From Vogesella indigofera (GTDB lineage Bacteria; Pseudomonadota; Gammaproteobacteria; Burkholderiales; Chromobacteriaceae), in NCBI RefSeq assembly GCF_003633895.1, contig NZ_RBID01000017.1, forward strand, positions 36,507 to 100,506: 64,000 bases of DNA. Direction: 5' to 3'. Positions 1 to 64,000 of this stretch are shown piece after piece. The notes beneath the pieces were generated by a model. The model ran no database searches, was not told where the DNA came from, and saw only the letters and a list, made by a program, of their open reading frames with translations. Position numbers and translations under genes: made by a program. Positions within the stretch are counted from its first letter, which is position 1. Every line of letters starts with the position of its first letter.

Positions 1-1535
1 GCACCGAAAACCAGCTACTCAACATCGACGTGCTGACCAACGACACCGACGTCGACGACGGCCACGTGTTGAGTCTGGTCAGCGCCAGCGCACCGGCTGG
101 CATGGGCACAGCCAGCGTGGTGGACGGCAAGGTGGTGTTCAACCCAGGTAGCGACTTCGACCACCTGGCCAAGGATGCGGTGGTGCACGTCACCCTCAGC
201 TACACCATGACCGACCAGTTCGGTGCCGAGTCGAGCAGCACGGTGGACGTCACCGTCACCGGGACCAACGATCTGGCAAGCATCACGGGGACGGCCAGTG
301 GTGGCGTGCAAGAGGCTACCGCTTCCTCTGCCGGCGTGCCGACGACCGGCGGTGTGCTGCTGCTCAGCGATGTCGATGACGGCGAAGCGGTGTTCCAGCT
401 GCCGGCCAGTCTGGACGGGGTGTACGGCAGCTTCACGCTGGATACCGGCAGCGGGGTGTGGAGCTATCAGCTGGACAACAGCAGGGCGGCCACCCAGGCG
501 CTGAATAGCGGCACCACGGTCTACGATACGCTGCTGGTGAAGTCGTACGATGGCACGGCGCAGCAGACCATCACGGTTTCGATCCAGGGTGCGACCGATA
601 ACTCGGCACCGCAATTCCTCAGCAGCGGCGTGCTGGTCAGCATGTTTGAGCATTTGCTGAATGCGGCGACGAGTCCGACCGGTTTTGCTTCCGCCCTGCT
701 GGGCAGTGTCCTGGCCAGCGATGCCGATGGCAATGCCTTGACCTATAGCCTGCTGTCGGATGCGTCCGGCGGTGGGTTCCAGATGTCGGCGGGCGGGGCG
801 GTGTCGGTCAAGGATCTGTCGCTGCTCGATTACGAGTCGGCGGCGCTGATTCCGGGGGGCGGTGGTGCCCGGGGCTATGCGCTGGAGGTGGCGGTCAGCG
901 ACGGGATTGCCGCACCGGTGACCACTACCCTGTATGTCGAGGTCAAGAATGTGACGACCGGGCTGACTGGTGGCAATCAGACTGACTATCTGGATGGTGG
1001 CAGTGGGGGCGAGACCCTGATCGGAGGCGGGCAGGCGGATGTGGTCTTCGGCGATGGCGGTGATGACACGCTGACCGGCGATACAGGCACCGGTGCCGAG
1101 AAAGCCGACCAACTGTTTGGCGGTGCCGGCAACGACCAGCTGTTCGGCAATGGCGACAGCGACATGCTGCGCGGTGGCAGCGGCAACGATGGACTGACCG
1201 GCGGGACGGGCAGCGACACCTTCGTCTGGTCGCTGGCCGACATTGCCGGCGGGCCTTACACGGACACCGTCAAGGATTGGGGCGCCGGCGGGACCGCCGA
1301 CAAGCTGGACCTGCGCGACCTGTTGCAGGGCGAGCATGCCAATGCACTGTCGCTGGATGGGTATCTGGATTTCAGTTACGCCAGCGGCAATACCACCATC
1401 GCGGTTCATTCCGCCGGGGCCGGCACGGCGGTGACGCAGTCGATCGTGCTGGAGAGTATCCAGCTGGCCGGCGCCGACGATCAGGCCATCATCAGTAATC
1501 TGCTGAGCAGCAACAAGCTGGTGGTCGATGTCTGA
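1..1535 (+). CDS. RTX/cadherin-like adhesin, C-terminal part (5' end outside window)
   Basis: This is the 3' end of a large repetitive surface or secreted protein; the frame is already open at base 3, so the start lies upstream. The visible part begins in an Ig/cadherin-like repeat (NQLLNIDVLTNDTDVDDG) and continues through VCBS-type repeats to about residue 310. Next comes a glycine/aspartate-rich block of GGxGxD-type calcium-binding nonapeptides (about residues 320-400), for example GGAGNDQLFG and GGSGNDGLTG. The last ~100 residues (TFVW...DTVKDWGAGGTADKLDLRDLL) match the C-terminal secretion signal typical of type I-secreted giant adhesins of the LapA/BapA kind. The likely role is calcium-dependent adhesion or biofilm formation after export by a type I secretion system. 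An intrinsic terminator follows. The ligand cannot be inferred. Confidence 0.9.
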   Translation, partial: TENQLLNIDVLTNDTDVDDGHVLSLVSASAPAGMGTASVVDGKVVFNPGSDFDHLAKDAVVHVTLSYTMTDQFGAESSSTVDVTVTGTNDLASITGTASGGVQEATASSAGVPTTGGVLLLSDVDDGEAVFQLPASLDGVYGSFTLDTGSGVWSYQLDNSRAATQALNSGTTVYDTLLVKSYDGTAQQTITVSIQGATDNSAPQFLSSGVLVSMFEHLLNAATSPTGFASALLGSVLASDADGNALTYSLLSDASGGGFQMSAGGAVSVKDLSLLDYESAALIPGGGGARGYALEVAVSDGIAAPVTTTLYVEVKNVTTGLTGGNQTDYLDGGSGGETLIGGGQADVVFGDGGDDTLTGDTGTGAEKADQLFGGAGNDQLFGNGDSDMLRGGSGNDGLTGGTGSDTFVWSLADIAGGPYTDTVKDWGAGGTADKLDLRDLLQGEHANALSLDGYLDFSYASGNTTIAVHSAGAGTAVTQSIVLESIQLAGADDQAIISNLLSSNKLVVDV

Positions 1536-1834
1536 GTGAGGGCAGGGTTGTGGTCATGGCCCTCTGCGCGAGAGGGGGCTTTGTCGCCGGGTGCTGACCG
1601 GCACGAGGGGGAGAACAAGGTTGGCCGCAACACTGCGGCCAACCTTGTTCATTTTTTGTCCTGGCGTAATGACCGTCGCCGGATGGGAGCGGCACAGGCT
1701 TGGCCGCAATCGACCGCCCCCCCGCTCACAACAAAGCGGTTTGGATATGGCCGCGCTGGCGATATGCTATGCGTTTGGCCTGATGCCGGCGGTGCGCTGC
1801 CGCGGCGGGAGGGCCGTTTCCTGGATAAACAAGC
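1536..1834. other. Intergenic region between adhesin and MFS gene
   Basis: These 299 bases hold the adhesin terminator and, at about 1696-1710, a degenerate copy of the dispersed word (CTTGGCCGCA). No convincing gene or strong promoter is visible in the remainder. Confidence 0.6.
1613..1655 (+). terminator. Intrinsic terminator built from two inverted copies of the dispersed GTTGGCCGCA word
   Basis: A perfect 17-bp stem (1613-1629 with 1634-1650) closes on the loop ACAC and is followed by a run of T. Each arm contains AAGGTTGGCCGCA. It lies 78 bases after the adhesin stop and should end that transcript. Confidence 0.9.
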
Positions 1835-3097
1835 ATGGCTCTTCCCGTGACGCCCTCCGGCGTGGCGCATCCGCGCCTGATCTTGCTGGCCATCTGCCTG
1901 GTGGCGTTGATGAGTACCGCCGGGGTGGCGATGCCGTACCCGATTCTGGCGCCGATCTTCGTCGATGCCGCCGCCGACGGTTTCAACCACTTTGCCGGCC
2001 TGCCGCCCAAGCTGCTGCTGGGCATGGCGCTGGCCGCCAACCCGCTGGGCATCCTGATCGGCAGTACCTTCATCGGCGCGCTGTCCGATCGTCTCGGCCG
2101 ACGCCGCGTGTTGCTCAGCACGCTGTCGCTGACCTTGCTCGGTTACCTGCTGACGGCGTGGGCGCTGGATTTGCGCTGGTATCCGCTATTCGTGTTCGCG
2201 CGCTTTCTGACCGGCCTGACCGAGGGCAATGTCGCGGTGGCGCGCGCCATCGTCGCCGACCTGCATCCGCAGCTGGATCGCACTCGCAGCTTCGCCATCC
2301 TCAACGCAGTGCTGTACATGGGCTGGCTGGTGGGGCCGATGATCGGCGGCTTCACCCTGCCGCTGGGCGAACCGGTGCCGTTCCTGATCGGCGCGCTGAC
2401 GCTGCTGCCGTGTCTGGCGATCCTGCTGTGGGTGCTGCCGGAAACCGGTCGCGCCGCCGGGCTGCAGGGGGTGTCGCTGTGGCAGACGGTGCGGCAGCAG
2501 CAGGCGTTCCGGCTGTTGCAGCAGGATGCGCTGCTGGCCGGGCTGTTCTGGATGCAGCTGCTGTTCGCGCTGGGGGTGAACGCCTTTTACGAGTTCTATC
2601 CGCTGTGGCTGGTGGAGTTCGCCGGCCTCGGCAGCAGCGGCATTGCCTGGGTCACCGCCGGGCTGTGCCTGATGATGTCGCTGGCCAGCACCGTGTCCGG
2701 CAAGCGCGGCCTGCACCATGATCCGCTGCGCCAGGCGCGCAAGTCGGCGGTGATCTTCGCGCTGGGGCTGTTGCTGCTGTCGCTGTTGCCGGATGGCCCA
2801 GGCGTGGTGCTGGTGGTGTTGCTGGGGCTGCCGCTGGCGATCTACAACGCGGTGCTGCCCAGCTGGTGCGCCGAGCGTTTCGAGCACCACGGCCAGGGCA
2901 GCGTGATGGGGCTGCTGTCGACCATCTTCTGCATCAGCAATGTGCTGATCGCGGTGATCGGCGGCCTGCTGACGTTGCTGGACACGCGGCTGACGCTGGC
3001 GCTGGGCGCGGTGATGTGCGTGCTGGCGGTGGTGCGCCTGAACCGGCTGATCCGCCAGGCGGCACGCATGCCGCAGCTGGCCGGCGCCGGGGGGTGA
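1835..3097 (+). CDS. MFS transporter (drug/metabolite efflux type)
   Basis: This 420-residue protein is built almost wholly of hydrophobic segments, consistent with 12 membrane helices of the major facilitator superfamily. The cytoplasmic loop between helices 2 and 3 carries the MFS signature GALSDRLGRRR (residues 81-91), the form seen in proton-coupled drug exporters of the TetA/Bcr type. Export of a small molecule driven by the proton gradient is therefore likely; the substrate is unknown. The ATG at 1835 was chosen because the following residues lead directly into the first helix, although no strong ribosome site precedes it. It converges with the solute-binding protein gene, whose stop lies 12 bases beyond. 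Confidence 0.85.
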   Translation: MALPVTPSGVAHPRLILLAICLVALMSTAGVAMPYPILAPIFVDAAADGFNHFAGLPPKLLLGMALAANPLGILIGSTFIGALSDRLGRRRVLLSTLSLTLLGYLLTAWALDLRWYPLFVFARFLTGLTEGNVAVARAIVADLHPQLDRTRSFAILNAVLYMGWLVGPMIGGFTLPLGEPVPFLIGALTLLPCLAILLWVLPETGRAAGLQGVSLWQTVRQQQAFRLLQQDALLAGLFWMQLLFALGVNAFYEFYPLWLVEFAGLGSSGIAWVTAGLCLMMSLASTVSGKRGLHHDPLRQARKSAVIFALGLLLLSLLPDGPGVVLVVLLGLPLAIYNAVLPSWCAERFEHHGQGSVMGLLSTIFCISNVLIAVIGGLLTLLDTRLTLALGAVMCVLAVVRLNRLIRQAARMPQLAGAGG

Positions 3098-3109
3098 GCA
3101 CGCGGGCGT

Positions 3110-3811
3110 TTACGGCGCGCGCGCCTTGTCCGGCAAGTCGGCAATGTGGGGGTTGAGTTGCAGCAGCAGCGCCCGTGAACGCGGGCTGTCGGGCAGTGCG
3201 ATATAGGTCAGGTTGCTGGCGAGGATGCCGGCTTCTTCCAGCTCGCCCTGATTGAGCGCGGCGATGCTTTCGCGGATGCCGATCAGGTAGTCCAGCCGTC
3301 CCAGCCGCAGCTTGTCGACATTCTGCGCGTCGCGCGCCGCCTCGTCGGCCAGCAGCCGCTTCTCGTCGCGGGCGCGGCTGAAGGCGTCGCTGTAGAACCA
3401 GCCGGACAGCACGCCGACGCGCTTGCCGTACAGCGAGGCAATGCCGCTGTACGCTGCCATGGCGTGGCCCTTGCGCGCATACACCACCAGTTCCTCGCGG
3501 TAGATCGGTTTGGAGAACAGGTATTTGCGTTGCCGCTCCTCGTTGCGGTAGATGCCGGCCACGCCGTGGCTGCCCTGTTCCAGATAGGCCAGCGCCCGCT
3601 TCCACGGTATCGCCTCGATGCGCAGGGTCAGTCCGGCGCGCTCGCCCAGCTGGCGCAGCGTCTGCGCGTACAGCCCCTGCGCCACGCCTTGACCGTCGAC
3701 ATACATGAACGGCGGGTTGTGGGCGTCGATGGCAAAGCGCAGCACCTCGCGCGCCTGGCTCAGGCTGCACAGCAACAGCAATACGGCGGTGGCAAGACGG
3801 GAGGCGGACAT
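3110..3811 (-). CDS. Periplasmic solute-binding protein, family 3 type
   Basis: The 233-residue product starts with a signal peptide (MSASRLATAVLLLLCSLSQA, probably cut after residue 20). It then shows the pattern of family 3 extracellular solute-binding proteins: VLRFAIDAHNPPFMYVDG at the start of lobe 1, GVAGIYRNEERQRKY near residue 85, and GKRVGVLSGWFYSD at the lobe 2 crossover. Such proteins bind amino acids or small polar compounds for an ABC importer or sensor. No permease or ATPase gene lies next to it. The start at 3811 is supported by AAGGA about 8 bases upstream; the frame stays open further upstream but that part has no coding character. A second, distant member of the family is at 19133-19891. 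Confidence 0.8.
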   Translation of the reverse strand: MSASRLATAVLLLLCSLSQAREVLRFAIDAHNPPFMYVDGQGVAQGLYAQTLRQLGERAGLTLRIEAIPWKRALAYLEQGSHGVAGIYRNEERQRKYLFSKPIYREELVVYARKGHAMAAYSGIASLYGKRVGVLSGWFYSDAFSRARDEKRLLADEAARDAQNVDKLRLGRLDYLIGIRESIAALNQGELEEAGILASNLTYIALPDSPRSRALLLQLNPHIADLPDKARAP

Positions 3812-3931
3812 CGCGGAATCCTTGGCTGATGACGACGGGGGCGGCCGCGAAAGTGATCGCCGGCATCCTTTGATGATAAGAAGATAACGGCGATATCCCA
3901 AGCCGGCAATGCGCACCGCCCGCACCAACGG

Positions 3932-3969
3932 CATTGCGGCCAACCTTGAACCCAAGGTTGGCCGCAATG
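3932..3969. repeat. Inverted pair of the dispersed GTTGGCCGCA word
   Basis: A perfect 17-bp inverted repeat (3932-3948 with 3953-3969, loop AACC) is made of two AAGGTTGGCCGCA copies. It sits 28 bases after the stop of the minus-strand TauE/SafE gene. Unlike the similar structures at 1613, 15269 and 23955, no run of T follows on either strand, so it may stop or stabilise RNA but is not a canonical terminator. Confidence 0.85.
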
Positions 3970-3996
3970 TCATGAAGCGGGAGCGGGGTGAAGCGT

Positions 3997-4767
3997 TTAC
4001 AGCACCAGCTTGGCGCCGATCAGCGCCATCATCAGCGCCAGTGCCGGACGCAGCCAGCGCTCGGCGACGCGGCGGGTCAGGTGGCTGCCGAGCCAGATGC
4101 CGGGCAGCGAGCCGATCAGCAGCTGCGCCAGCAGGCCGTAGTCCATATTGCCCATGCTGGCGTGGCCCAGGCCGGCGACCAGGGTCAGCGGCACCGCGTG
4201 GGCGATCTCGGTGCCGACCAGGCGCGCGGTCGGCAGCAGCGGGTACAGCGCGAAAATCGCCAGCGTGCCCAGCGCGCCGGCACCGATGGAGCTGAGGGTG
4301 ACGATCACGCCCAGCACCACGCCGGTAAACACGGTGGCCTTGGTCGGGATGTAGCCTTCCGGCCGTGCCGGCATGAAGCGGGCAATCTGGCGCAGGATCC
4401 ATGGCTTGAACAGGATCGCCAGCGCGGTGAGGATCAGCGCAAAGCCGAGCATCACCTTGATCAGGCTATTGGCGGCCTGGGTGTCCAGCTGCAGGTAGTG
4501 CAGCACGATCACGGTCAGCAGCGACGCTGGCACGCTGCCGATCGCCAGCAGTTTGGTGATGTGCCAGTCGATGTGCTTGTGCTTGTGGTGCACCCACACG
4601 CCGCCCATCTTGGTGATACAGGCGTACAGCAGGTCGGTGCCGACCGCGGTGGCCGGATTGATGCCGAACCACAGCAGGATCGGTGTCATCAGCGAGCCGC
4701 CGCCGACGCCGGTCAGGCCGACGATGAAGCCTACTGCCAAGCCTGCAATGATGTAACCCGGATCCAT
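3997..4767 (-). CDS. TauE/SafE family membrane transporter (first of two)
   Basis: This 256-residue, highly hydrophobic protein has about eight predicted membrane segments. It carries the family's glycine-rich N-terminal repeat (GLAVGFIVGLTGVGGGSLMT) and the second half-repeat around GVIVTLSSIGAGALGTLAIF. TauE/SafE proteins are thought to export sulfur-containing or other organic anions such as sulfite or sulfoacetate; the substrate here cannot be told. The gene lies 128 bases downstream of a second family member on the same strand. The two are only distantly alike, so this is not a recent duplication. An inverted pair of the dispersed repeat follows the stop. Confidence 0.85.
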   Translation of the reverse strand: MDPGYIIAGLAVGFIVGLTGVGGGSLMTPILLWFGINPATAVGTDLLYACITKMGGVWVHHKHKHIDWHITKLLAIGSVPASLLTVIVLHYLQLDTQAANSLIKVMLGFALILTALAILFKPWILRQIARFMPARPEGYIPTKATVFTGVVLGVIVTLSSIGAGALGTLAIFALYPLLPTARLVGTEIAHAVPLTLVAGLGHASMGNMDYGLLAQLLIGSLPGIWLGSHLTRRVAERWLRPALALMMALIGAKLVL

Positions 4768-4895
4768 GCCGTCTGCTTTCTGCCAAATCGTGATCAGGCA
4801 GCCATGCTAACCGAAGGGTTTATAACCGCTTAGATGTTTTAAGAGATTAGTTATTCGGTAAATGAATAAGCTGTGCACGGCAGGCGGACGGCGGC

Positions 4896-5651
4896 TCACC
4901 GCCCGCTGCTGCACCACAGCAACAGCGCGGTCAGCAGCAGCATTGCGGCGAAACACTGCTTCAGCCGCGCCTCCGGCAAGCGGTGCGCCAGCGCCACGCC
5001 CCAGGAGATAGTCGACAGGCCGCCAACGGCGAGGGCGATGCCGGTGGCCCACTGCACCTGGCCGGAGCCGGCATAGGTCAGCAGCGCCACCAGCGCGCTG
5101 GGCACCACCAGCGCCAGCGCCATGCCTTGCGCCACCGCCTGCGGCAGGCCGAAACCGCGCACCAGCAACGGCGCGGCGATGATGCCGGAACCGACACTGA
5201 ACAAGCCGCCGCAGGCACCGCCGAGCACGCCGACCGCCGGCAGGTAGCGTTGCGGCCAACCTTGCACCGCCTGCGGCCGGGCGCGGCGGCCCTGGCGCCA
5301 GAAGTAGTACGCCAGCCACAGCAGGAAGGCGGCGAACACCTGCTGCAGCCGCTGCTGGTCAAGCGCCACCGCCAGCCGCGCCGCCGGATAGGTTGCCAGC
5401 ATGGCGCCGGCACCCATCGCCAGCGCGGTGCGCAGCGGGAACGGATGGCGCTGGCGGTAACGCCAGAACGCCAGCAGCACATTGGGCACGATCATCACCA
5501 GCGCGGTGCCCTGCGCCAGCGCCTGCGGCTGGTGATAGGCCAGCACCAGCAGCGGGATGGCAATGATGCCGCCGCCGATGCCGAACAGGCCGCCGACGGC
5601 GCCGAGCAGCGCGCCCAGCAGCAGGGTGGCAAACAGCAAAAGCAGGTCCAT
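4896..5651 (-). CDS. TauE/SafE family membrane transporter (second of two)
   Basis: The 251-residue membrane protein opens with MDLLLLFATLLLGALLGAVG and the family motif GGLFGIGGGIIAIPLL. A second half has GGLFSVGSGIIAAPLL, the internal twofold repeat expected of TauE/SafE permeases. The start at 5651 is preferred over an upstream ATG because GGAG lies at suitable spacing and the hydrophobic region begins there. It is transcribed divergently from a LysR-type regulator 93 bases away, the usual arrangement for a regulator and its target, so its expression is probably controlled by that protein. One copy of the dispersed word lies in the gene at 5251-5260, read as G-W-P-Q. Confidence 0.85.
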   Translation of the reverse strand: MDLLLLFATLLLGALLGAVGGLFGIGGGIIAIPLLVLAYHQPQALAQGTALVMIVPNVLLAFWRYRQRHPFPLRTALAMGAGAMLATYPAARLAVALDQQRLQQVFAAFLLWLAYYFWRQGRRARPQAVQGWPQRYLPAVGVLGGACGGLFSVGSGIIAAPLLVRGFGLPQAVAQGMALALVVPSALVALLTYAGSGQVQWATGIALAVGGLSTISWGVALAHRLPEARLKQCFAAMLLLTALLLWCSSGR

Positions 5652-5700
5652 GGTTGGCTCCGTCACGCGATGACGCCAGTTTAGCGCCGCCATTCATGTT

Positions 5701-5718
5701 TATAATTCAGATTGAATT
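5701..5718. promoter_or_regulatory. Candidate -10 element and dyad operator between tauE-like gene and lysR
   Basis: The 93-base divergent region contains TATAAT (5701-5706) overlapping a short dyad, AATTCA-N3-TGAATT (5704-5718). LysR-type regulators bind dyads in such intergenic regions, so this is a plausible autoregulatory site. No clear -35 element is visible. Confidence 0.4.
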
Positions 5719-5744
5719 AATCCATTCTTTACCTGAAAGCAACA

Positions 5745-6665
5745 ATGGACGCGATGGCCGATTTGACCCTGGTCGCCAGCATTGCCCGCTGCGGCAGCCT
5801 GACCGCGACCGCGCAGGAGCAGGGCGTCACCACCCCGGCGATCAGCCGCCGGCTGGCGGCGCTGGAGCAGCGGCTGGGCGTGGCGCTGTTTGCCCGCACC
5901 ACGCGCACGCTGCTGCTGACGCCGGAGGGCGAGCGCTACCTGCAGGCGGCGCGCCGCATCCTGGACGACATCGGCGAGCTGGAGCGCTCGCTGCGCGGCA
6001 GCCACGCCGAGCCGCAGGGGCTGTTGCGCGTCAACGCCACCTTCGGCTTTGGCCGCCGCCACATCGCGCCGGCGATCGCGCTGTTTGCCGCGCGTCATCC
6101 GCAGCTGTCGGTGCAGCTGAGCCTGACCGAGCGCATGCCGGCGCCGGGGGAGGGCAGTTTCGATGTCAGCATCCGCTTCGGCCCGCCGCCGGATGCGCGG
6201 CTGTGCGCGCAGCGCATCGTGCACAACCGCCGCATCCTGTGCGCGGCGCCGGCCTATCTGCAGCAGGCCGCGCCGATCCGCCAGCCGCAGGACCTCAGCC
6301 GGCAGCAGTGCCTGTTCGTGCGCGAGAACGATGCCGTCTACGGCCAGTGGCAGTTGCAGTGCGACGGCCAGCAGCAACGGGTGCGGGTCAGCGGCCGGCT
6401 GAGCGCCAACGACGGCGAGAGCGTGGTCGGCTGGGGGCTGGCCGGCCACGGCGTGATGCTGCGTTCGGAGTGGGATGTCGGCGCGGCGCTGGGCGACGGT
6501 CGCCTGCAGCGGGTGCTGCCGCAGTGGCAGGGCACGCCGGCGGACATCTACGCGCTGTACCCGCCGGCGCTGACGCTGTCGGCGCGGGTGCGGCTGTTTG
6601 TCGATTTCCTGTGCCAGCATTTTGCGGAGGCGGCGACCGGCGCCGTTACGCGCGACAGCAAATAA
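5745..6665 (+). CDS. LysR family transcriptional regulator
   Basis: The 306-residue protein has the standard LysR plan. An N-terminal winged helix-turn-helix (residues 1-62: ARCGSLTATAQEQGVTTPAI, then RRLAALEQRLGVALFARTTR) is followed by a linker helix and a periplasmic-binding-fold effector domain (about 90-300, starting GLLRVNATFGFGRRHIAPAI). Regulators of this type usually sense a small molecule and control a divergent neighbour, here the TauE/SafE transporter gene at 4896-5651. The ATG at 5745 is used; an in-frame ATG three codons later is possible. The effector is unknown. Confidence 0.88.
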   Translation: MDAMADLTLVASIARCGSLTATAQEQGVTTPAISRRLAALEQRLGVALFARTTRTLLLTPEGERYLQAARRILDDIGELERSLRGSHAEPQGLLRVNATFGFGRRHIAPAIALFAARHPQLSVQLSLTERMPAPGEGSFDVSIRFGPPPDARLCAQRIVHNRRILCAAPAYLQQAAPIRQPQDLSRQQCLFVRENDAVYGQWQLQCDGQQQRVRVSGRLSANDGESVVGWGLAGHGVMLRSEWDVGAALGDGRLQRVLPQWQGTPADIYALYPPALTLSARVRLFVDFLCQHFAEAATGAVTRDSK

Positions 6666-7282
6666 ATCGGCATCCGCCTGAACTTTTCAGCGCCGGGCGT
6701 GACCAAGCCGTAGCAAGCGTCGTCCTGACGTTTTCTCCTCTGATTGTTTCGCATTGACTTGACCGCGCCGCGCAAGCTGGCGCGGCTTTTTTTTGTTCAG
6801 TTTTCAGTGAAACCGAACTTTGGATGTTCGTTTTTGATTACAGCAAGGTGACAAACCGAACGCTGATGGCGGGGCGGGGGCGCATCACTTCCATGCCATT
6901 GGCGTTAACGATGCGCGTGCGACAGCGACGACGGCCGGCGAGCTGCGAGCGGAACAAGTGTTTGATTTTGCTGGAGGAGAAAAACGGGCAAAAAAATTGC
7001 GCGGGGTTTTACGCCCGCGCCAAGTCTACAAAGGAGAAATAGAGGAGAAACTATCAAGAAGCAATTGCTGCATCCCAACGAGTACGGATTATCCGGATCG
7101 TGTTTGTCGCTGTCAATGTATACAATCTGCAATAACGCAAAAAATATAACATTTTGTCGCGCTTTGAACACATCGCGTGTTGGAAAGTGAAAATCTAGCG
7201 CTTGCTTGCTGCGCTTGATGCGGCGCATCACGCCAAGCTGTGCCACAATATCGTCTTTGCCAGATTTGTCCGGTTGCCTGTG
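6666..7282. other. 617-base region without a convincing gene
   Basis: Apart from the terminator at 6763-6794, I see no credible gene on either strand. Base composition from about 6940 is clearly more A+T-rich than its surroundings, with purine-rich stretches (AAAGGAGAAATAGAGGAGAAA, 7039-7059) and small palindromes (AGCAATTGCT, ATCCGGAT). TACAAT at 7121-7126 could be a -10 box for the next gene. A small RNA gene cannot be excluded. Confidence 0.5.
6763..6794 (+). terminator. Intrinsic terminator downstream of lysR
   Basis: CCGCGCC (6763-6769) pairs with GGCGCGG (6779-6785) across a 9-base loop and is followed by eight T. It lies about 100 bases past the LysR stop. Confidence 0.75.
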
Positions 7283-8392
7283 ATGAGCGATATTTCCCTG
7301 CAGTTGCCTGATCCGCGTCAGTACCCCGAATCCTCCCCTTCCAATATGTTGATCCACTACACGCAATCGATCGTGAACGCGCGTAGCGAGGACGATCGTG
7401 CCATGTGGCGTGCCTCGCTGCGCGCCGCGCTGGTCGAGATGCTGGAACGCGAAGAACTGTTATCGCTGTCCGTTGCGCTGGCGATGGTGACCTCGCAGCA
7501 GATCTACCGCGAGCTGTGGGACGCGCTGCGCGATGCCGCCGAGCGTCCGGACAGCGGCCGCCACGCGGTGATCTTCGCCGTGCCGCTGGTGCTGGTGATC
7601 GGCAGCAAGGGCAAGGCCACGCTGCCGGAGCGCATTGCCGACGTCGATACCCTCAATGCCTTGTTCCGCCAGCACGGCCTGTTCGCCGACGGCGCCGAGG
7701 TGTTCCTGTCCGGCAAGCTGCTGCACCCGGACAATGTGGTCGGCATCCATTCCGCCCAGATCTACCGTTACACCCGCCAGCTGGTGGACGCCGCACGCGG
7801 CCTGCCGCTGGAATTGCCGGCGGCGCCGATCGTGGCCAAGGACGAGGGCGTGTTCCTGCGCTACCTGCTCGGCGTGGCCATCCGTGAAGACGGTGCCGAG
7901 GCACCGGTGAAACTGGGCGGCAATGTCGGCGCCTGGGGCGTGCCGGTGATGAAGTTCATCGGCGAGCAACTGAAGACCGAGGGCGTGACCCTGTTCCCGA
8001 TCCCGCGTCCGCCGATGCCGCTGATGCAGGCCATTGTTGCGGCCAACTTTGCACGGCTGGAAGTGGCGCTGCAGGTATTTGCCAGCACCCAGATCCGCCA
8101 GCTGCGCGACCTGGGCCAGGAGCCGGTGGCGATCATGTCGGCGCACGACAACGGCGAGTTGCACATCACCGTGTCGGCCACCGGCAACGAGAAGGACTGG
8201 GGCGGTTTTGTGTGGCCGCTGGCGGCACAGGACGACGTGGCACAGATCGAGACCAACTTCCGCCTGCTGATGGCGGAGTGCCAGGTCGGCGACGTGCGCG
8301 TGGTGGACGGGGTGCAGCCGGAAAGCCGCGACGGCATTCCGCTGTTCTTCACCGCCGACGACTGGCCGCCGCAGCCGGTGACGCTGCAGTAA
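7283..8392 (+). CDS. Conserved-looking protein of unknown function
   Basis: This 369-residue soluble protein has no signal peptide, membrane segment or motif that I recognise. Codon usage and composition match the neighbouring core genes, so it is very likely real. Visible traits are an acidic, helix-rich N-terminal third (MLIHYTQSIVNARSEDDRAM, REELLSLSVALAMVTSQQIY), a possible beta-rich centre (HAVIFAVPLVLVIGSKGK) and a proline-rich stretch PIPRPPMPLMQA near residue 240. The ATG at 7283 was chosen because the upstream in-frame sequence is rich in rare residues and unlike the rest; the ribosome site is weak. A stable hairpin follows. It stands alone between lysR and glyA, so context gives no function. 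Confidence 0.7.
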   Translation: MSDISLQLPDPRQYPESSPSNMLIHYTQSIVNARSEDDRAMWRASLRAALVEMLEREELLSLSVALAMVTSQQIYRELWDALRDAAERPDSGRHAVIFAVPLVLVIGSKGKATLPERIADVDTLNALFRQHGLFADGAEVFLSGKLLHPDNVVGIHSAQIYRYTRQLVDAARGLPLELPAAPIVAKDEGVFLRYLLGVAIREDGAEAPVKLGGNVGAWGVPVMKFIGEQLKTEGVTLFPIPRPPMPLMQAIVAANFARLEVALQVFASTQIRQLRDLGQEPVAIMSAHDNGELHITVSATGNEKDWGGFVWPLAAQDDVAQIETNFRLLMAECQVGDVRVVDGVQPESRDGIPLFFTADDWPPQPVTLQ

Positions 8393-8399
8393 GTCATTG

Positions 8400-8446
8400 A
8401 AATGGCAGGGGCAGCATGAAACGCTTTCATGCCAAACCTGCCATTT
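8400..8446 (+). terminator. Nested hairpin after the unknown gene
   Basis: An outer 10-bp stem (8400-8409 with 8437-8446) encloses an 8-bp stem (8414-8421 with 8425-8432). The outer arm ends in TTT. It begins 8 bases after the stop codon and probably terminates or protects that transcript, though the T tail is short. Confidence 0.6.
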
Positions 8447-8474
8447 GTTCATCACGGCGCCGCGCCGGATGAGG

Positions 8475-8539
8475 TAAAATAGCCGCCTTGCAGTGTTGAC
8501 GTTTGCCCTGCCGCCGCCGCGCGACAGGCTAAACGTCAA
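8475..8539 (+). promoter_or_regulatory. glyA upstream region: -10-like box and long inverted repeat
   Basis: TAAAAT (8475-8480) is a likely -10 box. Downstream, TTGACGTTT (8496-8504) and AAACGTCAA (8531-8539) form a perfect 9-bp inverted repeat 26 bases apart, with CCTG and CAGG pairing inside. It could be a leader hairpin in glyA mRNA or a protein-binding site. It does not match a glycine riboswitch that I can recognise. Confidence 0.4.
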
Positions 8540-8581
8540 GACTGCCTTTTAGTTCAAACCCTCCAGATGGAAGAGTCAACG

Positions 8582-9829
8582 ATGTTTGCTGATCTGAAAA
8601 TTGCCCAGTTTGACCCGGAACTCGCAGCTGCGATCGGCGCGGAAGTCCAGCGCCAGGAAGACCATATCGAGCTGATCGCCTCCGAGAACTACACCAGCCC
8701 GGCAGTAATGGAAGCCCAGGGCTCCCAGCTGACCAACAAGTATGCCGAAGGCTACCCGGGCAAGCGCTTCTACGGCGGTTGCGAGCACGTTGACATCGTC
8801 GAGCAACTGGCGATCGACCGCGTCAAGCAGCTGTTCGGCGCCGAATACGCCAACGTGCAGCCGCACTCCGGTTCGCAGGCCAACCAGGCGGTGTACTTCT
8901 CCATCCTGAAGCCGGGCGACACCGTGATGGGCATGAACCTGGGCCACGGCGGTCACCTGACCCACGGCAGCCCGGCCAACCTGTCCGGCAAGCTGTTCAA
9001 CATCGTGGCCTACGGCCTGAACGAGAACGAAGAAATCGACTACGACGACATGGAGCGCGTAGCGATGGAAACCAAGCCGAAGCTGATCATCGGCGGCGCT
9101 TCCGCCTTCGCACTGCGTTTCGACTTCGAGCGCATGGGCCAGATCGCCAAGAAATGCGGCGCCTACTTCATGGTCGACATGGCGCACTACGCCGGCCTGA
9201 TCGCCGCCGGTGTGTACCCGAACCCGGTACCGCACGCCGACTTCGTGACCTCCACCACCCACAAGACCCTGCGCGGTCCGCGTGGCGGCCTGATCCTGGC
9301 CAAGGCCGAGTTCGAGAAGTCGCTGAACAGCAACGTGTTCCCGACCCTGCAGGGTGGCCCGCTGATGCACGTGATCGCCGGCAAGGCGGTGGCGTTCAAG
9401 GAAGCACTGCAACCGGAATTCAAGGCCTATCAGGAACAGGTGCTGAAGAACGCCGACGCCATGGCCAAGACCCTGGCCGAGCGCGGCCTGCGCATCGTGT
9501 CCGGCCGTACCGAGAGCCACGTGTTCCTGGTTGACCTGCGTGCCAAGGGCCTGACCGGCAAGGCGGCCGATGCCGCGCTGACCAAGGCGCACATCACCGT
9601 CAACAAGAACGCGATCCCGAACGACCCAGAAAGCCCGTTTGTGACTTCCGGCATCCGTATCGGTTCGCCGGCGATCACCACCCGCGGCTTCAAGGAAGAA
9701 GAAGCCCGCATCGTCGCCAACCTGGTGGCCGACGTGCTGGACAACCCGACCGACGAAGCGGTACTGGCGCGCGTGGCCAAGGAAGCCACCGAGCTGTGCC
9801 ACCGTTTCCCGGTGTACAGCAAGAAGTAA
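8582..9829 (+). CDS. glyA: Serine hydroxymethyltransferase
   Basis: This PLP enzyme interconverts serine plus tetrahydrofolate with glycine plus 5,10-methylene-tetrahydrofolate, the cell's main source of one-carbon units. The 415-residue length matches the bacterial family (E. coli 417). The PLP lysine is K228 in [14 protein letters not shown]; other hallmarks are [20 protein letters not shown] near the N-terminus and GGHLTHGS around residue 120. An upstream in-frame ATG (8567) exists, but MFADLKI at 8582 matches family starts and has GGAAG ahead of it. The gene carries its own promoter-like region and terminator, so it is probably monocistronic. Confidence 0.98.
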
Positions 9830-9853
9830 GTCACCGTCCCGACGGTAGACGAC

Positions 9854-9878
9854 AAAGCGGCCTGCGGGCCGCTTTTTT
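9854..9878 (+). terminator. glyA intrinsic terminator
   Basis: AAAGCGGCC (9854-9862) pairs with GGCCGCTTT (9867-9875) across a 4-base loop and continues into T residues, 25 bases after the glyA stop. Confidence 0.9.
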
Positions 9879-9880
9879 CA

Positions 9881-9900
9881 TGCGGCCAACGTTGGCCGCA
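9881..9900. repeat. Perfect 20-bp palindrome of the dispersed word
   Basis: TGCGGCCAACGTTGGCCGCA consists of two overlapping inverted copies of GTTGGCCGCA, directly after the glyA terminator. The same 20-mer occurs inside mutL at 22114-22133. Confidence 0.85.
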
Positions 9901-10057
9901 GCGTGGGCCGGGCAGGGGGCGGGCAGCTTGCTGCCGGCGGGCCGCTGCTTGTGGTGAGCGGTGCGGCCGCCGCTTACGCTGCGCTGCGGCACGGGCTGCG
10001 CGGCAGTGCCGATTGCTGATAACATCAGGCTATTGAAACCAGCAGGATTGTAAAGCC

Positions 10058-10513
10058 ATGAAATGCCCGTTCTGCGGCTGTGCCGATACCCAGGTGGTTG
10101 ATTCGCGTGTCAGTGACGACGGCAACAGCATCCGCCGCCGCCGCCGCTGCATGGGCTGTGAAAAGCGCTTTACCACCTTTGAAAACGCCGACGTGCGCAT
10201 GCCGCAGGTGGTGAAATCCGGTGGCCACCGTGCTGAGTTCGACGTCGAGCGGGTGCGCACCAGCTTCCTGCGCGCGCTGCACAAGCGGCCGGTACCGACG
10301 CCGCTGGTCGACGACGCCATCGACCGCCTCTGCCAGCGCCTGCTGCAGCTGGGCGAGCGCGAGGTGTCCAGCCGCCAGATCGGCGAGATGGTGATGAACG
10401 AGCTGGCCCGGCTGGACAAGGTCGCCTACGTGCGCTTTGCCTCGGTGTACAAGAGCTTCCAGGATATTGCCGAGTTCAGCGACGCGATCAAGGAAATCCA
10501 GAAGCGCGACTGA
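10058..10513 (+). CDS. nrdR: Transcriptional repressor NrdR
   Basis: NrdR represses ribonucleotide reductase genes in response to ATP/dATP. The 151-residue protein has the N-terminal zinc ribbon (C3, C6, C31, C34, with the basic run RRRRRC) and a central ATP-cone domain from about residue 48 (VVKSGGHRAEFDVERVRTSF). Length and motifs match the family. No copy of ribonucleotide reductase genes lies in the window, so its targets are elsewhere. ribD begins within about 40 bases and is probably co-transcribed, a common arrangement in proteobacteria (nrdR-ribD). Confidence 0.97.
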   Translation: MKCPFCGCADTQVVDSRVSDDGNSIRRRRRCMGCEKRFTTFENADVRMPQVVKSGGHRAEFDVERVRTSFLRALHKRPVPTPLVDDAIDRLCQRLLQLGEREVSSRQIGEMVMNELARLDKVAYVRFASVYKSFQDIAEFSDAIKEIQKRD

Positions 10514-10549
10514 GTGTCGCCGCCAGCCTCCACCGCGATGGAATTGCCG

Positions 10550-11662
10550 ATGAGCATATTTACTGCCGACGATCACCACTACATGCAGCAGGCGCTGCGC
10601 TTGGCCGAGTCCGCCACCCGCCGCGCGGCGCCCAACCCCGGTGTCGGCTGCGTGCTGGTGCGCGACGGGCAGATTATCGGCGAGGGCGCCACGCTGGCGG
10701 TGGGCTCGGACCACGCCGAGATCCAGGCGATCAAGGACTGCTACGCGCGCGGCCTGAGCCCGGTCGGCGCCACCGCCTACGTCACGCTGGAGCCGTGCAG
10801 CCACCACGGCCGCACCCCGCCGTGCGCCGGGCGGCTGATCGCGGAAAAGCTGGGCCGCGTGGTGGCGGCGATGGTCGATCCCTATCACGAGGTCGCCGGC
10901 CGCGGCATCGCCATGCTGAACGCCGCCGGCATTGCCGCCGCCGCCGGCTGCCTGCAGGCGGAGGCCGAGCGCGTGCATCGCGGTTTTCTGTCGCGGGTGA
11001 CGCGGCAGCGCCCGTTCGTGACGCTGAAGGGCGCGGCGACGCTGGACGGCAAGACCGCACTGCTCAATGGCGTCAGCCAGTGGATTACCGGCGCCGACGC
11101 GCGCCGCGACGTGCACCGCCTGCGTGCGGCCAACTGCGCCATCCTCACCGGCAGCGGCACGGTGCTGGCCGACAATCCGCAGCTGACGGTGCGCGAGGTG
11201 GCGTGTACGCGCCAGCCGCTGCGGGTGGTGGTGGACGGCGCGCTGCAGACGCCGACGAGCGCCGCGATCTACGACTCCACCGTGGCGCCGACCTGGCTGG
11301 CCACGGCGGTGAGCGATCCGACCCGCCACGCGCCCTACCTGGCACGCGGCGTCAGGCTGCTGCCGTGCGCGGCGGACGATGGCCGTGTCGACCTGGCGCA
11401 GCTGCTGCAAGCGCTGGCCGCCGACGGTATCAACGAGCTGATGGTGGAGGCGGGCGCCGGCCTAGGCGGCGCGCTGGTTGCCGCCGCGCTGGTGGACGAG
11501 GTGGTGCTGTACCTGGCGCCGTATCTGGCCGGCGACGCCGCACGCGGGCTGTTTGCCTGGCCGGCGCTGACCTCGCTCGACGACAAGGTACCGCTGACGG
11601 TCCGCGACCTGCGCCTGGTCGGGCGCGATATCAGGGTTACCCTCACTTTTCCGCCGCGCTGA
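10550..11662 (+). CDS. ribD: Bifunctional riboflavin biosynthesis deaminase/reductase
   Basis: RibD performs two successive steps of riboflavin synthesis: deamination of the pyrimidine intermediate, then NADPH-dependent reduction of its ribose. The N-terminal deaminase domain has the zinc site H55-A-E57 and PCSHHGRTPPC (C83, C92). The reductase domain begins near residue 145 (RPFVTLKGAATLDGK). With the start at 10550 the protein is 370 residues, close to E. coli (367). A GTG directly after the nrdR stop and an ATG at 10538 are alternative in-frame starts, but 10550 gives the best family match. The other rib genes are not nearby. Confidence 0.95.
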   Translation: MSIFTADDHHYMQQALRLAESATRRAAPNPGVGCVLVRDGQIIGEGATLAVGSDHAEIQAIKDCYARGLSPVGATAYVTLEPCSHHGRTPPCAGRLIAEKLGRVVAAMVDPYHEVAGRGIAMLNAAGIAAAAGCLQAEAERVHRGFLSRVTRQRPFVTLKGAATLDGKTALLNGVSQWITGADARRDVHRLRAANCAILTGSGTVLADNPQLTVREVACTRQPLRVVVDGALQTPTSAAIYDSTVAPTWLATAVSDPTRHAPYLARGVRLLPCAADDGRVDLAQLLQALAADGINELMVEAGAGLGGALVAAALVDEVVLYLAPYLAGDAARGLFAWPALTSLDDKVPLTVRDLRLVGRDIRVTLTFPPR

Positions 11663-11753
11663 GTAGCGGTTCAATGCCTGCGCCAGCGGAGATCAATGCG
11701 GCGATACGGCGTGCTGGTTTATCTCCAGCCAAACGCCGCTTCCGCCGTCGTTG

Positions 11754-11795
11754 TTGCCTTGTCTTGCGTGAGCGGGCGAGAGCTTGAACCGGTTC
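11754..11795 (+). repeat. Dispersed intergenic repeat, copy A
   Basis: This 42-base stretch matches 17524-17565 at about 35 of 42 positions without gaps. Both contain an imperfect or perfect hairpin around CTTGCG/CTCGCG-TGAGCG-GGCGAG/CGCGAG and end in GGTTC. Both lie in non-coding DNA beside genes. Confidence 0.6.
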
Positions 11796-11843
11796 CAAAC
11801 GCGTCATACTGTTGCAATCCATTTTCTTCCGACAAGGTATGCC

Positions 11844-12899
11844 ATGCTGATTCCGGCCGAGCGTCTCCACCGCCTGGCGCACGCCACCCTGTGCGCACTG
11901 GGTTCCACCGCCGACGAGGCCAGCGTGGTGGCCGACCACCTGCTCGCGGCCAACCTCAAGGGCCACGACAGCCACGGCGTCGGCATGCTGCCGTTTTACG
12001 TCGACAGCGTCGCCGCCGGCACGCTGCAGCCGAACCAGCCGGCGTGGCTGCTCAACGATTGCGGCGCCATCCTGCAGTTCGACGGCGAGCGCGGCTACGG
12101 CCAGCGCGTGGTGCGCGAGGCGATGGACGCCGCCATCGAGCGCGTCGGCCACAGCGGCATCGTGCTGCTGACGGTGCGCAACAGCCACCACATGGGCCGC
12201 ATCGGCAGCTACGGCGAACAGGCCGCCGCCGCCGGCAAGGTGGCGCTGTTCTTCGTCAACGTCACCGATTTCCCGCAGCCTCTGGTGGCGCCGTTCGGTG
12301 GCTCGGCGCCGCGCTTCGGTACCAATCCGCTGTGCATCGCGTTTCCGGCCGGTCATCGCGAGCCGGCGTTCATCCTCGATTTCGCCACCAGCATGGTCGC
12401 CTACGGCAAAACGCGGGTGGCCTATCTCGCCGGCCAGCACTTTGACGAGGCGGTGATGCTGGATGCCGCCGGCCAGCCGACGGCCGATCCGGCCGCACTG
12501 CACGAAGCGCCGAGCGGTGCGCTGCGCCCGATCGCCGCCCACAAGGGGGGCGGGCTGGTCGCGGCCATCGAGTTCCTTGCCGGGCTGTTGTCCGGCGGCG
12601 GCACGCTGCAGCCGGACAACGCGCGGGAGGGCGGCATCGTCAACAACCTGACCGCGATCCTGATCGATCCGGAGGCGGTCAGCGATCTGGACTGGCTGCG
12701 CGCCGAGTACGACGCGATGGCCGCCTACATCCGCAGCTCGCCGCCGCCGCCCGGGCAACCGCCAGTGCTGCTGGCCGGCGAGCCGGAGCGGCAGCGCGAG
12801 GCGCAAAGGTTGGCCGCAGGGGTGGAAATTTCCGATAATGAGTGGGCGGCGATCGTGGCGGCGGCCCGGCGTGCCGGGGTCATTGATGCCGATCAGTAG
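11844..12899 (+). CDS. Malate/L-lactate dehydrogenase family oxidoreductase (Ldh2 type)
   Basis: This 351-residue protein belongs to the NAD(P)-dependent Ldh2 superfamily, distinct from classical lactate and malate dehydrogenases. Members oxidise 2-hydroxy acids such as malate, lactate, sulfolactate or ureidoglycolate, or reduce cyclic imino acids. Family marks are GHDSHGVGMLPFYVDSV (about residues 45-61) with the conserved histidine, VRNSHHMGRIGSYGEQAAAAG (about 111-131), and FGTNPLCIAFPAG (about 153-165). The start at 11844 follows AAGG; an upstream in-frame ATG (11784) would add residues overlapping an intergenic repeat. It stands alone, so the substrate cannot be fixed. Confidence 0.88.
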   Translation: MLIPAERLHRLAHATLCALGSTADEASVVADHLLAANLKGHDSHGVGMLPFYVDSVAAGTLQPNQPAWLLNDCGAILQFDGERGYGQRVVREAMDAAIERVGHSGIVLLTVRNSHHMGRIGSYGEQAAAAGKVALFFVNVTDFPQPLVAPFGGSAPRFGTNPLCIAFPAGHREPAFILDFATSMVAYGKTRVAYLAGQHFDEAVMLDAAGQPTADPAALHEAPSGALRPIAAHKGGGLVAAIEFLAGLLSGGGTLQPDNAREGGIVNNLTAILIDPEAVSDLDWLRAEYDAMAAYIRSSPPPPGQPPVLLAGEPERQREAQRLAAGVEISDNEWAAIVAAARRAGVIDADQ

Positions 12900-13008
12900 T
12901 GGCGGCTGAAAACACGTTATGCTTGGCGCGCCTGGCCTTGTTGCCCGCAGTGGTAACCAGGCCAGTGCTGTATCTGGCGCAGTCGTTGTCATAAATGAGG
13001 TTGTCATC

Positions 13009-13659
13009 GTGGGTGATATTGCTGTCAGGGCGCTGGACGCGTACCTGAATCTGCTCGAACAAAAAGGTGCGGCGGTGGAGGTGGTGCTGTTCCGTCGAAA
13101 CATCCTGCGCCGGCTGGTGCAGATCCTGCGCGGCCAGCCGCGCAACCGCGATGTCTATCGCAGCGCGATCAATGCGCTGCTGTCGATCTGCCCGCCCGGC
13201 GACCGCCCGGCGGCGATGACGGCGGCGCGCGAGTACTACTATTTCTGGCTCGGCGACCTGCAGCAGCTGGCGCAGATGAATGCCCGCGCCGGCTTTACCA
13301 CCCATCACGTGCGGTTGCCGGTGCTGGCCTCGTTCGCCGACCTGCAGCAGCGCATGAGCGATGAAAACTTTGCCAGCTTCCCGCCGTCGCTGGACATCTA
13401 TCTGGGCAAGCTGTACGAGCTGGGCGCCGACGACGAGGTGCTGGCCGAACGCGCCGGGCTGATCAAGCCGCTGTTGTACCTGCTGCACGGCCAGGCGCAT
13501 CATCCGGACAGCTTCCGCACCGCGGTCGACGCCATGCTGATGCACCTCACCGACAGCTACGCGCGCGACAGTTTCCTCACCATCTCCCGCGAATTCTTCT
13601 ACTACTGGATGACCTTTCCCGACGCCGGCGTGCGCCACAAAAAGGCCTCGCTCGCCTGA
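13009..13659 (+). CDS. Unknown protein with an internal duplication
   Basis: I do not recognise a family for this 216-residue soluble protein. It contains two similar helical halves. The first runs from about residue 25 (RRLVQILRGQPRNRDVYRSA, INALLSICPP) to AREYYYFWLGD; the second from about residue 156 (IKPLLYLLHGQAHHPDSFRT, AVDAMLMHL) to REFFYYWMTF. The paired motifs AREYYYFWL and SREFFYYWM end each half. The GTG at 13009 was chosen because GAGG lies at proper spacing and the upstream frame has no such composition. It stands alone between an oxidoreductase and a carboxypeptidase, and no function is inferred. Confidence 0.7.
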   Translation: MGDIAVRALDAYLNLLEQKGAAVEVVLFRRNILRRLVQILRGQPRNRDVYRSAINALLSICPPGDRPAAMTAAREYYYFWLGDLQQLAQMNARAGFTTHHVRLPVLASFADLQQRMSDENFASFPPSLDIYLGKLYELGADDEVLAERAGLIKPLLYLLHGQAHHPDSFRTAVDAMLMHLTDSYARDSFLTISREFFYYWMTFPDAGVRHKKASLA

Positions 13660-13757
13660 GTGATCAGGGCTTTTTATGTGTCGCCACATGGCTGGATGAT
13701 TGATTGCTGCCGCTTGTGCTGGCATCATTGGGCATAATATTCCAAGAAAGTCACGCC

Positions 13758-15242
13758 ATGACCACACCTGCCTACCAGCAAGTCGTTGCCGCCTTTACCC
13801 GTCTGTACCGCTACCAGCATCTGGCCGCCATCGCCGGCTGGGACCAGGCGGCGATGATGCCGCCCGGTGGCAACGAGGCGCGTGGCGCGGCGATGGCCGA
13901 GCTGCAATTGCTGATGCACGGCCTGCTGACCGCGCCGGCGCTGCAACAGGCCTTGCAGGCGGCGGCGCAGGAAAGCCTGTCCGACGCCGAGCAGGCCTCG
14001 CTGCGCGAAATGCGCCGTGTGTGGCAAAGCGCCAACCTGCTGCCGGCGCGGCTGGTGGAGGCCAAGTCGCTGGCCGGCAGCCGCTGCGAACACGCGTGGC
14101 GCGAACAGCGCAAGGGCAATGACTGGCACGGTTTCCTGTCCAATTTCCGCGAGGTGGTGCAACTGGCGCGCGAAGAGGCGCAGCTGCTGGCCGACGCCAG
14201 CGGCAAGTCGCGCTACGACGCGCTGCTGGACAAGTACGAACCTGGCATGAGCAGTGCCGAGCTGGAGCGCATCTTCGGCGACGTGAAAAGCTGGCTGCCG
14301 GGGCTGATCCGCCAAGTGATGGACAAGCAGGCCGGCGAGACGCTGATCCCGGCGCAGGGGCCGTTCGCGGTGGAGCGGCAGCGCGCGCTGGGGGTCGAGA
14401 TCATGGGCCTGCTCGGTTTCGACTTCAACGCCGGGCGGCTGGACGTGTCGGTACACCCGTTCTGCGGCGGCGTGGCCGAGGACGTGCGCATCACCACCCG
14501 CTATCGCGACGACGACTTCATGCAGAGCATGATGGGCATCGTGCATGAAACAGGCCACGCCCGTTACGAGCAGCGCCTGCCGCGCGCGCTGGTGCAGCTG
14601 CCGGTGGGCCAGGCGCGCTCGATGGGCATTCACGAAAGCCAGAGCCTGGCGTTCGAGATGCAGCTGGGGCGCAGCCCGGCCTTCCTGCAGCTGATCGCGC
14701 CGCTGGTGAAGAAGCATCTGGGCGAGCAGGACGCCTTCGATGCGGCCAACCTGGCGCGCATGTACAGCCGCGTGCGTCCTGGCTTCATCCGCGTCGACGC
14801 CGACGAGCTGACCTATCCGGCGCACGTGATCCTGCGCTTCGAGATCGAGCGCGCGCTGATCGAGGGCGACATCGAGGCGGAAGACATCCCGGCGCTGTGG
14901 GATGAAAAGATGCAGGCCTATCTCGGCGTCGATACCCGTGGCAACTACCGCGACGGCTGCCTGCAGGACATCCACTGGACCGACGGCAGCTTCGGCTACT
15001 TCCCCAGCTACACCCTGGGCGCGATGTACGCGGCGCAGTATTTCGCCACCCTCCGTCGCCAGGAGCCGGCGCTGGACGCGCGCATCGCCGCCGGCGAGCT
15101 GGCGCCGGTGTTCGACTGGCTGGACGCCAACATCTGGTCGCAGGCCAGCCGCTGGGAAACCGGCGAACTGGTGCGCCGCGCCACCGGCGAGGCGCTCAAT
15201 CCGGCGCACTTCCGCGCCCATCTGGAGGCGCGCTACCTGTAA
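13758..15242 (+). CDS. M32 family metallocarboxypeptidase
   Basis: The 494-residue protein matches thermostable carboxypeptidase 1 (Taq type, family M32), which removes C-terminal residues from peptides using a zinc or cobalt ion. The metal motif HExxH is H263-E-T-G-H267 (IVHETGHARYEQ). Downstream are the conserved GIHESQS segment (about residue 293), RIDADELTYP-like RVDADELTYPAH (about 348) and DIHWTDGSFGYFPSYTLG (about 400-417). ATG 13758 is used rather than an earlier ATG (13704) because it begins at the family N-terminus and has AGAAAG ahead. A terminator made of dispersed repeats follows 26 bases after the stop. Confidence 0.95.
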   Translation: MTTPAYQQVVAAFTRLYRYQHLAAIAGWDQAAMMPPGGNEARGAAMAELQLLMHGLLTAPALQQALQAAAQESLSDAEQASLREMRRVWQSANLLPARLVEAKSLAGSRCEHAWREQRKGNDWHGFLSNFREVVQLAREEAQLLADASGKSRYDALLDKYEPGMSSAELERIFGDVKSWLPGLIRQVMDKQAGETLIPAQGPFAVERQRALGVEIMGLLGFDFNAGRLDVSVHPFCGGVAEDVRITTRYRDDDFMQSMMGIVHETGHARYEQRLPRALVQLPVGQARSMGIHESQSLAFEMQLGRSPAFLQLIAPLVKKHLGEQDAFDAANLARMYSRVRPGFIRVDADELTYPAHVILRFEIERALIEGDIEAEDIPALWDEKMQAYLGVDTRGNYRDGCLQDIHWTDGSFGYFPSYTLGAMYAAQYFATLRRQEPALDARIAAGELAPVFDWLDANIWSQASRWETGELVRRATGEALNPAHFRAHLEARYL

Positions 15243-15268
15243 GCGGCGAGACGCCTGAGCGGGACGTG

Positions 15269-15310
15269 ACTGCGGCCAACCCTGGTGACAGGGTTGGCCG
15301 CAGTGTTTTT
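15269..15310 (+). terminator. Intrinsic terminator built from two inverted copies of the dispersed word
   Basis: A 16-bp perfect stem (15269-15284 with 15289-15304, loop GTGA) is followed by GTTTTT. Both arms contain GGTTGGCCGCA. It ends the M32 carboxypeptidase transcript. Confidence 0.88.
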
Positions 15311-15330
15311 GACGCGGTGTGGCTGCTGGC

Positions 15331-15906
15331 TCAGTTGGCGAATTGCGTTTCGCACGGTTGTCCGTCGCCGTCACCGTCCATCCGGGTGTCCGGGCAGTGT
15401 TGCAGGAAGTAGGCGGCCTCCTGCAGCGTATTCATCTGCGAACAGTGCTGGCGGCCGTCGCAGCGGAAGCCGGCAGTGGTCGCTGCCGGCGTGGTGGCGG
15501 GCCGGGAGGTATCGATTGCGCGACTGGCCGGTGCCGCGCTGCTGCGGCCGGCATAGCTGGCGTAGCCGGCGACGCCGGCGGTAAGCAGCAACAGCAGCAC
15601 GATGCCGTGCACGCGGCTGTGGTGCTGACGCGGCGCGGCCGGCGTCAGCACGTAGTCGAGTGGCGGCAGCGGCGGGCTGGCGGCGGGCGGTGCGGTGAAC
15701 ACCTTGCCCTGCACTTGGCGGGCCGACACCTTGCCGTTGGCCGCCTGCTGGCGCTGGAAGTAGACCACAAAACCGACCTGTGGTCGCACGCCGCTCGGCG
15801 GGCAATCGGAGAGGTCGAAGAACAGTTCTTCCCTGGTGTGATCCTGGGTGATGAAGCCGAAGCCTTTGTCGTCGTGCCAGCGGCTGATGGTGCCGTGATA
15901 AAGCAT
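15331..15906 (-). CDS. Cold-shock domain / membrane segment / excalibur domain protein
   Basis: The 191-residue protein joins three parts. Residues 1-65 look like a cold-shock-type nucleic-acid-binding domain (GTISRWHDDKGFGFITQD, then ELFFDLSDCP and VGFVVYF). A proline-rich linker follows, then one membrane helix (HGIVLLLLLTAGVAGYASYAG, about 100-120). The C-terminus is a small cysteine-containing excalibur domain (FRCDGRQHCSQM to DGDGDGQPCE), a calcium-binding fold usually outside the cytoplasm. It would place RNA- or DNA-binding and calcium-binding parts on opposite sides of the inner membrane. Start 15906 gives the canonical cold-shock N-terminus; an ATG ten codons earlier is possible. Role unknown. 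Confidence 0.82.
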   Translation of the reverse strand: MLYHGTISRWHDDKGFGFITQDHTREELFFDLSDCPPSGVRPQVGFVVYFQRQQAANGKVSARQVQGKVFTAPPAASPPLPPLDYVLTPAAPRQHHSRVHGIVLLLLLTAGVAGYASYAGRSSAAPASRAIDTSRPATTPAATTAGFRCDGRQHCSQMNTLQEAAYFLQHCPDTRMDGDGDGQPCETQFAN

Positions 15907-15981
15907 GGGAAAGTGCCTGGTCAGGTGGGTGGCCAATCCCGTATTTTAATGTCATTTATGCTTTATGTGTTTGCTTTGTCA

Positions 15982-17409
15982 TTATTTGCCGCAGCTGGCG
16001 GCCAGCTCGCCGACCCGCGCCAGCGCGCTGACAAAGCGCTCGTCCAGCGGCTGGCAGCAGGACACCCGCAGCGCGTTGCGGTAGCGGCCGCTCGGCGAAT
16101 ACAGCGGCCCCGGCGAGATGCTGATGCGCTGCTGGATCGCCAGGTCGAACAGCTTCACCGTGTCGTAGCCGTCCGGCAGCTCCACCCAGATCAGGAAGCC
16201 GCCGCTGGGGTGGGTGGCGCGGGTGCCGGCCGGGAAGTGGTCGGCGATCAGCGCGCGCACCTTGTCGATGTGCAGCGTGTAGCGCCGCTTCAGCGCGCGC
16301 AGGTGGTGGTCGTAGCCGCCGGACTCCAGGAAGGCGCCCAGCGTCTCGCACAGCACCAGCGGCTCGGCGATGGAGGTGGCGAACTTCAGCTTGCGCAGTT
16401 CCTCGGTGAAGCGGCCGCCTTCCATCCAGCCGACGCGGAAATCCGGCGCCAGCGTCTTGGTGTAGCTGGCACAGACGATGACCCAGCCGTCGCTGTCGTA
16501 GGCCTTCACCGCCGGTTGCAGCGCGTCGCCGAACTGCAGCTCGGCGTACAGCGCGTCCTCGATCAGCGGCACCTGGTAGCGATTGACCAGTGCGGCCAAC
16601 CTTTTCTTGTGTTCGGTGGGCATGCTGCAGCCCAGCGGATTGTGCACGTTCGGCATCGCGATGATGGCGTTGAGGCGCTTTTCCGCCAGCAACATCTCCA
16701 GCGCCTCCAGCGACAGCCCGGATTGCGGATCGGTGGGGATCTCCAGCGCCTTCAGCCCCAGGCTGGCGAACAGCGGCAGCAGGTTGAAGTAGGTCGGCGA
16801 CTCGATGCCGACGGTGTCGCCGGGGCGGCACACCGCGCGCAGCGCCAGGTTCAGCGCCTCCATCGCGCCGTGGGTGAGGATGATGTTGTCGGCCTGCAGC
16901 GCCATGCCCAGCTCCAGCCCGCGCCGCGCGATCTGGGTGCGCAGCCGTTCCGAGCCCGGCGGCAGCGCGTAGTTGCTGACCAGGCCCGGGTTCTTGCGCA
17001 GCACCTGGCCCATCAGCCGCGCCAGCTTGCCGGCGGGGTAGAAGTCGCCGCCGCGCGGGCAGGCCAGCGCCATGTCGATGTAGCCCGGTGTCTGCTGCGC
17101 CTTCAGCGCGGCGCCGATCAGGTCCAGCACCGCGCCGTCGGTGCCCTGCGCCGGACCGGCGGCCTGGCTGCTGCTGCGCGCCGGCGACGGCAGCCGCGAG
17201 CGCACGTAGTAGCCGGACTGCGGCCGCGCCTCGACCAGGCCGCGGTCTTCCAGCACGCGGTAGGCGGCGACCACGGTATTGAGCGACAGCTGGCGGCTGT
17301 GCGCGGTCTTGCGCACCGAGGGCAGGCGCGAGCCGGGCGGCAAGGTGCCAAGGTTGATGGCGCCGGACAGGTCGTCGGCGAGTTGCTGGTACAGGGTGCT
17401 GCTATCCAT
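15982..17409 (-). CDS. MocR-type regulator (GntR helix-turn-helix fused to class I aminotransferase fold)
   Basis: The 475-residue protein has an N-terminal GntR-type winged helix (residues 1-75: DDLSGAINLGTLPPGSRLPS, VRKTAHSRQLSLNTV). This is fused to an aminotransferase-like domain with a PLP-binding lysine, K318 in SYTKTLAPDFRVGW. MocR proteins use PLP and amino-group ligands as signals to control nearby metabolic or transport genes. The start at 17409 is chosen because the upstream open frame runs through an intergenic repeat. It faces, across 309 bases, a LysE-type exporter and an amino-acid racemase gene, which are its likely targets. A candidate operator is at 17602-17630. Confidence 0.92.
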   Translation of the reverse strand: MDSSTLYQQLADDLSGAINLGTLPPGSRLPSVRKTAHSRQLSLNTVVAAYRVLEDRGLVEARPQSGYYVRSRLPSPARSSSQAAGPAQGTDGAVLDLIGAALKAQQTPGYIDMALACPRGGDFYPAGKLARLMGQVLRKNPGLVSNYALPPGSERLRTQIARRGLELGMALQADNIILTHGAMEALNLALRAVCRPGDTVGIESPTYFNLLPLFASLGLKALEIPTDPQSGLSLEALEMLLAEKRLNAIIAMPNVHNPLGCSMPTEHKKRLAALVNRYQVPLIEDALYAELQFGDALQPAVKAYDSDGWVIVCASYTKTLAPDFRVGWMEGGRFTEELRKLKFATSIAEPLVLCETLGAFLESGGYDHHLRALKRRYTLHIDKVRALIADHFPAGTRATHPSGGFLIWVELPDGYDTVKLFDLAIQQRISISPGPLYSPSGRYRNALRVSCCQPLDERFVSALARVGELAASCGK

Positions 17410-17523
17410 GGCGGCTTTCCTAAGAACCTGTTCAATGGCTGCTGCGCTTTGTGGAACGTTACACGGTGAGTACGCCTTCGGCATGCTGCGTGCTCCCGTT
17501 GAATTCCACTTCCCCTGCCGTTT

Positions 17524-17565
17524 TTGCCTGGTCTCGCGTGAGCGCGCGAGACTTTGCACAGGTTC
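17524..17565 (+). repeat. Dispersed intergenic repeat, copy B
   Basis: This 42-base segment is about 83% identical to 11754-11795. It contains a perfect 8-bp hairpin, GTCTCGCG-TGAGCG-CGCGAGAC (17531-17552). It lies between the MocR and LysE genes. Confidence 0.6.
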
Positions 17566-17601
17566 TGATACGGGCATGACAGTGGGCGGGAGAACGGGGG
17601 G

Positions 17602-17630
17602 TGACAGTTGCCAGTATGCTGCAACTGTCA
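17602..17630. promoter_or_regulatory. Candidate operator: 10-bp inverted repeat between mocR-like and lysE-like genes
   Basis: TGACAGTTGC (17602-17611) and GCAACTGTCA (17621-17630) form a perfect inverted repeat with a 9-base spacer. It lies about 90 bases before the LysE start in the divergent region controlled by a MocR-type regulator. A further half-like TGACAGT is at about 17577. Binding is inferred from position only. Confidence 0.5.
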
Positions 17631-17718
17631 CCATGACAATAATAAATTCTTGGCACTGTATCCGGCAACTGCTGTTGGCTACGATGGAACGGTCTACTAC
17701 TTGTTGCGGGAGCGTGTG

Positions 17719-18327
17719 ATGCTGGGTCTGCCTTTATTGAGTTATGTGTCGCTGATGTCGATCACGCCGGGGCCGAACAACCTGATGTTGGCCGCATCGG
17801 GGGTCAACTTCGGCTTTCGCCGCAGCGTGCCGCACCTGCTGGGCATCAGCATCGGCCATGGCGTGCAGGTGTTGCTGGTGTCGCTACTGCTGGGCTGGGT
17901 GATGGCGTGGCTGGATGACTGGCGCCTGCTGCTGACGCTGGCCGGCTGTAGTTACCTGTTGTGGCTGTCGTGGCAGGTGTGGCTGGCGGGCGAGCCGCAG
18001 GCGAAACAGCTGGTGCGGCCGATGGGCTTTGTCGCTGCCGCCGCCTTCCAGTGGGTGAATCCCAAGGCGTGGGTGATGGTGATCAATACCGCCTTGCTGT
18101 TCTTGCCGCTGCAGGCGCAGCTGTCGCACGCGCTGCTGCTGGCGCTGGCCTGTGCGCTGATCAACTTCCCGTGCATCTGCGTCTGGGCCGGGCTGGGCGA
18201 GGCCTTGCGCCGCCATCTGTCGCAAGCGGCGGCACGGCGCTGGTTCAATGGCATCATGGCCTTGTTGATGGCGCTGACCGCGCTGTACCTGCTGTACGAC
18301 GAATTACAACTGGCCGGGGTGCTGTGA
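17719..18327 (+). CDS. LysE/RhtB family amino acid exporter
   Basis: This 202-residue membrane protein with about six helices carries the RhtB/LysE N-terminal signature SITPGPNNLMLAASGVNFGF (residues 14-33). The family exports basic or hydroxylated amino acids and related metabolites. GGGAG lies just ahead of the ATG at 17719. The racemase gene starts one base after its stop, so the two are translationally coupled. With the divergent MocR regulator, the trio looks like an amino-acid-responsive export and racemisation unit. One copy of the dispersed word lies in the gene at 17787-17796. Confidence 0.9.
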   Translation: MLGLPLLSYVSLMSITPGPNNLMLAASGVNFGFRRSVPHLLGISIGHGVQVLLVSLLLGWVMAWLDDWRLLLTLAGCSYLLWLSWQVWLAGEPQAKQLVRPMGFVAAAAFQWVNPKAWVMVINTALLFLPLQAQLSHALLLALACALINFPCICVWAGLGEALRRHLSQAAARRWFNGIMALLMALTALYLLYDELQLAGVL

Positions 18328-18328
18328 C

Positions 18329-19042
18329 ATGACGGGAAAACTGCTGGGCCTGCTGGGCGGCATGAGCTGGGAATCGACCGCGCACTACTACGCACAGATC
18401 AATCGCCGGGTGCGCGACGCCCGCGGCGGGCTGCACTCGGCGCCGCTGCTGCTGCACAGCATCGACTTCGCGCCGCTGGCCGAGCTGCAGCGCCACGGCG
18501 AGTGGGCGCAGGCCGCCGAGCTGCTGGGCGAGGCCGGCCGTGGCCTCGCGCAGGCCGGTGCCGGGGCGCTGCTGATCTGCAGCAACACCATGCACCAGGT
18601 GGCGGTGCCGGTGGCGGAGCGGGCCGGGATCCCGCTGCTGCACATCGCCGATCCCACCATCGCCGCGCTGCGTGCGGCCAACGTTGGCCGCGTCGGCCTG
18701 CTCGGCACCCGTTTCACCATGGAGCAGGCGTTCTACCGCGAACGGCTGCAGGCGGCCGGGCTGCAGGTGCTGCTGCCAACGGCGGCCGAACGCGACGAGG
18801 TGCATCGCGTGATCTTCGACGAGCTGTGCCAGGGCCGCCTGCTGCCGGCGTCGCGGGCGCGCTATCTCGACATCATCGCCGCTCTGCAGGCGGCGGGGGC
18901 GGAGGCGGTGATACTCGGCTGCACCGAGATCGCCATGCTGCTCGACGGCTGCCAGGCCGCCTTGCCGCTGCTGGACACCACCGCGCTGCATAGCGCGGCG
19001 GCCGCCGACTGGCTGTTGCAGCCAGACAACGCCGCGCGCTGA
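18329..19042 (+). CDS. Aspartate/glutamate racemase family protein
   Basis: The 237-residue protein has both catalytic cysteines of cofactor-independent amino-acid racemases, C84 in ICSNTMH and C198 in LGCTEIAML. It also has the start GLLGGMSWESTAHYY typical of the YgeA/aspartate racemase branch. It would interconvert L- and D-amino acids, with a wide substrate range in characterised relatives. It begins one base after the LysE stop and is surely co-transcribed. The dispersed word is present as a nearly complete palindrome at 18673-18691, read in frame as R-A-A-N-V-G-R, which is where the family is variable. Confidence 0.93.
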   Translation: MTGKLLGLLGGMSWESTAHYYAQINRRVRDARGGLHSAPLLLHSIDFAPLAELQRHGEWAQAAELLGEAGRGLAQAGAGALLICSNTMHQVAVPVAERAGIPLLHIADPTIAALRAANVGRVGLLGTRFTMEQAFYRERLQAAGLQVLLPTAAERDEVHRVIFDELCQGRLLPASRARYLDIIAALQAAGAEAVILGCTEIAMLLDGCQAALPLLDTTALHSAAAADWLLQPDNAAR

Positions 19043-19132
19043 GCGCAGGCCGGCTATGCCGTCAGCCGGTGCGACCAAGCGCGCGTCATGCTGTTAGGCT
19101 TGAGGCTTGTCGCCATTGCCGGGGAGTCGTGC

Positions 19133-19891
19133 ATGTTCCGCAAACTGTTGGCGCTGGCCGCCATCACCCTGTCCGCCCCGGCCTCGGCCGCGGTGTTCAC
19201 GCTGTGCGCCGAGGCGTGGCAGCCGTTCATCTACCAGAATGCGCAGGGCCAGCCGGTGGGGCTGGCGGTGGACGCGCTGGGCCGTGCCGCGCGCGCGGAA
19301 GGGCACCGCATCCGCTACCTGTTCCTGGCGCCGGCCTCCTGTCTGCGGCTGATGAAGGAGCAGCGCATCGATATCATGGCCTTTGCCACCGCCGAGGGCA
19401 GCCCGCCGGGCTGGCTGCAGACGCAGCAGCCGCTGGTGTACTGGGTGCTCAACGCCTGGGTGCGTGCCGACAATCCGCTGCACCACTATCCGGGGCTGGG
19501 CCATTTCAGCGCGCATAAGGTGGCCTTTGTCGACGTCTACGACTATCCGCCGGCGATCGCGGCAAAACGCGACTGGCAGCGGGTGGCGGCCAACGACTCC
19601 ACCACCGCGGTGCGGCAGCTGGCGGCCGGGCGGGTGGACGTGATCTTCGAGGACGCGGTGGCGCTGCAGGATGTCGACCCGTCGCCGCACGGCAAGATCC
19701 GGCGCCTGCAGCCGGTGGTGGCCAGTGTCGCGCAGCCGTTCAGCTTCCGCCCCGGCCTCGAGCTGTTGCGCGATGCGGTGGATGGCGAGGCGCAGCGGCT
19801 GAAGGGCAGCGGCGAGCTGGATCGTTTCTACCAGCGCCATTTCGGCAGCACGCTGGCGCAGGTCAGTGCCAGCGTCGCCGCCAGCCCGTAA
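19133..19891 (+). CDS. Periplasmic solute-binding protein, family 3 type
   Basis: A signal peptide (MFRKLLALAAITLSAPASA) is followed by about 230 residues resembling extracellular solute-binding proteins: FTLCAEAWQPFIYQNAQGQP at the start and KVAFVDVYDYPPAI at the lobe crossover. It lacks a nearby ABC permease or ATPase, so it may be an orphan binding protein or a sensor partner. GGGGAG precedes the ATG at 19133; a frame-matched ATG at 19088 is upstream of that site and less likely. The gene is 90 bases after the racemase on the same strand and could be part of that unit, though this is not certain. Confidence 0.78.
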   Translation: MFRKLLALAAITLSAPASAAVFTLCAEAWQPFIYQNAQGQPVGLAVDALGRAARAEGHRIRYLFLAPASCLRLMKEQRIDIMAFATAEGSPPGWLQTQQPLVYWVLNAWVRADNPLHHYPGLGHFSAHKVAFVDVYDYPPAIAAKRDWQRVAANDSTTAVRQLAAGRVDVIFEDAVALQDVDPSPHGKIRRLQPVVASVAQPFSFRPGLELLRDAVDGEAQRLKGSGELDRFYQRHFGSTLAQVSASVAASP

Positions 19892-20025
19892 GCACCACTT
19901 TGTTGTGATGGGTCGCAATGGCGCGATCCGGCGTTGCAAACGGCTTCGGCATGTGGGCGTGCCGCCGGGCCAACACCGTTTCCCCCACCGTGTTCGCCCT
20001 GTCCCGCACTTGAGGCGCTAGCGGC

Positions 20026-21189
20026 TCAGGCCTTGCGCCGCGCGTTGAGGATCAGCAGCGCCAGTACGCCGCCCGCCAGCCCCCAGAACGCGGAGCCGAT
20101 GCCGGCCAGCGACACGCCGGAGGCGGTAATCAGGAAGGTGATCAGCGCCGGCTCGCGCATCGCGTCGTCCTTCATCGCGGTGGCGAGGCCGCCGGCGATG
20201 GTGCCGAACAGCGCCAGCCCGGCGATGGCCAGCACCAGTGCCTTGGGAAACGCTGCGAACAGCGCGCCGACGGTGGCGCCGAAAATCCCCAGCAGCAGAT
20301 AGAACGCGCCCGCCGCCACGCTGGCCAGATAGCGTCGCGCCGGGTCTTCGTGCGCGTCGCGGCCCATGCACAGCGCGGCGGTGATCGCCGCCAGATTCAC
20401 CGCGAAGCAGCCGAACGGCGCCAGCAGCAGGTTGACCACTCCGGTGCCGGTCATCAGCGCCGAGATCGGCGGCCGGTAGCCGTTGGCGTGCAGGGTGGCG
20501 ACCCCGGGGATGTTCTGCGACGCCATGGTGACCATGAACAGCGGCAGGCCGACGCCCAGCAGCACGCCGGGGTTGAACTGCGGCGTGGTCCACAGCGGCG
20601 TGGCCAGCGTCAGCGTGACCTCGCCCAGCTGCAGCAGGCCCTGTGTCGCGGCGATGGCGCAGCCGAGCAGCAGCACCAGCACGATGGCGTAGCGCGGCAG
20701 CAGGCGCTTGGCCAGCAGGTAGGCGACGAACATCGCCAGCACTAGCTCGAGCTGGGTCTGCATCGCGCCGAACACGTTGATGCCGAACTTGACCAGGATG
20801 CCGGCCAGCATCGCCGCCGCCATCGGCAGCGGGATGCGGTTGAGCGCCTTCTCGAACCAGCCGGTGACGCCGGCGAGCACGATCAGCGCCGCCGAGAACA
20901 CGAAGGCGCCGATGGCCTCCGGCATGCTGACGCCGGAGAGCGAGGTGATCAGCAGCGCCGCGCCCGGCGTCGACCACGCGGTCACCACCGGCACCTTGTA
21001 GCGCAGCGACAGCCCGATGCAGGTGATGCCCATCGCGATGCCCAGCGCCATCAGCCACGAGGCGATCATCGCCTGGCTGGCGCCGGCGCTGCGTGCCGCC
21101 TCGAAGATGATCGCCGCCGAGCTGGTGTAGCCGACGAGGACGGTGACAAAGCCGGCGCTGAGGGCGGGCAGATCGCGACGTTGCAGCAT
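20026..21189 (-). CDS. BenE-family benzoate/H+ symporter-like permease
   Basis: The 387-residue integral membrane protein (about 12 helices) matches the BenE family of benzoate/proton symporters. Marks are AGFVTVLVGYTSSAAIIFEA near the N-terminus, the VVTAWSTPGAALL segment (about residue 68) and the hydrophobic Q-N-I-P-G motif MASQNIPGVATLHANGYRPP (about 222-241). No aromatic-degradation genes are nearby, so the substrate is uncertain. It lies 22 bases downstream of mutL on the same strand and may be read through from it. Confidence 0.88.
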   Translation of the reverse strand: MLQRRDLPALSAGFVTVLVGYTSSAAIIFEAARSAGASQAMIASWLMALGIAMGITCIGLSLRYKVPVVTAWSTPGAALLITSLSGVSMPEAIGAFVFSAALIVLAGVTGWFEKALNRIPLPMAAAMLAGILVKFGINVFGAMQTQLELVLAMFVAYLLAKRLLPRYAIVLVLLLGCAIAATQGLLQLGEVTLTLATPLWTTPQFNPGVLLGVGLPLFMVTMASQNIPGVATLHANGYRPPISALMTGTGVVNLLLAPFGCFAVNLAAITAALCMGRDAHEDPARRYLASVAAGAFYLLLGIFGATVGALFAAFPKALVLAIAGLALFGTIAGGLATAMKDDAMREPALITFLITASGVSLAGIGSAFWGLAGGVLALLILNARRKA

Positions 21190-21211
21190 GGGGACTCCGT
21201 GAGCGCGCGCC

Positions 21212-23182
21212 TTAGCGGCCGCGCATGAAAAGATTGTCCAGATCGCGCATCGACAGCCGCGACCACGTTGGCCGGCCGTGATTGCACTGTCCGGAGCGCT
21301 CGGTGGCCTCCATGTCGCGCAGCAGCGCGTTCATCTCGGTCAGCGTCAGCTGGCGGTTGGCGCGCACCGCGCCGTGGCAGGCCATGGTGGCCAAGAGCTC
21401 GTTGCGGCGCTCGGTCAGCACCTGGCTGAGGCCGATCTCGCGCACATCCTTCAGCACCGCGCGCGCCAGTTCCACCGGGTTACCATCCTGCAGCCACACC
21501 GGCACGCCGCGCACCGCGATCTGCGTCGGCGACAGCGGCGCCAGGTCGATGCCGAGGCGCTGCATCTCGGCGCCGTGTTCGTGCGCGGTGGCGACCTCGA
21601 AGCGGTCGGCGGCGAACGACACCGGCAGCAGCAAGGGCTGCATCGGGATCGTGTCTTCTTCTAATGCATTTTTCAGCCGTTCGTAGACGATGCGCTCGTG
21701 CGCGGCGTGCATGTCGACGACGATCAGGCCGTCCTCGCACTGGCTGAGGATGTAGACGCCGTGCAACTGCGCCAGCGCGAAACCGAGCGGCGGGATGCCG
21801 TCGCTGGCGTCGGGCAGCGCGGCAAGCTTGGCCGCAGACAGCGGCGCGGCCAAAGTGCTGCCGGCTATTGGGCTGCCGGCCGTTGGGCTGCTAATCGTCG
21901 TGCTGCCGGCCGGCGTGTCGGTGACGGCCGGTGTCAGGCCGCGCTCTTCCTCGCGCAGCCCGGCAAACTGGCGCTGGTAGCCGCCGATCGCCTCGCGTGC
22001 CACGTGCAGCGGCATCGCCTGCTGTTCGTAGCGCGGCTGCTGGAACGGCATCCGCTGCGGGCTGTCGCCAGCGCGCGCGGCGGCGGTGCCGAAGGCGGCG
22101 AGCGTGTCTTCGTTGCGGCCAACGTTGGCCGCACCGGCAATGTCATTGCCTGCCGGCTGGCCATCGTCCAGCGTCACCGCCGGGCTGGCGCCGGCGGTGG
22201 TGCTGGCCAGCGCCTTGTGGATGCTGTGGAACAGGAACTGGTGGATGCCCTGGCTTTCGCGGAAGCGCACCTCGATCTTGGTCGGGTGCACGTTGACGTC
22301 GACGTTGGCCGGGTCCAGCGTGAAGAACAGTGCGTAGGCCGGGTGGCGGTCGTGGTGCAGCACGTCGCGGTAGGCCTGGCGCAGCGCGTGCTGCGCGATC
22401 TTGTCGCGCACGAAGCGGCCGTTGACGTAGAAGTACTGCGCGTCGCGGCTGGCCTTGGAGTAGGTCGGGCTGGCGACGAAGCCGGTGAGCGTCAGGCCGG
22501 CGGCGCCGGTGTCGACCGGCAGCGAGGCTTCGACGAAATCCTTGCCCAGCAGCGCGCCGACGCGCTCGGCCAGGCTCTGTTGCGGCAGGCGCCACACCAC
22601 CTTGCCGTTGTGGCGCAGGATGAATTCGACCTGCGGGTGCGCCAGCGCGATGCGCTCGAAGGTGGCCTCGCAGTGCGCGTACTCGGTGTTCTCGCTCTTC
22701 AGGAATTTGCGCCGCGCCGGGGTGTTGAAATAGAGGTCGACGATTTCGACGCTGGTGCCGGGCGCGTGCGCGGCCGGCTCCACCGGGTGCAGCGTACCGT
22801 CGATGGCGACGATCTGGTGCGCGTGCTCGGCGTCGTGCGGGCGGCTGGTCAGCGTCAGCCGCGACACCGAGGCGACGCTGGCCAGCCCTTCGCCGCGAAA
22901 GCCGAGGGTGGCGACGTTTTCCAGGTCGTCGAGGCTGCCGATCTTGCTGGTGGCGTGGCGGTCCAGCGCCAGCGCCAGGTCGGCGGTGGCGATACCGCCA
23001 CCGTTGTCGGTGACGCGGATCAGCTTGATGCCGCCCTGCGCCAGGTCGACGCTGATGCGGTCGGCGCCGGCGTCGAGGCTGTTTTCCAGGATTTCCTTCA
23101 GTGCCGACGCCGGCCGCTCCACCACCTCGCCGGCGGCGATCTGGTTGACGAGGTGGTCGGGCAGTTTCTGGATGCGTTTCAT
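21212..23182 (-). CDS. mutL: DNA mismatch repair protein MutL
   Basis: MutL couples mismatch recognition by MutS to strand removal. The 656-residue protein has the GHKL ATPase domain (ENSLDAGAD near residue 33, VTDNGGGI near 58, GFRGEGLASVASV near 94, TSVEIVDLYFNTPARRKFLK near 144). A low-complexity linker (about 330-465) is rich in Pro/Ala/Gly. The C-terminal dimerisation domain carries DMHAAHERIVYERL, the variant of the DQHAxxExxxxE metal site, so endonuclease activity is likely. A perfect 20-bp palindrome of the dispersed word (22114-22133) lies in the linker, read as A-A-N-V-G-R-N. dedA is upstream, benE downstream. Confidence 0.97.
   Translation of the reverse strand: MKRIQKLPDHLVNQIAAGEVVERPASALKEILENSLDAGADRISVDLAQGGIKLIRVTDNGGGIATADLALALDRHATSKIGSLDDLENVATLGFRGEGLASVASVSRLTLTSRPHDAEHAHQIVAIDGTLHPVEPAAHAPGTSVEIVDLYFNTPARRKFLKSENTEYAHCEATFERIALAHPQVEFILRHNGKVVWRLPQQSLAERVGALLGKDFVEASLPVDTGAAGLTLTGFVASPTYSKASRDAQYFYVNGRFVRDKIAQHALRQAYRDVLHHDRHPAYALFFTLDPANVDVNVHPTKIEVRFRESQGIHQFLFHSIHKALASTTAGASPAVTLDDGQPAGNDIAGAANVGRNEDTLAAFGTAAARAGDSPQRMPFQQPRYEQQAMPLHVAREAIGGYQRQFAGLREEERGLTPAVTDTPAGSTTISSPTAGSPIAGSTLAAPLSAAKLAALPDASDGIPPLGFALAQLHGVYILSQCEDGLIVVDMHAAHERIVYERLKNALEEDTIPMQPLLLPVSFAADRFEVATAHEHGAEMQRLGIDLAPLSPTQIAVRGVPVWLQDGNPVELARAVLKDVREIGLSQVLTERRNELLATMACHGAVRANRQLTLTEMNALLRDMEATERSGQCNHGRPTWSRLSMRDLDNLFMRGR
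22114..22133. repeat. Perfect 20-bp palindrome of the dispersed word inside mutL
   Basis: TGCGGCCAACGTTGGCCGCA, identical to 9881-9900. It falls in the region encoding the variable linker of MutL, where an inserted DNA signal would be tolerated. Confidence 0.85.
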
Positions 23183-23286
23183 GGTGTCAAAACCTTGTTT
23201 GCCACAGCAGCCACGGCAAGCAGCCGCAAGACCGGCTCAGCCGTGTGGGGCGGGCTTGTTGCCGTGTTGGCTGTGGCAGGAAAAAG

Positions 23287-23931
23287 TCACGCCTTGCCGG
23301 CGGCGCGGCGGTGGCGGATCACTTCGATGATACCCGGCAGCATCGACACGATGATGATGCCGAAGATCAGGTATTCCAGGTTCTTGCGCACGAAGGGCAG
23401 GTTGCCGAAGAAGTAGCCGGCGTAGCTGAAACCGGCCACCCACAGCACGGCACCGATCACGTTGTAGCTGAGGAAGTGGCGGTAATCCATGCGCCCGATG
23501 CCGGCGACGAAGGGGGCGAAGGTGCGCACGATCGGCACGAAACGGGCGAAGATGATGGTCTTGCCGCCGTGGCGCTCGTAGAAGGCGTGGGTCTTGTCCA
23601 GGTATTGCGGTTTCAGCAGTCGCGGAAAGCGGGCAAACAGCCGCATGCCGACATGTTTGCCGATGGCGTAGTTGACGCCGTCGCCGAGGATGGCGGCCAC
23701 GATCAGCAGCACTACCAGCAGCTGCACGTTCATCTCGCCCATCGCGGCGAGGGCGCCGGCGACGAACAGCAGCGAATCGCCGGGCAGGAACGGTGTCACC
23801 ACCAGCCCGGTTTCGCAGAACACGATCAGGAACAGGATCAGGTAGATCCACGGCCCGTAGCTGGCGACCAGCTGGGTCAGGTGCACGTCGATGTGCAGGA
23901 TGAAATCGAGCAGAAAAGCGATCAGTTCCAT
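23287..23931 (-). CDS. DedA family membrane protein
   Basis: This 214-residue membrane protein has the DedA signatures [20 protein letters not shown] (about residues 40-59) and [17 protein letters not shown] (about 127-143). DedA proteins are membrane transporters tied to lipid-carrier recycling and envelope proton balance; several act as undecaprenyl-phosphate or phospholipid flippases. The start at 23931 begins with the first hydrophobic helix; an ATG 14 codons earlier would place a hydrophilic extension next to the secF terminator. It is followed by mutL after 104 bases, and preceded by the terminator ending the sec operon. Confidence 0.9.
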
Positions 23932-23952
23932 GGCGACTCGGGGCAGGTAAAC

Positions 23953-23990
23953 GTCAAAAAAGGTTGGCCGCATTGCCTGCGGCCAACCTT
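23953..23990 (-). terminator. secF intrinsic terminator built from two inverted copies of the dispersed word
   Basis: AAGGTTGGCCGCA (23960-23972) and its complement (23978-23990) form a 13-bp stem with a 5-base loop. On the minus strand it continues into a T run (AAAAAA at 23956-23961 on the plus strand). It lies 24 bases after the secF stop. Confidence 0.88.
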
Positions 23991-24013
23991 GCTCAGGTGC
24001 GGGGCGCGACGCG

Positions 24014-24949
24014 TCAGACCACCGCTTCTTCTTTCGGCTTCACGATCTTGATCATGTGCTCGCGCTTGACGCCCAGCGCCAGCGCCAGCGGGCTGGCGAC
24101 CAGCACCGAGGAGTAGATGCCGAACACGATGCCGATGGTCAGCGCCATGGCAAAGCCGTGCAGTGCCGGGCCACCGAACAGCAGCATCGCCAGCACCACC
24201 GTCTCGGTGGAGCCGTGGGTGATCATGGTGCGGCTGATGGTGGAGGTGATCGCGTTGTCGATCACTTCTGCGGTGCTGCGGCCGCGCATGCCCGGCTTGC
24301 GGAAGTTCTCGCGGATCCGGTCGAACACCACCACCGATTCGTTGACCGAGTAGCCCAGCACCGCCAGCACGCCGGCCAGTACCGTCAGGCTGAATTCCCA
24401 CTGGAACAGCGCGAAGCAGCCGATGATGATCACCACGTCGTGCATGTTGGCGATGATCGCCGACACCGCCAGCCGCCACTCGAAGCGCAGCGCGAGGTAG
24501 ATCACGATGCCGAGGCAGACCAGCAGGATCGCGGTCAGGCCGTGGCTGACCAGTTCTTCGCCCACGCTGGGGCCGACGAACTCGACCTTACGCAGCTGCA
24601 CGCCGGCGTCCCCAGCCTTGAGCAGACCCATCACCTGCTCCGACAGCTTGGCCGAGCTGGTGCCTTCCTTGCTCGGCAGGCGGATCAGCACGTCGCGGCT
24701 GGTGCCCAGGCTCTGCACCTGCACTTCGCCCACTTTCAGCGTTTCCACGCGATGGCGGATGTCGGCGAGGTTGGCCGGCTGCTGGTACTGCACTTCCATC
24801 ACCGTGCCGCCGGTGAATTCCACCGACAGGTTCAGCCCTTTGCTGAACAGGAAGAACACCGCCAGGATGAAGGTCACCAGCGAGATCGCGGTGGTGAGCT
24901 TGCCGTAGCTCATGAACGGGATGTCCCGTTTGATGCGGAAAAACTCCAT
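24014..24949 (-). CDS. secF: Protein translocase subunit SecF
   Basis: SecF pairs with SecD to use the proton gradient for the late steps of protein export through SecYEG. The 311-residue protein has one helix near residue 20, a periplasmic domain ([20 protein letters not shown], near residue 45), and a five-helix bundle with the family motif [20 protein letters not shown]-like [20 protein letters not shown] (about 195-214). Length is typical (E. coli 323). It follows secD after 12 bases and ends the yajC-secD-secF operon at a terminator. Confidence 0.97.
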
Positions 24950-24961
24950 GTTTCTTGATCC

Positions 24962-26809
24962 TTACTTGGTTTCCGGCTTCCACACCTGGCCGATGGACAC
25001 GGCAGTCAGGCGGCGGCGACGGCCGTACCACAGGTTGACGATGCCGCGCGATACCAGCACCGCGGAGAACATCGAGGTCAGGATGCCGAGGCAGTGCACC
25101 ACGGCAAAGCCGCGTACCGGGCCGGAGCCGAATACCAGCAGCGCGATACCGGCGATCAGCGTGGTCACGTTCGAGTCGAGGATGGTGGCCCAGGCGTGGG
25201 CGTAACCGGCCTGGATCGCCGACTGCGGCGGCACGCCGTTGCGCAGCTCTTCGCGGATGCGTTCGTTGATCAGCACGTTGGCGTCGATGGCCATGCCCAG
25301 CGTCAGCGCGATCGCGGCGATGCCCGGCAGTGTCAGCGTCGCCTGCAGCATCGACAGCAGCGCGATCAGCATGAACAGGTTGACGCCGAGCGAGGCGACC
25401 GAGATCAGGCCGAATACGCGGTAGTACAGCACCATGAACACGGCGATGGCGGCAAAGCCCCACAGCGTGGCGCTGAAGCCCTTCTCGATGTTTTCCTTGC
25501 CCAGGCTCGGGCCGATGGTGCGTTCCTCGATGATGTTCATCGGGGCCGCCAGCGAGCCGGCGCGCAGCAGCAGGGCCACGTCGTTGGCTTCGGCCGGGTT
25601 CATGCTGCCGGAGATCTGCACGCGGCCGCCGCCGATTTCACTGCGGATCACCGGTGCGGTCACCACTTCGCTCTTGTTCTTCTCGACCAGTACCATCGCC
25701 ATGCGCTTGCCGATGTTTTCTGCGGTCAGGCTGCGGAAAATCTCGGCGCCGGTGCTGTCGAGGCCGATGTCCACCGAGGCGCCGCCATTCTGGTCAAAGC
25801 CGGGCTGGGCGGAGTTGATGTTGTCGCCGGTCAGCTCGACATCCTTCTTCAGCAGGATCTTCTGGATGCCCTGCGAGCTGGCTTCGTCCAGCAGCTCGTA
25901 GCCGGTCGGCACGTTGCCGGCCATCGCTTCGGCGACGCGCGACGGATCGTCTTCCACCATGCGTACCTGCAGCGTGGCGGTACGGCCGAGGATGTCCTTG
26001 GCCTTGGCGGTGTCCTGCACCCCCGGCAGCTGCACCACGATGCGGCTCGGGCCGGCTTGCTGGATCACCGGTTCGGCGACGCCCAGCTCGTTGACACGGT
26101 TGTGCAGGGTGGTGATGTTCTGCGACACGGCGTCGCTCTGGATGCGGGTGATCTCTTCCGGCTTCAGCGCGAGGCTAAGGCGGAACAGCTGGTCGTCACT
26201 GCTGAAGGTCAGCGACGGCAGGCTGCGCGCCAGCTTGTCGGCGGCGGCGTTCAGCGTTTCCTGGTCACGCAGCTGTACTTCCAGCGCGGTGTTGCCGGTG
26301 CGCTTGATGGCGCCGTAGCGGATCTTGGCGGTTTTCAGCTCGCGGCGGATGTCGCCGGCGTAGCGTTCCATGGTCTTGTCCACGGCCGCCTGCATGTCGA
26401 CTTCCAGCAGGAAGTGCACGCCGCCGCGCAGGTCGAGGCCGAGGAACATCGGGTTGGCGTGCAGCTTGCTCAGCCATTCCGGCGATGCCGCCAGCAGGTT
26501 CAACGCGATGATGTAGGTGTCGCCCAGCGCTTGCTGGATGATGTCGCGCGCCTTGATCTGCGTATCGGGATCGTTGAAGCGCACTTTCAGGCTGTTGCCG
26601 TCAAGGAACAGGCCGGCAGGCTTGATGCCCTGTTGCTGCAGTACGGTCTCCACCCGCGCCATCAGTGCCGTATCGACGGTAGCCGATTGGCGGGTGCTGG
26701 AGATTTGCACGGCAGGGGTTTCGCCAAAGAAATTGGGCAGGGTGTAGATTGTCGAGACAATCAGTACTACCGCAATGACGAGGTATTTCCAGATCGGGAA
26801 GCGGTTCAT
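24962..26809 (-). CDS. secD: Protein translocase subunit SecD
   Basis: SecD is the larger partner of SecF in proton-driven protein export. The 615-residue protein begins with a helix (LVIAVVLIVSTIYTLPNFFG), has the large periplasmic domain containing the conserved FLGLDLRGGVHFLLEVD (about residues 115-131) and ends with a six-helix domain (about 440-600) including GMAIDANVLINERIREEL. Length matches E. coli SecD (615). It lies 45 bases after yajC with a terminator-like hairpin between, and 12 bases before secF. Confidence 0.97.
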   Translation of the reverse strand: MNRFPIWKYLVIAVVLIVSTIYTLPNFFGETPAVQISSTRQSATVDTALMARVETVLQQQGIKPAGLFLDGNSLKVRFNDPDTQIKARDIIQQALGDTYIIALNLLAASPEWLSKLHANPMFLGLDLRGGVHFLLEVDMQAAVDKTMERYAGDIRRELKTAKIRYGAIKRTGNTALEVQLRDQETLNAAADKLARSLPSLTFSSDDQLFRLSLALKPEEITRIQSDAVSQNITTLHNRVNELGVAEPVIQQAGPSRIVVQLPGVQDTAKAKDILGRTATLQVRMVEDDPSRVAEAMAGNVPTGYELLDEASSQGIQKILLKKDVELTGDNINSAQPGFDQNGGASVDIGLDSTGAEIFRSLTAENIGKRMAMVLVEKNKSEVVTAPVIRSEIGGGRVQISGSMNPAEANDVALLLRAGSLAAPMNIIEERTIGPSLGKENIEKGFSATLWGFAAIAVFMVLYYRVFGLISVASLGVNLFMLIALLSMLQATLTLPGIAAIALTLGMAIDANVLINERIREELRNGVPPQSAIQAGYAHAWATILDSNVTTLIAGIALLVFGSGPVRGFAVVHCLGILTSMFSAVLVSRGIVNLWYGRRRRLTAVSIGQVWKPETK

Positions 26810-26822
26810 GGAGGCGGTAACA

Positions 26823-26847
26823 GGAAAAAGGGCCGCCAGGGCGGCCC
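26823..26847 (-). terminator. Terminator-like hairpin between yajC and secD
   Basis: GGGCCGC (26830-26836) pairs with GCGGCCC (26841-26847); on the minus strand the stem is followed by a five-T run (AAAAA at 26825-26829 on the plus strand). It lies inside the yajC-secD gap and probably causes partial termination, lowering secDF relative to yajC. Confidence 0.7.
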
Positions 26848-26854
26848 ATTGGGA

Positions 26855-27157
26855 TTACAGGGACTTGATGGTGCCTTTTTCCAGCTTGGCGGCAACGGCG
26901 CCACGCTGGACATTGATTTCCACGCCGTTGGCAATCTCGATCGCCAGGTACTGGTCACCAGCCTTGGTCACGCGGCCAACGATGCCACCTTGAGTTGCCA
27001 CTTCGTCACCCTTGTTGATTTCGGCCAGCATCTTCTGGTGTTCTTTCATTTTCTTCTGTTGCGGACGGATCAGCAGGAACCAGAACAAAACGAAAATCAC
27101 GATCATGGGCAAAAAGCCCATCAGGTCGAGGCCGCCGGCGGCGGAAGTATTGAACAT
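26855..27157 (-). CDS. yajC: Preprotein translocase subunit YajC
   Basis: YajC is a small single-helix membrane protein associated with the SecDF complex and the YidC insertase. The 100-residue product has one membrane helix (LMGFLPMIVIFVLFWFLLI, about residues 12-30) followed by the conserved RPQQKKMKEHQKML and the cytoplasmic beta-rich tail (GDEVATQGGIVGRVTKAGDQ). Length and motif match the family. It sits between tgt and secD, the order common to most proteobacteria. Confidence 0.97.
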   Translation of the reverse strand: MFNTSAAGGLDLMGFLPMIVIFVLFWFLLIRPQQKKMKEHQKMLAEINKGDEVATQGGIVGRVTKAGDQYLAIEIANGVEINVQRGAVAAKLEKGTIKSL

Positions 27158-27319
27158 CGATTGAGTCTCCCTGTTTTAAGTTGAATGCGGGTATTACGTG
27201 TGCAAGTGGCCGATTGTAGCCACGCTGCGGCTGATTTCCAACCATTGTGCCGAGATGCCGCTTTTGCAAGCGGCATGGCGGCGCGTGGCACGACATTACA
27301 CAGACAGCAGTTGGCCGCG

Positions 27320-28663
<1,344 letters not shown>

Positions 28664-28667
28664 TTAA

Positions 28668-28706
28668 ATGTTCAAGCGAACTACCACCACCCGTATCTCG
28701 CGATAA
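28668..28706 (+). CDS. Candidate thrS leader peptide (Thr attenuation)
   Basis: This 12-codon frame encodes MFKRTTTTRISR with four successive Thr codons (ACT ACC ACC ACC) and ends at TAA. GGAG lies 6 bases ahead of the ATG. It sits between tRNA-Val and an intrinsic terminator, upstream of threonyl-tRNA synthetase. That is the layout of a ribosome-mediated attenuator: shortage of charged tRNA-Thr would stall the ribosome on the Thr run and favour read-through into thrS. A strong early hairpin overlaps the Thr/Arg codons: CCCGTAT (28690-28696) with ATACGGG (28716-28722), with CTCG/CGAG pairing inside. GAGCC (28711-28715) could instead pair with GGCTC (28768-28772) in the terminator stem. The mechanism is inferred. 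Confidence 0.75.
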   Translation: MFKRTTTTRISR

Positions 28707-28760
28707 AACCGAGCCATACGGGGGGCCTTTAAAATTAAAGGAACACTCCAAGCAAACCAA

Positions 28761-28790
28761 AAAGTGCGGCTCAAGCCGCACTTTTTTTTT
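28761..28790 (+). terminator. Intrinsic terminator / attenuator before thrS
   Basis: AAAGTGCGGC (28761-28770) and GCCGCACTTT (28775-28784) form a perfect 10-bp stem on the loop TCAA, followed by a long T run. It ends the tRNA-Val transcript and stands 42 bases before thrS, so read-through must be regulated or thrS would be poorly expressed. Confidence 0.9.
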
Positions 28791-28831
28791 GGATTTTTGT
28801 CGTCCACCTTCACTTTAAAGCTGGAGTTGCT

Positions 28832-30733
28832 ATGCCTGACATTCGCCTGCCCGACGGTTCCATCCGTTCCTTCGACAAGCCGGTAACGGTGCACGAAGTG
28901 GCTGCGTCCATCGGTACCGGTCTTGCGCGCGCGGCGCTGGCTGGTCGCGTGGACGGCCAACTGGTTGACACTTCCTATCTGATTGCGGCCAACGTTGATC
29001 TGGCCATCATTACCGAGAAAGACGCGGACGGCCTGTCCATCATCCGTCACTCCACCGCCCACCTGCTGGCGTATGCGGTGAAAGAGCTGTTCCCGGAGGC
29101 GCAGGTCACCATCGGGCCGGAGATCGAAAACGGCTTTTACTACGATTTCGCCTACAAGCGTCCGTTCACGCCGGAAGACCTGGTGGCGATCGAGAAGAAG
29201 ATGACCGAGTTGGCGAAGAAGGACATCCCGGTCGAGCGCTACGAGCTGCCGCGTGACGAGGCGATTGCCTACTTCAAGAGCATCGGCGAGGCGTACAAGG
29301 CCGAGATCATCGAGTCCATTCCGCAGGGTGAGGTGCTGAGCCTGTACCGCGAAGGCGAGTTCACCGACCTGTGTCGCGGTCCGCACGTGCCGTCCACCGG
29401 CAAGCTGAAGGTGTTCAAGCTGATGAAGGTGGCCGGTGCCTACTGGCGCGGCGACAGCAACAACGAGATGCTGCAGCGTATCTACGGCACCGCCTGGCAG
29501 AAGAAGGAAGACCTGGAGCAGTACCTGTTCATGCTGGAAGAGGCGGAAAAGCGCGACCATCGCAAGCTGGGTCGCCAGCTGGACCTGTTCCACCTGCAGG
29601 ACGAGGCGCCGGGCATGGTGTTCTGGCACCCGAAAGGCTGGGCGCTGTGGCAGAGCATCGAACAGTACATGCGCAAGACGCTGACCGAAGCCGGCTACCA
29701 GGAAATCCGCACCCCGATGGTGATGGATCGCGTGCTGTGGGAAAAGTCCGGCCACTGGGAAAACTACCGTGAAGGCATGTTCACCACCGAGTCGGAAAAG
29801 CGCGACTACGCGGTGAAGCCGATGAATTGCCCGGGCCACGTGCAGGTGTTCAACCAGGGGTTGCGTTCCTACCGCGACCTGCCGATGCGGCTGGCCGAAT
29901 TCGGTGCCTGTCACCGCAACGAGCCGTCCGGCGCGCTGCACGGCATCATGCGTGTACGCGGCTTCGTGCAGGACGATGCCCACATTTTCTGTACCGAAGA
30001 GCAGATCATCGAGGAGGCGCGTGCCTTCAACGAGCTGACCATGGCGGTGTACAAGCGCTTCGGCTTCGACAAGGTGGCGATCAAGCTGTCGTTGCGTCCG
30101 GAAAAGTACGCTGGCACGCTGGAAACTTGGGATCGTGCCGAAGAGGGCCTGCGCGAGGCGCTGCGCGCCTGTGGCGTGGAGTGGGAAGAGCTGCCGGGCG
30201 AGGGCGCGTTCTACGGTCCGAAGATCGAGTATCACATCAAGGACGCGCTGGGCCGTTCCTGGCAGTGCGGTACCCTGCAGCTGGACTACGTGCTGCCGGA
30301 GCGTCTCGGCGCCGAGTATGTCACCGAGGATAACGGCCGTGCCCGTCCGGTGATGCTGCACCGCGCGATTCTGGGTTCGCTGGAGCGTTTCATCGGCATC
30401 CTGATCGAAAACCACGCCGGTGTTTTCCCGCTGTGGCTGGCGCCGGTGCAGATGGTGGTGATGAATATCACCAGCGCACAGGCCGATTATGCTGCGGATG
30501 TGGCAACCAGTTTGCGTAAACTGGGTTACAAAGTCGATCTTGACTTGAGAAACGAAAAGATCGGCTATAAAATCCGCGAGCACAGCCTGCAGAAGCTCCC
30601 TTACCAGGTCGTCATCGGCGACAAGGAAAAAGAGGGCGGGCTGGTGGCCGTACGTGCTCGCGGCGAGGATCTGGGTCAGATGACTCTGCAAGCCTTTGCC
30701 GACCACCTGCAAGCCGCGATGGCTCAGGTCTGA
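28832..30733 (+). CDS. thrS: Threonyl-tRNA synthetase
   Basis: ThrS charges tRNA-Thr and removes mischarged serine. The 633-residue protein has an N-terminal TGS domain (residues 1-60), the editing domain with HSTAH (about 72-76), and the class II catalytic core. In the core are the zinc-site segment [10 protein letters not shown], motif 2 at about [17 protein letters not shown] and motif 3 near [15 protein letters not shown]-terminal anticodon-binding domain follows (about 535-633). The ATG at 28832 is preceded by GGAG. It heads the conserved thrS-infC-rpmI-rplT-pheST-ihfA cluster and is preceded by the candidate Thr attenuator. The dispersed word is in frame at 28984-28993 (I-A-A-N). Confidence 0.98.
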
Positions 30734-30774
30734 GTGCCTACGGGTACGATCACTAAACTACAGGAGTATTGGCT

Positions 30775-31293
30775 ATAGCTCAGGAACGCGAACCACGGAT
30801 CAATGGCGAAATTACCGCCCGCGAGATCCGTCTGGTAGGAGAAGAAGGCGAGCAGCTCGGTATCGTCAGTCTGCGTGAAGGTCTGGCGCTGGCGGAAGAA
30901 CGCGACGTTGATCTGGTGGAAATTTCGCCGACGGCCCAGCCGCCGGTGGTCAAGCTGATGGACTACGGCAAGTACAAGTACGAGCAGTCCAAGAAGCGCC
31001 ACGAAGCGAAGCAGAAGCAGAAGCAGATCCAGATCAAGGAAATCAAGTTCCGTCCGGGTACTGACGATGGCGACTACAACGTCAAGCTGCGTAACCTGAT
31101 CCGCTTCCTCACTGAAGGTGACAAAGCCAAGGTAACCCTGCGTTTCCGTGGTCGTGAGATGGCTCACCAGGATATCGGTCTCGCGCTGCTCAAGCGCGTG
31201 GAAGCCGATTTGGCGGAAGTGGGTACGGTCGAGCAGTTCCCGCGACTGGAAGGCCGCCAAATGGTCATGATGATTGCCCCGAAAAAGAAATAA
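30775..31293 (+). CDS. infC: Translation initiation factor IF-3, probable AUA start
   Basis: IF-3 binds the 30S subunit, keeps it free of 50S and rejects non-standard start codons. The 172-residue product has the N-terminal domain ([20 protein letters not shown]), a Lys/Gln-rich linker (about 75-90) and the C-terminal domain ending [13 protein letters not shown]. No ATG, GTG or TTG lies at a usable distance. AGGAG (30762-30766) is 8 bases before ATA at 30775, and translation from there gives M-A-Q-E-R-E, the family N-terminus. A TTG at 30769 is in frame but only two bases from the ribosome site. Rare start codons in infC are known to permit autoregulation by IF-3. Confidence 0.9.
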
Positions 31294-31298
31294 TCGGG

Positions 31299-31364
31299 TA
31301 TAATCATCAACTTCTTCACGGCAGGCTCGCCTGCCGTGTTGATTTTGTAGGCCGGTAACGGCCT
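31299..31364 (+). promoter_or_regulatory. Promoter-like box and two hairpins between infC and rpmI
   Basis: TATAAT (31299-31304) is a perfect -10 hexamer; TTGCCC (31274-31279) is a possible -35 at a long 19-base spacing. Two hairpins follow: CACGGCAGG/CCTGCCGTG (31317-31325 with 31330-31338, loop CTCG) and AGGCCG/CGGCCT (31349-31354 with 31359-31364, loop GTAA). The first may partly terminate; the region may also hold the operator at which ribosomal protein L20 represses rpmI-rplT in other bacteria. That last role is inference. Confidence 0.5.
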
Positions 31365-31446
31365 GCAGCAAAAGCGTGACGCAGTGGTTTTAAGTGCCTT
31401 TGGCCACCCTGGGTCTAATCTAACGAAAATTCAGCAGGAGCATTCC

Positions 31447-31644
31447 ATGCCGAAAATGAAAACCAAGTCGAGCGCGAAGAAGCGTCTCAAAGTATTGGGC
31501 AACGGTGGTGTCAAGCGCTCTATGGCGTTCAAGCGTCATATCCTGACCAAGAAAACCACCAAAACCAAACGTCAATTGCGCGGTACTGCCATGGTAGATA
31601 GCACCAACATGGCTTCCGTTCGCAAAATGATGCCCTACGCTTAA
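31447..31644 (+). CDS. rpmI: 50S ribosomal protein L35
   Basis: This 65-residue basic protein has the complete L35 sequence pattern ([46 protein letters not shown]). The ATG at 31447 follows AGGAG and matches the family start; the frame upstream is open but non-coding. It is part of the infC-rpmI-rplT group and is followed 11 bases later by rplT. Confidence 0.98.
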
Positions 31645-31655
31645 GGAGATAATTC

Positions 31656-32012
31656 ATGCCACGCGTAAAACGCGGTGTAACCGCACGTGCTCGTCACAAG
31701 AAAATCTTAGCTCTGGCGAAAGGCTATCGCGGCCGCCGGAAGAACGTCTATCGCATCGCCAAACAGGCGGTGATGAAAGCCGGTCAGTACGCCTACCGCG
31801 ACCGTCGCCAGAAAAAGCGTCAGTTCCGTCAACTGTGGATTGCTCGTATCAACGCCGCTTCGCGTGAAAACGGCCTGCCATACAGCAAGTTCATGAACGG
31901 CCTGAAGAAAGCGCTGATCGAAATCGACCGTAAGGTCCTGGCTGATCTGGCCGTGTTCGATAAGCCGGCATTTGCTCAAATCGTTGAAAAAGCAAAAGCC
32001 GCCCTCGCTTAA
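31656..32012 (+). CDS. rplT: 50S ribosomal protein L20
   Basis: L20 is needed for early assembly of the large subunit and binds 23S rRNA through a long basic N-terminal extension. The 118-residue product ([19 protein letters not shown] to [18 protein letters not shown]) matches the family end to end. AAGGAG precedes the ATG. In relatives L20 also represses translation of rpmI and rplT by binding their mRNA. A strong terminator follows. Confidence 0.98.
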
Positions 32013-32024
32013 GCGCTGGATACT

Positions 32025-32055
32025 AAAAAGGGAGGCTGATGCCTCCCTTTTTTTT
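32025..32055 (+). terminator. rplT intrinsic terminator
   Basis: A 12-bp stem (32025-32036 with 32041-32052, loop TGAT) is followed by T residues. It separates the ribosomal protein genes from pheS, so pheST either depends on read-through or has its own promoter in the 75 bases before it. Confidence 0.92.
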
Positions 32056-32077
32056 CGATCTTCCCCAAGATGGCTGA

Positions 32078-33115
<1,038 letters not shown>

Positions 33116-33133
33116 TCGCGACGGAGACTCATC

Positions 33134-35494
33134 ATGCAATTTTCCGAACAATGGCTGCGCAGCCGCGTTAACCCGTCGCTGAGCACCGACCAGCTGTCCT
33201 ACCTGCTGACCATGGCCGGCCTGGAAGTGGAAGAAGTCAACGCCGCCGCCCCCGCTTTCAGCGGCGTGGTGATTGGCGAAGTGAAAGAATGTGAAAAGCA
33301 CGAGAACGCCGACCGCCTGCGCGTGACCAAGGTCGATGTCGGTACCGGCGAGCTGGTGCAGATCGTGTGCGGCGCCCCGAACGTGGCCGTAGGCGTGAAG
33401 GTGCCGTGCGCGCTGCCGGGCGCCATCCTGCCGGGCGATTTCCGGATCAAGCCGACCAAGATGCGCGGCGTGGAGTCCGGCGGCATGCTGTGCTCCGGCA
33501 AGGAGCTGGGCGTGCCGGACGAGGCCGATGGCCTGATGCTGCTGCCGGCCGACGCGCCGGTAGGCCACAACATCCGCGACTATCTGGGTCTGGATGACAG
33601 CCTGTTCACGCTGAAGATCACGCCGAACCGTGCCGACTGCCTGTCGGTGCGCGGTATTGCCCGCGAAGTGGCGGCACTGACCGGCAGCGCGCTGACGGCT
33701 TGGGACATCGCCGCGGTGGCACCGCAAACCGACAGCAAGCTGACGGTCAGCATTGCCGACAACGCACCGTGCGGCCGCTATGTTGGCCGCGTGCTGAAGA
33801 ACGTGAACGCCGCCGCGCCGACGCCGGAGTGGATGAAGCGCCGCCTGGAGCGTTCCGGCCTGCGTTCCATCTCCGCCATCGTCGACATCACCAACTACAT
33901 CCTGCTGGAGCAGGGCCAGCCGATGCACGCGTTTGATCTGGACAAGATCGACGGCGGCATTACCGTGCGCATGGCCGCTGCCGGCGAGAAGCTGGTGTGC
34001 CTGAACGAAAAAGAAATCGAGCTGACGCCGGAGCTGATGGTGATCGCCGATGCCGCCAAGCCGCTGGCCATCGCCGGCATCATGGGCGGCCTCGACAGCG
34101 GCGTGACCACCGCCAGCCGCGACATCTTCCTGGAAAGTGCCTTCTTCCAGCCGGAAGCCATCGCCGGCAAGGCGCGTGCACTGGGTTTCGGTTCCGACTC
34201 CAGCTACCGCTACGAGCGTGGCGTGGATTTCGCGCTGCAGACCGAAGCCATCGAGCGCGCCACCGCGCTGGTGCTGGACATCTGCGGTGGCGAGCCCGGC
34301 CCGCTGACCGAAACCGTGTCGGCGCTGCCGGCGCGCGCCAGTGTGGCGGTGCGTACCGCCCGCGTTGCCAAGGTACTGGGCGTGACCCTGGCTGCAGACG
34401 AGATCGCCGCCATCTTCACCCGCCTCGGCCTGTCGTTCGAGCAGAACGCCGACGGCTTCGTGGTCAGCGCGCCGAGCTTCCGCTTCGATATCGCGATCGA
34501 GGAAGACCTGATCGAGGAAATCGCCCGCGTCTATGGCTACGACAATATCCCGGCCAACGCCCCGGTCGCCGCGCAAACCATGCTGCCGCAACCGGAAGGC
34601 CTGCGCGTGCGCAGCGAGGTGCGCCGCCTGCTGGCCGGCCGCGATTTCCAGGAAATCGTCAGCTACGCCTTCGTGGAAGAGAAGTGGGAGCGCGATTTCG
34701 CCGGCAATACCAACCCGGTACGCCTGATCAACCCGATTGCCAGCCAGATGAGTGTGATGCGCTCCAGCCTGATCGGCGGTCTGGTGGACACCCTTGCGGC
34801 CAACCTTAACCGCAAGCACAGCCGTGTGCGCGTGTTCGAGATCGCCCGCGTGTTCCACAAACAAGCCGACGGCAGCGTGCAGCAGCCGGAAGTGGTCGCC
34901 GGCCTGGCGCACGGTAGCCGTGTCGACGAGCAGTGGGGCAGCAAGGCCGAGCGCGTCGATTTCTACGACATCAAGGCCGACGTCGAGGCGCTGCTCTATC
35001 CGCGCGTCGCCGAATACCGCAAGGCCGCGCACCCGGCCTTCCACCCGGGCCGTTGTGCCGAGGTGCTGCTGGATGGCGCCGTGGTCGGCGTGCTGGGCGA
35101 GCTGCACCCGCAGTGGGTACAGGCTTACGGCCTGACCAACGCACCGGTGCTGTTCGAGCTGGCGGCCTGCGCCGCCGAACAGGTTGGCCGCGTCAAGCTG
35201 GCGCCGGTCAGCAAGTTCCAGCCGGTGCGTCGTGACCTGGCGCTGGTGGTAGCGGAAGAGGTGAGCGCCGCCACGCTGCAGCAGGCGATGCTGGCAGTCG
35301 CGCCTGAGTCTGTGCGCGAGCTGGCACTGTTCGACCTCTACCGCGGCAAGGGCGTGGACGAGGGCAAGAAGAGCCTGGCGTTCCGCATCGTGCTGCAGGC
35401 GGCCGACCGCACCCTGGTCGACGATGAAGTCGAGCAAGTGGTGGCCGCAATGCTGGCGGCCGCCGAAGCGGCCGGTGCCGTACTGCGCGCCTGA
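33134..35494 (+). CDS. pheT: Phenylalanyl-tRNA synthetase beta subunit
   Basis: PheT supplies tRNA-binding and editing functions to the enzyme. The 786-residue protein shows the full domain order: an N-terminal OB-fold tRNA-binding domain (about 40-150, GEVKECEKHENADRLRV), the B3/B4 editing domain (about 210-390), B5 (about 400-475), the degenerate catalytic core (about 480-680) and a C-terminal ferredoxin-like anticodon-binding domain (about 692-786). CGGAG lies before the ATG. ihfA follows after a terminator. The dispersed word is at 34795-34804 (L-A-A-N-L). Confidence 0.98.
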   Translation: MQFSEQWLRSRVNPSLSTDQLSYLLTMAGLEVEEVNAAAPAFSGVVIGEVKECEKHENADRLRVTKVDVGTGELVQIVCGAPNVAVGVKVPCALPGAILPGDFRIKPTKMRGVESGGMLCSGKELGVPDEADGLMLLPADAPVGHNIRDYLGLDDSLFTLKITPNRADCLSVRGIAREVAALTGSALTAWDIAAVAPQTDSKLTVSIADNAPCGRYVGRVLKNVNAAAPTPEWMKRRLERSGLRSISAIVDITNYILLEQGQPMHAFDLDKIDGGITVRMAAAGEKLVCLNEKEIELTPELMVIADAAKPLAIAGIMGGLDSGVTTASRDIFLESAFFQPEAIAGKARALGFGSDSSYRYERGVDFALQTEAIERATALVLDICGGEPGPLTETVSALPARASVAVRTARVAKVLGVTLAADEIAAIFTRLGLSFEQNADGFVVSAPSFRFDIAIEEDLIEEIARVYGYDNIPANAPVAAQTMLPQPEGLRVRSEVRRLLAGRDFQEIVSYAFVEEKWERDFAGNTNPVRLINPIASQMSVMRSSLIGGLVDTLAANLNRKHSRVRVFEIARVFHKQADGSVQQPEVVAGLAHGSRVDEQWGSKAERVDFYDIKADVEALLYPRVAEYRKAAHPAFHPGRCAEVLLDGAVVGVLGELHPQWVQAYGLTNAPVLFELAACAAEQVGRVKLAPVSKFQPVRRDLALVVAEEVSAATLQQAMLAVAPESVRELALFDLYRGKGVDEGKKSLAFRIVLQAADRTLVDDEVEQVVAAMLAAAEAAGAVLRA

Positions 35495-35507
35495 TTCATT
35501 TCTGTTG

Positions 35508-35534
35508 GCCACCCGCCGGGCGGGTGGCGTTTTA
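35508..35534 (+). terminator. Hairpin terminator after pheT
   Basis: GCCACCCG (35508-35515) pairs with CGGGTGGC (35521-35528) across CCGGG and is followed by GTTTTAT. It is 13 bases past pheT and 26 bases before ihfA, so it likely only partly ends transcription. Confidence 0.75.
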
Positions 35535-35559
35535 TCTGATGTTGTAGTGAGGAATTGTC

Positions 35560-35862
35560 ATGACTTTGACCAAAGCCGAGTTGGCCGATCTGTTGTTCGA
35601 CAAGGTGGGCCTGAACAAGCGCGAAGCCAAGGACATGGTGGAGTCGTTCTTTGAAGAAATCCGCTCCACCCTGGAAACGGGCACCAGCGTCAAGTTGTCC
35701 GGTTTCGGTAATTTCCAGTTGCGCGACAAGCCGCAGCGCCCGGGGCGTAACCCGAAAACCGGCGAAGAGATTCCCATCACCGCCCGACGCGTGGTAACTT
35801 TCCATGCAAGTCAGAAACTCAAGGGAATGGTTGAACAACATCATGCAAATACCCAAGGCTGA
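35560..35862 (+). CDS. ihfA: Integration host factor alpha subunit
   Basis: IHF-alpha forms the IHF heterodimer that sharply bends DNA at specific sites in transcription, replication and recombination. The 100-residue protein ([20 protein letters not shown] to [14 protein letters not shown]) has the DNA-binding arm [17 protein letters not shown] with the intercalating proline. It follows pheT as in most gamma- and betaproteobacteria. Its last 20 bases overlap the start of the merR-type gene, suggesting translational coupling. Confidence 0.97.
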
Positions 35863-36190
35863 GCTTCCTGCCATTCCGGCCAAACGCTATTTCACCATCG
35901 GTGAAGTCAGCGAGCTGACCGGCGTCAAGCAGCATGTACTGCGCTATTGGGAGCAGGAGTTTTCCGAGCTGCGCAACGTCAAGCGCCGCGGCAACCGTCG
36001 CTACTACCAGCACCGCGAGGTCTTGCTGGTGCGTCGCATCCGTTCCCTGCTCTACGACGACGGTTTCACGCTGCATGGTGCCCGCCAGCGCCTGGAAGGC
36101 GATCAGCCGGCCCCGGCCACCGCCGGCGAAGTGCGCAAGGAGCTGCAGGCCATCCTGGACTGGCTGGATCTGAGCCTTGGCAAAGACTGA
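35843..36190 (+). CDS. MerR family transcriptional regulator
   Basis: The 115-residue protein is a short MerR-type regulator. The N-terminal winged helix-turn-helix ([20 protein letters not shown], then WEQEF) is followed by the second wing ([20 protein letters not shown]) and a short C-terminal helix, with no cysteine-rich effector domain. A MerR-type gene follows ihfA in many proteobacteria, but its targets are unknown to me. The ATG at 35843 lies inside the ihfA reading frame, overlapping by 20 bases. The end of the gene also contains the tRNA-Pro promoter. Confidence 0.9.
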
Positions 36191-36205
36191 ATAACTGTTT
36201 ATAAT
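36177..36205 (+). promoter_or_regulatory. tRNA-Pro promoter
   Basis: TTGGCA (36177-36182), a 17-base spacer and a perfect TATAAT (36200-36205). The -35 box lies in the last codons of the merR-type gene. The mature tRNA begins 14 bases downstream of the -10. Confidence 0.88.
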
Positions 36206-36218
36206 TTTTGCCTTGAGT

Positions 36219-36295
36219 CGGAGTGTGGCGCAGCCCGGTAGCGCACTTGCATGGGGTGCAAGGGGTCGAAGGTTCGAATCCTTTCACTCCGACCA
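36219..36295 (+). tRNA. tRNA-Pro (anticodon GGG)
   Basis: The 77-base gene has acceptor stem CGGAGTG with CACTCCG, anticodon arm CTTGC-ATGGGGT-GCAAG with anticodon GGG, T-loop GGTTCGAATCC and encoded CCA. Confidence 0.97.
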
Positions 36296-36306
36296 AAAAA
36301 TCATTC

Positions 36307-36334
36307 AAAGGCCACTTGCTTGCAAGTGGCCTTT
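36307..36334 (+). terminator. Terminator-like hairpin after tRNA-Pro
   Basis: AAAGGCCACTTG (36307-36318) pairs with CAAGTGGCCTTT (36323-36334) across CTTG: a perfect 12-bp stem 11 bases past the tRNA. The T tail is within the stem end. Confidence 0.8.
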
Positions 36335-36387
36335 ATCATTTGTTCTCAATATCGCTTTCTCCGTCTCAGTCACCGGGAGCCGCCATC

Positions 36388-36792
36388 ATGATCGCCACGC
36401 CGTGTATCGGAGTCTGCTCCACCGCCGTTGGCGACGAGGTCTGCTTCGGCTGCGGCCGGAGTTTTGCCGAGGTCTCCAACTGGCTGGCGCTTGATGATGG
36501 TCAGCGTGCCGCCATCCAGGCGCAGCTGTCACGGCGCAAGGTCTGGCTGCAGATGGCGATGCAGAGCGGTGGCCGGCTGCAGGCGATCCTGCCGGCGCAG
36601 CAGCAGGCCACGCTGGCGCTGACGCCGTCGCTGCTGGTCACCCTAGGTTGGCCGCAGCAACGGCAGGGTCGCGGCTATGTGCCGCTGCTGACCCACGACG
36701 GCCGCAGCTATCTGCTGCCGGTATACCGCGATGACTGGCTGCGCCTGTTCTGGGACTGCCTGTTTGATGCCGACTGCGCGCCGTTGAACTGA
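36388..36792 (+). CDS. DUF1289 domain protein
   Basis: The 134-residue protein begins with the cysteine-rich DUF1289 module (TPCIGVCSTAVGDEVCFGCG; C6, C10, C19, C22), probably a small metal-binding knuckle. Relatives such as E. coli YdhL are short and uncharacterised. Here about 95 further residues follow without recognisable motifs. GGGAG precedes the ATG. The dispersed word occurs at 36647-36656, read as G-W-P-Q. It stands between tRNA-Pro and a methyltransferase gene; no function is assigned. Confidence 0.85.
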   Translation: MIATPCIGVCSTAVGDEVCFGCGRSFAEVSNWLALDDGQRAAIQAQLSRRKVWLQMAMQSGGRLQAILPAQQQATLALTPSLLVTLGWPQQRQGRGYVPLLTHDGRSYLLPVYRDDWLRLFWDCLFDADCAPLN

Positions 36793-36860
36793 GCGTTCCT
36801 TGTCTTCGCCTGCCGATCGGCGGCAAGATAGCGACTCGATCGGGAGCAGGGGGATGCCGC

Positions 36861-37472
36861 ATGGCGCAGGACAGCAGCTTGAGTTCATTCTGGGACAGCC
36901 GTTACCAGCAGCAGGTGACACCGTGGGAGAGCGGCCAGCTGCCGGCCGGGTTCGCCGCGCTGGTGCAGACGCTGCTGCCGCTGGCGCATTCGGTGTTGCT
37001 GCCCGGTTGCGGCAGCGGCTACGAGGTCGCCTACCTGCAGTGCCAGGGCTTACAGGTGGCCGCGATCGACTTCAGCGCCGAGGCGGTGGCGCGGGCGCGG
37101 GAGCAGCTCGGCCCGCTGGCGCCACTGGTGCGGCAGGCCGATTTTTTCAGTGACGAGGTCGACGGCAGCTGGGACTGGGTGTACGAGCGCGCCTTCCTGT
37201 GCGCGTTGCCGCCACCGCGCTGGCCGGCCTATGCCGAGAAAATGGCGCGGCTGGTGAAGCCGGGCGGTTATCTCGCCGGCTACTTCTTCTTGCGGCCAAC
37301 CTTGAAAGGTCCGCCCTTCGGCGCCGAGCTGACCCAGCTGCAGGCACTGTTCCAGCCCTGGTTCACCCTGCACCAGCAAACCCCGGTGAGCGGCTCCTTG
37401 CCGGTGTTCGCGCCGGACGAGTATTGGCTGTGCTGGCAGCGATCCGATGCACACTTGACGACGGTCATTTGA
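36861..37472 (+). CDS. Thiopurine S-methyltransferase-like SAM-dependent methyltransferase
   Basis: The 203-residue enzyme resembles bacterial TPMT-family methyltransferases. It starts SFWDSRYQQQVTPWESGQLP, has the SAM-binding motif I VLLPGCGSGYEV (about residues 45-56), the acidic residue closing strand 2 (AAIDFS) and the VYERAFLCALPPPRW segment (about 107-121) typical of the family. Members methylate thiols, selenium or tellurium compounds or halides; which applies here is unknown. It contains the dispersed word at 37291-37300 in a different frame (L-R-P-T-L). Confidence 0.87.
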   Translation: MAQDSSLSSFWDSRYQQQVTPWESGQLPAGFAALVQTLLPLAHSVLLPGCGSGYEVAYLQCQGLQVAAIDFSAEAVARAREQLGPLAPLVRQADFFSDEVDGSWDWVYERAFLCALPPPRWPAYAEKMARLVKPGGYLAGYFFLRPTLKGPPFGAELTQLQALFQPWFTLHQQTPVSGSLPVFAPDEYWLCWQRSDAHLTTVI

Positions 37473-37569
37473 TTTAAGATGGCCGCTGTATTTTTCTACA
37501 GAAACAGTGTAAAAACGACCGACAATAAGTGCAGATAGGCACGCGTGCTAGCAACAGGAGACATGAAGG

Positions 37570-39369
37570 ATGAATTGGTTCTGGCGGACTTATTACCTGA
37601 TGGAAAAATCGTTCTGGAACTCGCTGACCAAGAAACTGTGCAGCTTTTTCTTCATCAGCCTGTTTCAATTGATCCTGATTGCCTACGTTTACTTGGCACT
37701 GGACGACATCCGCCAGCTGGTCGGCGGCCAGGAGCTGACCGAACCGATCCGCCAGCAGATCTTCTCGTTGCTGGACAAGACCATGATCTGGTCGTTCGCC
37801 ATCTGGTGCGTGTCGTTGGTGTTCATTGCCTTCATGGTCTGGTATCTGCGCTTCCTGATCGTGCGGCCATTGCAGATGATCATCGCCATCTTCCACGAGA
37901 TCGGTGCCGGCGAGGGCGATCTGTCACGCGAGATCCCGACCATCACCTACGACGAGATCCGCGACCTGTCGCTGTCCTATAACGAATTCCTGAAGAAGAT
38001 GCGCGAGATCATCAGCAATGTGCGCATCATGACCATCCGCATCGCCATGGACTCCACCCGCACGCGCAAGAACATCGGCGAATCGCTGAGCAGTGCCAAG
38101 CAGCAGGCGGAGCTGGCCAGCCAGGTGCGCGATTCCAGCGACAAGACCACCGCCGGCATCAACCAGGTGTCGGCCGAAACGCAGTCGATTTCTACCACCA
38201 CCGTCGGCAACTTGGCGATGGCGCGCGAGTCCTACGCCGAGCTGCAGGACGCCGCAACGCGGATAGGCGAGATCAGCGGCCGCGTCGGTGCCTTCAACAC
38301 CACCGTGGTGGAGCTGAACAACCGCTCGGCCAGCATCAAGACCATCGTCGACCTGATCAAGGACATCTCGGAACAGACCAACCTGCTGGCGCTGAATGCG
38401 GCGATCGAGGCGGCACGCGCAGGCGAATCCGGTCGCGGTTTTGCGGTGGTGGCCGACGAGGTGCGCAAGCTGGCGGAGCGGGTGCGGGTAGCGACCGAGG
38501 AAATCTCCGGCAATATCGACGGCATGCTCAATCTGGTGTCGCACACCCAGGAGGCGACCGCGCGCATCAATACCGATACCGCGCAGGCGCTGGACGTGGT
38601 CAATCGTTCCTCGCAGCACTTCGGTCGCATGATGAGTGATTTTGAAAACATGGCCAGCGGCCTGACCGAAATCGCCGGCACCATGGAGCTGTTTGCCGGC
38701 ACCAACCTGCAGGTCAACCGCAATGTCTCGGAAATCCACGGCCTGAGCACGGTGGTGTCCACGCACCTGGCGCAGTCGGAAGACGTATCGGTGAAGCTGT
38801 CGGTGGCGGCGGAGCAGGTGCAGGAGCTGGTGTCGCGCTTCGTGATCGGCGAGGGCGAGCTGGATGCGGTGATCGGCGTTGCCCGGCACGCCCGCGATAA
38901 CCTGGCGGAAATGCTGGAGCGGGCGCAGGGCGAGGGCCTCAACATCTTTGACCAGCGCTACCAGCCAATTCCCGGCTCCAATCCGGCGAAATTCCATACC
39001 GCCTACGACGACAAGCTGGCACCGGCACTGCAGAAGATCTACGACCAGGTGGTGCAAAAGACCAATGGCGGCCGTTTCTGCCTGCTGGTCGATACCAACG
39101 GCTATGCGCCGACGCACAACAGCTTCTATTCCAAGCCGCTGACCGGCGATCTGCAGCAGGATCTGGTCGGCAGCCGCGACAAGCGCATCTTCAACGATCC
39201 GACCGGCATCAAGTCGGCGAAGAACACCCAGCCGTTCCTGCTGCAGACCTATATGCGCGACACCGGCGAGATCCTGTCGGAGATTGCGTTGCCGATCCGG
39301 CTCGCCGGCCGGCACTGGGGCGCGATCCGCGTCGGTTTCGACCCGTCGGCGCTGCTGCAGGCGGACTGA
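37570..39369 (+). CDS. Methyl-accepting chemotaxis protein with a C-terminal sensor-like domain
   Basis: This 599-residue receptor has two helices near the N-terminus (about 24-44 and 75-97) with only about 30 residues between them, so there is no room for a periplasmic sensor. HAMP-like sequence ([20 protein letters not shown]) and the signalling coiled coil follow, with the highly conserved hairpin tip [20 protein letters not shown] (about 267-286). After it, from about residue 470, comes an extra globular domain ([20 protein letters not shown], then [20 protein letters not shown]) that resembles a Cache or PAS-like fold. Sensing would therefore be cytoplasmic. No chemotaxis kinase genes are nearby. 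A bidirectional hairpin ends the gene. Confidence 0.9.
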
Positions 39370-39382
39370 CACACTGCCCATG

Positions 39383-39420
39383 ACAAAACGCCCGGATCGT
39401 CACGATCCGGACGTTTTGTT
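39383..39420. terminator. Bidirectional intrinsic terminator between the chemoreceptor and DUF2325 genes
   Basis: ACAAAACG-C-CCGGATCG (39383-39399) pairs with CGATCCGG-A-CGTTTTGT (39403-39419), one mismatch, loop TCA. Runs of T flank it on both strands, serving the two convergent genes. Confidence 0.88.
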
Positions 39421-39438
39421 TGGCTGCGTGTTCCGGGC

Positions 39439-39771
39439 CTAGTGCTTGCGGTGGCAGGCATTGGGACAGCTGGCGCAGCGCTCGGACAGGCCGACACATT
39501 CCAGCGACTGCTTCAGCGAGCACACCGAGCGGCGGCAGGCGATGAAACGGATGTTCTCCTCGTTGGCCAGCTGGCGGAAGTGCTTCATCACGTTGTGGCC
39601 GAGGAAATCGGTGAACAGGATAAGCAAGTCGGTGCCTGCCGGCAGGCGGTCCACCTTGCGCTGGTGCGAGCTGTTGCGCCCGCTGAGGTGCTTGTTGATG
39701 GAAATACCGAAGTTGTCCAGTACGCCAGGAATATTGCCCAGTGTATCGGCGCCGACCAGCATTGCATTCAT
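39439..39771 (-). CDS. DUF2325 domain protein, candidate iron-regulated
   Basis: The 110-residue protein matches the DUF2325 family: it starts MNAMLVGADTLGNIPGVLDN, has a central LLILFTDFLGHNVMKHFRQL and ends with a cysteine-rich tail (CRRSVCSLKQSLECVGLSER, then CASCPNACHRKH). The function of the family is not known to me. The start at 39771 lies about 30-46 bases from a strong Fur-box-like site (39799-39817), so expression under low iron is likely. It converges with the chemoreceptor and lies 108 bases from ubiB on the same strand. Confidence 0.82.
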   Translation of the reverse strand: MNAMLVGADTLGNIPGVLDNFGISINKHLSGRNSSHQRKVDRLPAGTDLLILFTDFLGHNVMKHFRQLANEENIRFIACRRSVCSLKQSLECVGLSERCASCPNACHRKH

Positions 39772-39798
39772 GATGAGACCTTTCACTGTATTTCTAAC

Positions 39799-39817
39799 AA
39801 TGATATTTATTCTCATT
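39799..39817 (-). promoter_or_regulatory. Fur-box-like operator upstream of the DUF2325 gene
   Basis: The core TGATATT-T-ATTCTCA (39801-39815) matches the 7-1-7 Fur consensus TGATAAT-N-ATTATCA at 12 of 14 arm positions. It sits 30 bases before the minus-strand DUF2325 start in locally A+T-rich DNA. Fur binding is inferred. Confidence 0.6.
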
Positions 39818-39879
39818 TGCAAATGCAACTCAAAGTTGCATGGCCGGCGCCAACGTTGCATTTATGCCAAAGCAGTAGC

Positions 39880-41562
39880 CTAGAACTCCTTGCCGGCCAG
39901 CCAGATCGACCAGATCAGCCACAGGCTGTTGAAGAACGCCACCATGAAGCCGAGAAAGCCGAACAGCGGCAAGCCGAACAGCGTCGGGCCGCCATCCACC
40001 GTCATCACGATCGAGGAGCCGATGATCAGACAGCCGGTGACGATACCCATCGTCAGCCGGTTGACGCTCTTGTCCAGCTGGTGGCCGAACTGCTCCAGCC
40101 GCTTCAGGTCGAGATTGATGCGGAACTTGCCGTGCTTGATGTCGCGGCCGATGCGGATGATGTCGCGCGGCAGGCTGGCCAGCATGGCGAAGCCGTCGCT
40201 CAGCGTTTCGCGGCCGCGCTTGAGCAGTGCCTCCGGACGGTAGCGTTCGATGATCAGCTTGCGCACGAACGGGGTGAGGTGTTCCACCAGCTGGAACTGC
40301 GGCTCCAGCTGCCGGCCCAGTCCCTCCAGCGTGATCAGCGCCTTGAACAGCATCGCCATGTCCGCCGGCAGCAGGATGCCGTGGTTGCGGATCAGCGCCA
40401 TCAGGTCGTTGATCAGCTGCGACATGTTGAGGTCTTTCAGCACCACGTGATCGTACTGGAAGAAAATCTCGCCGATGTCCTCGGCAAACTGCTCCTCGTC
40501 CACCGGCACGCTGCCGGTCCAGCCTATCAGTACCCCCATCATCGCGTGCTCGTCGCGCTGCGCCATCGCCGCCAGCAGGTCGACGATCTCGTCGCGGCGA
40601 CGGTGCGACAGGCGGCCAACCATGCCGAAGTCGATGAAGGCGATGCGGTCTTCCGGCAGGAAGATGACGTTGCCGGGGTGCGGGTCGGCGTGGAAATAGC
40701 CGTTGAGCAGGATCATCTTCAGCACCGCGTCGGCGCCACGTCGCGCCAGCAGCGACGGATCCAGCCCTGCCGTCGGCAGCGCGCTGACCGGTGAGGCACT
40801 GAAACCGTCGATGAAGTCCTGCACGTTGACATCGGCACGGGTGTACTCCCAGTACACCTTGGGAATGCGGATATAGGGATCCTCGGCAAAGTCGCGGGCA
40901 AAGCGCTCCATATTGCGGGCTTCGGCGGCCAGATCCAGCTCGCGCTTCAGCGAGCGGGCAAACTGCGCCACGATGTCGGAAGGCATGAAACGGCGCGCGT
41001 CGGGGAACTCCAGCTCGATCAGATGGGCCAGATGCTCCAGGATGCGCAAGTCGGCATCGACTTTCTGCACGATGCCGGGGCGGCGCAGCTTGACCACCAC
41101 CTCGCTGCCGTCGTGCAGCGTGGCGCGGTGCACCTGCGCGATGGAGGCCGAACCGATCGGCACCATGTCGAAGCGGGCGAACAGCGTTTCCGGCGCCTCG
41201 CCCAGCACTTGTTGCAGGTAGGGCGCCAGCAGTGCCTCCGGTATCGGCGGCACGGTATTTTGCAGCTTTTCGAATTCATTGATCCATTCCGGCGCGAACA
41301 GGTCGACGCGGGTAGACAGGATCTGGCCCAGCTTGATGAAGGTGGGGCCCAGTTCCTCGAAGGCGAGGCGGACGCGGATGGGGGCGGGGATGGCGTCGGC
41401 GCTGTCCGGCAGGCGCAGGTTGAACCACTCGCCGGCCTTTTCCACCGCCGCCGGCAGCCGCAGGCGCTGCACGAATTCACCCAGTCCGTGCTTGAACAGC
41501 ACCGCGCTGATTTCGCGCAGGCGGGGCAAGTCGCGCATGGCTATCAATGTTTCTCTGAGCAT
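39880..41562 (-). CDS. ubiB: UbiB/ABC1 family atypical kinase for ubiquinone biosynthesis
   Basis: UbiB proteins are membrane-anchored atypical kinases/ATPases needed for ubiquinone synthesis. The 560-residue product (E. coli 546) has the family KxGQ motif in FIKLGQILSTRVDLF (about residues 75-89), the ATP-binding AQVHRATLHDGSEVVVKLRRP (about 142-162), NGYFHADPHPGN (about 285) and the DFG motif AFIDFGMVGRL (about 306-316). Two membrane helices end the protein (about 500-555). It is transcribed divergently from the NlpC/P60 gene. Other ubi genes are not present. Confidence 0.93.
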   Translation of the reverse strand: MLRETLIAMRDLPRLREISAVLFKHGLGEFVQRLRLPAAVEKAGEWFNLRLPDSADAIPAPIRVRLAFEELGPTFIKLGQILSTRVDLFAPEWINEFEKLQNTVPPIPEALLAPYLQQVLGEAPETLFARFDMVPIGSASIAQVHRATLHDGSEVVVKLRRPGIVQKVDADLRILEHLAHLIELEFPDARRFMPSDIVAQFARSLKRELDLAAEARNMERFARDFAEDPYIRIPKVYWEYTRADVNVQDFIDGFSASPVSALPTAGLDPSLLARRGADAVLKMILLNGYFHADPHPGNVIFLPEDRIAFIDFGMVGRLSHRRRDEIVDLLAAMAQRDEHAMMGVLIGWTGSVPVDEEQFAEDIGEIFFQYDHVVLKDLNMSQLINDLMALIRNHGILLPADMAMLFKALITLEGLGRQLEPQFQLVEHLTPFVRKLIIERYRPEALLKRGRETLSDGFAMLASLPRDIIRIGRDIKHGKFRINLDLKRLEQFGHQLDKSVNRLTMGIVTGCLIIGSSIVMTVDGGPTLFGLPLFGFLGFMVAFFNSLWLIWSIWLAGKEF

Positions 41563-41622
41563 TTTTTCTGACCCGTTATGACGGCTTTACAGTGCCGGTT
41601 CGCTTCGTTACAGTGCAAGCCT

Positions 41623-42402
41623 ATGAAATTGCATCTTCACCTGTTTGCCATCATTTTGGCCGGATTTATGTCGTTTGCCCATGCCGAACCGGAATCCGGG
41701 GTGGGCAACAAGCCGAATCTGGGTATTTTCGCCGATCCGATTGCCCAGTTTGCCGCGCCTGGCGAAGAAGCCGTGGGTGACCTGCTGCTGCAGGCGATGA
41801 GCCTGATGGGCGTGGCCTACCGTTTTGGCGGCAGCAGTCCGGAAACCGGCCTCGACTGTTCCGGTTTCATCCAGTACGTATTCCGCAAGTCCCTGCGCGT
41901 CAACCTGCCGCGCACTTCGGCCGAGATGGCGCGCGCCGGTCGCGTGATCGAGCGCGACGAGCTGGCGCCGGGTGATCTGGTGTTTTACAACACGCGCGGT
42001 TTCCAGTATTCCCACGTCGGCCTCTATCTGGGCGGCAACAAGTTCATCCATTCGCCCCGCACCGGCAAGTCGGTGGAGGTGGTCAACATGGCCAACAGCT
42101 ACTGGTCGCAGCGCTTCAACGGCGCCCGGCGGGTGAACCGTGGCGGTAGCGAGTGGAAAGAGCCGGTGACGGCGCGCGCGGCCGACAGGCCGCCAGCGGA
42201 GAAAAAGCTGGCCGAGAAGAAAGTGGCCGAGAAAAAAACTACCGACAAGAAGTCGGCCGACAAGCCGGCAGCGGAGAAGAAGGGCAGGAGCAGTACCCGC
42301 GCCGAACGGCGCAAGGTGGCGCGCGAGCAGGAAGCGGAGCGCAAGACCGCCAGTCGCAAGAAAAGCGAGCAGAACCCGCGCAAAAAGAAAAAACCGGACT
42401 GA
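41623..42402 (+). CDS. NlpC/P60 peptidoglycan endopeptidase with Lys/Glu-rich tail
   Basis: A signal peptide (MKLHLHLFAIILAGFMSFAHA) leads to an NlpC/P60 domain (about residues 50-165) that cleaves peptide stems in the cell wall. The catalytic cysteine is C79 in GLDCSGFIQYVF, with H131 in SHVGLYLGGNK and H143 in FIHSP. After about residue 187 the protein has a low-complexity tail of AEKK/DKK repeats ending in RKKKKPD. It is very basic and probably binds the wall or other polyanions. The ATG at 41623 begins the signal peptide. It is divergent from ubiB. Confidence 0.92.
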   Translation: MKLHLHLFAIILAGFMSFAHAEPESGVGNKPNLGIFADPIAQFAAPGEEAVGDLLLQAMSLMGVAYRFGGSSPETGLDCSGFIQYVFRKSLRVNLPRTSAEMARAGRVIERDELAPGDLVFYNTRGFQYSHVGLYLGGNKFIHSPRTGKSVEVVNMANSYWSQRFNGARRVNRGGSEWKEPVTARAADRPPAEKKLAEKKVAEKKTTDKKSADKPAAEKKGRSSTRAERRKVAREQEAERKTASRKKSEQNPRKKKKPD

Positions 42403-42445
42403 ACGGACGGAACATTTCGGGATGGCGACTATCCATTCCCTTTTT

Positions 42446-42480
42446 AGCTTGCAGCCCGGATTGCGGGCTGCAGGCTTTTT
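42446..42480 (+). terminator. Intrinsic terminator after the NlpC/P60 gene
   Basis: A 13-bp stem with one G-U pair (42446-42458 with 42464-42476, loop GATTG) runs into TTTT. Confidence 0.87.
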
Positions 42481-42498
42481 CAGCAAGGTAAAACGGTC

Positions 42499-42711
42499 AT
42501 GAGTTTGCAACTTCCCACCTGGTATGCCCCGGACGGCAGCGTGGTGTCCTGCACCGAGAAGATCAAGGTGATGACGGAAAATCTGCAGGAACTGGGCCAG
42601 ATGGCGCAGGACGCGTTCGAGGACGCCATCCTGATGGGCTGCGATGAACAGCAGGTGCGCGCGTTCCTGGTGGACATGATGCAGCGCCTGGAAAATCCCT
42701 ACCAATCCTGA
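42499..42711 (+). CDS. Small acidic protein of unknown function
   Basis: This 70-residue protein (MSLQLPTWYAPDGSVVSCTE to DMMQRLENPYQS) is acidic and probably helical, with no signal or membrane segment. AAGG precedes the ATG and codon usage agrees with the surrounding genes. It lies just before lolC (25 bases) on the same strand and could be the first gene of that operon. I do not recognise a family. Confidence 0.7.
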   Translation: MSLQLPTWYAPDGSVVSCTEKIKVMTENLQELGQMAQDAFEDAILMGCDEQQVRAFLVDMMQRLENPYQS

Positions 42712-42736
42712 GCCCCCAATTCTGAGCAAGGTATCG

Positions 42737-43984
42737 ATGTCTTTTCCTTTCGAGATGTTTGTCGGGCTGCGCTACCTGCGCGCGCGGCGTCGTAACGGTT
42801 TTATTTCCTTCATCTCGCTGATGTCGGTGCTGGGCATCGCGCTGGGGGTGGCCGCGCTGATCGTGGTGCTGTCGGTGATGAACGGCTTCCAGCAAGAGAT
42901 CCGCGGCCGCATGTTGTCGGTGGTGTCGCACGTCGAGGTCGGCAGCTACGACGGCCGCGTCGCCGGCTGGCCAACGTTGGCCGCAACACTGACGCAGCAG
43001 CCGCACGTGCTGGCCGCTGCGCCCTACGTCAATGCACAAGGCCTGCTGTCCAGCGGCGGTTCGGTCCGCGGCGCCATGGTGCGCGGCATCGTGCCGCAGC
43101 AGGAAGACAAGGTCATCGACCTCGGCCAGCAGATGCAGCGCGGCAAGCTGACCGATCTGCAGCCGGGCAAGTTCGGCATCCTGCTCGGTTACGAACTGGC
43201 GCGGGCGCTGGGGGTGGAGGTGGGCGACAAGGTGACGCTGATCACGCCGCAGGGCAATGTCACGCCAGCCGGCATGATGCCGCGCCTGAAGCAGTTCACT
43301 GTCACCGGCGTGTTCAAGATCGGCATGTTCGAGTACGACTCGTCGCTGGCGATGATCCACCTGCGCGACGCGCAGGTGCTGTTCCGCATGGGGCAGGACG
43401 TGTCCGGCGTGCGCCTGAAACTGGACGACCCGCTGCAGGCACCGCAGGTCAAGGCGGCGCTGAACGGCCAGCTGGCGGCCAACCAGGTGGCCAGCGACTG
43501 GACCGACATGAACAGCAACTACTTCCGCGCGGTGCAGATCGAGAAGCGCATGATGTTCATCATCCTGACCCTGATCGTGGCGGTGGCGGCGTTCAACCTG
43601 GTATCGACGCTGGTAATGGTGGTCACCGACAAGCAGGCCGACATCGCCATCCTGCGCACCCTGGGCGCCAGCCCGGCCAGCATCATGCAGATCTTCATGA
43701 TCCAGGGCTCGGTGGCCGGCGTGCTCGGCACCCTCAGCGGCGTCGCCGGCGGCCTGCTGCTGGCCTTCAACCTGGACGTGATCCTGCCGGCGATCGAAAG
43801 CGTGCTCGGCATGCGCCTGCTGTCCAGCGAGGTGTACCTGATCGACTACCTGCCGTCCGAGGTGCAGCTGTCGGACGTGGTCACCATCGCCGTCATTTCC
43901 CTGGTGTTGTCGCTGCTGGCAACGCTGTATCCAAGCTGGCGCGCGGCGCGTACCCGCCCGGCGGAGGCACTGCGTTATGAGTGA
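42737..43984 (+). CDS. lolC: Lipoprotein-releasing ABC transporter permease (single LolC/E-type subunit)
   Basis: This 415-residue membrane protein is a permease of the Lol system, which pulls mature lipoproteins off the inner membrane for delivery to LolA. It has the family start [20 protein letters not shown], a first helix ([19 protein letters not shown]), a large periplasmic domain (about 50-265), and three C-terminal helices. E. coli has two permeases, LolC and LolE, flanking LolD. Here only one permease gene is present before lolD, suggesting a LolF-like homodimer. The stop overlaps the lolD start. Confidence 0.93.
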
Positions 43985-44675
43985 AGTCCTGTCCTGCCGC
44001 GATCTGGGGCGTGTCTACCGCGAGGGCGAGCTCGACGTCAGCGTGCTCGCCGGTATCAACCTGTCGGTGCAGCAAGGCGAGCGCCTGGCCATCGTCGGCG
44101 CCTCCGGCTCCGGCAAGAGTACCCTGCTGCATCTGCTGGGCGGGCTGGACCGCCCGACCAGCGGCGAGGTGCTGCTGATGGGGCAGGCGATCGGCAGCCT
44201 GTCCGAGCAGAAGCTGGGCGAGCTGCGCAACCGCAGCCTCGGCTTTGTCTACCAGTTCCACCACCTGCTGCCGGAATTCAGCGCGCTGGAAAACGTGATG
44301 ATGCCGCTGTTGATCCGGCGCACGCCGCGCCACGAAGCCGCGGCAGCGGCGCAGGCGATGCTGGCGCGCGTCGGTCTCGGCGCGCGGCTGCAGCACAAGC
44401 CGGGCGAGCTGTCCGGCGGCGAGCGACAGCGCGCGGCGATGGCGCGCGCGCTGGTGACCAATCCGGCCTGCCTGCTGGCCGACGAGCCGACCGGCAACCT
44501 TGACCGCGCCAATGCCGAGGCGGTGTTCGAGCTGATGCTGGAACTGAACCGCACGCTGGGCACCAGCCTGATCATCGTCACCCATGATCACGCGCTGGCA
44601 CACCGCGTCGGCAAGGTGCTGACCCTGACGCCGCAAGGCCTGAGCGTTGCGGCCAACCTTGAGCACGAAACATGA
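43977..44675 (+). CDS. lolD: Lipoprotein-releasing ABC transporter ATPase LolD
   Basis: LolD is the ATPase of the lipoprotein-release transporter. The 232-residue protein has Walker A GASGSGKS (residues 41-48), the Q-loop [15 protein letters not shown], signature LSGGERQR (about 144-151), Walker [12 protein letters not shown] and the switch histidine in VTHDH. The start overlaps the end of lolC by 8 bases and the stop overlaps mscS by 4 bases, so the three are coupled. The dispersed word is at 44648-44657. Confidence 0.97.
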
Positions 44676-46000
44676 TCAATACCGTGAATGACATGCTGGA
44701 CGGCTGGACGCCGGGGGTCACCCTGCACCGGCTGGGCCAGGTGATCCAGGGCGAAACCGGCTGGCAGGAACTGCTGGTCGGCGTCGCCGCCTTGCTGTGC
44801 GCTTGGCTGTGGGCGCGTCAGCTGTACCGCCGCTATTTCCAGACCGCGCAGGCGCAGGAGTGGTCGTTCGGCAAATACCTGCTGTACCGGCTGGTGTATC
44901 CGCTGTCGGCGCAGTTGCTGACCCAGGCCCTGGCGCTGGGCTGGCAGCTGCTGCAGGGACAGTCGTCGGTGATCCTGATGCTGTCGGCGACGCTGTTGTT
45001 CTGGCTGTCGCTGATCCGGGTGCTGACCGCCATCGTGCGTCACGCGCTGCCGGAGGGCAAGGTGGAGCGCCACTCGGAACACCTGCTGGCGATGCTGCTG
45101 TGGCTGGCCTTTGCCGCGTGGGTGACCGGCATCGATACGCTGGCGCTGAGCTGGTTGGAGTCGGTGCGCTTCCGCGTCGGCAAGAACGAGCTGAACCTGC
45201 TGATGATCCTGTCGGCGCTGTTGTGGGTGTCGGTGATCCTGGTCGGCGCGCTGTGGGTCAGCAAGCTGATCGAGAAGCGGGTGATGAAGCTCGGCGACAT
45301 CGACATGAACCTGCGCTTCGTGATCAGCAAGCTGGCGCGCACGCTGCTGATCATCGGCGCGGTGATGGTGGCGCTGCCGATCGTCGGCATCGACCTTACC
45401 GTGCTGTCGGTATTCGGCGGCGCGCTGGGCGTCGGTCTCGGCTTCGGCTTGCAGAAGATCGCCAGCAACTACGTGTCCGGCTTCATCATCCTGCTCGACC
45501 GCTCCATCCGCATCGGCGACCGGCTGATGGTCGACGGCCGCGTCGGCTACGTCAGCAAGATCACCGCACGCTACGTGGTGCTGAAGGGGCTGGACGGCAG
45601 CGAGGTGCTGGTGCCGAACGAGGCGCTGATCGCCAACACTGTGATCAACCAGTCCTATACCGACAAGCAGATCTGGATCAGCATGCCGATCCAGGTCGCC
45701 TACGACACCGATCTGGAACTGGCGCAGCGCCTGCTGCGCGAAGCGGCCGAACACCCGCGGGTGATGACCGAGCCGGCGCCGAACGCCTTCGTCACCGCCT
45801 TTGCCGAGTCCGGCATCAATCTGGAAATCGGGCTGTGGGTGAAGGACCCGGAAAACGGCATCGCCGGTCTGCGTTCCGACATCAACCTGCGCATCTGGCA
45901 GCTGTTCAAGCAGCACCATGTGCAGATCCCGTATCCGCAACGCGAGTTGCGGGTGGTCAACCAGGCGGTGGTGGCACCACCGGTCGAGGCCAACGCATGA
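44672..46000 (+). CDS. Mechanosensitive channel of the MscS family
   Basis: The 442-residue protein has several N-terminal helices (about 30-210) and then the MscS core. The pore helix contains [20 protein letters not shown] (about residues 248-267), followed by the beta domain ([20 protein letters not shown]) and the alpha/beta vestibule. It is longer than MscS (286) because of extra N-terminal helices. Such channels open under osmotic downshock. It overlaps lolD at its start and the regulator gene at its end (ATGA in both cases), an uncommon association. Confidence 0.93.
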
Positions 46001-46617
46001 GCTGCCAGACACTTGCCGTCATTGATGACGATGCCGCGGTACGGCAATCGCTGCTGTGGCTGCTGGAAAGCGACACCCTGCGCGTCACCGGTTTTGACAG
46101 CGCCGAGGCCTTTCTCGCCGCGCCGGACAATACCGCCTTCAACTGCCTGATCGTCGACCTGCGCCTGTCCGGCATGAGCGGCATCGTGCTGCTGCAAACG
46201 TTGGCCGCATGGGCGTACTGCCCGCCGGTGGTGATGCTGACCGGCCACGGCGACGTGCCGCACGCGGTGGCCGCGTTCAAGCTGGGGGTGGTCGATTTCC
46301 TGGAAAAACCGTTCGACGACCAGCGCCTGCTGGCGCAGGTCGAGCACTGCCTGCAGCAGGACCGCGTCGCGCGCGAGCAGCACCAGCGCGAATCGCGGCT
46401 GCACCAGACGCTGGCGACGCTGACCGAACGCGAAAAGGAAGTGATGCAGCTGGTGCTGGCCGGCCTGCTCAACAAGCAGATCGCCGAGGCGCTGCACATC
46501 AGCATGAAGACGGTGGAAGTGCACCGCGCGCGGGTGTTCGACAAGATGGGCGTCAAGTCGGCGGTGGAACTGGCCGGCCTGATCGCCAGCTTGGCCGGCG
46601 CGGCGGGCAAGCCATGA
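45997..46617 (+). CDS. FixJ/NarL-type response regulator
   Basis: The 206-residue regulator has a receiver domain (acidic D10-D12, phospho-acceptor D54 in LIVDLRLSGMSG, lysine in LEKPFD) and a C-terminal LuxR-type helix-turn-helix (about 137-200: LTEREKEVMQLVLAGLLNKQ, then ISMKTVEVHRARVF). This is the FixJ/TodT subclass. It overlaps mscS by 4 bases and nudB by 4 bases. No kinase is in this operon; the nearest is the large hybrid kinase at 47922-52190. The dispersed word is at 46200-46209. Confidence 0.93.
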   Translation: MSCQTLAVIDDDAAVRQSLLWLLESDTLRVTGFDSAEAFLAAPDNTAFNCLIVDLRLSGMSGIVLLQTLAAWAYCPPVVMLTGHGDVPHAVAAFKLGVVDFLEKPFDDQRLLAQVEHCLQQDRVAREQHQRESRLHQTLATLTEREKEVMQLVLAGLLNKQIAEALHISMKTVEVHRARVFDKMGVKSAVELAGLIASLAGAAGKP

Positions 46618-47075
46618 GCAAGCCAGCGAAGCAGCCGGTATCGGTGCTGGTGGTGATCCACAGCGCCGACGGCCAGGTGCTGCTGATCGAACGCGCCGAC
46701 CGTCCCGGCTTCTGGCAATCGGTGACCGGTAGCCGCGAAGGCGACGAGCGCCTGTGCGACACCGCGCGGCGCGAGGTGTTCGAGGAAACCGGTATCGATG
46801 CGGCCAACCTGGTGCTGAGCGACTGGCAGCAGCAGAACGTGTACGAAATCTACCCGCACTGGCGCCACCGCTACGCGCCGGGGGTCACGCACAACACCGA
46901 GCACGTGTTCAGCCTGCAGTTGCCGGCACCGTGCGCGGTGCGACTGGCCGCCGCCGAGCATCTGGCCTGGTGCTGGCTGCCGTGGTCGCAGGCGGCCGAC
47001 AAGGTGTTCTCGCCGTCCAATGCCGCGGCGATCCGCGCGTTGGGGCAACGGTTGGCAAATGCTGAAGATGGCTGA
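46614..47075 (+). CDS. nudB: Dihydroneopterin triphosphate diphosphatase
   Basis: NudB removes pyrophosphate from dihydroneopterin triphosphate, the committed step of folate synthesis. The 153-residue protein has an exact Nudix box, G-x5-E-x7-REVFEE-x-GI (residues 39-61), and the branch-specific features GFWQSVTGS (about 32-40) and HWRHRYAPGVTHNTEHVF (about 82-99) shared with E. coli NudB. It starts inside the end of the regulator gene (ATGA overlap), ending the lolC-lolD-mscS-regulator-nudB chain. The dispersed word is at 46799-46808. Confidence 0.95.
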   Translation: MSKPAKQPVSVLVVIHSADGQVLLIERADRPGFWQSVTGSREGDERLCDTARREVFEETGIDAANLVLSDWQQQNVYEIYPHWRHRYAPGVTHNTEHVFSLQLPAPCAVRLAAAEHLAWCWLPWSQAADKVFSPSNAAAIRALGQRLANAEDG

Positions 47076-47169
47076 ATCATTCTCAAGTATTTTGCATAAA
47101 ATCCTTGCCGGTCTTGCCGGCACTCGCCATCATGAAGCGTACCAACCAATATAAAGGCAAGGCCAAGTC

Positions 47170-47904
47170 ATGACTGTTGACTTCTCCCGGCTGCGGGCGC
47201 TGATCGTCGATGACCAGATGCTGGTGCGCACGCTGGTGGCGCAGGCGCTGCGTACCATGGGCTTTGCGCCGGAAAACCTGTCGCAGGCGGTGGACGGCTC
47301 CTTCGCCAAGCGCACGCTGGAAGCCAAGCCGATCGACATCGTGCTGTGCGATGTGCAGATGGAGCCGATGAACGGCCTCGACGTGCTGAAAGACCTGCGC
47401 TGTGGCCGCACCAACAATCCGCCCAATCTGCCGTTCGTGTTCCTGTCCGGCCATCCGGAAAAGAGCAATATCGTCGTTGCCGCGCAGCTGCATGCCGACG
47501 GTTTCATCATCAAGCCGCCCAAACCGGCGGACATGGAGAAAACCCTGCGCCTGGCGCTGACGCGGCCACGGCCGGACATCGACCCGTTCTCCTACTACAA
47601 GGTGGCCACCGGCACCGCCTTCGACCGCCACGTGTTCGGCGAGCTGGTGACGCAGGCGTCGCTGCTGCTGGACGAGAACGACAAGCCGATGCAGCGCCTA
47701 GGCCTGGGCGCGGTGAAACCGGGAAGCCGGCTGGCGCGTGATCTATACAACAAGACCGGGCAGCTGCTGTTGCAGCGCGGCAGCGAGATCACCAAGACGC
47801 AGCTGCGCGTGCTGCGGCAGTTTCCGGAGCGCTTCGGCGTTGACGATATCGAGATCAGCTGCGAGCCGGACAGCGACATCACGTCACCGCCCCCGACCGC
47901 CTGA
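47170..47904 (+). CDS. Response regulator with a C-terminal HD-GYP-associated-like segment
   Basis: The 244-residue protein has a receiver domain (D14-D15, phospho-acceptor D61 in IVLCDVQMEPMNG, KPPKP lysine near residue 116). Its C-terminal region, about 170-230, reads GAVKPGSRLARDLYNKTGQL, then LLQRGSEITKTQLRVLRQF. That is the short domain that often precedes HD-GYP phosphodiesterases, but the catalytic domain itself is absent. It may act by protein contact. It begins 94 bases after nudB and ends 17 bases before the hybrid kinase, its probable partner. Confidence 0.88.
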   Translation: MTVDFSRLRALIVDDQMLVRTLVAQALRTMGFAPENLSQAVDGSFAKRTLEAKPIDIVLCDVQMEPMNGLDVLKDLRCGRTNNPPNLPFVFLSGHPEKSNIVVAAQLHADGFIIKPPKPADMEKTLRLALTRPRPDIDPFSYYKVATGTAFDRHVFGELVTQASLLLDENDKPMQRLGLGAVKPGSRLARDLYNKTGQLLLQRGSEITKTQLRVLRQFPERFGVDDIEISCEPDSDITSPPPTA

Positions 47905-47921
47905 GCCACGCGAGGTCCGCC

Positions 47922-50900
47922 ATGAGCAAGCAAGGCCAGCTGCAGCAGCAAACCGCCGGTATCGGCCAGGCGGTGATCCTGATCGTGGTGATCCTCGGCT
48001 CGCTGCAGCTGGTGGCCTCCGGCCTGCTGATCCGCTCCGGCGTGTACAACTACCGGCAGGCCAGCCAGCACGCTACGCTCAATGCGGCCAACCTTGACAT
48101 CTTCCTGCTGGCCTCGGCGATCAACCGCGAAAACCAGCTGCAGCTCGGCCTGCTGGCGCTGACACGCCCGGCCAGCCGCCGTGAAAGCGCCGAGCTGCAG
48201 CTGGCGCGCACCGCCACCGACCAGCGCCTGCAGATCGCGCTGCGGCGGCTGTCGCAGCCGCTGGCCGACGACAGCAATGCCGCGCTGCTGCAGTTGCAGG
48301 AGCGGCAGCCGCACCTGCGCCAGCGGCGACAGGAGGTGGACAAGGTGCTGGCACGACGGCCGGTGCTGTTCGACGAGAATGCCATCTTCGGCTGGAAGCT
48401 GTCGGTTGGCACCTGGCAGGATGCCATCGACAAGGTGTTGCGTCTGGACGCCTTCCTGCTGTCCGACGGCGCCGACGACCGCCTGAACCGGCTGGCGGAA
48501 ACCAAGTACCAGCTGTGGCAGCTGAGCCGTTCGCTGGAGCAGGAAGGCAACGCGCTGATCATTCGCGCGCAGCTGGCGCGCAAGCTCAACTCTACTGACG
48601 AATACGAACTGCTGCGCAGCCGCGAGCGCGCCTTGCTGCTGCTGGAGTCGTTGCGCTACAACACCGGCTATCTCGGTGATGCCACGCTGCGCCAGCAGTT
48701 GGCGGCGCTGGCGACCCAGACCTGGCTGCTGCACCAGAGCGCCGACCGGCAGCTGCTGGCGCTGGAGCAGGGGCGCGCCGCGCCGGCTACCGCGCACGAG
48801 TACAAGACGGCCGCGCAACAGGTCAACCGCAATCTGGGCGTCTTCTTTGCCGAGCTGACCCGCGCCGCGGCCAACCGTGTCGACGAGCAGCAGCAGCGCT
48901 ACGCGCAAAGCCTGGCGCTGAACATCTCCTTCGCGGTGCTGGCGCTGCTGCTGTACGCCTACCTGCTGCTGCGCATGCGATACCGCATCCTGCGCCCGCT
49001 GCAGCGCATGCAGCGGGTGCTGGATGCGGCGGCGGACGCGATCCTGACCGTCAATGCCAACCACCGCATCGAGGTGGCCAACTACGGCGCCGAGAAGATG
49101 TTCGGCTTGCCGCTGGCGGCGTTGCAGGGGCTGTCGCTGGACGACATCCTCAGCGTCGACGGCGCCGATGCCGACTGGCTGGATGACGAGGGCCGCTTCG
49201 ACGTGTCGCGCGCCGGCAGCGGCCGCCGGCACGATGGCAGCCGCTTCTTTGCCGCGATTACCGTCAGCCCGCTGGTGGACGGCCGCGACGGCCGCCACAG
49301 CCGCCGGCTGCTGATCATCCGCGACGAGCACCAGCGCACCATCGCCGAGCAGTCGCTGGCGCGCAGCATGCAGCTCTTGTCGGCGATCCAGCGCGTGGAG
49401 AGCCTGCTGTTTGCCCGCAGCCCGCGGCAGACGGTATTTCGCGAGGTGCTGCGCATCCTGCTCGACTACTTCGGCGTCGCCGAGGGCCTGGTGCTGTCGC
49501 TGGAGGCGTCGCGCGACAAGTCGGCGTCGTTCCGCATCCAGGCGCGGCTGGGCAACAGCAAGGAGCCGCCGTGGGTGGAGCGCTTCCGGCAGCTGCCGCT
49601 GGCGGTCGCCCTGCAACAGGGGCCGCTGCAGCAAACCATCTCCGAGGATGGCTGGACCTTCCTGCCGATCCAGATCGACAGCCGCACGGTGATGGTGGCC
49701 GGCATCGCCATCGACTCGATTGCCGAGGCCCACTACCAGGCATTGCAGCCGCTGCTCGGCGCCTGCGGCAGCATCGTCAGCTTCTATGCCGAGGAAGACC
49801 GCCGCCGGGCCAGCGAACGCAACCTGCGCGAAGTGCTGCAGCTGGAAGAGGCGATCTACAGCGCGTCACCGGTTGGGCTGATGCGGCTGGACAACAACTA
49901 CCACATCGTGCGCGCCAACCGCGCTGGCGAAGCGCTGTTCGGTACCCGCGAGGACGGGCTGCAGGGCGTGCCCTTGCGCGAGCTGCTCGGCAGCGACGAG
50001 GCGTGGCAGCAGCTGCAGGGCCGGCTGGAAGAGGTGCGCCACCATGACCGCCACCTCAATATCGAGATCGAATGCGTGCAGGTCAGCGGCAAGCCGATCT
50101 GGGTGCTGTTCGCCGGCCAGCTGCTGTTCCCCGGCATGGCCGAGGACGGCGTGATCCTCGCCTGTTTCGACATCACCGGCCGGCGCGAGGCGGAGGAGGG
50201 CGTGCTGCGCGCGCGCGATGCCGCCGCCGAGTCGCGCCAGCAGCTGGAGCTGGCGATCGACTCGCTGGATGACGCCTTCGCGCTGTTCGACGCCGGCGAC
50301 CGGCTGGTGCGCTGCAACAGCCACTTTGCCCGCCTGGCCGGTGCCGGCAGCACGCCGGAAACGCTGAAGGGGCAGTCTTTTGCCAGCGTGCTGCGTGCCA
50401 GCCTGATCGCCGGCGAGCAGCCGGAGCCGGGCTACGAGGAACACAGCTGGTTCGTGGAGCGGCTGGCGCGCTACGGCCGCGAGGCGTCGTCGTTCGAGCT
50501 GCGCTGGAACGAGCGTTGGCTGCAGCAGGCGTCGCGGCGGGTGCCGGACGGCGGCGCGGTGTGCGTGCTGACCGACATCAGCGCGCTGAAACAGCAGCAG
50601 GCCGACCTGCTGCTGGCGCGCGATGCGGCCAACGCCGCCAGCCGCGCCAAGAGCGCCTTCCTTGCCGCGATGAGCCACGAGATCCGCACCCCGATGAACG
50701 GCGTGCTGGGCATGCTGGAGCTGCTGTCGCTGACGACGCTGGACGAGGCGCAGCGCGACGCGGTGGATACGGTGCAGGAGTCGGCGCACACCCTGCTGCG
50801 CCTGATCGACGACATTCTGGATTTTTCCAAGATCGAGGCCGGCAAGCTGGAGATCATCCCCGAGCCGGCGTCGGTGCGCGCGCTGATGCAGCGCGTGCAT

Positions 50901-52190
50901 CACCTGTACACGGAGCTGGCGCAGCGCAAGCAGCTGTGGTTCCTGCTCGACATCGACGAACAGGTGGCGCCGGCACTGCGCTTCGATCCGCTGCGCCTGC
51001 GCCAGATCCTGCAGAACTTCTGCAGCAATGCGCTGAAATTCACGCAGCAGGGGCAGGTGACGCTGCGCGTGCGCTGCCTGGAGAGCAGCGCCAGCGAGCA
51101 GTGGCTGCGCTTCGAGGTGGCCGATACCGGCATCGGCATCGACCGCCAGCAGCTGGCGCAATTGTTCGAGCCATTCACCCAGGCGGAAAGCAGCACCGCG
51201 CGCCGCTTTGGCGGCACCGGTCTCGGGCTGACCATCTGCCGGCGCCTGTCCGAGCTGATGGGCGGGGTGGTGGCGATGGACAGCGAGCCGGGCAGCGGCA
51301 CCGTCGCCTCGCTGGAGATCCGTTTCCCCTTGTGCGACGCCGCCGAGCTGCCGCTGGCGAGCGAGCTGGACCACGCCGCCATCGTGGCCGCGACCGCGGG
51401 TTTGATGCGCGACATGGCGCCGGTGCTGTTTGTGGAAGACAATTCAATCAACCGCAAGCTGACCGTCAAGCAGTTCGAGCTGCTCGGCTACCCGGTGGTG
51501 ACGGCGGTGGACGGGCTGATGGCGCTGAGCCTGTGGCAGCAGCAGACCTTCTCGCTGGTGCTGACCGATTGCCACATGCCGCAGATGGACGGTTACGCGC
51601 TGGCGCAGGCGATCCGCAGCCAGGAGGCGGCCCAGGGCCGCGCGCCGGTGCCGATCATCGCCTGCACCGCCAACGTGGCGAAGGAAGAACTGGACAAGAC
51701 CCGTGCCGCCGGCATGGACGATTTTCTCAGCAAGCCGCTGGGGTTGGCGGCGCTGAAGGACATGCTGCACAAGTGGCTGGGCGACGTTGCCCTGCCGCCT
51801 GTGCCGCTGGCAACGGCGGTGGTCGCGGCCACGCCGGCGGCTGCTGCGGTCGACCGCCAGGCGCTGGCGATGTACAGCGCCGGTGACTGGTCGGTGGAGC
51901 AGGCGATTCTGGACGAGTTCATGCAGGGCAACGACGAGGATGTCGCCGCCCTGGCGCGGGCGGTGGCCGCCGGCGACGCGGTGCAGATCGCCTGGTCGGC
52001 GCACCGTATCAAGGGCGCCAGCCGCATGGTCGGCGCCATGGCGCTGGGCGATGCGGCCGAAGCACTGGAAAAAGCGGGACGTGCCGCCGAGCTGGCGGCG
52101 ATCCCGGCCCTATGGCAGCAGTTCAATGCAGCGCAGGCGGCGGTGGCCGCCTGGCTGGAGGAGCAGGCCTCGTGCCAAGCAAGCGCCTGA
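47922..52190 (+). CDS. Multidomain hybrid sensor histidine kinase with receiver and Hpt domains
   Basis: This 1422-residue protein is a complete phosphorelay chain. Domains in order: a membrane helix (about 12-35), a roughly 290-residue periplasmic helical domain, a second helix (about 331-350), PAS (about 360-470), a GAF-like region (about 485-640), two more PAS domains (about 645-755 and 770-895), and a dimerisation domain with H919 in AMSHEIRTPMNG. These are followed by a HATPase (DTGIGI, FGGTGLGLTI, about 1030-1145), a receiver with D1216 (TDCHMPQMDG) and an Hpt with H1361 (WSAHRIKGASRM). The final phosphate should pass to a regulator, most likely 47170-47904. Its end overlaps the next gene. 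Stimulus unknown. Confidence 0.95.
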   Translation: MSKQGQLQQQTAGIGQAVILIVVILGSLQLVASGLLIRSGVYNYRQASQHATLNAANLDIFLLASAINRENQLQLGLLALTRPASRRESAELQLARTATDQRLQIALRRLSQPLADDSNAALLQLQERQPHLRQRRQEVDKVLARRPVLFDENAIFGWKLSVGTWQDAIDKVLRLDAFLLSDGADDRLNRLAETKYQLWQLSRSLEQEGNALIIRAQLARKLNSTDEYELLRSRERALLLLESLRYNTGYLGDATLRQQLAALATQTWLLHQSADRQLLALEQGRAAPATAHEYKTAAQQVNRNLGVFFAELTRAAANRVDEQQQRYAQSLALNISFAVLALLLYAYLLLRMRYRILRPLQRMQRVLDAAADAILTVNANHRIEVANYGAEKMFGLPLAALQGLSLDDILSVDGADADWLDDEGRFDVSRAGSGRRHDGSRFFAAITVSPLVDGRDGRHSRRLLIIRDEHQRTIAEQSLARSMQLLSAIQRVESLLFARSPRQTVFREVLRILLDYFGVAEGLVLSLEASRDKSASFRIQARLGNSKEPPWVERFRQLPLAVALQQGPLQQTISEDGWTFLPIQIDSRTVMVAGIAIDSIAEAHYQALQPLLGACGSIVSFYAEEDRRRASERNLREVLQLEEAIYSASPVGLMRLDNNYHIVRANRAGEALFGTREDGLQGVPLRELLGSDEAWQQLQGRLEEVRHHDRHLNIEIECVQVSGKPIWVLFAGQLLFPGMAEDGVILACFDITGRREAEEGVLRARDAAAESRQQLELAIDSLDDAFALFDAGDRLVRCNSHFARLAGAGSTPETLKGQSFASVLRASLIAGEQPEPGYEEHSWFVERLARYGREASSFELRWNERWLQQASRRVPDGGAVCVLTDISALKQQQADLLLARDAANAASRAKSAFLAAMSHEIRTPMNGVLGMLELLSLTTLDEAQRDAVDTVQESAHTLLRLIDDILDFSKIEAGKLEIIPEPASVRALMQRVHHLYTELAQRKQLWFLLDIDEQVAPALRFDPLRLRQILQNFCSNALKFTQQGQVTLRVRCLESSASEQWLRFEVADTGIGIDRQQLAQLFEPFTQAESSTARRFGGTGLGLTICRRLSELMGGVVAMDSEPGSGTVASLEIRFPLCDAAELPLASELDHAAIVAATAGLMRDMAPVLFVEDNSINRKLTVKQFELLGYPVVTAVDGLMALSLWQQQTFSLVLTDCHMPQMDGYALAQAIRSQEAAQGRAPVPIIACTANVAKEELDKTRAAGMDDFLSKPLGLAALKDMLHKWLGDVALPPVPLATAVVAATPAAAAVDRQALAMYSAGDWSVEQAILDEFMQGNDEDVAALARAVAAGDAVQIAWSAHRIKGASRMVGAMALGDAAEALEKAGRAAELAAIPALWQQFNAAQAAVAAWLEEQASCQASA

Positions 52191-52921
52191 GCGTGGTGAC
52201 CTTCAACCTGCACAAGGGGATGTCGCCGTTCAACCGCCGTTCCCACATGCAGGAAATCGCCAGCGCCCTGCAGCAGCTGTCCGCCGACGTGCTGTTCCTG
52301 CAGGAGGTGCAGGGCCGTCATGCCGGGCGCGAACAGCGCCATGCCGGCTGGCCGCAGCACGACTTCCTGGCCGCGGCGCTGACCCATTCCGCCAGCTATG
52401 GCATGAATGTGCGCTACGACCACGGCCACCACGGCAATGCGGTGTTGTCACGTTTTCCGCAGCAGCTGGCCGCCAATCACGACATCTCGGTCAACCGTCT
52501 GGAGCGGCGCGGCATCCTGCACACCGTGATCCAGCCGGAAGGTTGGCCGCAAGCGGTGGCCTGCCTCTGTGCCCACCTCAACCTGCTGGCGCGCGACCGT
52601 CGCCGCCAGTACCTGACGCTGCAGCACTACATCCAGCAGCATGTGCCGGCCGGCATGCCGCTGATCCTGGCCGGCGATTTCAACGACTGGCGCGGCGAGG
52701 CCGACAGCTGGCTGGGGCGCGGCTGCGGCCTGCAGGAAGTGTTCGTGCAGCAGCAGGGCCAGCACGCGCGCACCTTCCCGGCGCGGCTGCCGCTGTTGCC
52801 GCTGGACCGCATCTACGTGCGCGGTCTGCACGTCAATCAGGTGGCGGTGTGTCGCGGCCAACCCTGGTCGCACCTGTCCGATCACCTGCCGCTGTTCGCC
52901 AGCCTGTCGCTGGCGTCCTGA
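52172..52921 (+). CDS. Endonuclease/exonuclease/phosphatase family protein
   Basis: The 249-residue protein has the EEP-fold motifs: VVTFNLHKGMSPF at the start, LFLQEVQGRH (catalytic glutamate, about residue 44), HLNLLARDR (about 135), AGDFNDWRG (about 168) and SDHLPLFASL at the end. This superfamily covers nucleases and phosphodiesterases or phosphatases acting on lipids or nucleotides; E. coli YbhP is similar in size. It starts with GTG at 52172 inside the end of the hybrid kinase gene, with GGAGGAG 8 bases upstream. It contains the dispersed word at 52542-52551 (G-W-P-Q). It converges with the Anbu gene. Confidence 0.88.
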   Translation: MPSKRLSVVTFNLHKGMSPFNRRSHMQEIASALQQLSADVLFLQEVQGRHAGREQRHAGWPQHDFLAAALTHSASYGMNVRYDHGHHGNAVLSRFPQQLAANHDISVNRLERRGILHTVIQPEGWPQAVACLCAHLNLLARDRRRQYLTLQHYIQQHVPAGMPLILAGDFNDWRGEADSWLGRGCGLQEVFVQQQGQHARTFPARLPLLPLDRIYVRGLHVNQVAVCRGQPWSHLSDHLPLFASLSLAS

Positions 52922-52936
52922 GCCGGCGACGCGGTC

Positions 52937-53683
52937 TTACTCGGTGTCGCCGTGCTTGAACCACAGCGCATCCGGCAGCTGGCCGAACACGCTGCGCAGC
53001 CCCTCGCCCCAGCCCTGACGCAGCGCCAGAAAGTAGGGGTCGTCCTCGGTGACGCGGTGGCGCGGTGCGAAGTCGAAGTCGTCGCGTTGCTGCCACAACA
53101 GGTCGATGGGCAGCCCCACCGACAGGTTGGAGCGGATGGTGGAATCGAACGAGATCAGCGTGCACTTGATCGCCTGCGCCAGCGACGTGTCGTGGCGGAT
53201 CACCCGGTCGATGATCGGCTTGCCGTACTTGGCTTCGCCTATCTGCAGGTAGGGGGTATCCACCGTGGCCTCGATGAAATTGCCCTGCGGGTAGACCTGG
53301 AACAGCCGCGGCGGCTCGCCCCTGATCTGGCCGCCGACCAGAAAGCTGCAGCCGTAGTCCACGCCTTGCGACTGGGTGTGGCCGTCGCCATCGCGCGCCA
53401 GCACCTCGCGCACCGTACTGCCCACCAGCTCCGCTGCCTGGTACAGGCTCGGCACCGTGTGCAGGTTGGCCGCATCGTGGCTGAGCCGGCTTTTCAGCAG
53501 GCTGACCACGCTCTGGGTGGTGGCCAGGTTGCCGGCGTTCAGCAGCACGATCTGCCGCTCGCCCGGCAGCGCGATCACGTTCATCTTGCGGAAGGTGGCG
53601 ACGTGGTCCACCCCCGCGTTGGTGCGCGAATCGGAGGCGAAGATCAGCCCCTCGTCCAGCACCATGCCGACACAGTAAGTCAT
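52937..53683 (-). CDS. Anbu, bacterial proteasome-like hydrolase
   Basis: The 248-residue protein belongs to the Anbu branch of the proteasome/HslV Ntn-hydrolase superfamily. After removal of the initiator Met the N-terminus is Thr (MTYCVGMVLDEGLIFASDSR), the expected nucleophile, with the SDSR aspartate and the lysine in FRKMNVI. Anbu proteins assemble into open helical or ring-like particles; substrates are not settled. The ATG at 53683 overlaps the stop of the transglutaminase gene by 4 bases. It is the last gene of the ATP-grasp/alpha-E/GNAT/transglutaminase/Anbu operon. Confidence 0.93.
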   Translation of the reverse strand: MTYCVGMVLDEGLIFASDSRTNAGVDHVATFRKMNVIALPGERQIVLLNAGNLATTQSVVSLLKSRLSHDAANLHTVPSLYQAAELVGSTVREVLARDGDGHTQSQGVDYGCSFLVGGQIRGEPPRLFQVYPQGNFIEATVDTPYLQIGEAKYGKPIIDRVIRHDTSLAQAIKCTLISFDSTIRSNLSVGLPIDLLWQQRDDFDFAPRHRVTEDDPYFLALRQGWGEGLRSVFGQLPDALWFKHGDTE

Positions 53684-54474
53684 TGCTGATCCGCCTCCGT
53701 TACCCGCGCGTGCGCCTGCAGCGCTTCGCTGCCGCCACCACGGCGCACGCCGCGTACCGGGCTGGCGTCGGTGTAGTCCAGCCCCACCGCCAGCTTCAGG
53801 TGGTGGCGGTCCGGCTGCTGGCGGTTGCTGATGTCGAAGCCCAGCCAGCGCCCGGCGGCGTACACCTCGGCCCAGGCGTGGCTGGCGACGTGGGCGTCGC
53901 GATCGGTCAGCAGGTAGCCGCTGACATAGCGTGCCGGCAGCCCCAGGCTGCGGCAGGCGGCGATGAACACGTGGCTGTGGTCCTGGCACACGCCGGCGCC
54001 CAGCGCCAAGGCCTGCGCGGCGCTGGTTTCCGCCTGGGTGGCGCCGCTGGTGTAGGGCATGGCGTCGGCCACCGCCAGCATCAGCGCGGTCAGACCGCTC
54101 TCGGGGTTGGCCGCAATGGCGTCGGCGTGGCCGGCGGCCAGCGCGCGGATGGCATCGTCCGGCTCGGTCAGCGCGCTGCCGCGCAGGAACACCGCCGCCG
54201 GCAGCGCCTCGGCGCCGTCTTCGCAGTCGTCACAGGTTTCCACCACGCCGTGCGCACGCAGGCGGATCTCGCTGTGCGGGGTGTCCAGGGTGAGCACGTG
54301 CAGGATGTTGCCGTAGGCGTCGGTGCTTTCGCTGGCCGCCACCGGCAGTTCCAGCTGCCAGCTGATGATGCGCTGGTGGCGGTTTTGCGGCGGCGTCAGG
54401 CGCAGGTACTGGGTGCTGTGGCTGACGGTCGCGTCGTAGCGGTACACGGTTTCGTGGGCGATGGTGAGTTGCAT
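53680..54474 (-). CDS. Bacterial transglutaminase-like protease/ligase of the Anbu operon
   Basis: The 264-residue protein has an N-terminal beta-rich domain (LTIAHETVYRYDATVSHSTQ) and a transglutaminase-like domain with the catalytic triad C163 (GAGVCQDHSHVF), H199 (ASHAWAEVY) and D214 (GFDISN). Such proteins act as peptidases or amidotransferases and accompany Anbu in many genomes. The start at 54474 matches the family. It is 60 bases downstream of the GNAT gene. The dispersed word is at 54106-54115 (A-A-N). Confidence 0.93.
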   Translation of the reverse strand: MQLTIAHETVYRYDATVSHSTQYLRLTPPQNRHQRIISWQLELPVAASESTDAYGNILHVLTLDTPHSEIRLRAHGVVETCDDCEDGAEALPAAVFLRGSALTEPDDAIRALAAGHADAIAANPESGLTALMLAVADAMPYTSGATQAETSAAQALALGAGVCQDHSHVFIAACRSLGLPARYVSGYLLTDRDAHVASHAWAEVYAAGRWLGFDISNRQQPDRHHLKLAVGLDYTDASPVRGVRRGGGSEALQAHARVTEADQQ

Positions 54475-54534
54475 GCTGCCTCCTGTGGGTAAGTACCGGC
54501 TCGCGATCGGCGCTGGCGCCATCGCGGGCAGGGG

Positions 54535-55041
54535 CTAGGCGGAAAAGGAAAGTTGCCAGTAGGCCACGTCCAGCCAGCGGCCGAACTTGCGGCCAACCTG
54601 TTCGAACAGCGCCACCTGCTTGAAGCCCAGCGTGCGGTGCAGCGCGTCGCTGGCCGGGTTGGGCTGCGCCACGCCGCCGATCACGGTGCGCAGCCCCTGC
54701 GCAGCCAGTCGTTGCAGCAGCTCGCGGTACAGCAGCTTGCCCAGGCCCTGGCCGACGGTGGCCTGGCGCAGGTAGATGCTGGCCTCCACCGCGTGGCGGT
54801 AGGCCGGGCGCGTGCGCCAGCGGCTGGCATAGGCGTAGCCGAACAGCTCGCCGTCCTCGGTTTCGGCCACCAGCCACGGCAGGCCCTGCGCCTGGGTGCC
54901 GGCGATGCGCTCGGCCATGTCGCCGACACTCACCGGCTGCTCCTCGAACGAGATGGTGCTGTACTCGATGTACGGGTTGTAGATGGCGCAGATGGCGGCC
55001 GCGTCGTCCGGCGTCGCCTCGCGGATGATCAGCTCGCTCAT
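54535..55041 (-). CDS. GNAT N-acetyltransferase (phosphinothricin acetyltransferase-like) within the Anbu operon
   Basis: This 168-residue GNAT enzyme (LIIREATPDDAAAICAIYNP, then YIEYSTISFEE) resembles phosphinothricin/methionine-sulfoximine acetyltransferases. The acetyl-CoA site is in ASIYLRQATVGQGLGKLLYR (about residues 87-106) and GFKQVALFEQVGRKFGRW is near the end. The ATG overlaps the alpha-E stop by 4 bases, so it is coupled to that operon, where it is an unusual member. It could acetylate an operon product or be an unrelated insert. The dispersed word is at 54588-54597 (V-G-R). Confidence 0.88.
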   Translation of the reverse strand: MSELIIREATPDDAAAICAIYNPYIEYSTISFEEQPVSVGDMAERIAGTQAQGLPWLVAETEDGELFGYAYASRWRTRPAYRHAVEASIYLRQATVGQGLGKLLYRELLQRLAAQGLRTVIGGVAQPNPASDALHRTLGFKQVALFEQVGRKFGRWLDVAYWQLSFSA

Positions 55042-55961
55042 GCCGCCTCCAGATAGGCGCCGTGCACCGCGTTGCCCAGCGCATGGATCTGGCTGAGGAA
55101 TTGCGCCAGATAGGCATGCAGGCCGGCGCCGAGAATGCTGTCGATCTGGTCGTAGCTCAGCTCGGCGTGCAGCGTGGCGGCCAACCTTTTGGCGCGATGG
55201 CCGGTGTCGCCCTGGATGCGCGGCAGCAGCTCGGCGATCTCGTCGACGCAGGCGCGCAGCGAGCGCGGCACGTCCGGACGCAGGATCAGCAGCTCGGCCA
55301 CGCGCCGCGCGCTGAGGGTGTCGCGGTACAGCTCGTGGTAAGCCTCGAAGGCGCCCAGCGAACGCAGCAGCGCGCCCCACAGGTAGAAGTCGGCGGCGCT
55401 GTCGTCCAGCTCGTGGCCGATCAGGTGCGATTTCACGTCGATCAGCCGTGCGGTGTTGTCGGCGCGCTCCAGAAAAGTGCCCAGCCGGATGAAGGAGAAC
55501 GCGTCGTTGCGCTGGATGGTGCCGTAGGTGGTGCCGCGGAACAGGTGTGAGCGCTCCTTCACCCAGTCGAAGAAACCGGCCAGCGGGCGGCCCTCGAACG
55601 CCATCTGCCGCGCTTCCAGCCAGCTGGCGTTGATGCTTTCCCACATCTCGCCGGTAATCTTGCCGCGCACCGCGTGGGCGTTCTCGCGGGCGAATTTCAG
55701 GCAGCTGATGATGCTGGCAGGGTTGGCCGCATCGAAGGTCATGAAGTGCAGCACGTCGGCGGCGCCAAGCGCCGGGTGGCGCGCGCGGCAGGCGTCCAGC
55801 GCGCCGGTGGTGGCCAGCGCGGCGGCGATGTCGGCGCCACCGCGCGATTGCGGCAGCATCGACAGGCTGTGGGTGACATCCAAGAGGCGCGCCAGGTTCT
55901 CGGCGCGTTCCATGTAACGGCTCATCCAGTACAACTGGGAAGCGGTGCGCGACAGCATCAT
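55038..55961 (-). CDS. Alpha-E domain protein of the Anbu operon
   Basis: The 307-residue all-helical protein begins MMLSRTASQLYWMSRYMERA, continuing ENLARLLDV, the hallmark of the alpha-E family. These proteins occur almost only beside circularly permuted ATP-grasp and transglutaminase genes and are thought to help in the synthesis or transfer of small peptides. Two adjacent ATG codons begin the gene; 55961 is used. It begins 2 bases after the ATP-grasp stop, and its stop overlaps the GNAT start. The dispersed word is at 55722-55731 (D-A-A-N). Confidence 0.93.
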   Translation of the reverse strand: MMLSRTASQLYWMSRYMERAENLARLLDVTHSLSMLPQSRGGADIAAALATTGALDACRARHPALGAADVLHFMTFDAANPASIISCLKFARENAHAVRGKITGEMWESINASWLEARQMAFEGRPLAGFFDWVKERSHLFRGTTYGTIQRNDAFSFIRLGTFLERADNTARLIDVKSHLIGHELDDSAADFYLWGALLRSLGAFEAYHELYRDTLSARRVAELLILRPDVPRSLRACVDEIAELLPRIQGDTGHRAKRLAATLHAELSYDQIDSILGAGLHAYLAQFLSQIHALGNAVHGAYLEAA

Positions 55962-55963
55962 GA

Positions 55964-57391
55964 TCAATCCTCCAGTATCCAGGTGTCCTTGGTGCCGCCG
56001 CCCTGCGACGAATTCACCACCAGCGAGCCTTCTTTCAGCGCCACCCGCGTCAGCCCGCCGGCCACCATGCTGATCTCGCGGCCGGACAGCACGAAGGGGC
56101 GCAGGTCGATGTGGCGCGGCGCGATGCCGGCTTCCACGAAGGTGGGGCAGGACGACAGGCACAGCGTCGGCTGCGCGATGTAGTTGGCCGGGTCGGCGAT
56201 GATGCGCTGGCGGAAGTCGTCGATCTCGGCGGCGCTGGCGGCCGGGCCGATCAGCATGCCGTAGCCGCCGGCGCCGTGGACCTCCTTCACCACCAGCTCG
56301 GCCAGGTTGTTCAGCACGTGGTCCAGCTCCGCCGGGCGGCGGCACATCCAGGTCGGCACGTTTTGCAGCAGAGGCTCCTCGCTCAGGTAGAAGCGGATCA
56401 TGTCCGGCACGTAGGGGTAGATCGACTTGTCGTCCGCCACGCCGGTGCCGATGGCATTGGCCAGGATCACGCCGCCGCTGCGGTACACCGATAGCAGCCC
56501 CGGCACGCCCAGCATGCTGTCGGCGCGGAAGGCCAGCGGGTCGAGGAAGGCGTCGTCGATGCGGCGGTAGATCACGTCCACCTGCTTGTGGCCGGCGGTG
56601 GTGCGCATGTACACGCGGTTGTGCTTCACGAACAGGTCCTGGCCTTCCACCAGCTCCACCCCCATCTGCTGCGCGAGGAAGGCGTGCTCGAAGTAGGCGC
56701 TGTTGTGGTGGCCGGGGGTGAGCACCACCACGGTGGGGTTCTCCGCCAGGCTGGCGTGGCGCAGGGTGTTGAGCAGCAGGGTGGGGTAGTGCTGCACCGG
56801 CGCCACCGCGTGGCTGGCGAACAGCTCGGGGAACAGCCGCATCATCATCTTGCGGTTTTCCAGCATGTAGGACACGCCGGAGGGCACGCGCAGATTGTCT
56901 TCCAGCACGTAGAAGTTGCCGTCGTTGTGGCGGATCACGTCCACGCCGGTGATGTGCGCGTAGATGCGGTGCGGCAGGTCCAGCCCCTGCATCGCCGGCT
57001 GGTACTGGCTGTTGGAGAACACCTGCTCGGCCGGGATGATGCCGGCCTTGACGATGTGTTGTTCGTGGTAGATGTCGTGCAGGAAGGCGTTCAGCGCGGT
57101 GACGCGCTGGCGCATGCCGGCTTCCAGCGTCTGCCAGTCGCTGGCAGGGATGATGCGCGGCACGGTGTCGAATGGGATCAGCCGCTCGGCGCCGGAATCG
57201 TCGCCGTACACGGCGAAGGTGATGCCGACGCGGTGGAACATCAGGTCGGCTTCGGCGCGCTTGCGCGCCAGCGTCTGCGGTGACTGCGAGTGCAGCCAGT
57301 GGGCAAAGTCGCGGTAGTGCGGGCGGATACCACCGCTGGCGAGCAGCATTTCGTCATAGTGGTGCGCTTCGGGCAAGGTCAGTGCATGCAT
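55964..57391 (-). CDS. Circularly permuted ATP-grasp protein of the Anbu operon
   Basis: The 475-residue protein matches the circularly permuted ATP-grasp family (YDEMLLASGGIRPHYRDF near the start, NFYVLEDNLRVPSGVSYMLE around residues 158-177, VVVLTPGHHNSAYFEHAFLA about 220-239, VVKEVHGAGGYGMLIGP about 364-380). These enzymes are predicted to join amino groups to carboxylates using ATP. It is the first gene of the operon and is transcribed divergently from the diguanylate cyclase, 252 bases away. Predicted partners are alpha-E, transglutaminase and Anbu. Biochemical role inferred only. Confidence 0.93.
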   Translation of the reverse strand: MHALTLPEAHHYDEMLLASGGIRPHYRDFAHWLHSQSPQTLARKRAEADLMFHRVGITFAVYGDDSGAERLIPFDTVPRIIPASDWQTLEAGMRQRVTALNAFLHDIYHEQHIVKAGIIPAEQVFSNSQYQPAMQGLDLPHRIYAHITGVDVIRHNDGNFYVLEDNLRVPSGVSYMLENRKMMMRLFPELFASHAVAPVQHYPTLLLNTLRHASLAENPTVVVLTPGHHNSAYFEHAFLAQQMGVELVEGQDLFVKHNRVYMRTTAGHKQVDVIYRRIDDAFLDPLAFRADSMLGVPGLLSVYRSGGVILANAIGTGVADDKSIYPYVPDMIRFYLSEEPLLQNVPTWMCRRPAELDHVLNNLAELVVKEVHGAGGYGMLIGPAASAAEIDDFRQRIIADPANYIAQPTLCLSSCPTFVEAGIAPRHIDLRPFVLSGREISMVAGGLTRVALKEGSLVVNSSQGGGTKDTWILED

Positions 57392-57643
57392 GGCGCGGTC
57401 TCCTGCTGTTCATCGTCATGAGCAGTTCAGCAAGCCGCGTGCCAGTGTTTGCCCTATCGAAATGCCTGTTACGTCACGGCAGCTTGCACCGCAATGATGC
57501 AGGCATCGGCGGCGCCGTAAATCATGTGTCATGGTGGTGCGTCATGCCCCGTTCGCGTGCCGCGCCAGCCGCAGCGACAGCCCTTGAAACGTTGCTGGCA
57601 TGCTCTTATGCTGCTGTTTACTTTATCCAGATAGCGCCATGCC

Positions 57644-59230
57644 ATGCACGCTTCCCCTGTTGCGGCCAACCTTGCCACGCCGGCCGATCCGCTGGTCGCC
57701 AGCGACCACGCGTTGCCGCTGGCGGTGCTGCTGCAGCGCTCGCCGGCGCGCTGGCAGCTGCTGCTGGCCTGGCTGCTGTCGCTGGCGGCCTGCCTGTGGC
57801 TGGGGGTGGTACAGCTGTATGGCGGCTGGTATGGCTACAGCGTCCACTTTGGCGAGCTGGATTTCGTGATCAGCATCTACCCGCCGCTGACCATCGCCAC
57901 CTTGTGGGTGTTGTGGTTCGGCTACGCCTGGGGCGCCAGCCTCGCCTATTTGTCCACCTTGCTGGTCGCCTACCTGTCCGGGTTGCCGCCGGGCTGGGCC
58001 TTGCTGTTTGCCTGTTCCAATCCGCTGGGGCTGCTGGTGATGTCGCTGGTGTACCGCCACGTCAAGGTGCGCTATGTGCCGTCGTCGCTGCCGGCCATGC
58101 TGTTCTTCGTCACCATCTGCTTCATCTCCGCCGTGTCCAGCGCCACCGGCTCCTTCATCTGGAGCTACAGCAACAAGCTGTCGGCGATGGGCGCCTTCGC
58201 GGTGTGGCAAGGCTGGTGGTCGGGCAATTTCCTGCAGACGGTACTGACCTGCGGGCCGCTGCTGTTGCTGGGCACGCCGGCGGTGCTGCGCTGGCGCGAA
58301 CAACGTTGGCCGCAGCGCGCCGCGACGGCACCGGCGCAGCGCTGGGTGGGGCTGGTGGCGGTGTTCGCGTTGTGTGGCGTGCTGGGCTTCCTGTGGCTGT
58401 CTTTCTGGCTGGCGGACCGCAGCGTGGCGGCGCAGGTCGGCGACAGCGCGCAGGCGTGGCAGCAGCGCGCGATGCTGTATCGCGACTCGGCGATGGCGGT
58501 GTACTGGGTGCTGTCGGTACTGATGCTGGCGCTGGTGTTCCTTGGCTACCGCTTCTTCCGCCAGCGCACGCTGCAGCTGCAGCAGGCGGCGCAGAGCGTG
58601 GCCTTCGAGCGCGACTGGGCACTGCAGCGGCAGCAGGAGGCGGAACACGCGCATCAGGCGCTGCAGACGCTGAACCGCGAGCTGGCGGTGCGCATGGCCG
58701 AGGTGGAGCAGCTGCAGCAACAGCTGCAGGAACAGGCGCGACGCGATCCGCTGACCGGGCTCTACAACCGCCGCTACCTGCACGAACGGCTGCCGGTCGA
58801 ACTGCAGCACGCCAGCCATCTCGGGCAGTCGCTGTGCCTGGTGCTGATCGACCTCGACCACTTCAAGGCGGTCAACGACCAGTACGGCCACGCGATGGGC
58901 GACGCGGTGCTGAAGGCGCTGGCGACGCTGTTTGCCGGTCGCCTGCGCGCCGCCGATTTCGCGGTGCGCTACGGCGGCGAGGAGTTCTGCCTGGTGCTGC
59001 CCGGCTGCGACATCGTCGGCGCCGCCGCCTGCGTCGCCGAGCTGCAGCAGGCCTACGCCGGCTGCCGCGTGGCCGGCGACAGCAACGCACTGCAGGGGCT
59101 GCACTTCTCTGCCGGCATCGCCAGCTATCCGGCGCACGGCAGCGACGAGGAGGCGCTGCTGCGCGAGGCCGACTCCGCGCTGTACCAGGCCAAGGCCGCC
59201 GGCCGCAACTGCGTGCGCTATCGCGGCTGA
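57644..59230 (+). CDS. Membrane-anchored diguanylate cyclase (MASE1-like sensor)
   Basis: The 528-residue protein has eight or so N-terminal helices (about 35-310) resembling MASE1-type sensor modules, a coiled-coil linker (QQQEAEHAHQALQTLNRELA and onwards) and a GGDEF domain. The active site is GGEEF at residues 444-448 and an inhibitory site RAAD at 435-438 stands at the right spacing, so product feedback is likely. It makes cyclic di-GMP, promoting sessile life, which suits the adhesin at the window start. The dispersed word occurs at 57661-57670 and 58305-58314. Divergent from the Anbu operon. Confidence 0.92.
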   Translation: MHASPVAANLATPADPLVASDHALPLAVLLQRSPARWQLLLAWLLSLAACLWLGVVQLYGGWYGYSVHFGELDFVISIYPPLTIATLWVLWFGYAWGASLAYLSTLLVAYLSGLPPGWALLFACSNPLGLLVMSLVYRHVKVRYVPSSLPAMLFFVTICFISAVSSATGSFIWSYSNKLSAMGAFAVWQGWWSGNFLQTVLTCGPLLLLGTPAVLRWREQRWPQRAATAPAQRWVGLVAVFALCGVLGFLWLSFWLADRSVAAQVGDSAQAWQQRAMLYRDSAMAVYWVLSVLMLALVFLGYRFFRQRTLQLQQAAQSVAFERDWALQRQQEAEHAHQALQTLNRELAVRMAEVEQLQQQLQEQARRDPLTGLYNRRYLHERLPVELQHASHLGQSLCLVLIDLDHFKAVNDQYGHAMGDAVLKALATLFAGRLRAADFAVRYGGEEFCLVLPGCDIVGAAACVAELQQAYAGCRVAGDSNALQGLHFSAGIASYPAHGSDEEALLREADSALYQAKAAGRNCVRYRG

Positions 59231-59311
59231 AGCCCGGCCATGCGGCGGCGGGCTTGCCGCCGCGCGCGCGGACAGGTACAACGGCGCTTTGTCTACCGTG
59301 TTGCCATCCTC

Positions 59312-60073
59312 ATGACCCCATCCGATATCCGTGCCGCCGCCATCGCCCTCGCGGCCCGCCGCCTCAGCGGCACTCAGGGCCCGCTGCTGGCCGACGCCCA
59401 GGCCCCGCAGACGCCGGACGACGCGCTGGCGATCCAGCAGGCTGTCTCCGGCCTGCTCAACGACGCCATCGGCGGCTGGAAGTGCGGCCTGCCGGACAAC
59501 GACAAGATCGTCGCCGCGCCGATCTACGCGACGACTATCCACACCGCCGCGCCGTGCCCGGTGTGGCTGCGCGACGGTGCGGTGCGCGTCGAGCCGGAGC
59601 TGGCCTTCGTCTTCGACGGCGGCCTGCCGCTGCGCGCCGAGCCCTACACCGCGGCCGAGATCCGCGCCGCCATCACCCGCGTGCATCTGGCGCTGGAGCT
59701 GATCGACAGCCGCTACCAGCCGCTACCAAAGCCGCCGTTCCTGCAGTCGCTGGCCGACGGTCTGGTCAACCAGGGCCTGCTGCTCGGGCCGCAGGTCGAG
59801 CGCGACGCCGCCTTTGCGGCCAACGTACTGGGGCTGGTGCTGAATCAGGGCGAGCGCGAGGAAACACTGGCCGGCGTGCACCCGGCCGGCGATCCGCTGG
59901 CGCCGCTGTACTGGCTGCAGGGCTTTCTCGCTGAACGCGGCGAGGCGATCCTGCCGGGGCAGGTGGTGATCACCGGTTCCTATGCCGGCGTGCTGACGTT
60001 GGCGCCGGACAGCGAGGTGACCTTGCGCTATGGTGAGCTGGGTCAGCTAAGCGCCTGTTTTAGCGCGCGATAA
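59312..60073 (+). CDS. 2-keto-4-pentenoate hydratase / oxaloacetate decarboxylase-like FAH-family enzyme
   Basis: The 253-residue protein matches the hydratase/decarboxylase branch of the fumarylacetoacetate hydrolase superfamily. Evidence: GGWKCGLPDNDKIVAAPIYA early on, VEPELAFVFDGGLP with the metal-binding E-x-E-like pair near residue 90, HLALELIDSRYQPL near 126-139 and GQVVITGSYAGVLTLAPDSE near the end. Relatives hydrate 2-hydroxypentadienoates in aromatic meta-cleavage pathways, but no other pathway gene is nearby. The start at 59312 gives a typical N-terminus. The dispersed word is at 59815-59824. Confidence 0.85.
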   Translation: MTPSDIRAAAIALAARRLSGTQGPLLADAQAPQTPDDALAIQQAVSGLLNDAIGGWKCGLPDNDKIVAAPIYATTIHTAAPCPVWLRDGAVRVEPELAFVFDGGLPLRAEPYTAAEIRAAITRVHLALELIDSRYQPLPKPPFLQSLADGLVNQGLLLGPQVERDAAFAANVLGLVLNQGEREETLAGVHPAGDPLAPLYWLQGFLAERGEAILPGQVVITGSYAGVLTLAPDSEVTLRYGELGQLSACFSAR

Positions 60074-60413
60074 GGGCAGATGGCAGCGTGATCGCGTGCC
60101 GGCGGGCGCTGCCAGTGTTTGGCACTGGATACAATATTTAAATTGCTGAAAGTTATATTAAAACTAATATTTGCAATTTTGCGACATAAGGGTAATATGG
60201 TGCATCGCAGCGATTGACACAAACGAATGTATATTGTTCAATTGTGTACAACAACTTGATTAACGCCGATTTGAACACAGCTTGCGGGCGTAAAACAGCT
60301 AAAGCGTGGGGATTGTTTTATCAAACGATTCTCCCAATTTTCGATACCGAAGATTCCACGTGATAAAGCCCGCCAGCGCAAACCCGGCGGGCTTTATTGC
60401 TTCGGAGTCCAGG
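60074..60413 (+). promoter_or_regulatory. A+T-rich, structured leader region upstream of metNIQ
   Basis: This 340-base region is markedly A+T-rich compared with its surroundings. TTGACA (60214-60219) and TTCAAT (60237-60242), 17 bases apart, are the best promoter. The predicted leader of about 165 bases folds into at least two hairpins: 60308-60333 (ATTGTTT/AAACGAT core with G-U pairs below) and a strong 12-bp stem, ATAAAGCCCGCC (60363-60374) with GGCGGGCTTTAT (60386-60397). The second stops 16 bases before metN and lacks a T run. A control element responding to methionine or SAM is possible, but I recognise no known riboswitch. Confidence 0.5.
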
Positions 60414-61151
60414 ATGATTCACCTCAAAAACGTACACAAGCGCTTCCGTCGCCCTGAAGGCGGCTGGTTTGACGCCGTGCGCGACACCACCCTCCATATC
60501 AAGGCGGGCGAGATTTTCGGCCTGATCGGGTTTTCCGGCGCCGGCAAATCCACGCTGCTGCGACTGATCAACCTGCTGGAACGCCCCGACCACGGCAGCG
60601 TCAATGTCGACGGCCGTGACCTGACCGGCCTGTCCGCCGCCGAGCTGCGCCGCGCGCGCCAGAATATCGGCATGGTGTTCCAGCAGTTCAACCTGATGGC
60701 CAACCGCACCGTGGCGGCCAACATTGCCTTTCCGCTGGAGATCGCCGGCTGGAGCCGCGCCGACATCGATGCCCGCGTCGCCGAGTGCCTCGATATCGTC
60801 GGCCTCGCCGACCGTGCCGGCCACTACCCGGCGCAGCTGTCTGGCGGCCAGAAGCAGCGCGTCGGCATCGCCCGCGCACTGGCGCCGCGGCCGCACGTGA
60901 TCCTGGCCGACGAACCGACCTCGGCGCTGGACCCGAAAACCACGCAGTCCATCCTCGATTGCCTGCAGGACATCAACGCCCGTTTCGGCGTTACCGTGGT
61001 GATCGTCACCCACGAAATGCACGTCATCCGCTCCATCTGCCACCGCGCCGCCTTGCTCGATGCCGGTGAAGTGGTCGAGCTGCTGGAAGTCACCGACAAA
61101 CAGGTCGCGGCGCGTTCGGCGCTGGCCAAATCGCTGCTGGAGGTCGCATAA
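60414..61151 (+). CDS. metN: Methionine ABC transporter ATPase MetN (short form)
   Basis: MetN powers uptake of D- and L-methionine. The 245-residue ATPase has Walker A GFSGAGKS (residues 39-46), the Q-loop [12 protein letters not shown], signature LSGGQKQR, Walker [12 protein letters not shown] and the switch histidine in VTHEMHVI. E. coli MetN has about 343 residues with a C-terminal NIL/ACT-like domain that shuts transport when methionine is bound; this protein lacks that domain, as does Neisseria MetN. GGAG precedes the ATG at 60414. metI starts immediately after the stop. Confidence 0.95.
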
Positions 61152-61841
61152 ATGGACGAACAACTGACTCTTGCCCAGGCACTGGCCAATCTGTCCGATC
61201 TGGCACCGGAAATCTGGCAGGCCAGCGCGGAAACCGGGCTGATGCTGGCCATCGGCCTCTCCGTCGCCATCGTGGTCGGCGGCCCGCTCGGCATCCTGCT
61301 GTACCTGACGCAGCCGGGACAGCTGTTCGCCAACCGTGCCGTCAACGGCGTGGTCGGCTGGTTCGTCAACCTGGTGCGCTCCTTCCCGTTCATTATCCTG
61401 ATGGTGTCGCTGGTGCCGCTGACGCGGCTGCTGGTCGGCTCCACCATCGGCCCGATTGCCGCCGCGGTGCCGCTGTCGTTTGCCGCGATCCCGTACTTTG
61501 CGCGGCTGGTGGAGCAGACGCTGCGCGAGATCCCGCGCGGCGTGATCGAGGCGGCAGAGGCGATGGGCGCCAGCCCGGCGCAGATCATCTGGAAAGTGTT
61601 GCTGGGCGAGGCCCGCGCCGGCCTGATCTCCAGCCTCACCATTCTCACCATCAGCTTCCTCAGCTACTCGGCGGTGGCCGGCGTGGTTGGCGGTGGCGGC
61701 ATCGGTGACCTGGCCATCCGTTACGGCTACTACCGCTTCCAGACCGAAGTGATGGTGGCGATGGTGCTGCTGCTGGTGGTGATCGTGCAGATCATCCAGT
61801 TTGCCGGCAACCATCTGGCGGCCCGCCTCGACAAGCGTTAA
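61152..61841 (+). CDS. metI: Methionine ABC transporter permease MetI
   Basis: The 229-residue permease has five helices and the ABC permease EAA loop (EAAEAMGASPAQIIWKVLLG, about residues 133-152) that contacts MetN. It matches E. coli MetI in size (217) and in GLMLAIGLSVAIVVGGPLGI near the N-terminus. It begins directly after the metN stop codon and is followed by metQ after 74 bases. Confidence 0.96.
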   Translation: MDEQLTLAQALANLSDLAPEIWQASAETGLMLAIGLSVAIVVGGPLGILLYLTQPGQLFANRAVNGVVGWFVNLVRSFPFIILMVSLVPLTRLLVGSTIGPIAAAVPLSFAAIPYFARLVEQTLREIPRGVIEAAEAMGASPAQIIWKVLLGEARAGLISSLTILTISFLSYSAVAGVVGGGGIGDLAIRYGYYRFQTEVMVAMVLLLVVIVQIIQFAGNHLAARLDKR

Positions 61842-61915
61842 GCACTCTATTTAAAGCGGCGGGCGTTCACGCAGACGCCACGCCATTGGACAAAGACTCT
61901 CACAAGGAGAACACC

Positions 61916-62725
61916 ATGCGCAGACTCGTACTGAAATCCATCGCTGTTGCCGCCATCGGCCTGACCGCTGCGGCCAACGTTTACGCTGCCGACCCGGCGA
62001 AAAAGGAAATCACCATCGGCACCACCGTTGGCGACTTCGGCGACCAGGTGAAGCAGCAGATCAAGCCGCTGCTGGAAAAGCAGGGCTACAGCGTGAAGCT
62101 GGTGGAATTCACCGACTACGTGCGCCCGAACCTGGCACTGCAGGAAGGCTCGCTGGACGTCAACGTGTTCCAGCACAAGCCTTACCTCGACAACTTCGCC
62201 CGTGAAAACAAGCTGCAGCTGAAAGAAGTGTTCCAGGTGCCGACCGCACCGCTGGGCATCTACAGCGGCAAGCTGAAATCGCTGAAGGACGTGAAAGTCG
62301 GCAGTACCCTGGCGGCACCGAACGATCCGTCCAACTTCGCCCGCGCGCTGGTGATGCTGAACGACCTGGGCTGGGTCAAGCTGAAGAAGGGCATCAACCC
62401 GCTGACCGCGTCGGAAAAGGACATCGAAGTCAACGTCAAGAAGATCAAGATCGTACCGCTGGAAGCCGCGCAACTGCCGCGCTCGCGCGCCGATGTTGAC
62501 TTCGCGGTGGTGAACGGCAACTACGCCGTCAGCTCCGGCATCAAGCTGACCGAAGCCGTGTATCAGGAAAAGAGCTACGCCTACGTCAACTGGGGCGTGG
62601 TGCGCGCGGCTGACGCCGCCAAGCCATGGGCCAAGGACGTGATCGCCGCCTACAACTCGCCGGCGTTCCGCGCCTGGGCGAAGCAGAAGTACGCCGGCTA
62701 CAAGTTCCCGGCCAACTGGAAGTAA
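61916..62725 (+). CDS. metQ: Methionine-binding protein MetQ, not lipidated
   Basis: The 269-residue binding protein delivers methionine to MetNI. It has a classical signal peptide (MRRLVLKSIAVAAIGLTAAA, then NVYA) cut before ADPAKKEI. There is no cysteine in it, so no lipobox, unlike the lipoprotein MetQ of E. coli and Neisseria. Family motifs are TIGTTVGDFGDQVKQQIKPL, DVNVFQHKPYLDNF and GIYSGKLKSLKDVK. AAGGAG precedes the ATG. The dispersed word sits in the signal peptide at 61969-61978 (A-A-N-V). Confidence 0.95.
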   Translation: MRRLVLKSIAVAAIGLTAAANVYAADPAKKEITIGTTVGDFGDQVKQQIKPLLEKQGYSVKLVEFTDYVRPNLALQEGSLDVNVFQHKPYLDNFARENKLQLKEVFQVPTAPLGIYSGKLKSLKDVKVGSTLAAPNDPSNFARALVMLNDLGWVKLKKGINPLTASEKDIEVNVKKIKIVPLEAAQLPRSRADVDFAVVNGNYAVSSGIKLTEAVYQEKSYAYVNWGVVRAADAAKPWAKDVIAAYNSPAFRAWAKQKYAGYKFPANWK

Positions 62726-62734
62726 GCGTTTTAT

Positions 62735-62774
62735 CCGTACCGGCCTGCAAGACAGCAGCCGGTACGGCGGTTTT
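62735..62774 (+). terminator. metQ terminator hairpin
   Basis: CCGTACCGGC (62735-62744) pairs with GCCGGTACGG (62758-62767), 13-base loop, followed by CGGTTTT. A second terminator follows at 62807. Confidence 0.8.
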
Positions 62775-62806
62775 CCTTGAAACACTCCTGGCATTCAAGG
62801 CTGCTC

Positions 62807-62836
62807 GGCGGATCCTGCGATCCGCCATTTTTTTTG
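62807..62836 (+). terminator. Second intrinsic terminator after metQ
   Basis: GGCGGATC (62807-62814) pairs with GATCCGCC (62819-62826) on loop CTGC and runs into eight T. It reinforces termination of metNIQ. Confidence 0.88.
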
Positions 62837-63016
62837 TCTGCAGGGAATGCGTGCGCGGTTGGCTTGCTATTGGCCTTGCCGTATTGCCTGCCGGCGAGTG
62901 TCACTAATTTGCGACGATGGCCGCCTGCCTCTCCGGCGCGCGATCGATAATCGTTGTTATGATCTCTGATTGATGTGATTATTTTCATTAAATCAAATTA
63001 TGAAAATAAATATTCA

Positions 63017-63913
63017 ATGATTGAACCTACATTGCATGACTCCCCCTTAATGCAGACGCTGCAACAGGCGTTGTCGTCTCTGTCTCCGGCCTTGCGCAAG
63101 GTTGCGGATTTCTTGCTGCGCCACCCGCTGCTGGCGGCGACGCATTCCATTGAGGAGCTGGCGCAGGCAACCGGTGTTTCTGCGGCAGCGGTCAACCGGC
63201 TGGCCAATAGCCTCGGTTATCAGGGGTTTGGCGGTCTCAAGGCGGAGTTGACCGCGGCTTTGCAAGAAGCCGTGTCGCCGGTAAGCAAACTGCGTCAACA
63301 GATCGGCATGCAGGCGGATGACCGGGTTTCCTTGTCTTCGCTGCTGTCTGCGACAGCATCCAATCTGGCATTTACTGCCGATCGCAGTGGCGCCTTGCAG
63401 TTTGAGCTGGCGGTAGCGCTGCTCGCCGCGGCGCGGCGGGTGTTCTGTCTTGGCTTTGGCAATAGTGCCTATCTTGCCGGACTGGCTGCGGCCAACCTGG
63501 CGCCTTTTTGCGATGCCCAGGCGATCAGCCTGGAAGGCGGTAATGAAAATGCCGCTTATCGCTTGGCGACAATCCGGCCAGAGGATGTACTGCTGGCGAT
63601 CAGCTTGCCACGCTATTCCCGGGATACGGTGCAGCTGGCGCGTTTTGCCGTCGATCGCGGGGCGACGCTGCTGGTGATCACCGACTCGCCGGCCTCGCCG
63701 CTGGCGGCGCTGAGTTCGCACGTGCTGTATGCGGTTGCCGACCATCCCGTACTGGCCGCGTCAGGTACTGCCGCACTGGCCCTGATCGAGTCGCTGGTGT
63801 CCGCGGTGATGGTGCAGAACAAGGAGGCGGTGCGTCTCAGTGCCGAGCTGTCGGAAAGCATGCTGCAATACCTGTACTGGAATGATTCTGCCCAACCGCC
63901 GAAACGCGGTTGA
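63017..63913 (+). CDS. MurR/RpiR family transcriptional regulator
   Basis: The 298-residue regulator has an N-terminal RpiR helix-turn-helix (about 1-77: SLSPALRKVADFLLRHPLLA, IEELAQATGVSAAAVNRLAN) and a SIS sugar-phosphate-binding domain (about 125-255: RVFCLGFGNSAYLAGLAAAN, DVLLAISLPRYSRDTVQLAR). Members control use of sugars, sugar phosphates or amino sugars. The ATG at 63017 is used; it is preceded by a markedly A+T-rich promoter region (62960-63016). Its targets are probably beyond the right end of the window. Confidence 0.9.
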   Translation: MIEPTLHDSPLMQTLQQALSSLSPALRKVADFLLRHPLLAATHSIEELAQATGVSAAAVNRLANSLGYQGFGGLKAELTAALQEAVSPVSKLRQQIGMQADDRVSLSSLLSATASNLAFTADRSGALQFELAVALLAAARRVFCLGFGNSAYLAGLAAANLAPFCDAQAISLEGGNENAAYRLATIRPEDVLLAISLPRYSRDTVQLARFAVDRGATLLVITDSPASPLAALSSHVLYAVADHPVLAASGTAALALIESLVSAVMVQNKEAVRLSAELSESMLQYLYWNDSAQPPKRG

Positions 63914-64000
63914 GCGAATGCGCCTGCTGTAAAGGGCAGTGGGCGTGACTGCACCGTCCGGCTAGATCCGGCGGGCAAACAAAAAGCCGCGGCTTGTCCG

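Follow-up and report, generated by a model that had tools for sequence, protein, structure and literature searches.

In a Vogesella genome of 3.6 Mb, the leader upstream of metNIQ is very probably an OFF riboswitch of the SAM-II class that responds to SAM and has a compound expression platform (probability about 0.85). It lies in the window, by which we mean the whole stretch of 64,000 nucleotides that was analysed, and its features are collected in Table 1. We infer that SAM is the ligand, that the switch is of the OFF type and how control is divided between termination and translation.

Table 1. Features of the metN leader and of the genes behind it, in window positions
Feature	Position	Strand	Detail or basis
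Promoter TTGACA-N17-TTCAAT	60214..60242	+	TTGACA 60214-60219, 17 bases, TTCAAT 60237-60242
SAM-II-type aptamer, whole	60261..60310	+	34 invariant columns among 37 distinct family copies (consensus 49 letters)
P1, ACGCC 60263-60267 with GGCGU 60287-60291	60263..60291	+	Class-wide covariation
GAUUU, equivalent of the third (triplex) strand	60268..60272	+	Invariant in 37 family copies; our own residue mapping on the available part of PMC6061858
P2/P2a pseudoknot	60276..60308	+	Family and class-wide alignments
GCGGGC, P1/P2 strand; alternative partner GCCCGC 60368-60373 (antiterminator outer helix)	60284..60289	+	Pairing probabilities
GCGUGG, tail strand including the P2a GUG; alternative partner CCACGU 60356-60361 (antiterminator inner helix)	60304..60309	+	
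Hairpin P3	60310..60331 (whole span 60308-60335)	+	Core stem GATTGTTT 60311-60318 with AAACGATT 60323-60330
Hairpin P4, AATTTTCG-ATAC-CGAAGATT	60336..60355	+	Most of the anti-Shine-Dalgarno strand lies in its 3' arm
Anti-Shine-Dalgarno GAUUCC	60352..60357	+	Partner GGAGUC 60404-60409 in the predicted OFF fold
Terminator-like 12-bp stem, then interrupted U tract	60363..60397	+	ATAAAGCCCGCC 60363-60374 with GGCGGGCTTTAT 60386-60397
metN Shine-Dalgarno region GGAGUC	60404..60409	+	Paired in predicted leader folds
metN, short form, 245 aa	60414..61151	+	TIGR02314 MetN 1.5e-86, below curated cut-off
metI	61152..61841	+	NF008049 MetI 3e-59, below curated cut-off
metQ	61916..62725	+	NF008285, TIGR00363 MetQ/NlpA, below curated cut-offs

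The leader and its aptamer

A preliminary description, made from the letters of the window, had called the leader A+T-rich and pointed to a promoter-like TTGACA-N17-TTCAAT. Both observations were borne out. Over 60000-60499 the GC content falls to 0.50, compared with 0.71 and 0.68 for the adjoining 500-base stretches on either side, and the hexamers are present, with transcription presumably starting near 60249. The pattern TTGACN-N17-TTCAAT was found in 40 of the 50 distinct upstream sequences of metN leaders in the family (47 of 57 leaders), and 49 of the 50 contain some hexamer pair scoring at least 8/12, taken as the best of several spacings without a shuffle control. A stricter scan of the metN leader returned neither a promoter nor a terminator at this place, because the second base of the -10 hexamer is not an A and the run of U is broken by other bases (CUUUAUUGCUUC). 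The leader exceeds chance expectation: when the 307-nt stretch was folded, 2 of 100 dinucleotide shuffles folded equally well or better (z -2.39). A DNA search found a leader matching 60200-60420 in 57 of the 61 family genomes; the other four (G034-G037) also have no close metN, with at best a match of 56-59% identity. An inverted repeat, such as GAACA..TGTTC, is visible by eye over the -10 region (60224-60242) in some Vogesella leaders, G050 for example, and is possibly an operator.

The MetN encoded behind the leader aligns to positions 1-241 of the 343-position TIGR02314 model and is therefore a MetN without the C-terminal part. A MetN-like paralogue lies in a longer open frame elsewhere in the same genome (G000:C1:196809). 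The window further holds an open reading frame 3' of metQ (62975-63913), which we take to resemble an RpiR/MurR-type regulator, and the NmsRb sRNA (RF02877) on the minus strand at 6993-7081 (86.4 bits).

All 57 family leaders share one block, close to CGCCGATTTGA(N)CACAGCTTGCGGGCGTAAAACAGCTAAAGCGTGG. The aptamer was overlooked in the preliminary description, as was the third hairpin P4, and it lies 5' of both hairpins reported there. The P1 loop holds GAUUU, CAC (60276-60278) and CUUGC (60281-60285), and the aptamer tail holds GCUAAA (60298-60303) and GUG (60306-60308). In P2, UUGC 60282-60285 pairs with GC 60298-60299 and AA 60301-60302 with U60300 bulged, and in P2a CAC pairs with GUG. The pocket letters GAUUU, CUUGC and GCUAAA are invariant in the 37 distinct family copies, and 14 of these 37 rows cannot form the outermost pair of P1, mostly because U faces U. 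The paper on the SAM-V structure, in the part of its text available, calls the SAM binding of SAM-II virtually identical and describes contacts of the adenine with the bulged U, of the sulfonium with a U:A.U triple and of the amino acid end with the last A of the motif (PMC6061858). By our own mapping of these residues, all SAM-contacting letters of SAM-II/SAM-V appear to be kept in the metN copy. The extra short hairpin that follows P1 in SAM-V is absent from the window copy, which has only AAAACA between P1 and GCUAAA.

The preliminary description could match the leader to no known SAM riboswitch, and at the gathering threshold Rfam returned nothing at the metN leader. At a relaxed threshold, the SAM-II model RF00521 (SAM_alpha), which has a cut-off of 36 bits, matched 60253-60322 with 20.0 bits (E 0.02). 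Against this model another locus of the same genome (L002) scored 34.2 bits, and the cut-off was passed by relatives in 2 of the 61 family genomes (37.3-37.8 bits) and by 3 of 20 scanned loci (36.8-40.4 bits), one of which (L153) is the same place as one of the family-genome matches. In our reading the cut-off is no structural feature and marks how far an alphaproteobacterial model can detect such elements. For a model named R1 we used 37 sequences of the family, 20 from metN and 17 from tandem-1; it gave 74.3 bits to the window copy, itself among the building sequences. Applied to 30 Rfam-positive SAM-II loci outside the class, R1 found 11 at the expected place, five of them at E<0.05, and missed 19 at E<=10; 25 of the 30 fit GATTTG..CTTGC..GCTAAA. 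With relatives of the same core above the Rfam cut-off and reciprocal model matches, SAM-II fits a leader whose own copy is sub-threshold. The earlier suggestion of a new RNA element thus stands as far as a conserved, structured cis-acting RNA is concerned and gives way on newness, the element being assignable to the SAM-II kind. Sub-threshold matches of Thr_leader, STnc310, abiF, ncr1175 and CRISPR-DR28 all overlap the terminator-like stem and were judged compositional, and a fourth R1 match in this genome (C6:180208-180256, 19.4 bits), in coding-like sequence without the aptamer core, was judged a chance match.

Covariation was examined class-wide and within the family. In the class-wide alignment of 76 distinct rows, which leans towards P1 because the rows were aligned by a model carrying P1 and which includes one row that looks like a chance match (L151; 29.4 bits, 80% GC), 99.7% of the P1 cells were paired and four of the five P1 pairs showed two-sided changes, and none of 500 shuffles and no slid control reached any of the five whole-structure measures. 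In the family alignment alone (37 rows) most covariation measures were not above shuffles, since little varies there. P2 is complementary in all 74 rows with letters and its four pairs never vary, so covariation cannot test it. P2a paired class-wide in 67% of cells at the two outer pairs and in 97% at the inner pair.

Alternative folds of the leader

Both hairpins of the preliminary description are present: the first, placed there at 60308-60333, extends slightly further (P3), and the 12-bp stem is perfect and ends 16 bases 5' of the metN ATG at 60414. Computed folds predict two mutually exclusive structures of the metN leader. Downstream pairing of the two aptamer strands was computed for 53 distinct leaders, each ending before the 3' arm of the terminator, with shuffled downstream sequence as a control. 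The mean predicted probability was 0.88 against 0.45 in the control for the GCGGGC strand and 0.90 against 0.48 for the GCGUGG strand (0.88 in the window), the partners being the GCCCGC arm of the terminator and a CCAYG-type sequence; in the window, GCGGGC pairs with the terminator arm itself with a probability of 1.00. One or the other helix fell below or near 0.5 in G040, G041, G045 and G060, and in the last three the predicted fold has no inner helix. In 50 of the 53 leaders P3 and P4, and no other hairpin, lie inside the inner helix, which gives a predicted three-way junction; in these 50 leaders P3 has 46 distinct sequences and P4 has 37. The antiterminator helices take the strands needed by P1, P2 and P2a.

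When the sequence behind the aptamer was folded on its own, the terminator-like stem was nested inside a stem between the anti-Shine-Dalgarno strand and GGAG. At least three of the four Shine-Dalgarno bases were predicted to be paired (p>0.5) in all 53 distinct leaders, with a mean pairing of 0.94 against 0.77 in the control, a modest excess that was seen in 48 of the 53. Across 27 representative leaders the terminator-like inner stem was paired in 95.6% of cells and the whole compound hairpin in 84.7%, the latter with 24 cells of two-sided change against 10.4 expected. The compound hairpin exceeded all 500 shuffles in percentage paired, two-sided-change cells and covariation score but did not exceed them in the other two of the five measures (244/500 and 144/500). 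Slid versions had 7 and 10 pairs with two-sided changes against 6 in the true register. RNAalifold on this alignment returned only the terminator stem and four Shine-Dalgarno pairs, and P3 and P4 were assessed fold by fold because they are out of register in this MAFFT alignment. The covariation analysis proposed in the preliminary description found stems that are conserved and carry compensating changes, so the refuting outcome named there, stems with neither, did not occur.

In the mechanism that we propose, the aptamer would be the first part of the leader to emerge. With SAM bound, P1 and the P2 pseudoknot would sequester GCGGGC and the GUG of GCGUGG and leave the downstream strand GAUUCC-ACGUGAUAAAGCCCGCC free. 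GCCCGCC could then pair with GGCGGGC in the terminator-like stem and GAUUCC with GGAGUC, by which the Shine-Dalgarno would be hidden and metN switched off. When SAM is lacking, the outer helix GCGGGC/GCCCGC and the inner helix GCGUGG/CCACGU would form a three-way junction around P3 and P4. This antiterminator would block the terminator-like stem and likewise the anti-Shine-Dalgarno strand, and metNIQ would be made. The switch would act on transcript elongation and on ribosome access, and since the U tract is weak in this genome, hiding of the Shine-Dalgarno may dominate. In the full window leader the terminator stem forms even in the unconstrained fold, and in the truncated leader P1 has a probability of no more than 0.03 under the nested model. 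Holding the aptamer (-21.1) instead of the antiterminator (-35.6) costs 14.5 kcal/mol in the window, with the energies of the pseudoknot and of SAM excluded. Given this cost, switching would have to be decided co-transcriptionally and would need these energies, to which nested-fold programs are blind.

Reach across genomes, the sister locus and other readings

R1 matched (E<=0.001) 130 of 274 genomes of the class, which we take to be Gammaproteobacteria in the GTDB sense, and 177 of 250 genomes of the order, the two samples overlapping. We examined 69 loci, comprising the 29 best-scoring (L107-L135) and 40 that we picked; these 40 came from the remaining matches listed, with weak ones and second copies among them, and from two Rfam matches in the family. 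The aptamer pattern could be parsed in 61 of them. Downstream of these lies a metZ-cluster protein in 42 cases (one, L107, confirmed by NCBIfam) and a MetN-cluster protein in four, three of which had the MetN model as their best match, below its cut-off, and one of which (L157) was matched only as an ABC ATPase fragment. The remaining parsed loci precede MetE, MetX, MetK, a homocysteine methyltransferase domain or proteins with no methionine link. Judged by position, the aptamer appears to be associated with methionine/SAM genes, metNIQ included. The stretch ahead of the T run in metZ-cluster leaders frequently shows complementarity to GCUAAAGCG of the aptamer, with a mean run of 8.0 against 5.5 in shuffled sequence over 42 loci and only 5-6 in nine of them; in our reading these leaders follow the same switching logic with different letters. 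One genome (G307; L136-L139) holds seven R1 aptamer matches, several in tandem, and among the proteins downstream of them that of L136 matches no Pfam family and that of L138 gives a RelA/SpoT-type match.

The second locus of the Vogesella genome is a tandem (L002:1354-1554, minus strand; G000:C5:133033-133231) that by eye runs from a promoter through aptamer 1, an intrinsic terminator, aptamer 2 and a ribosome site to a small protein. This protein starts with MYDC, is about 95-104 aa long and matches neither a Pfam nor an NCBIfam family above the cut-off; the next gene on this strand encodes a MATE-family efflux protein. Aptamer 2 (L002:1354-1417, minus strand) has a pattern that occurs in 56 of the 61 family genomes, with GAGUU as the third strand in 51 of them and GAUUU, probably the ancestral state, in five. 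By our own mapping on the available part of PMC6061858, the changed U would be the one touching the uridine that reads the adenine of SAM. It is conceivable, and at present rather doubtful, that the GAGUU aptamer 2 is a variant of SAM-II whose ligand is new or whose selectivity has changed, and that it controls this conserved protein of no assigned family; if so, the metN switch belongs to a lineage whose sister aptamer changed its pocket.

Such pocket variants bear on the ligand of the metN copy as well. An aptamer derived from SAM-II that senses SAH, methionine or another sulfur metabolite would agree with the sub-threshold Rfam score of the window copy and with the single-base variants of the lineage (GAGUU in tandem-2, GACUU in L145, GUUUU in L171). 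We consider it improbable, since the SAM-contacting letters of the metN copy are those described for SAM-II/SAM-V and copies across the class stand before metZ, metX, metE and metK, a combination that fits SAM feedback. Less credible still is an ordinary leader without any switch, made up of the terminator of an upstream transcript and chance hairpins. A same-strand gene does end upstream at 60073, and stems of the AAAGCCCGC type are common terminators; the preliminary description had offered a terminated upstream transcript as one explanation. However, a conserved promoter and the aptamer separate that gene from the hairpin, which in predicted folds also pairs with the Shine-Dalgarno of metN itself, and P1 covariation, the antiterminator and the Shine-Dalgarno stem are kept over genera.

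A switch that acts on translation only, the 12-bp stem being no real terminator here, is a narrower form of the SAM-II OFF-switch reading and does not exclude it. We regard this form as a serious possibility at somewhat less than even odds: the interrupted U tract, the negative terminator scan and the predicted pairing of the Shine-Dalgarno in every distinct leader favour it, whereas clean U tracts stand straight after the same stem in several family leaders (e.g. G050, G030) and a T run of at least five follows within 86 nt in 35 of the 42 metZ-cluster copies. The SAM-II OFF riboswitch with a compound platform remains our preferred reading of the metN leader.

Comparison with known systems

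The SAM-II class (RF00521 SAM_alpha) is itself known, and the metN element shares with it P1 and an H-type pseudoknot, the GAUUUG / GCUUGC / GCUAAA core, methionine genes, terminator platforms and, in our reading of the alignments, the separation of P2a from the UU:AA pairs by a 3x3 internal loop. It differs in several respects. P1 of most family copies is (A/U/G)CGCC/GGCG(U/C), whereas most of the Rfam-positive loci fetched have CGUGG(U)/(A)GCCACG; P2a has at most 3 bp here and 5 bp in 60% of SAM-II according to the available part of PMC6061858; the metN copy scores 20 of the 36 bits required; and its target is metNIQ. The metN platform joins a terminator-like stem, Shine-Dalgarno hiding and a three-way-junction antiterminator. 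Barrick and Breaker (2007, PMC2258182) mention, in the part of their text available, that SAM-II occurs together with terminators in both alpha- and betaproteobacteria.

Leyn et al. (2014, PMC4239095), in the sections at hand, report a betaproteobacterial metXZ RNA element with a pseudoknot, an alternative fold and then a terminator, which they call novel; in the same sections SAM_alpha is placed only in Rhizobiales and Rhodobacterales, and their search for a betaproteobacterial metNIQ regulator failed, none being reported. The metXZ element lies 5' of metX/metZ, where R1 also finds the present aptamer. Khoo et al. (2012, PMC3521395) validated, in the part of the paper seen, a Burkholderia sRNA candidate 5' of methionine genes and suggested that it is cis-acting. 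The corresponding model, Bp2_287 (RF02424), is built on the other strand and matches the window on the minus strand with 30.1 bits, below its cut-off of 70. The present lineage is probably the metXZ element and the Bp287 sRNA already in print, and we infer the identity with metXZ from the available portion of that paper. No link to SAM-II is made in the parts of the two papers available, and our results suggest that both are SAM-II riboswitches. SAM-II, alphaproteobacterial by its Rfam description, would then reach 130 of the 274 sampled genomes of the class.

A search of open-licence PMC text found no SAM-II on metN in Chromobacteriaceae in the titles and abstract openings among the matches listed. 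As far as these matches show, three things are new: metNIQ as the target in Chromobacteriaceae, the connection of SAM-II with metXZ and Bp287, and the compound nature of the platform. The element is thus a testable candidate for the methionine regulator of metNIQ in Chromobacteriaceae, the betaproteobacterial one being missing according to the available part of Leyn et al. 2014.

Among systems with more than one aptamer, the excerpted text of PMC9481103 describes tandem SAM-II/SAM-V and 44 double SAM-II arrangements, some with mixed platforms. Their order, with aptamer 1 and a terminator followed by aptamer 2 near the ribosome site, is that of the second locus of the Vogesella genome; in contrast, metN has a single aptamer and aptamer 2 of the second locus carries GAGUU. 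The SAM-II of S. meliloti metA acts, in the available part of PMC9373788, through access to the Shine-Dalgarno with a terminator downstream, and that of metZ is predicted to terminate with SAM. The metA terminator is not predicted to be switch-controlled, whereas the metN leader nests a terminator-like stem within Shine-Dalgarno hiding. This nested hairpin, together with the conserved three-way-junction antiterminator, offers a clean system in which one aptamer might control two steps.
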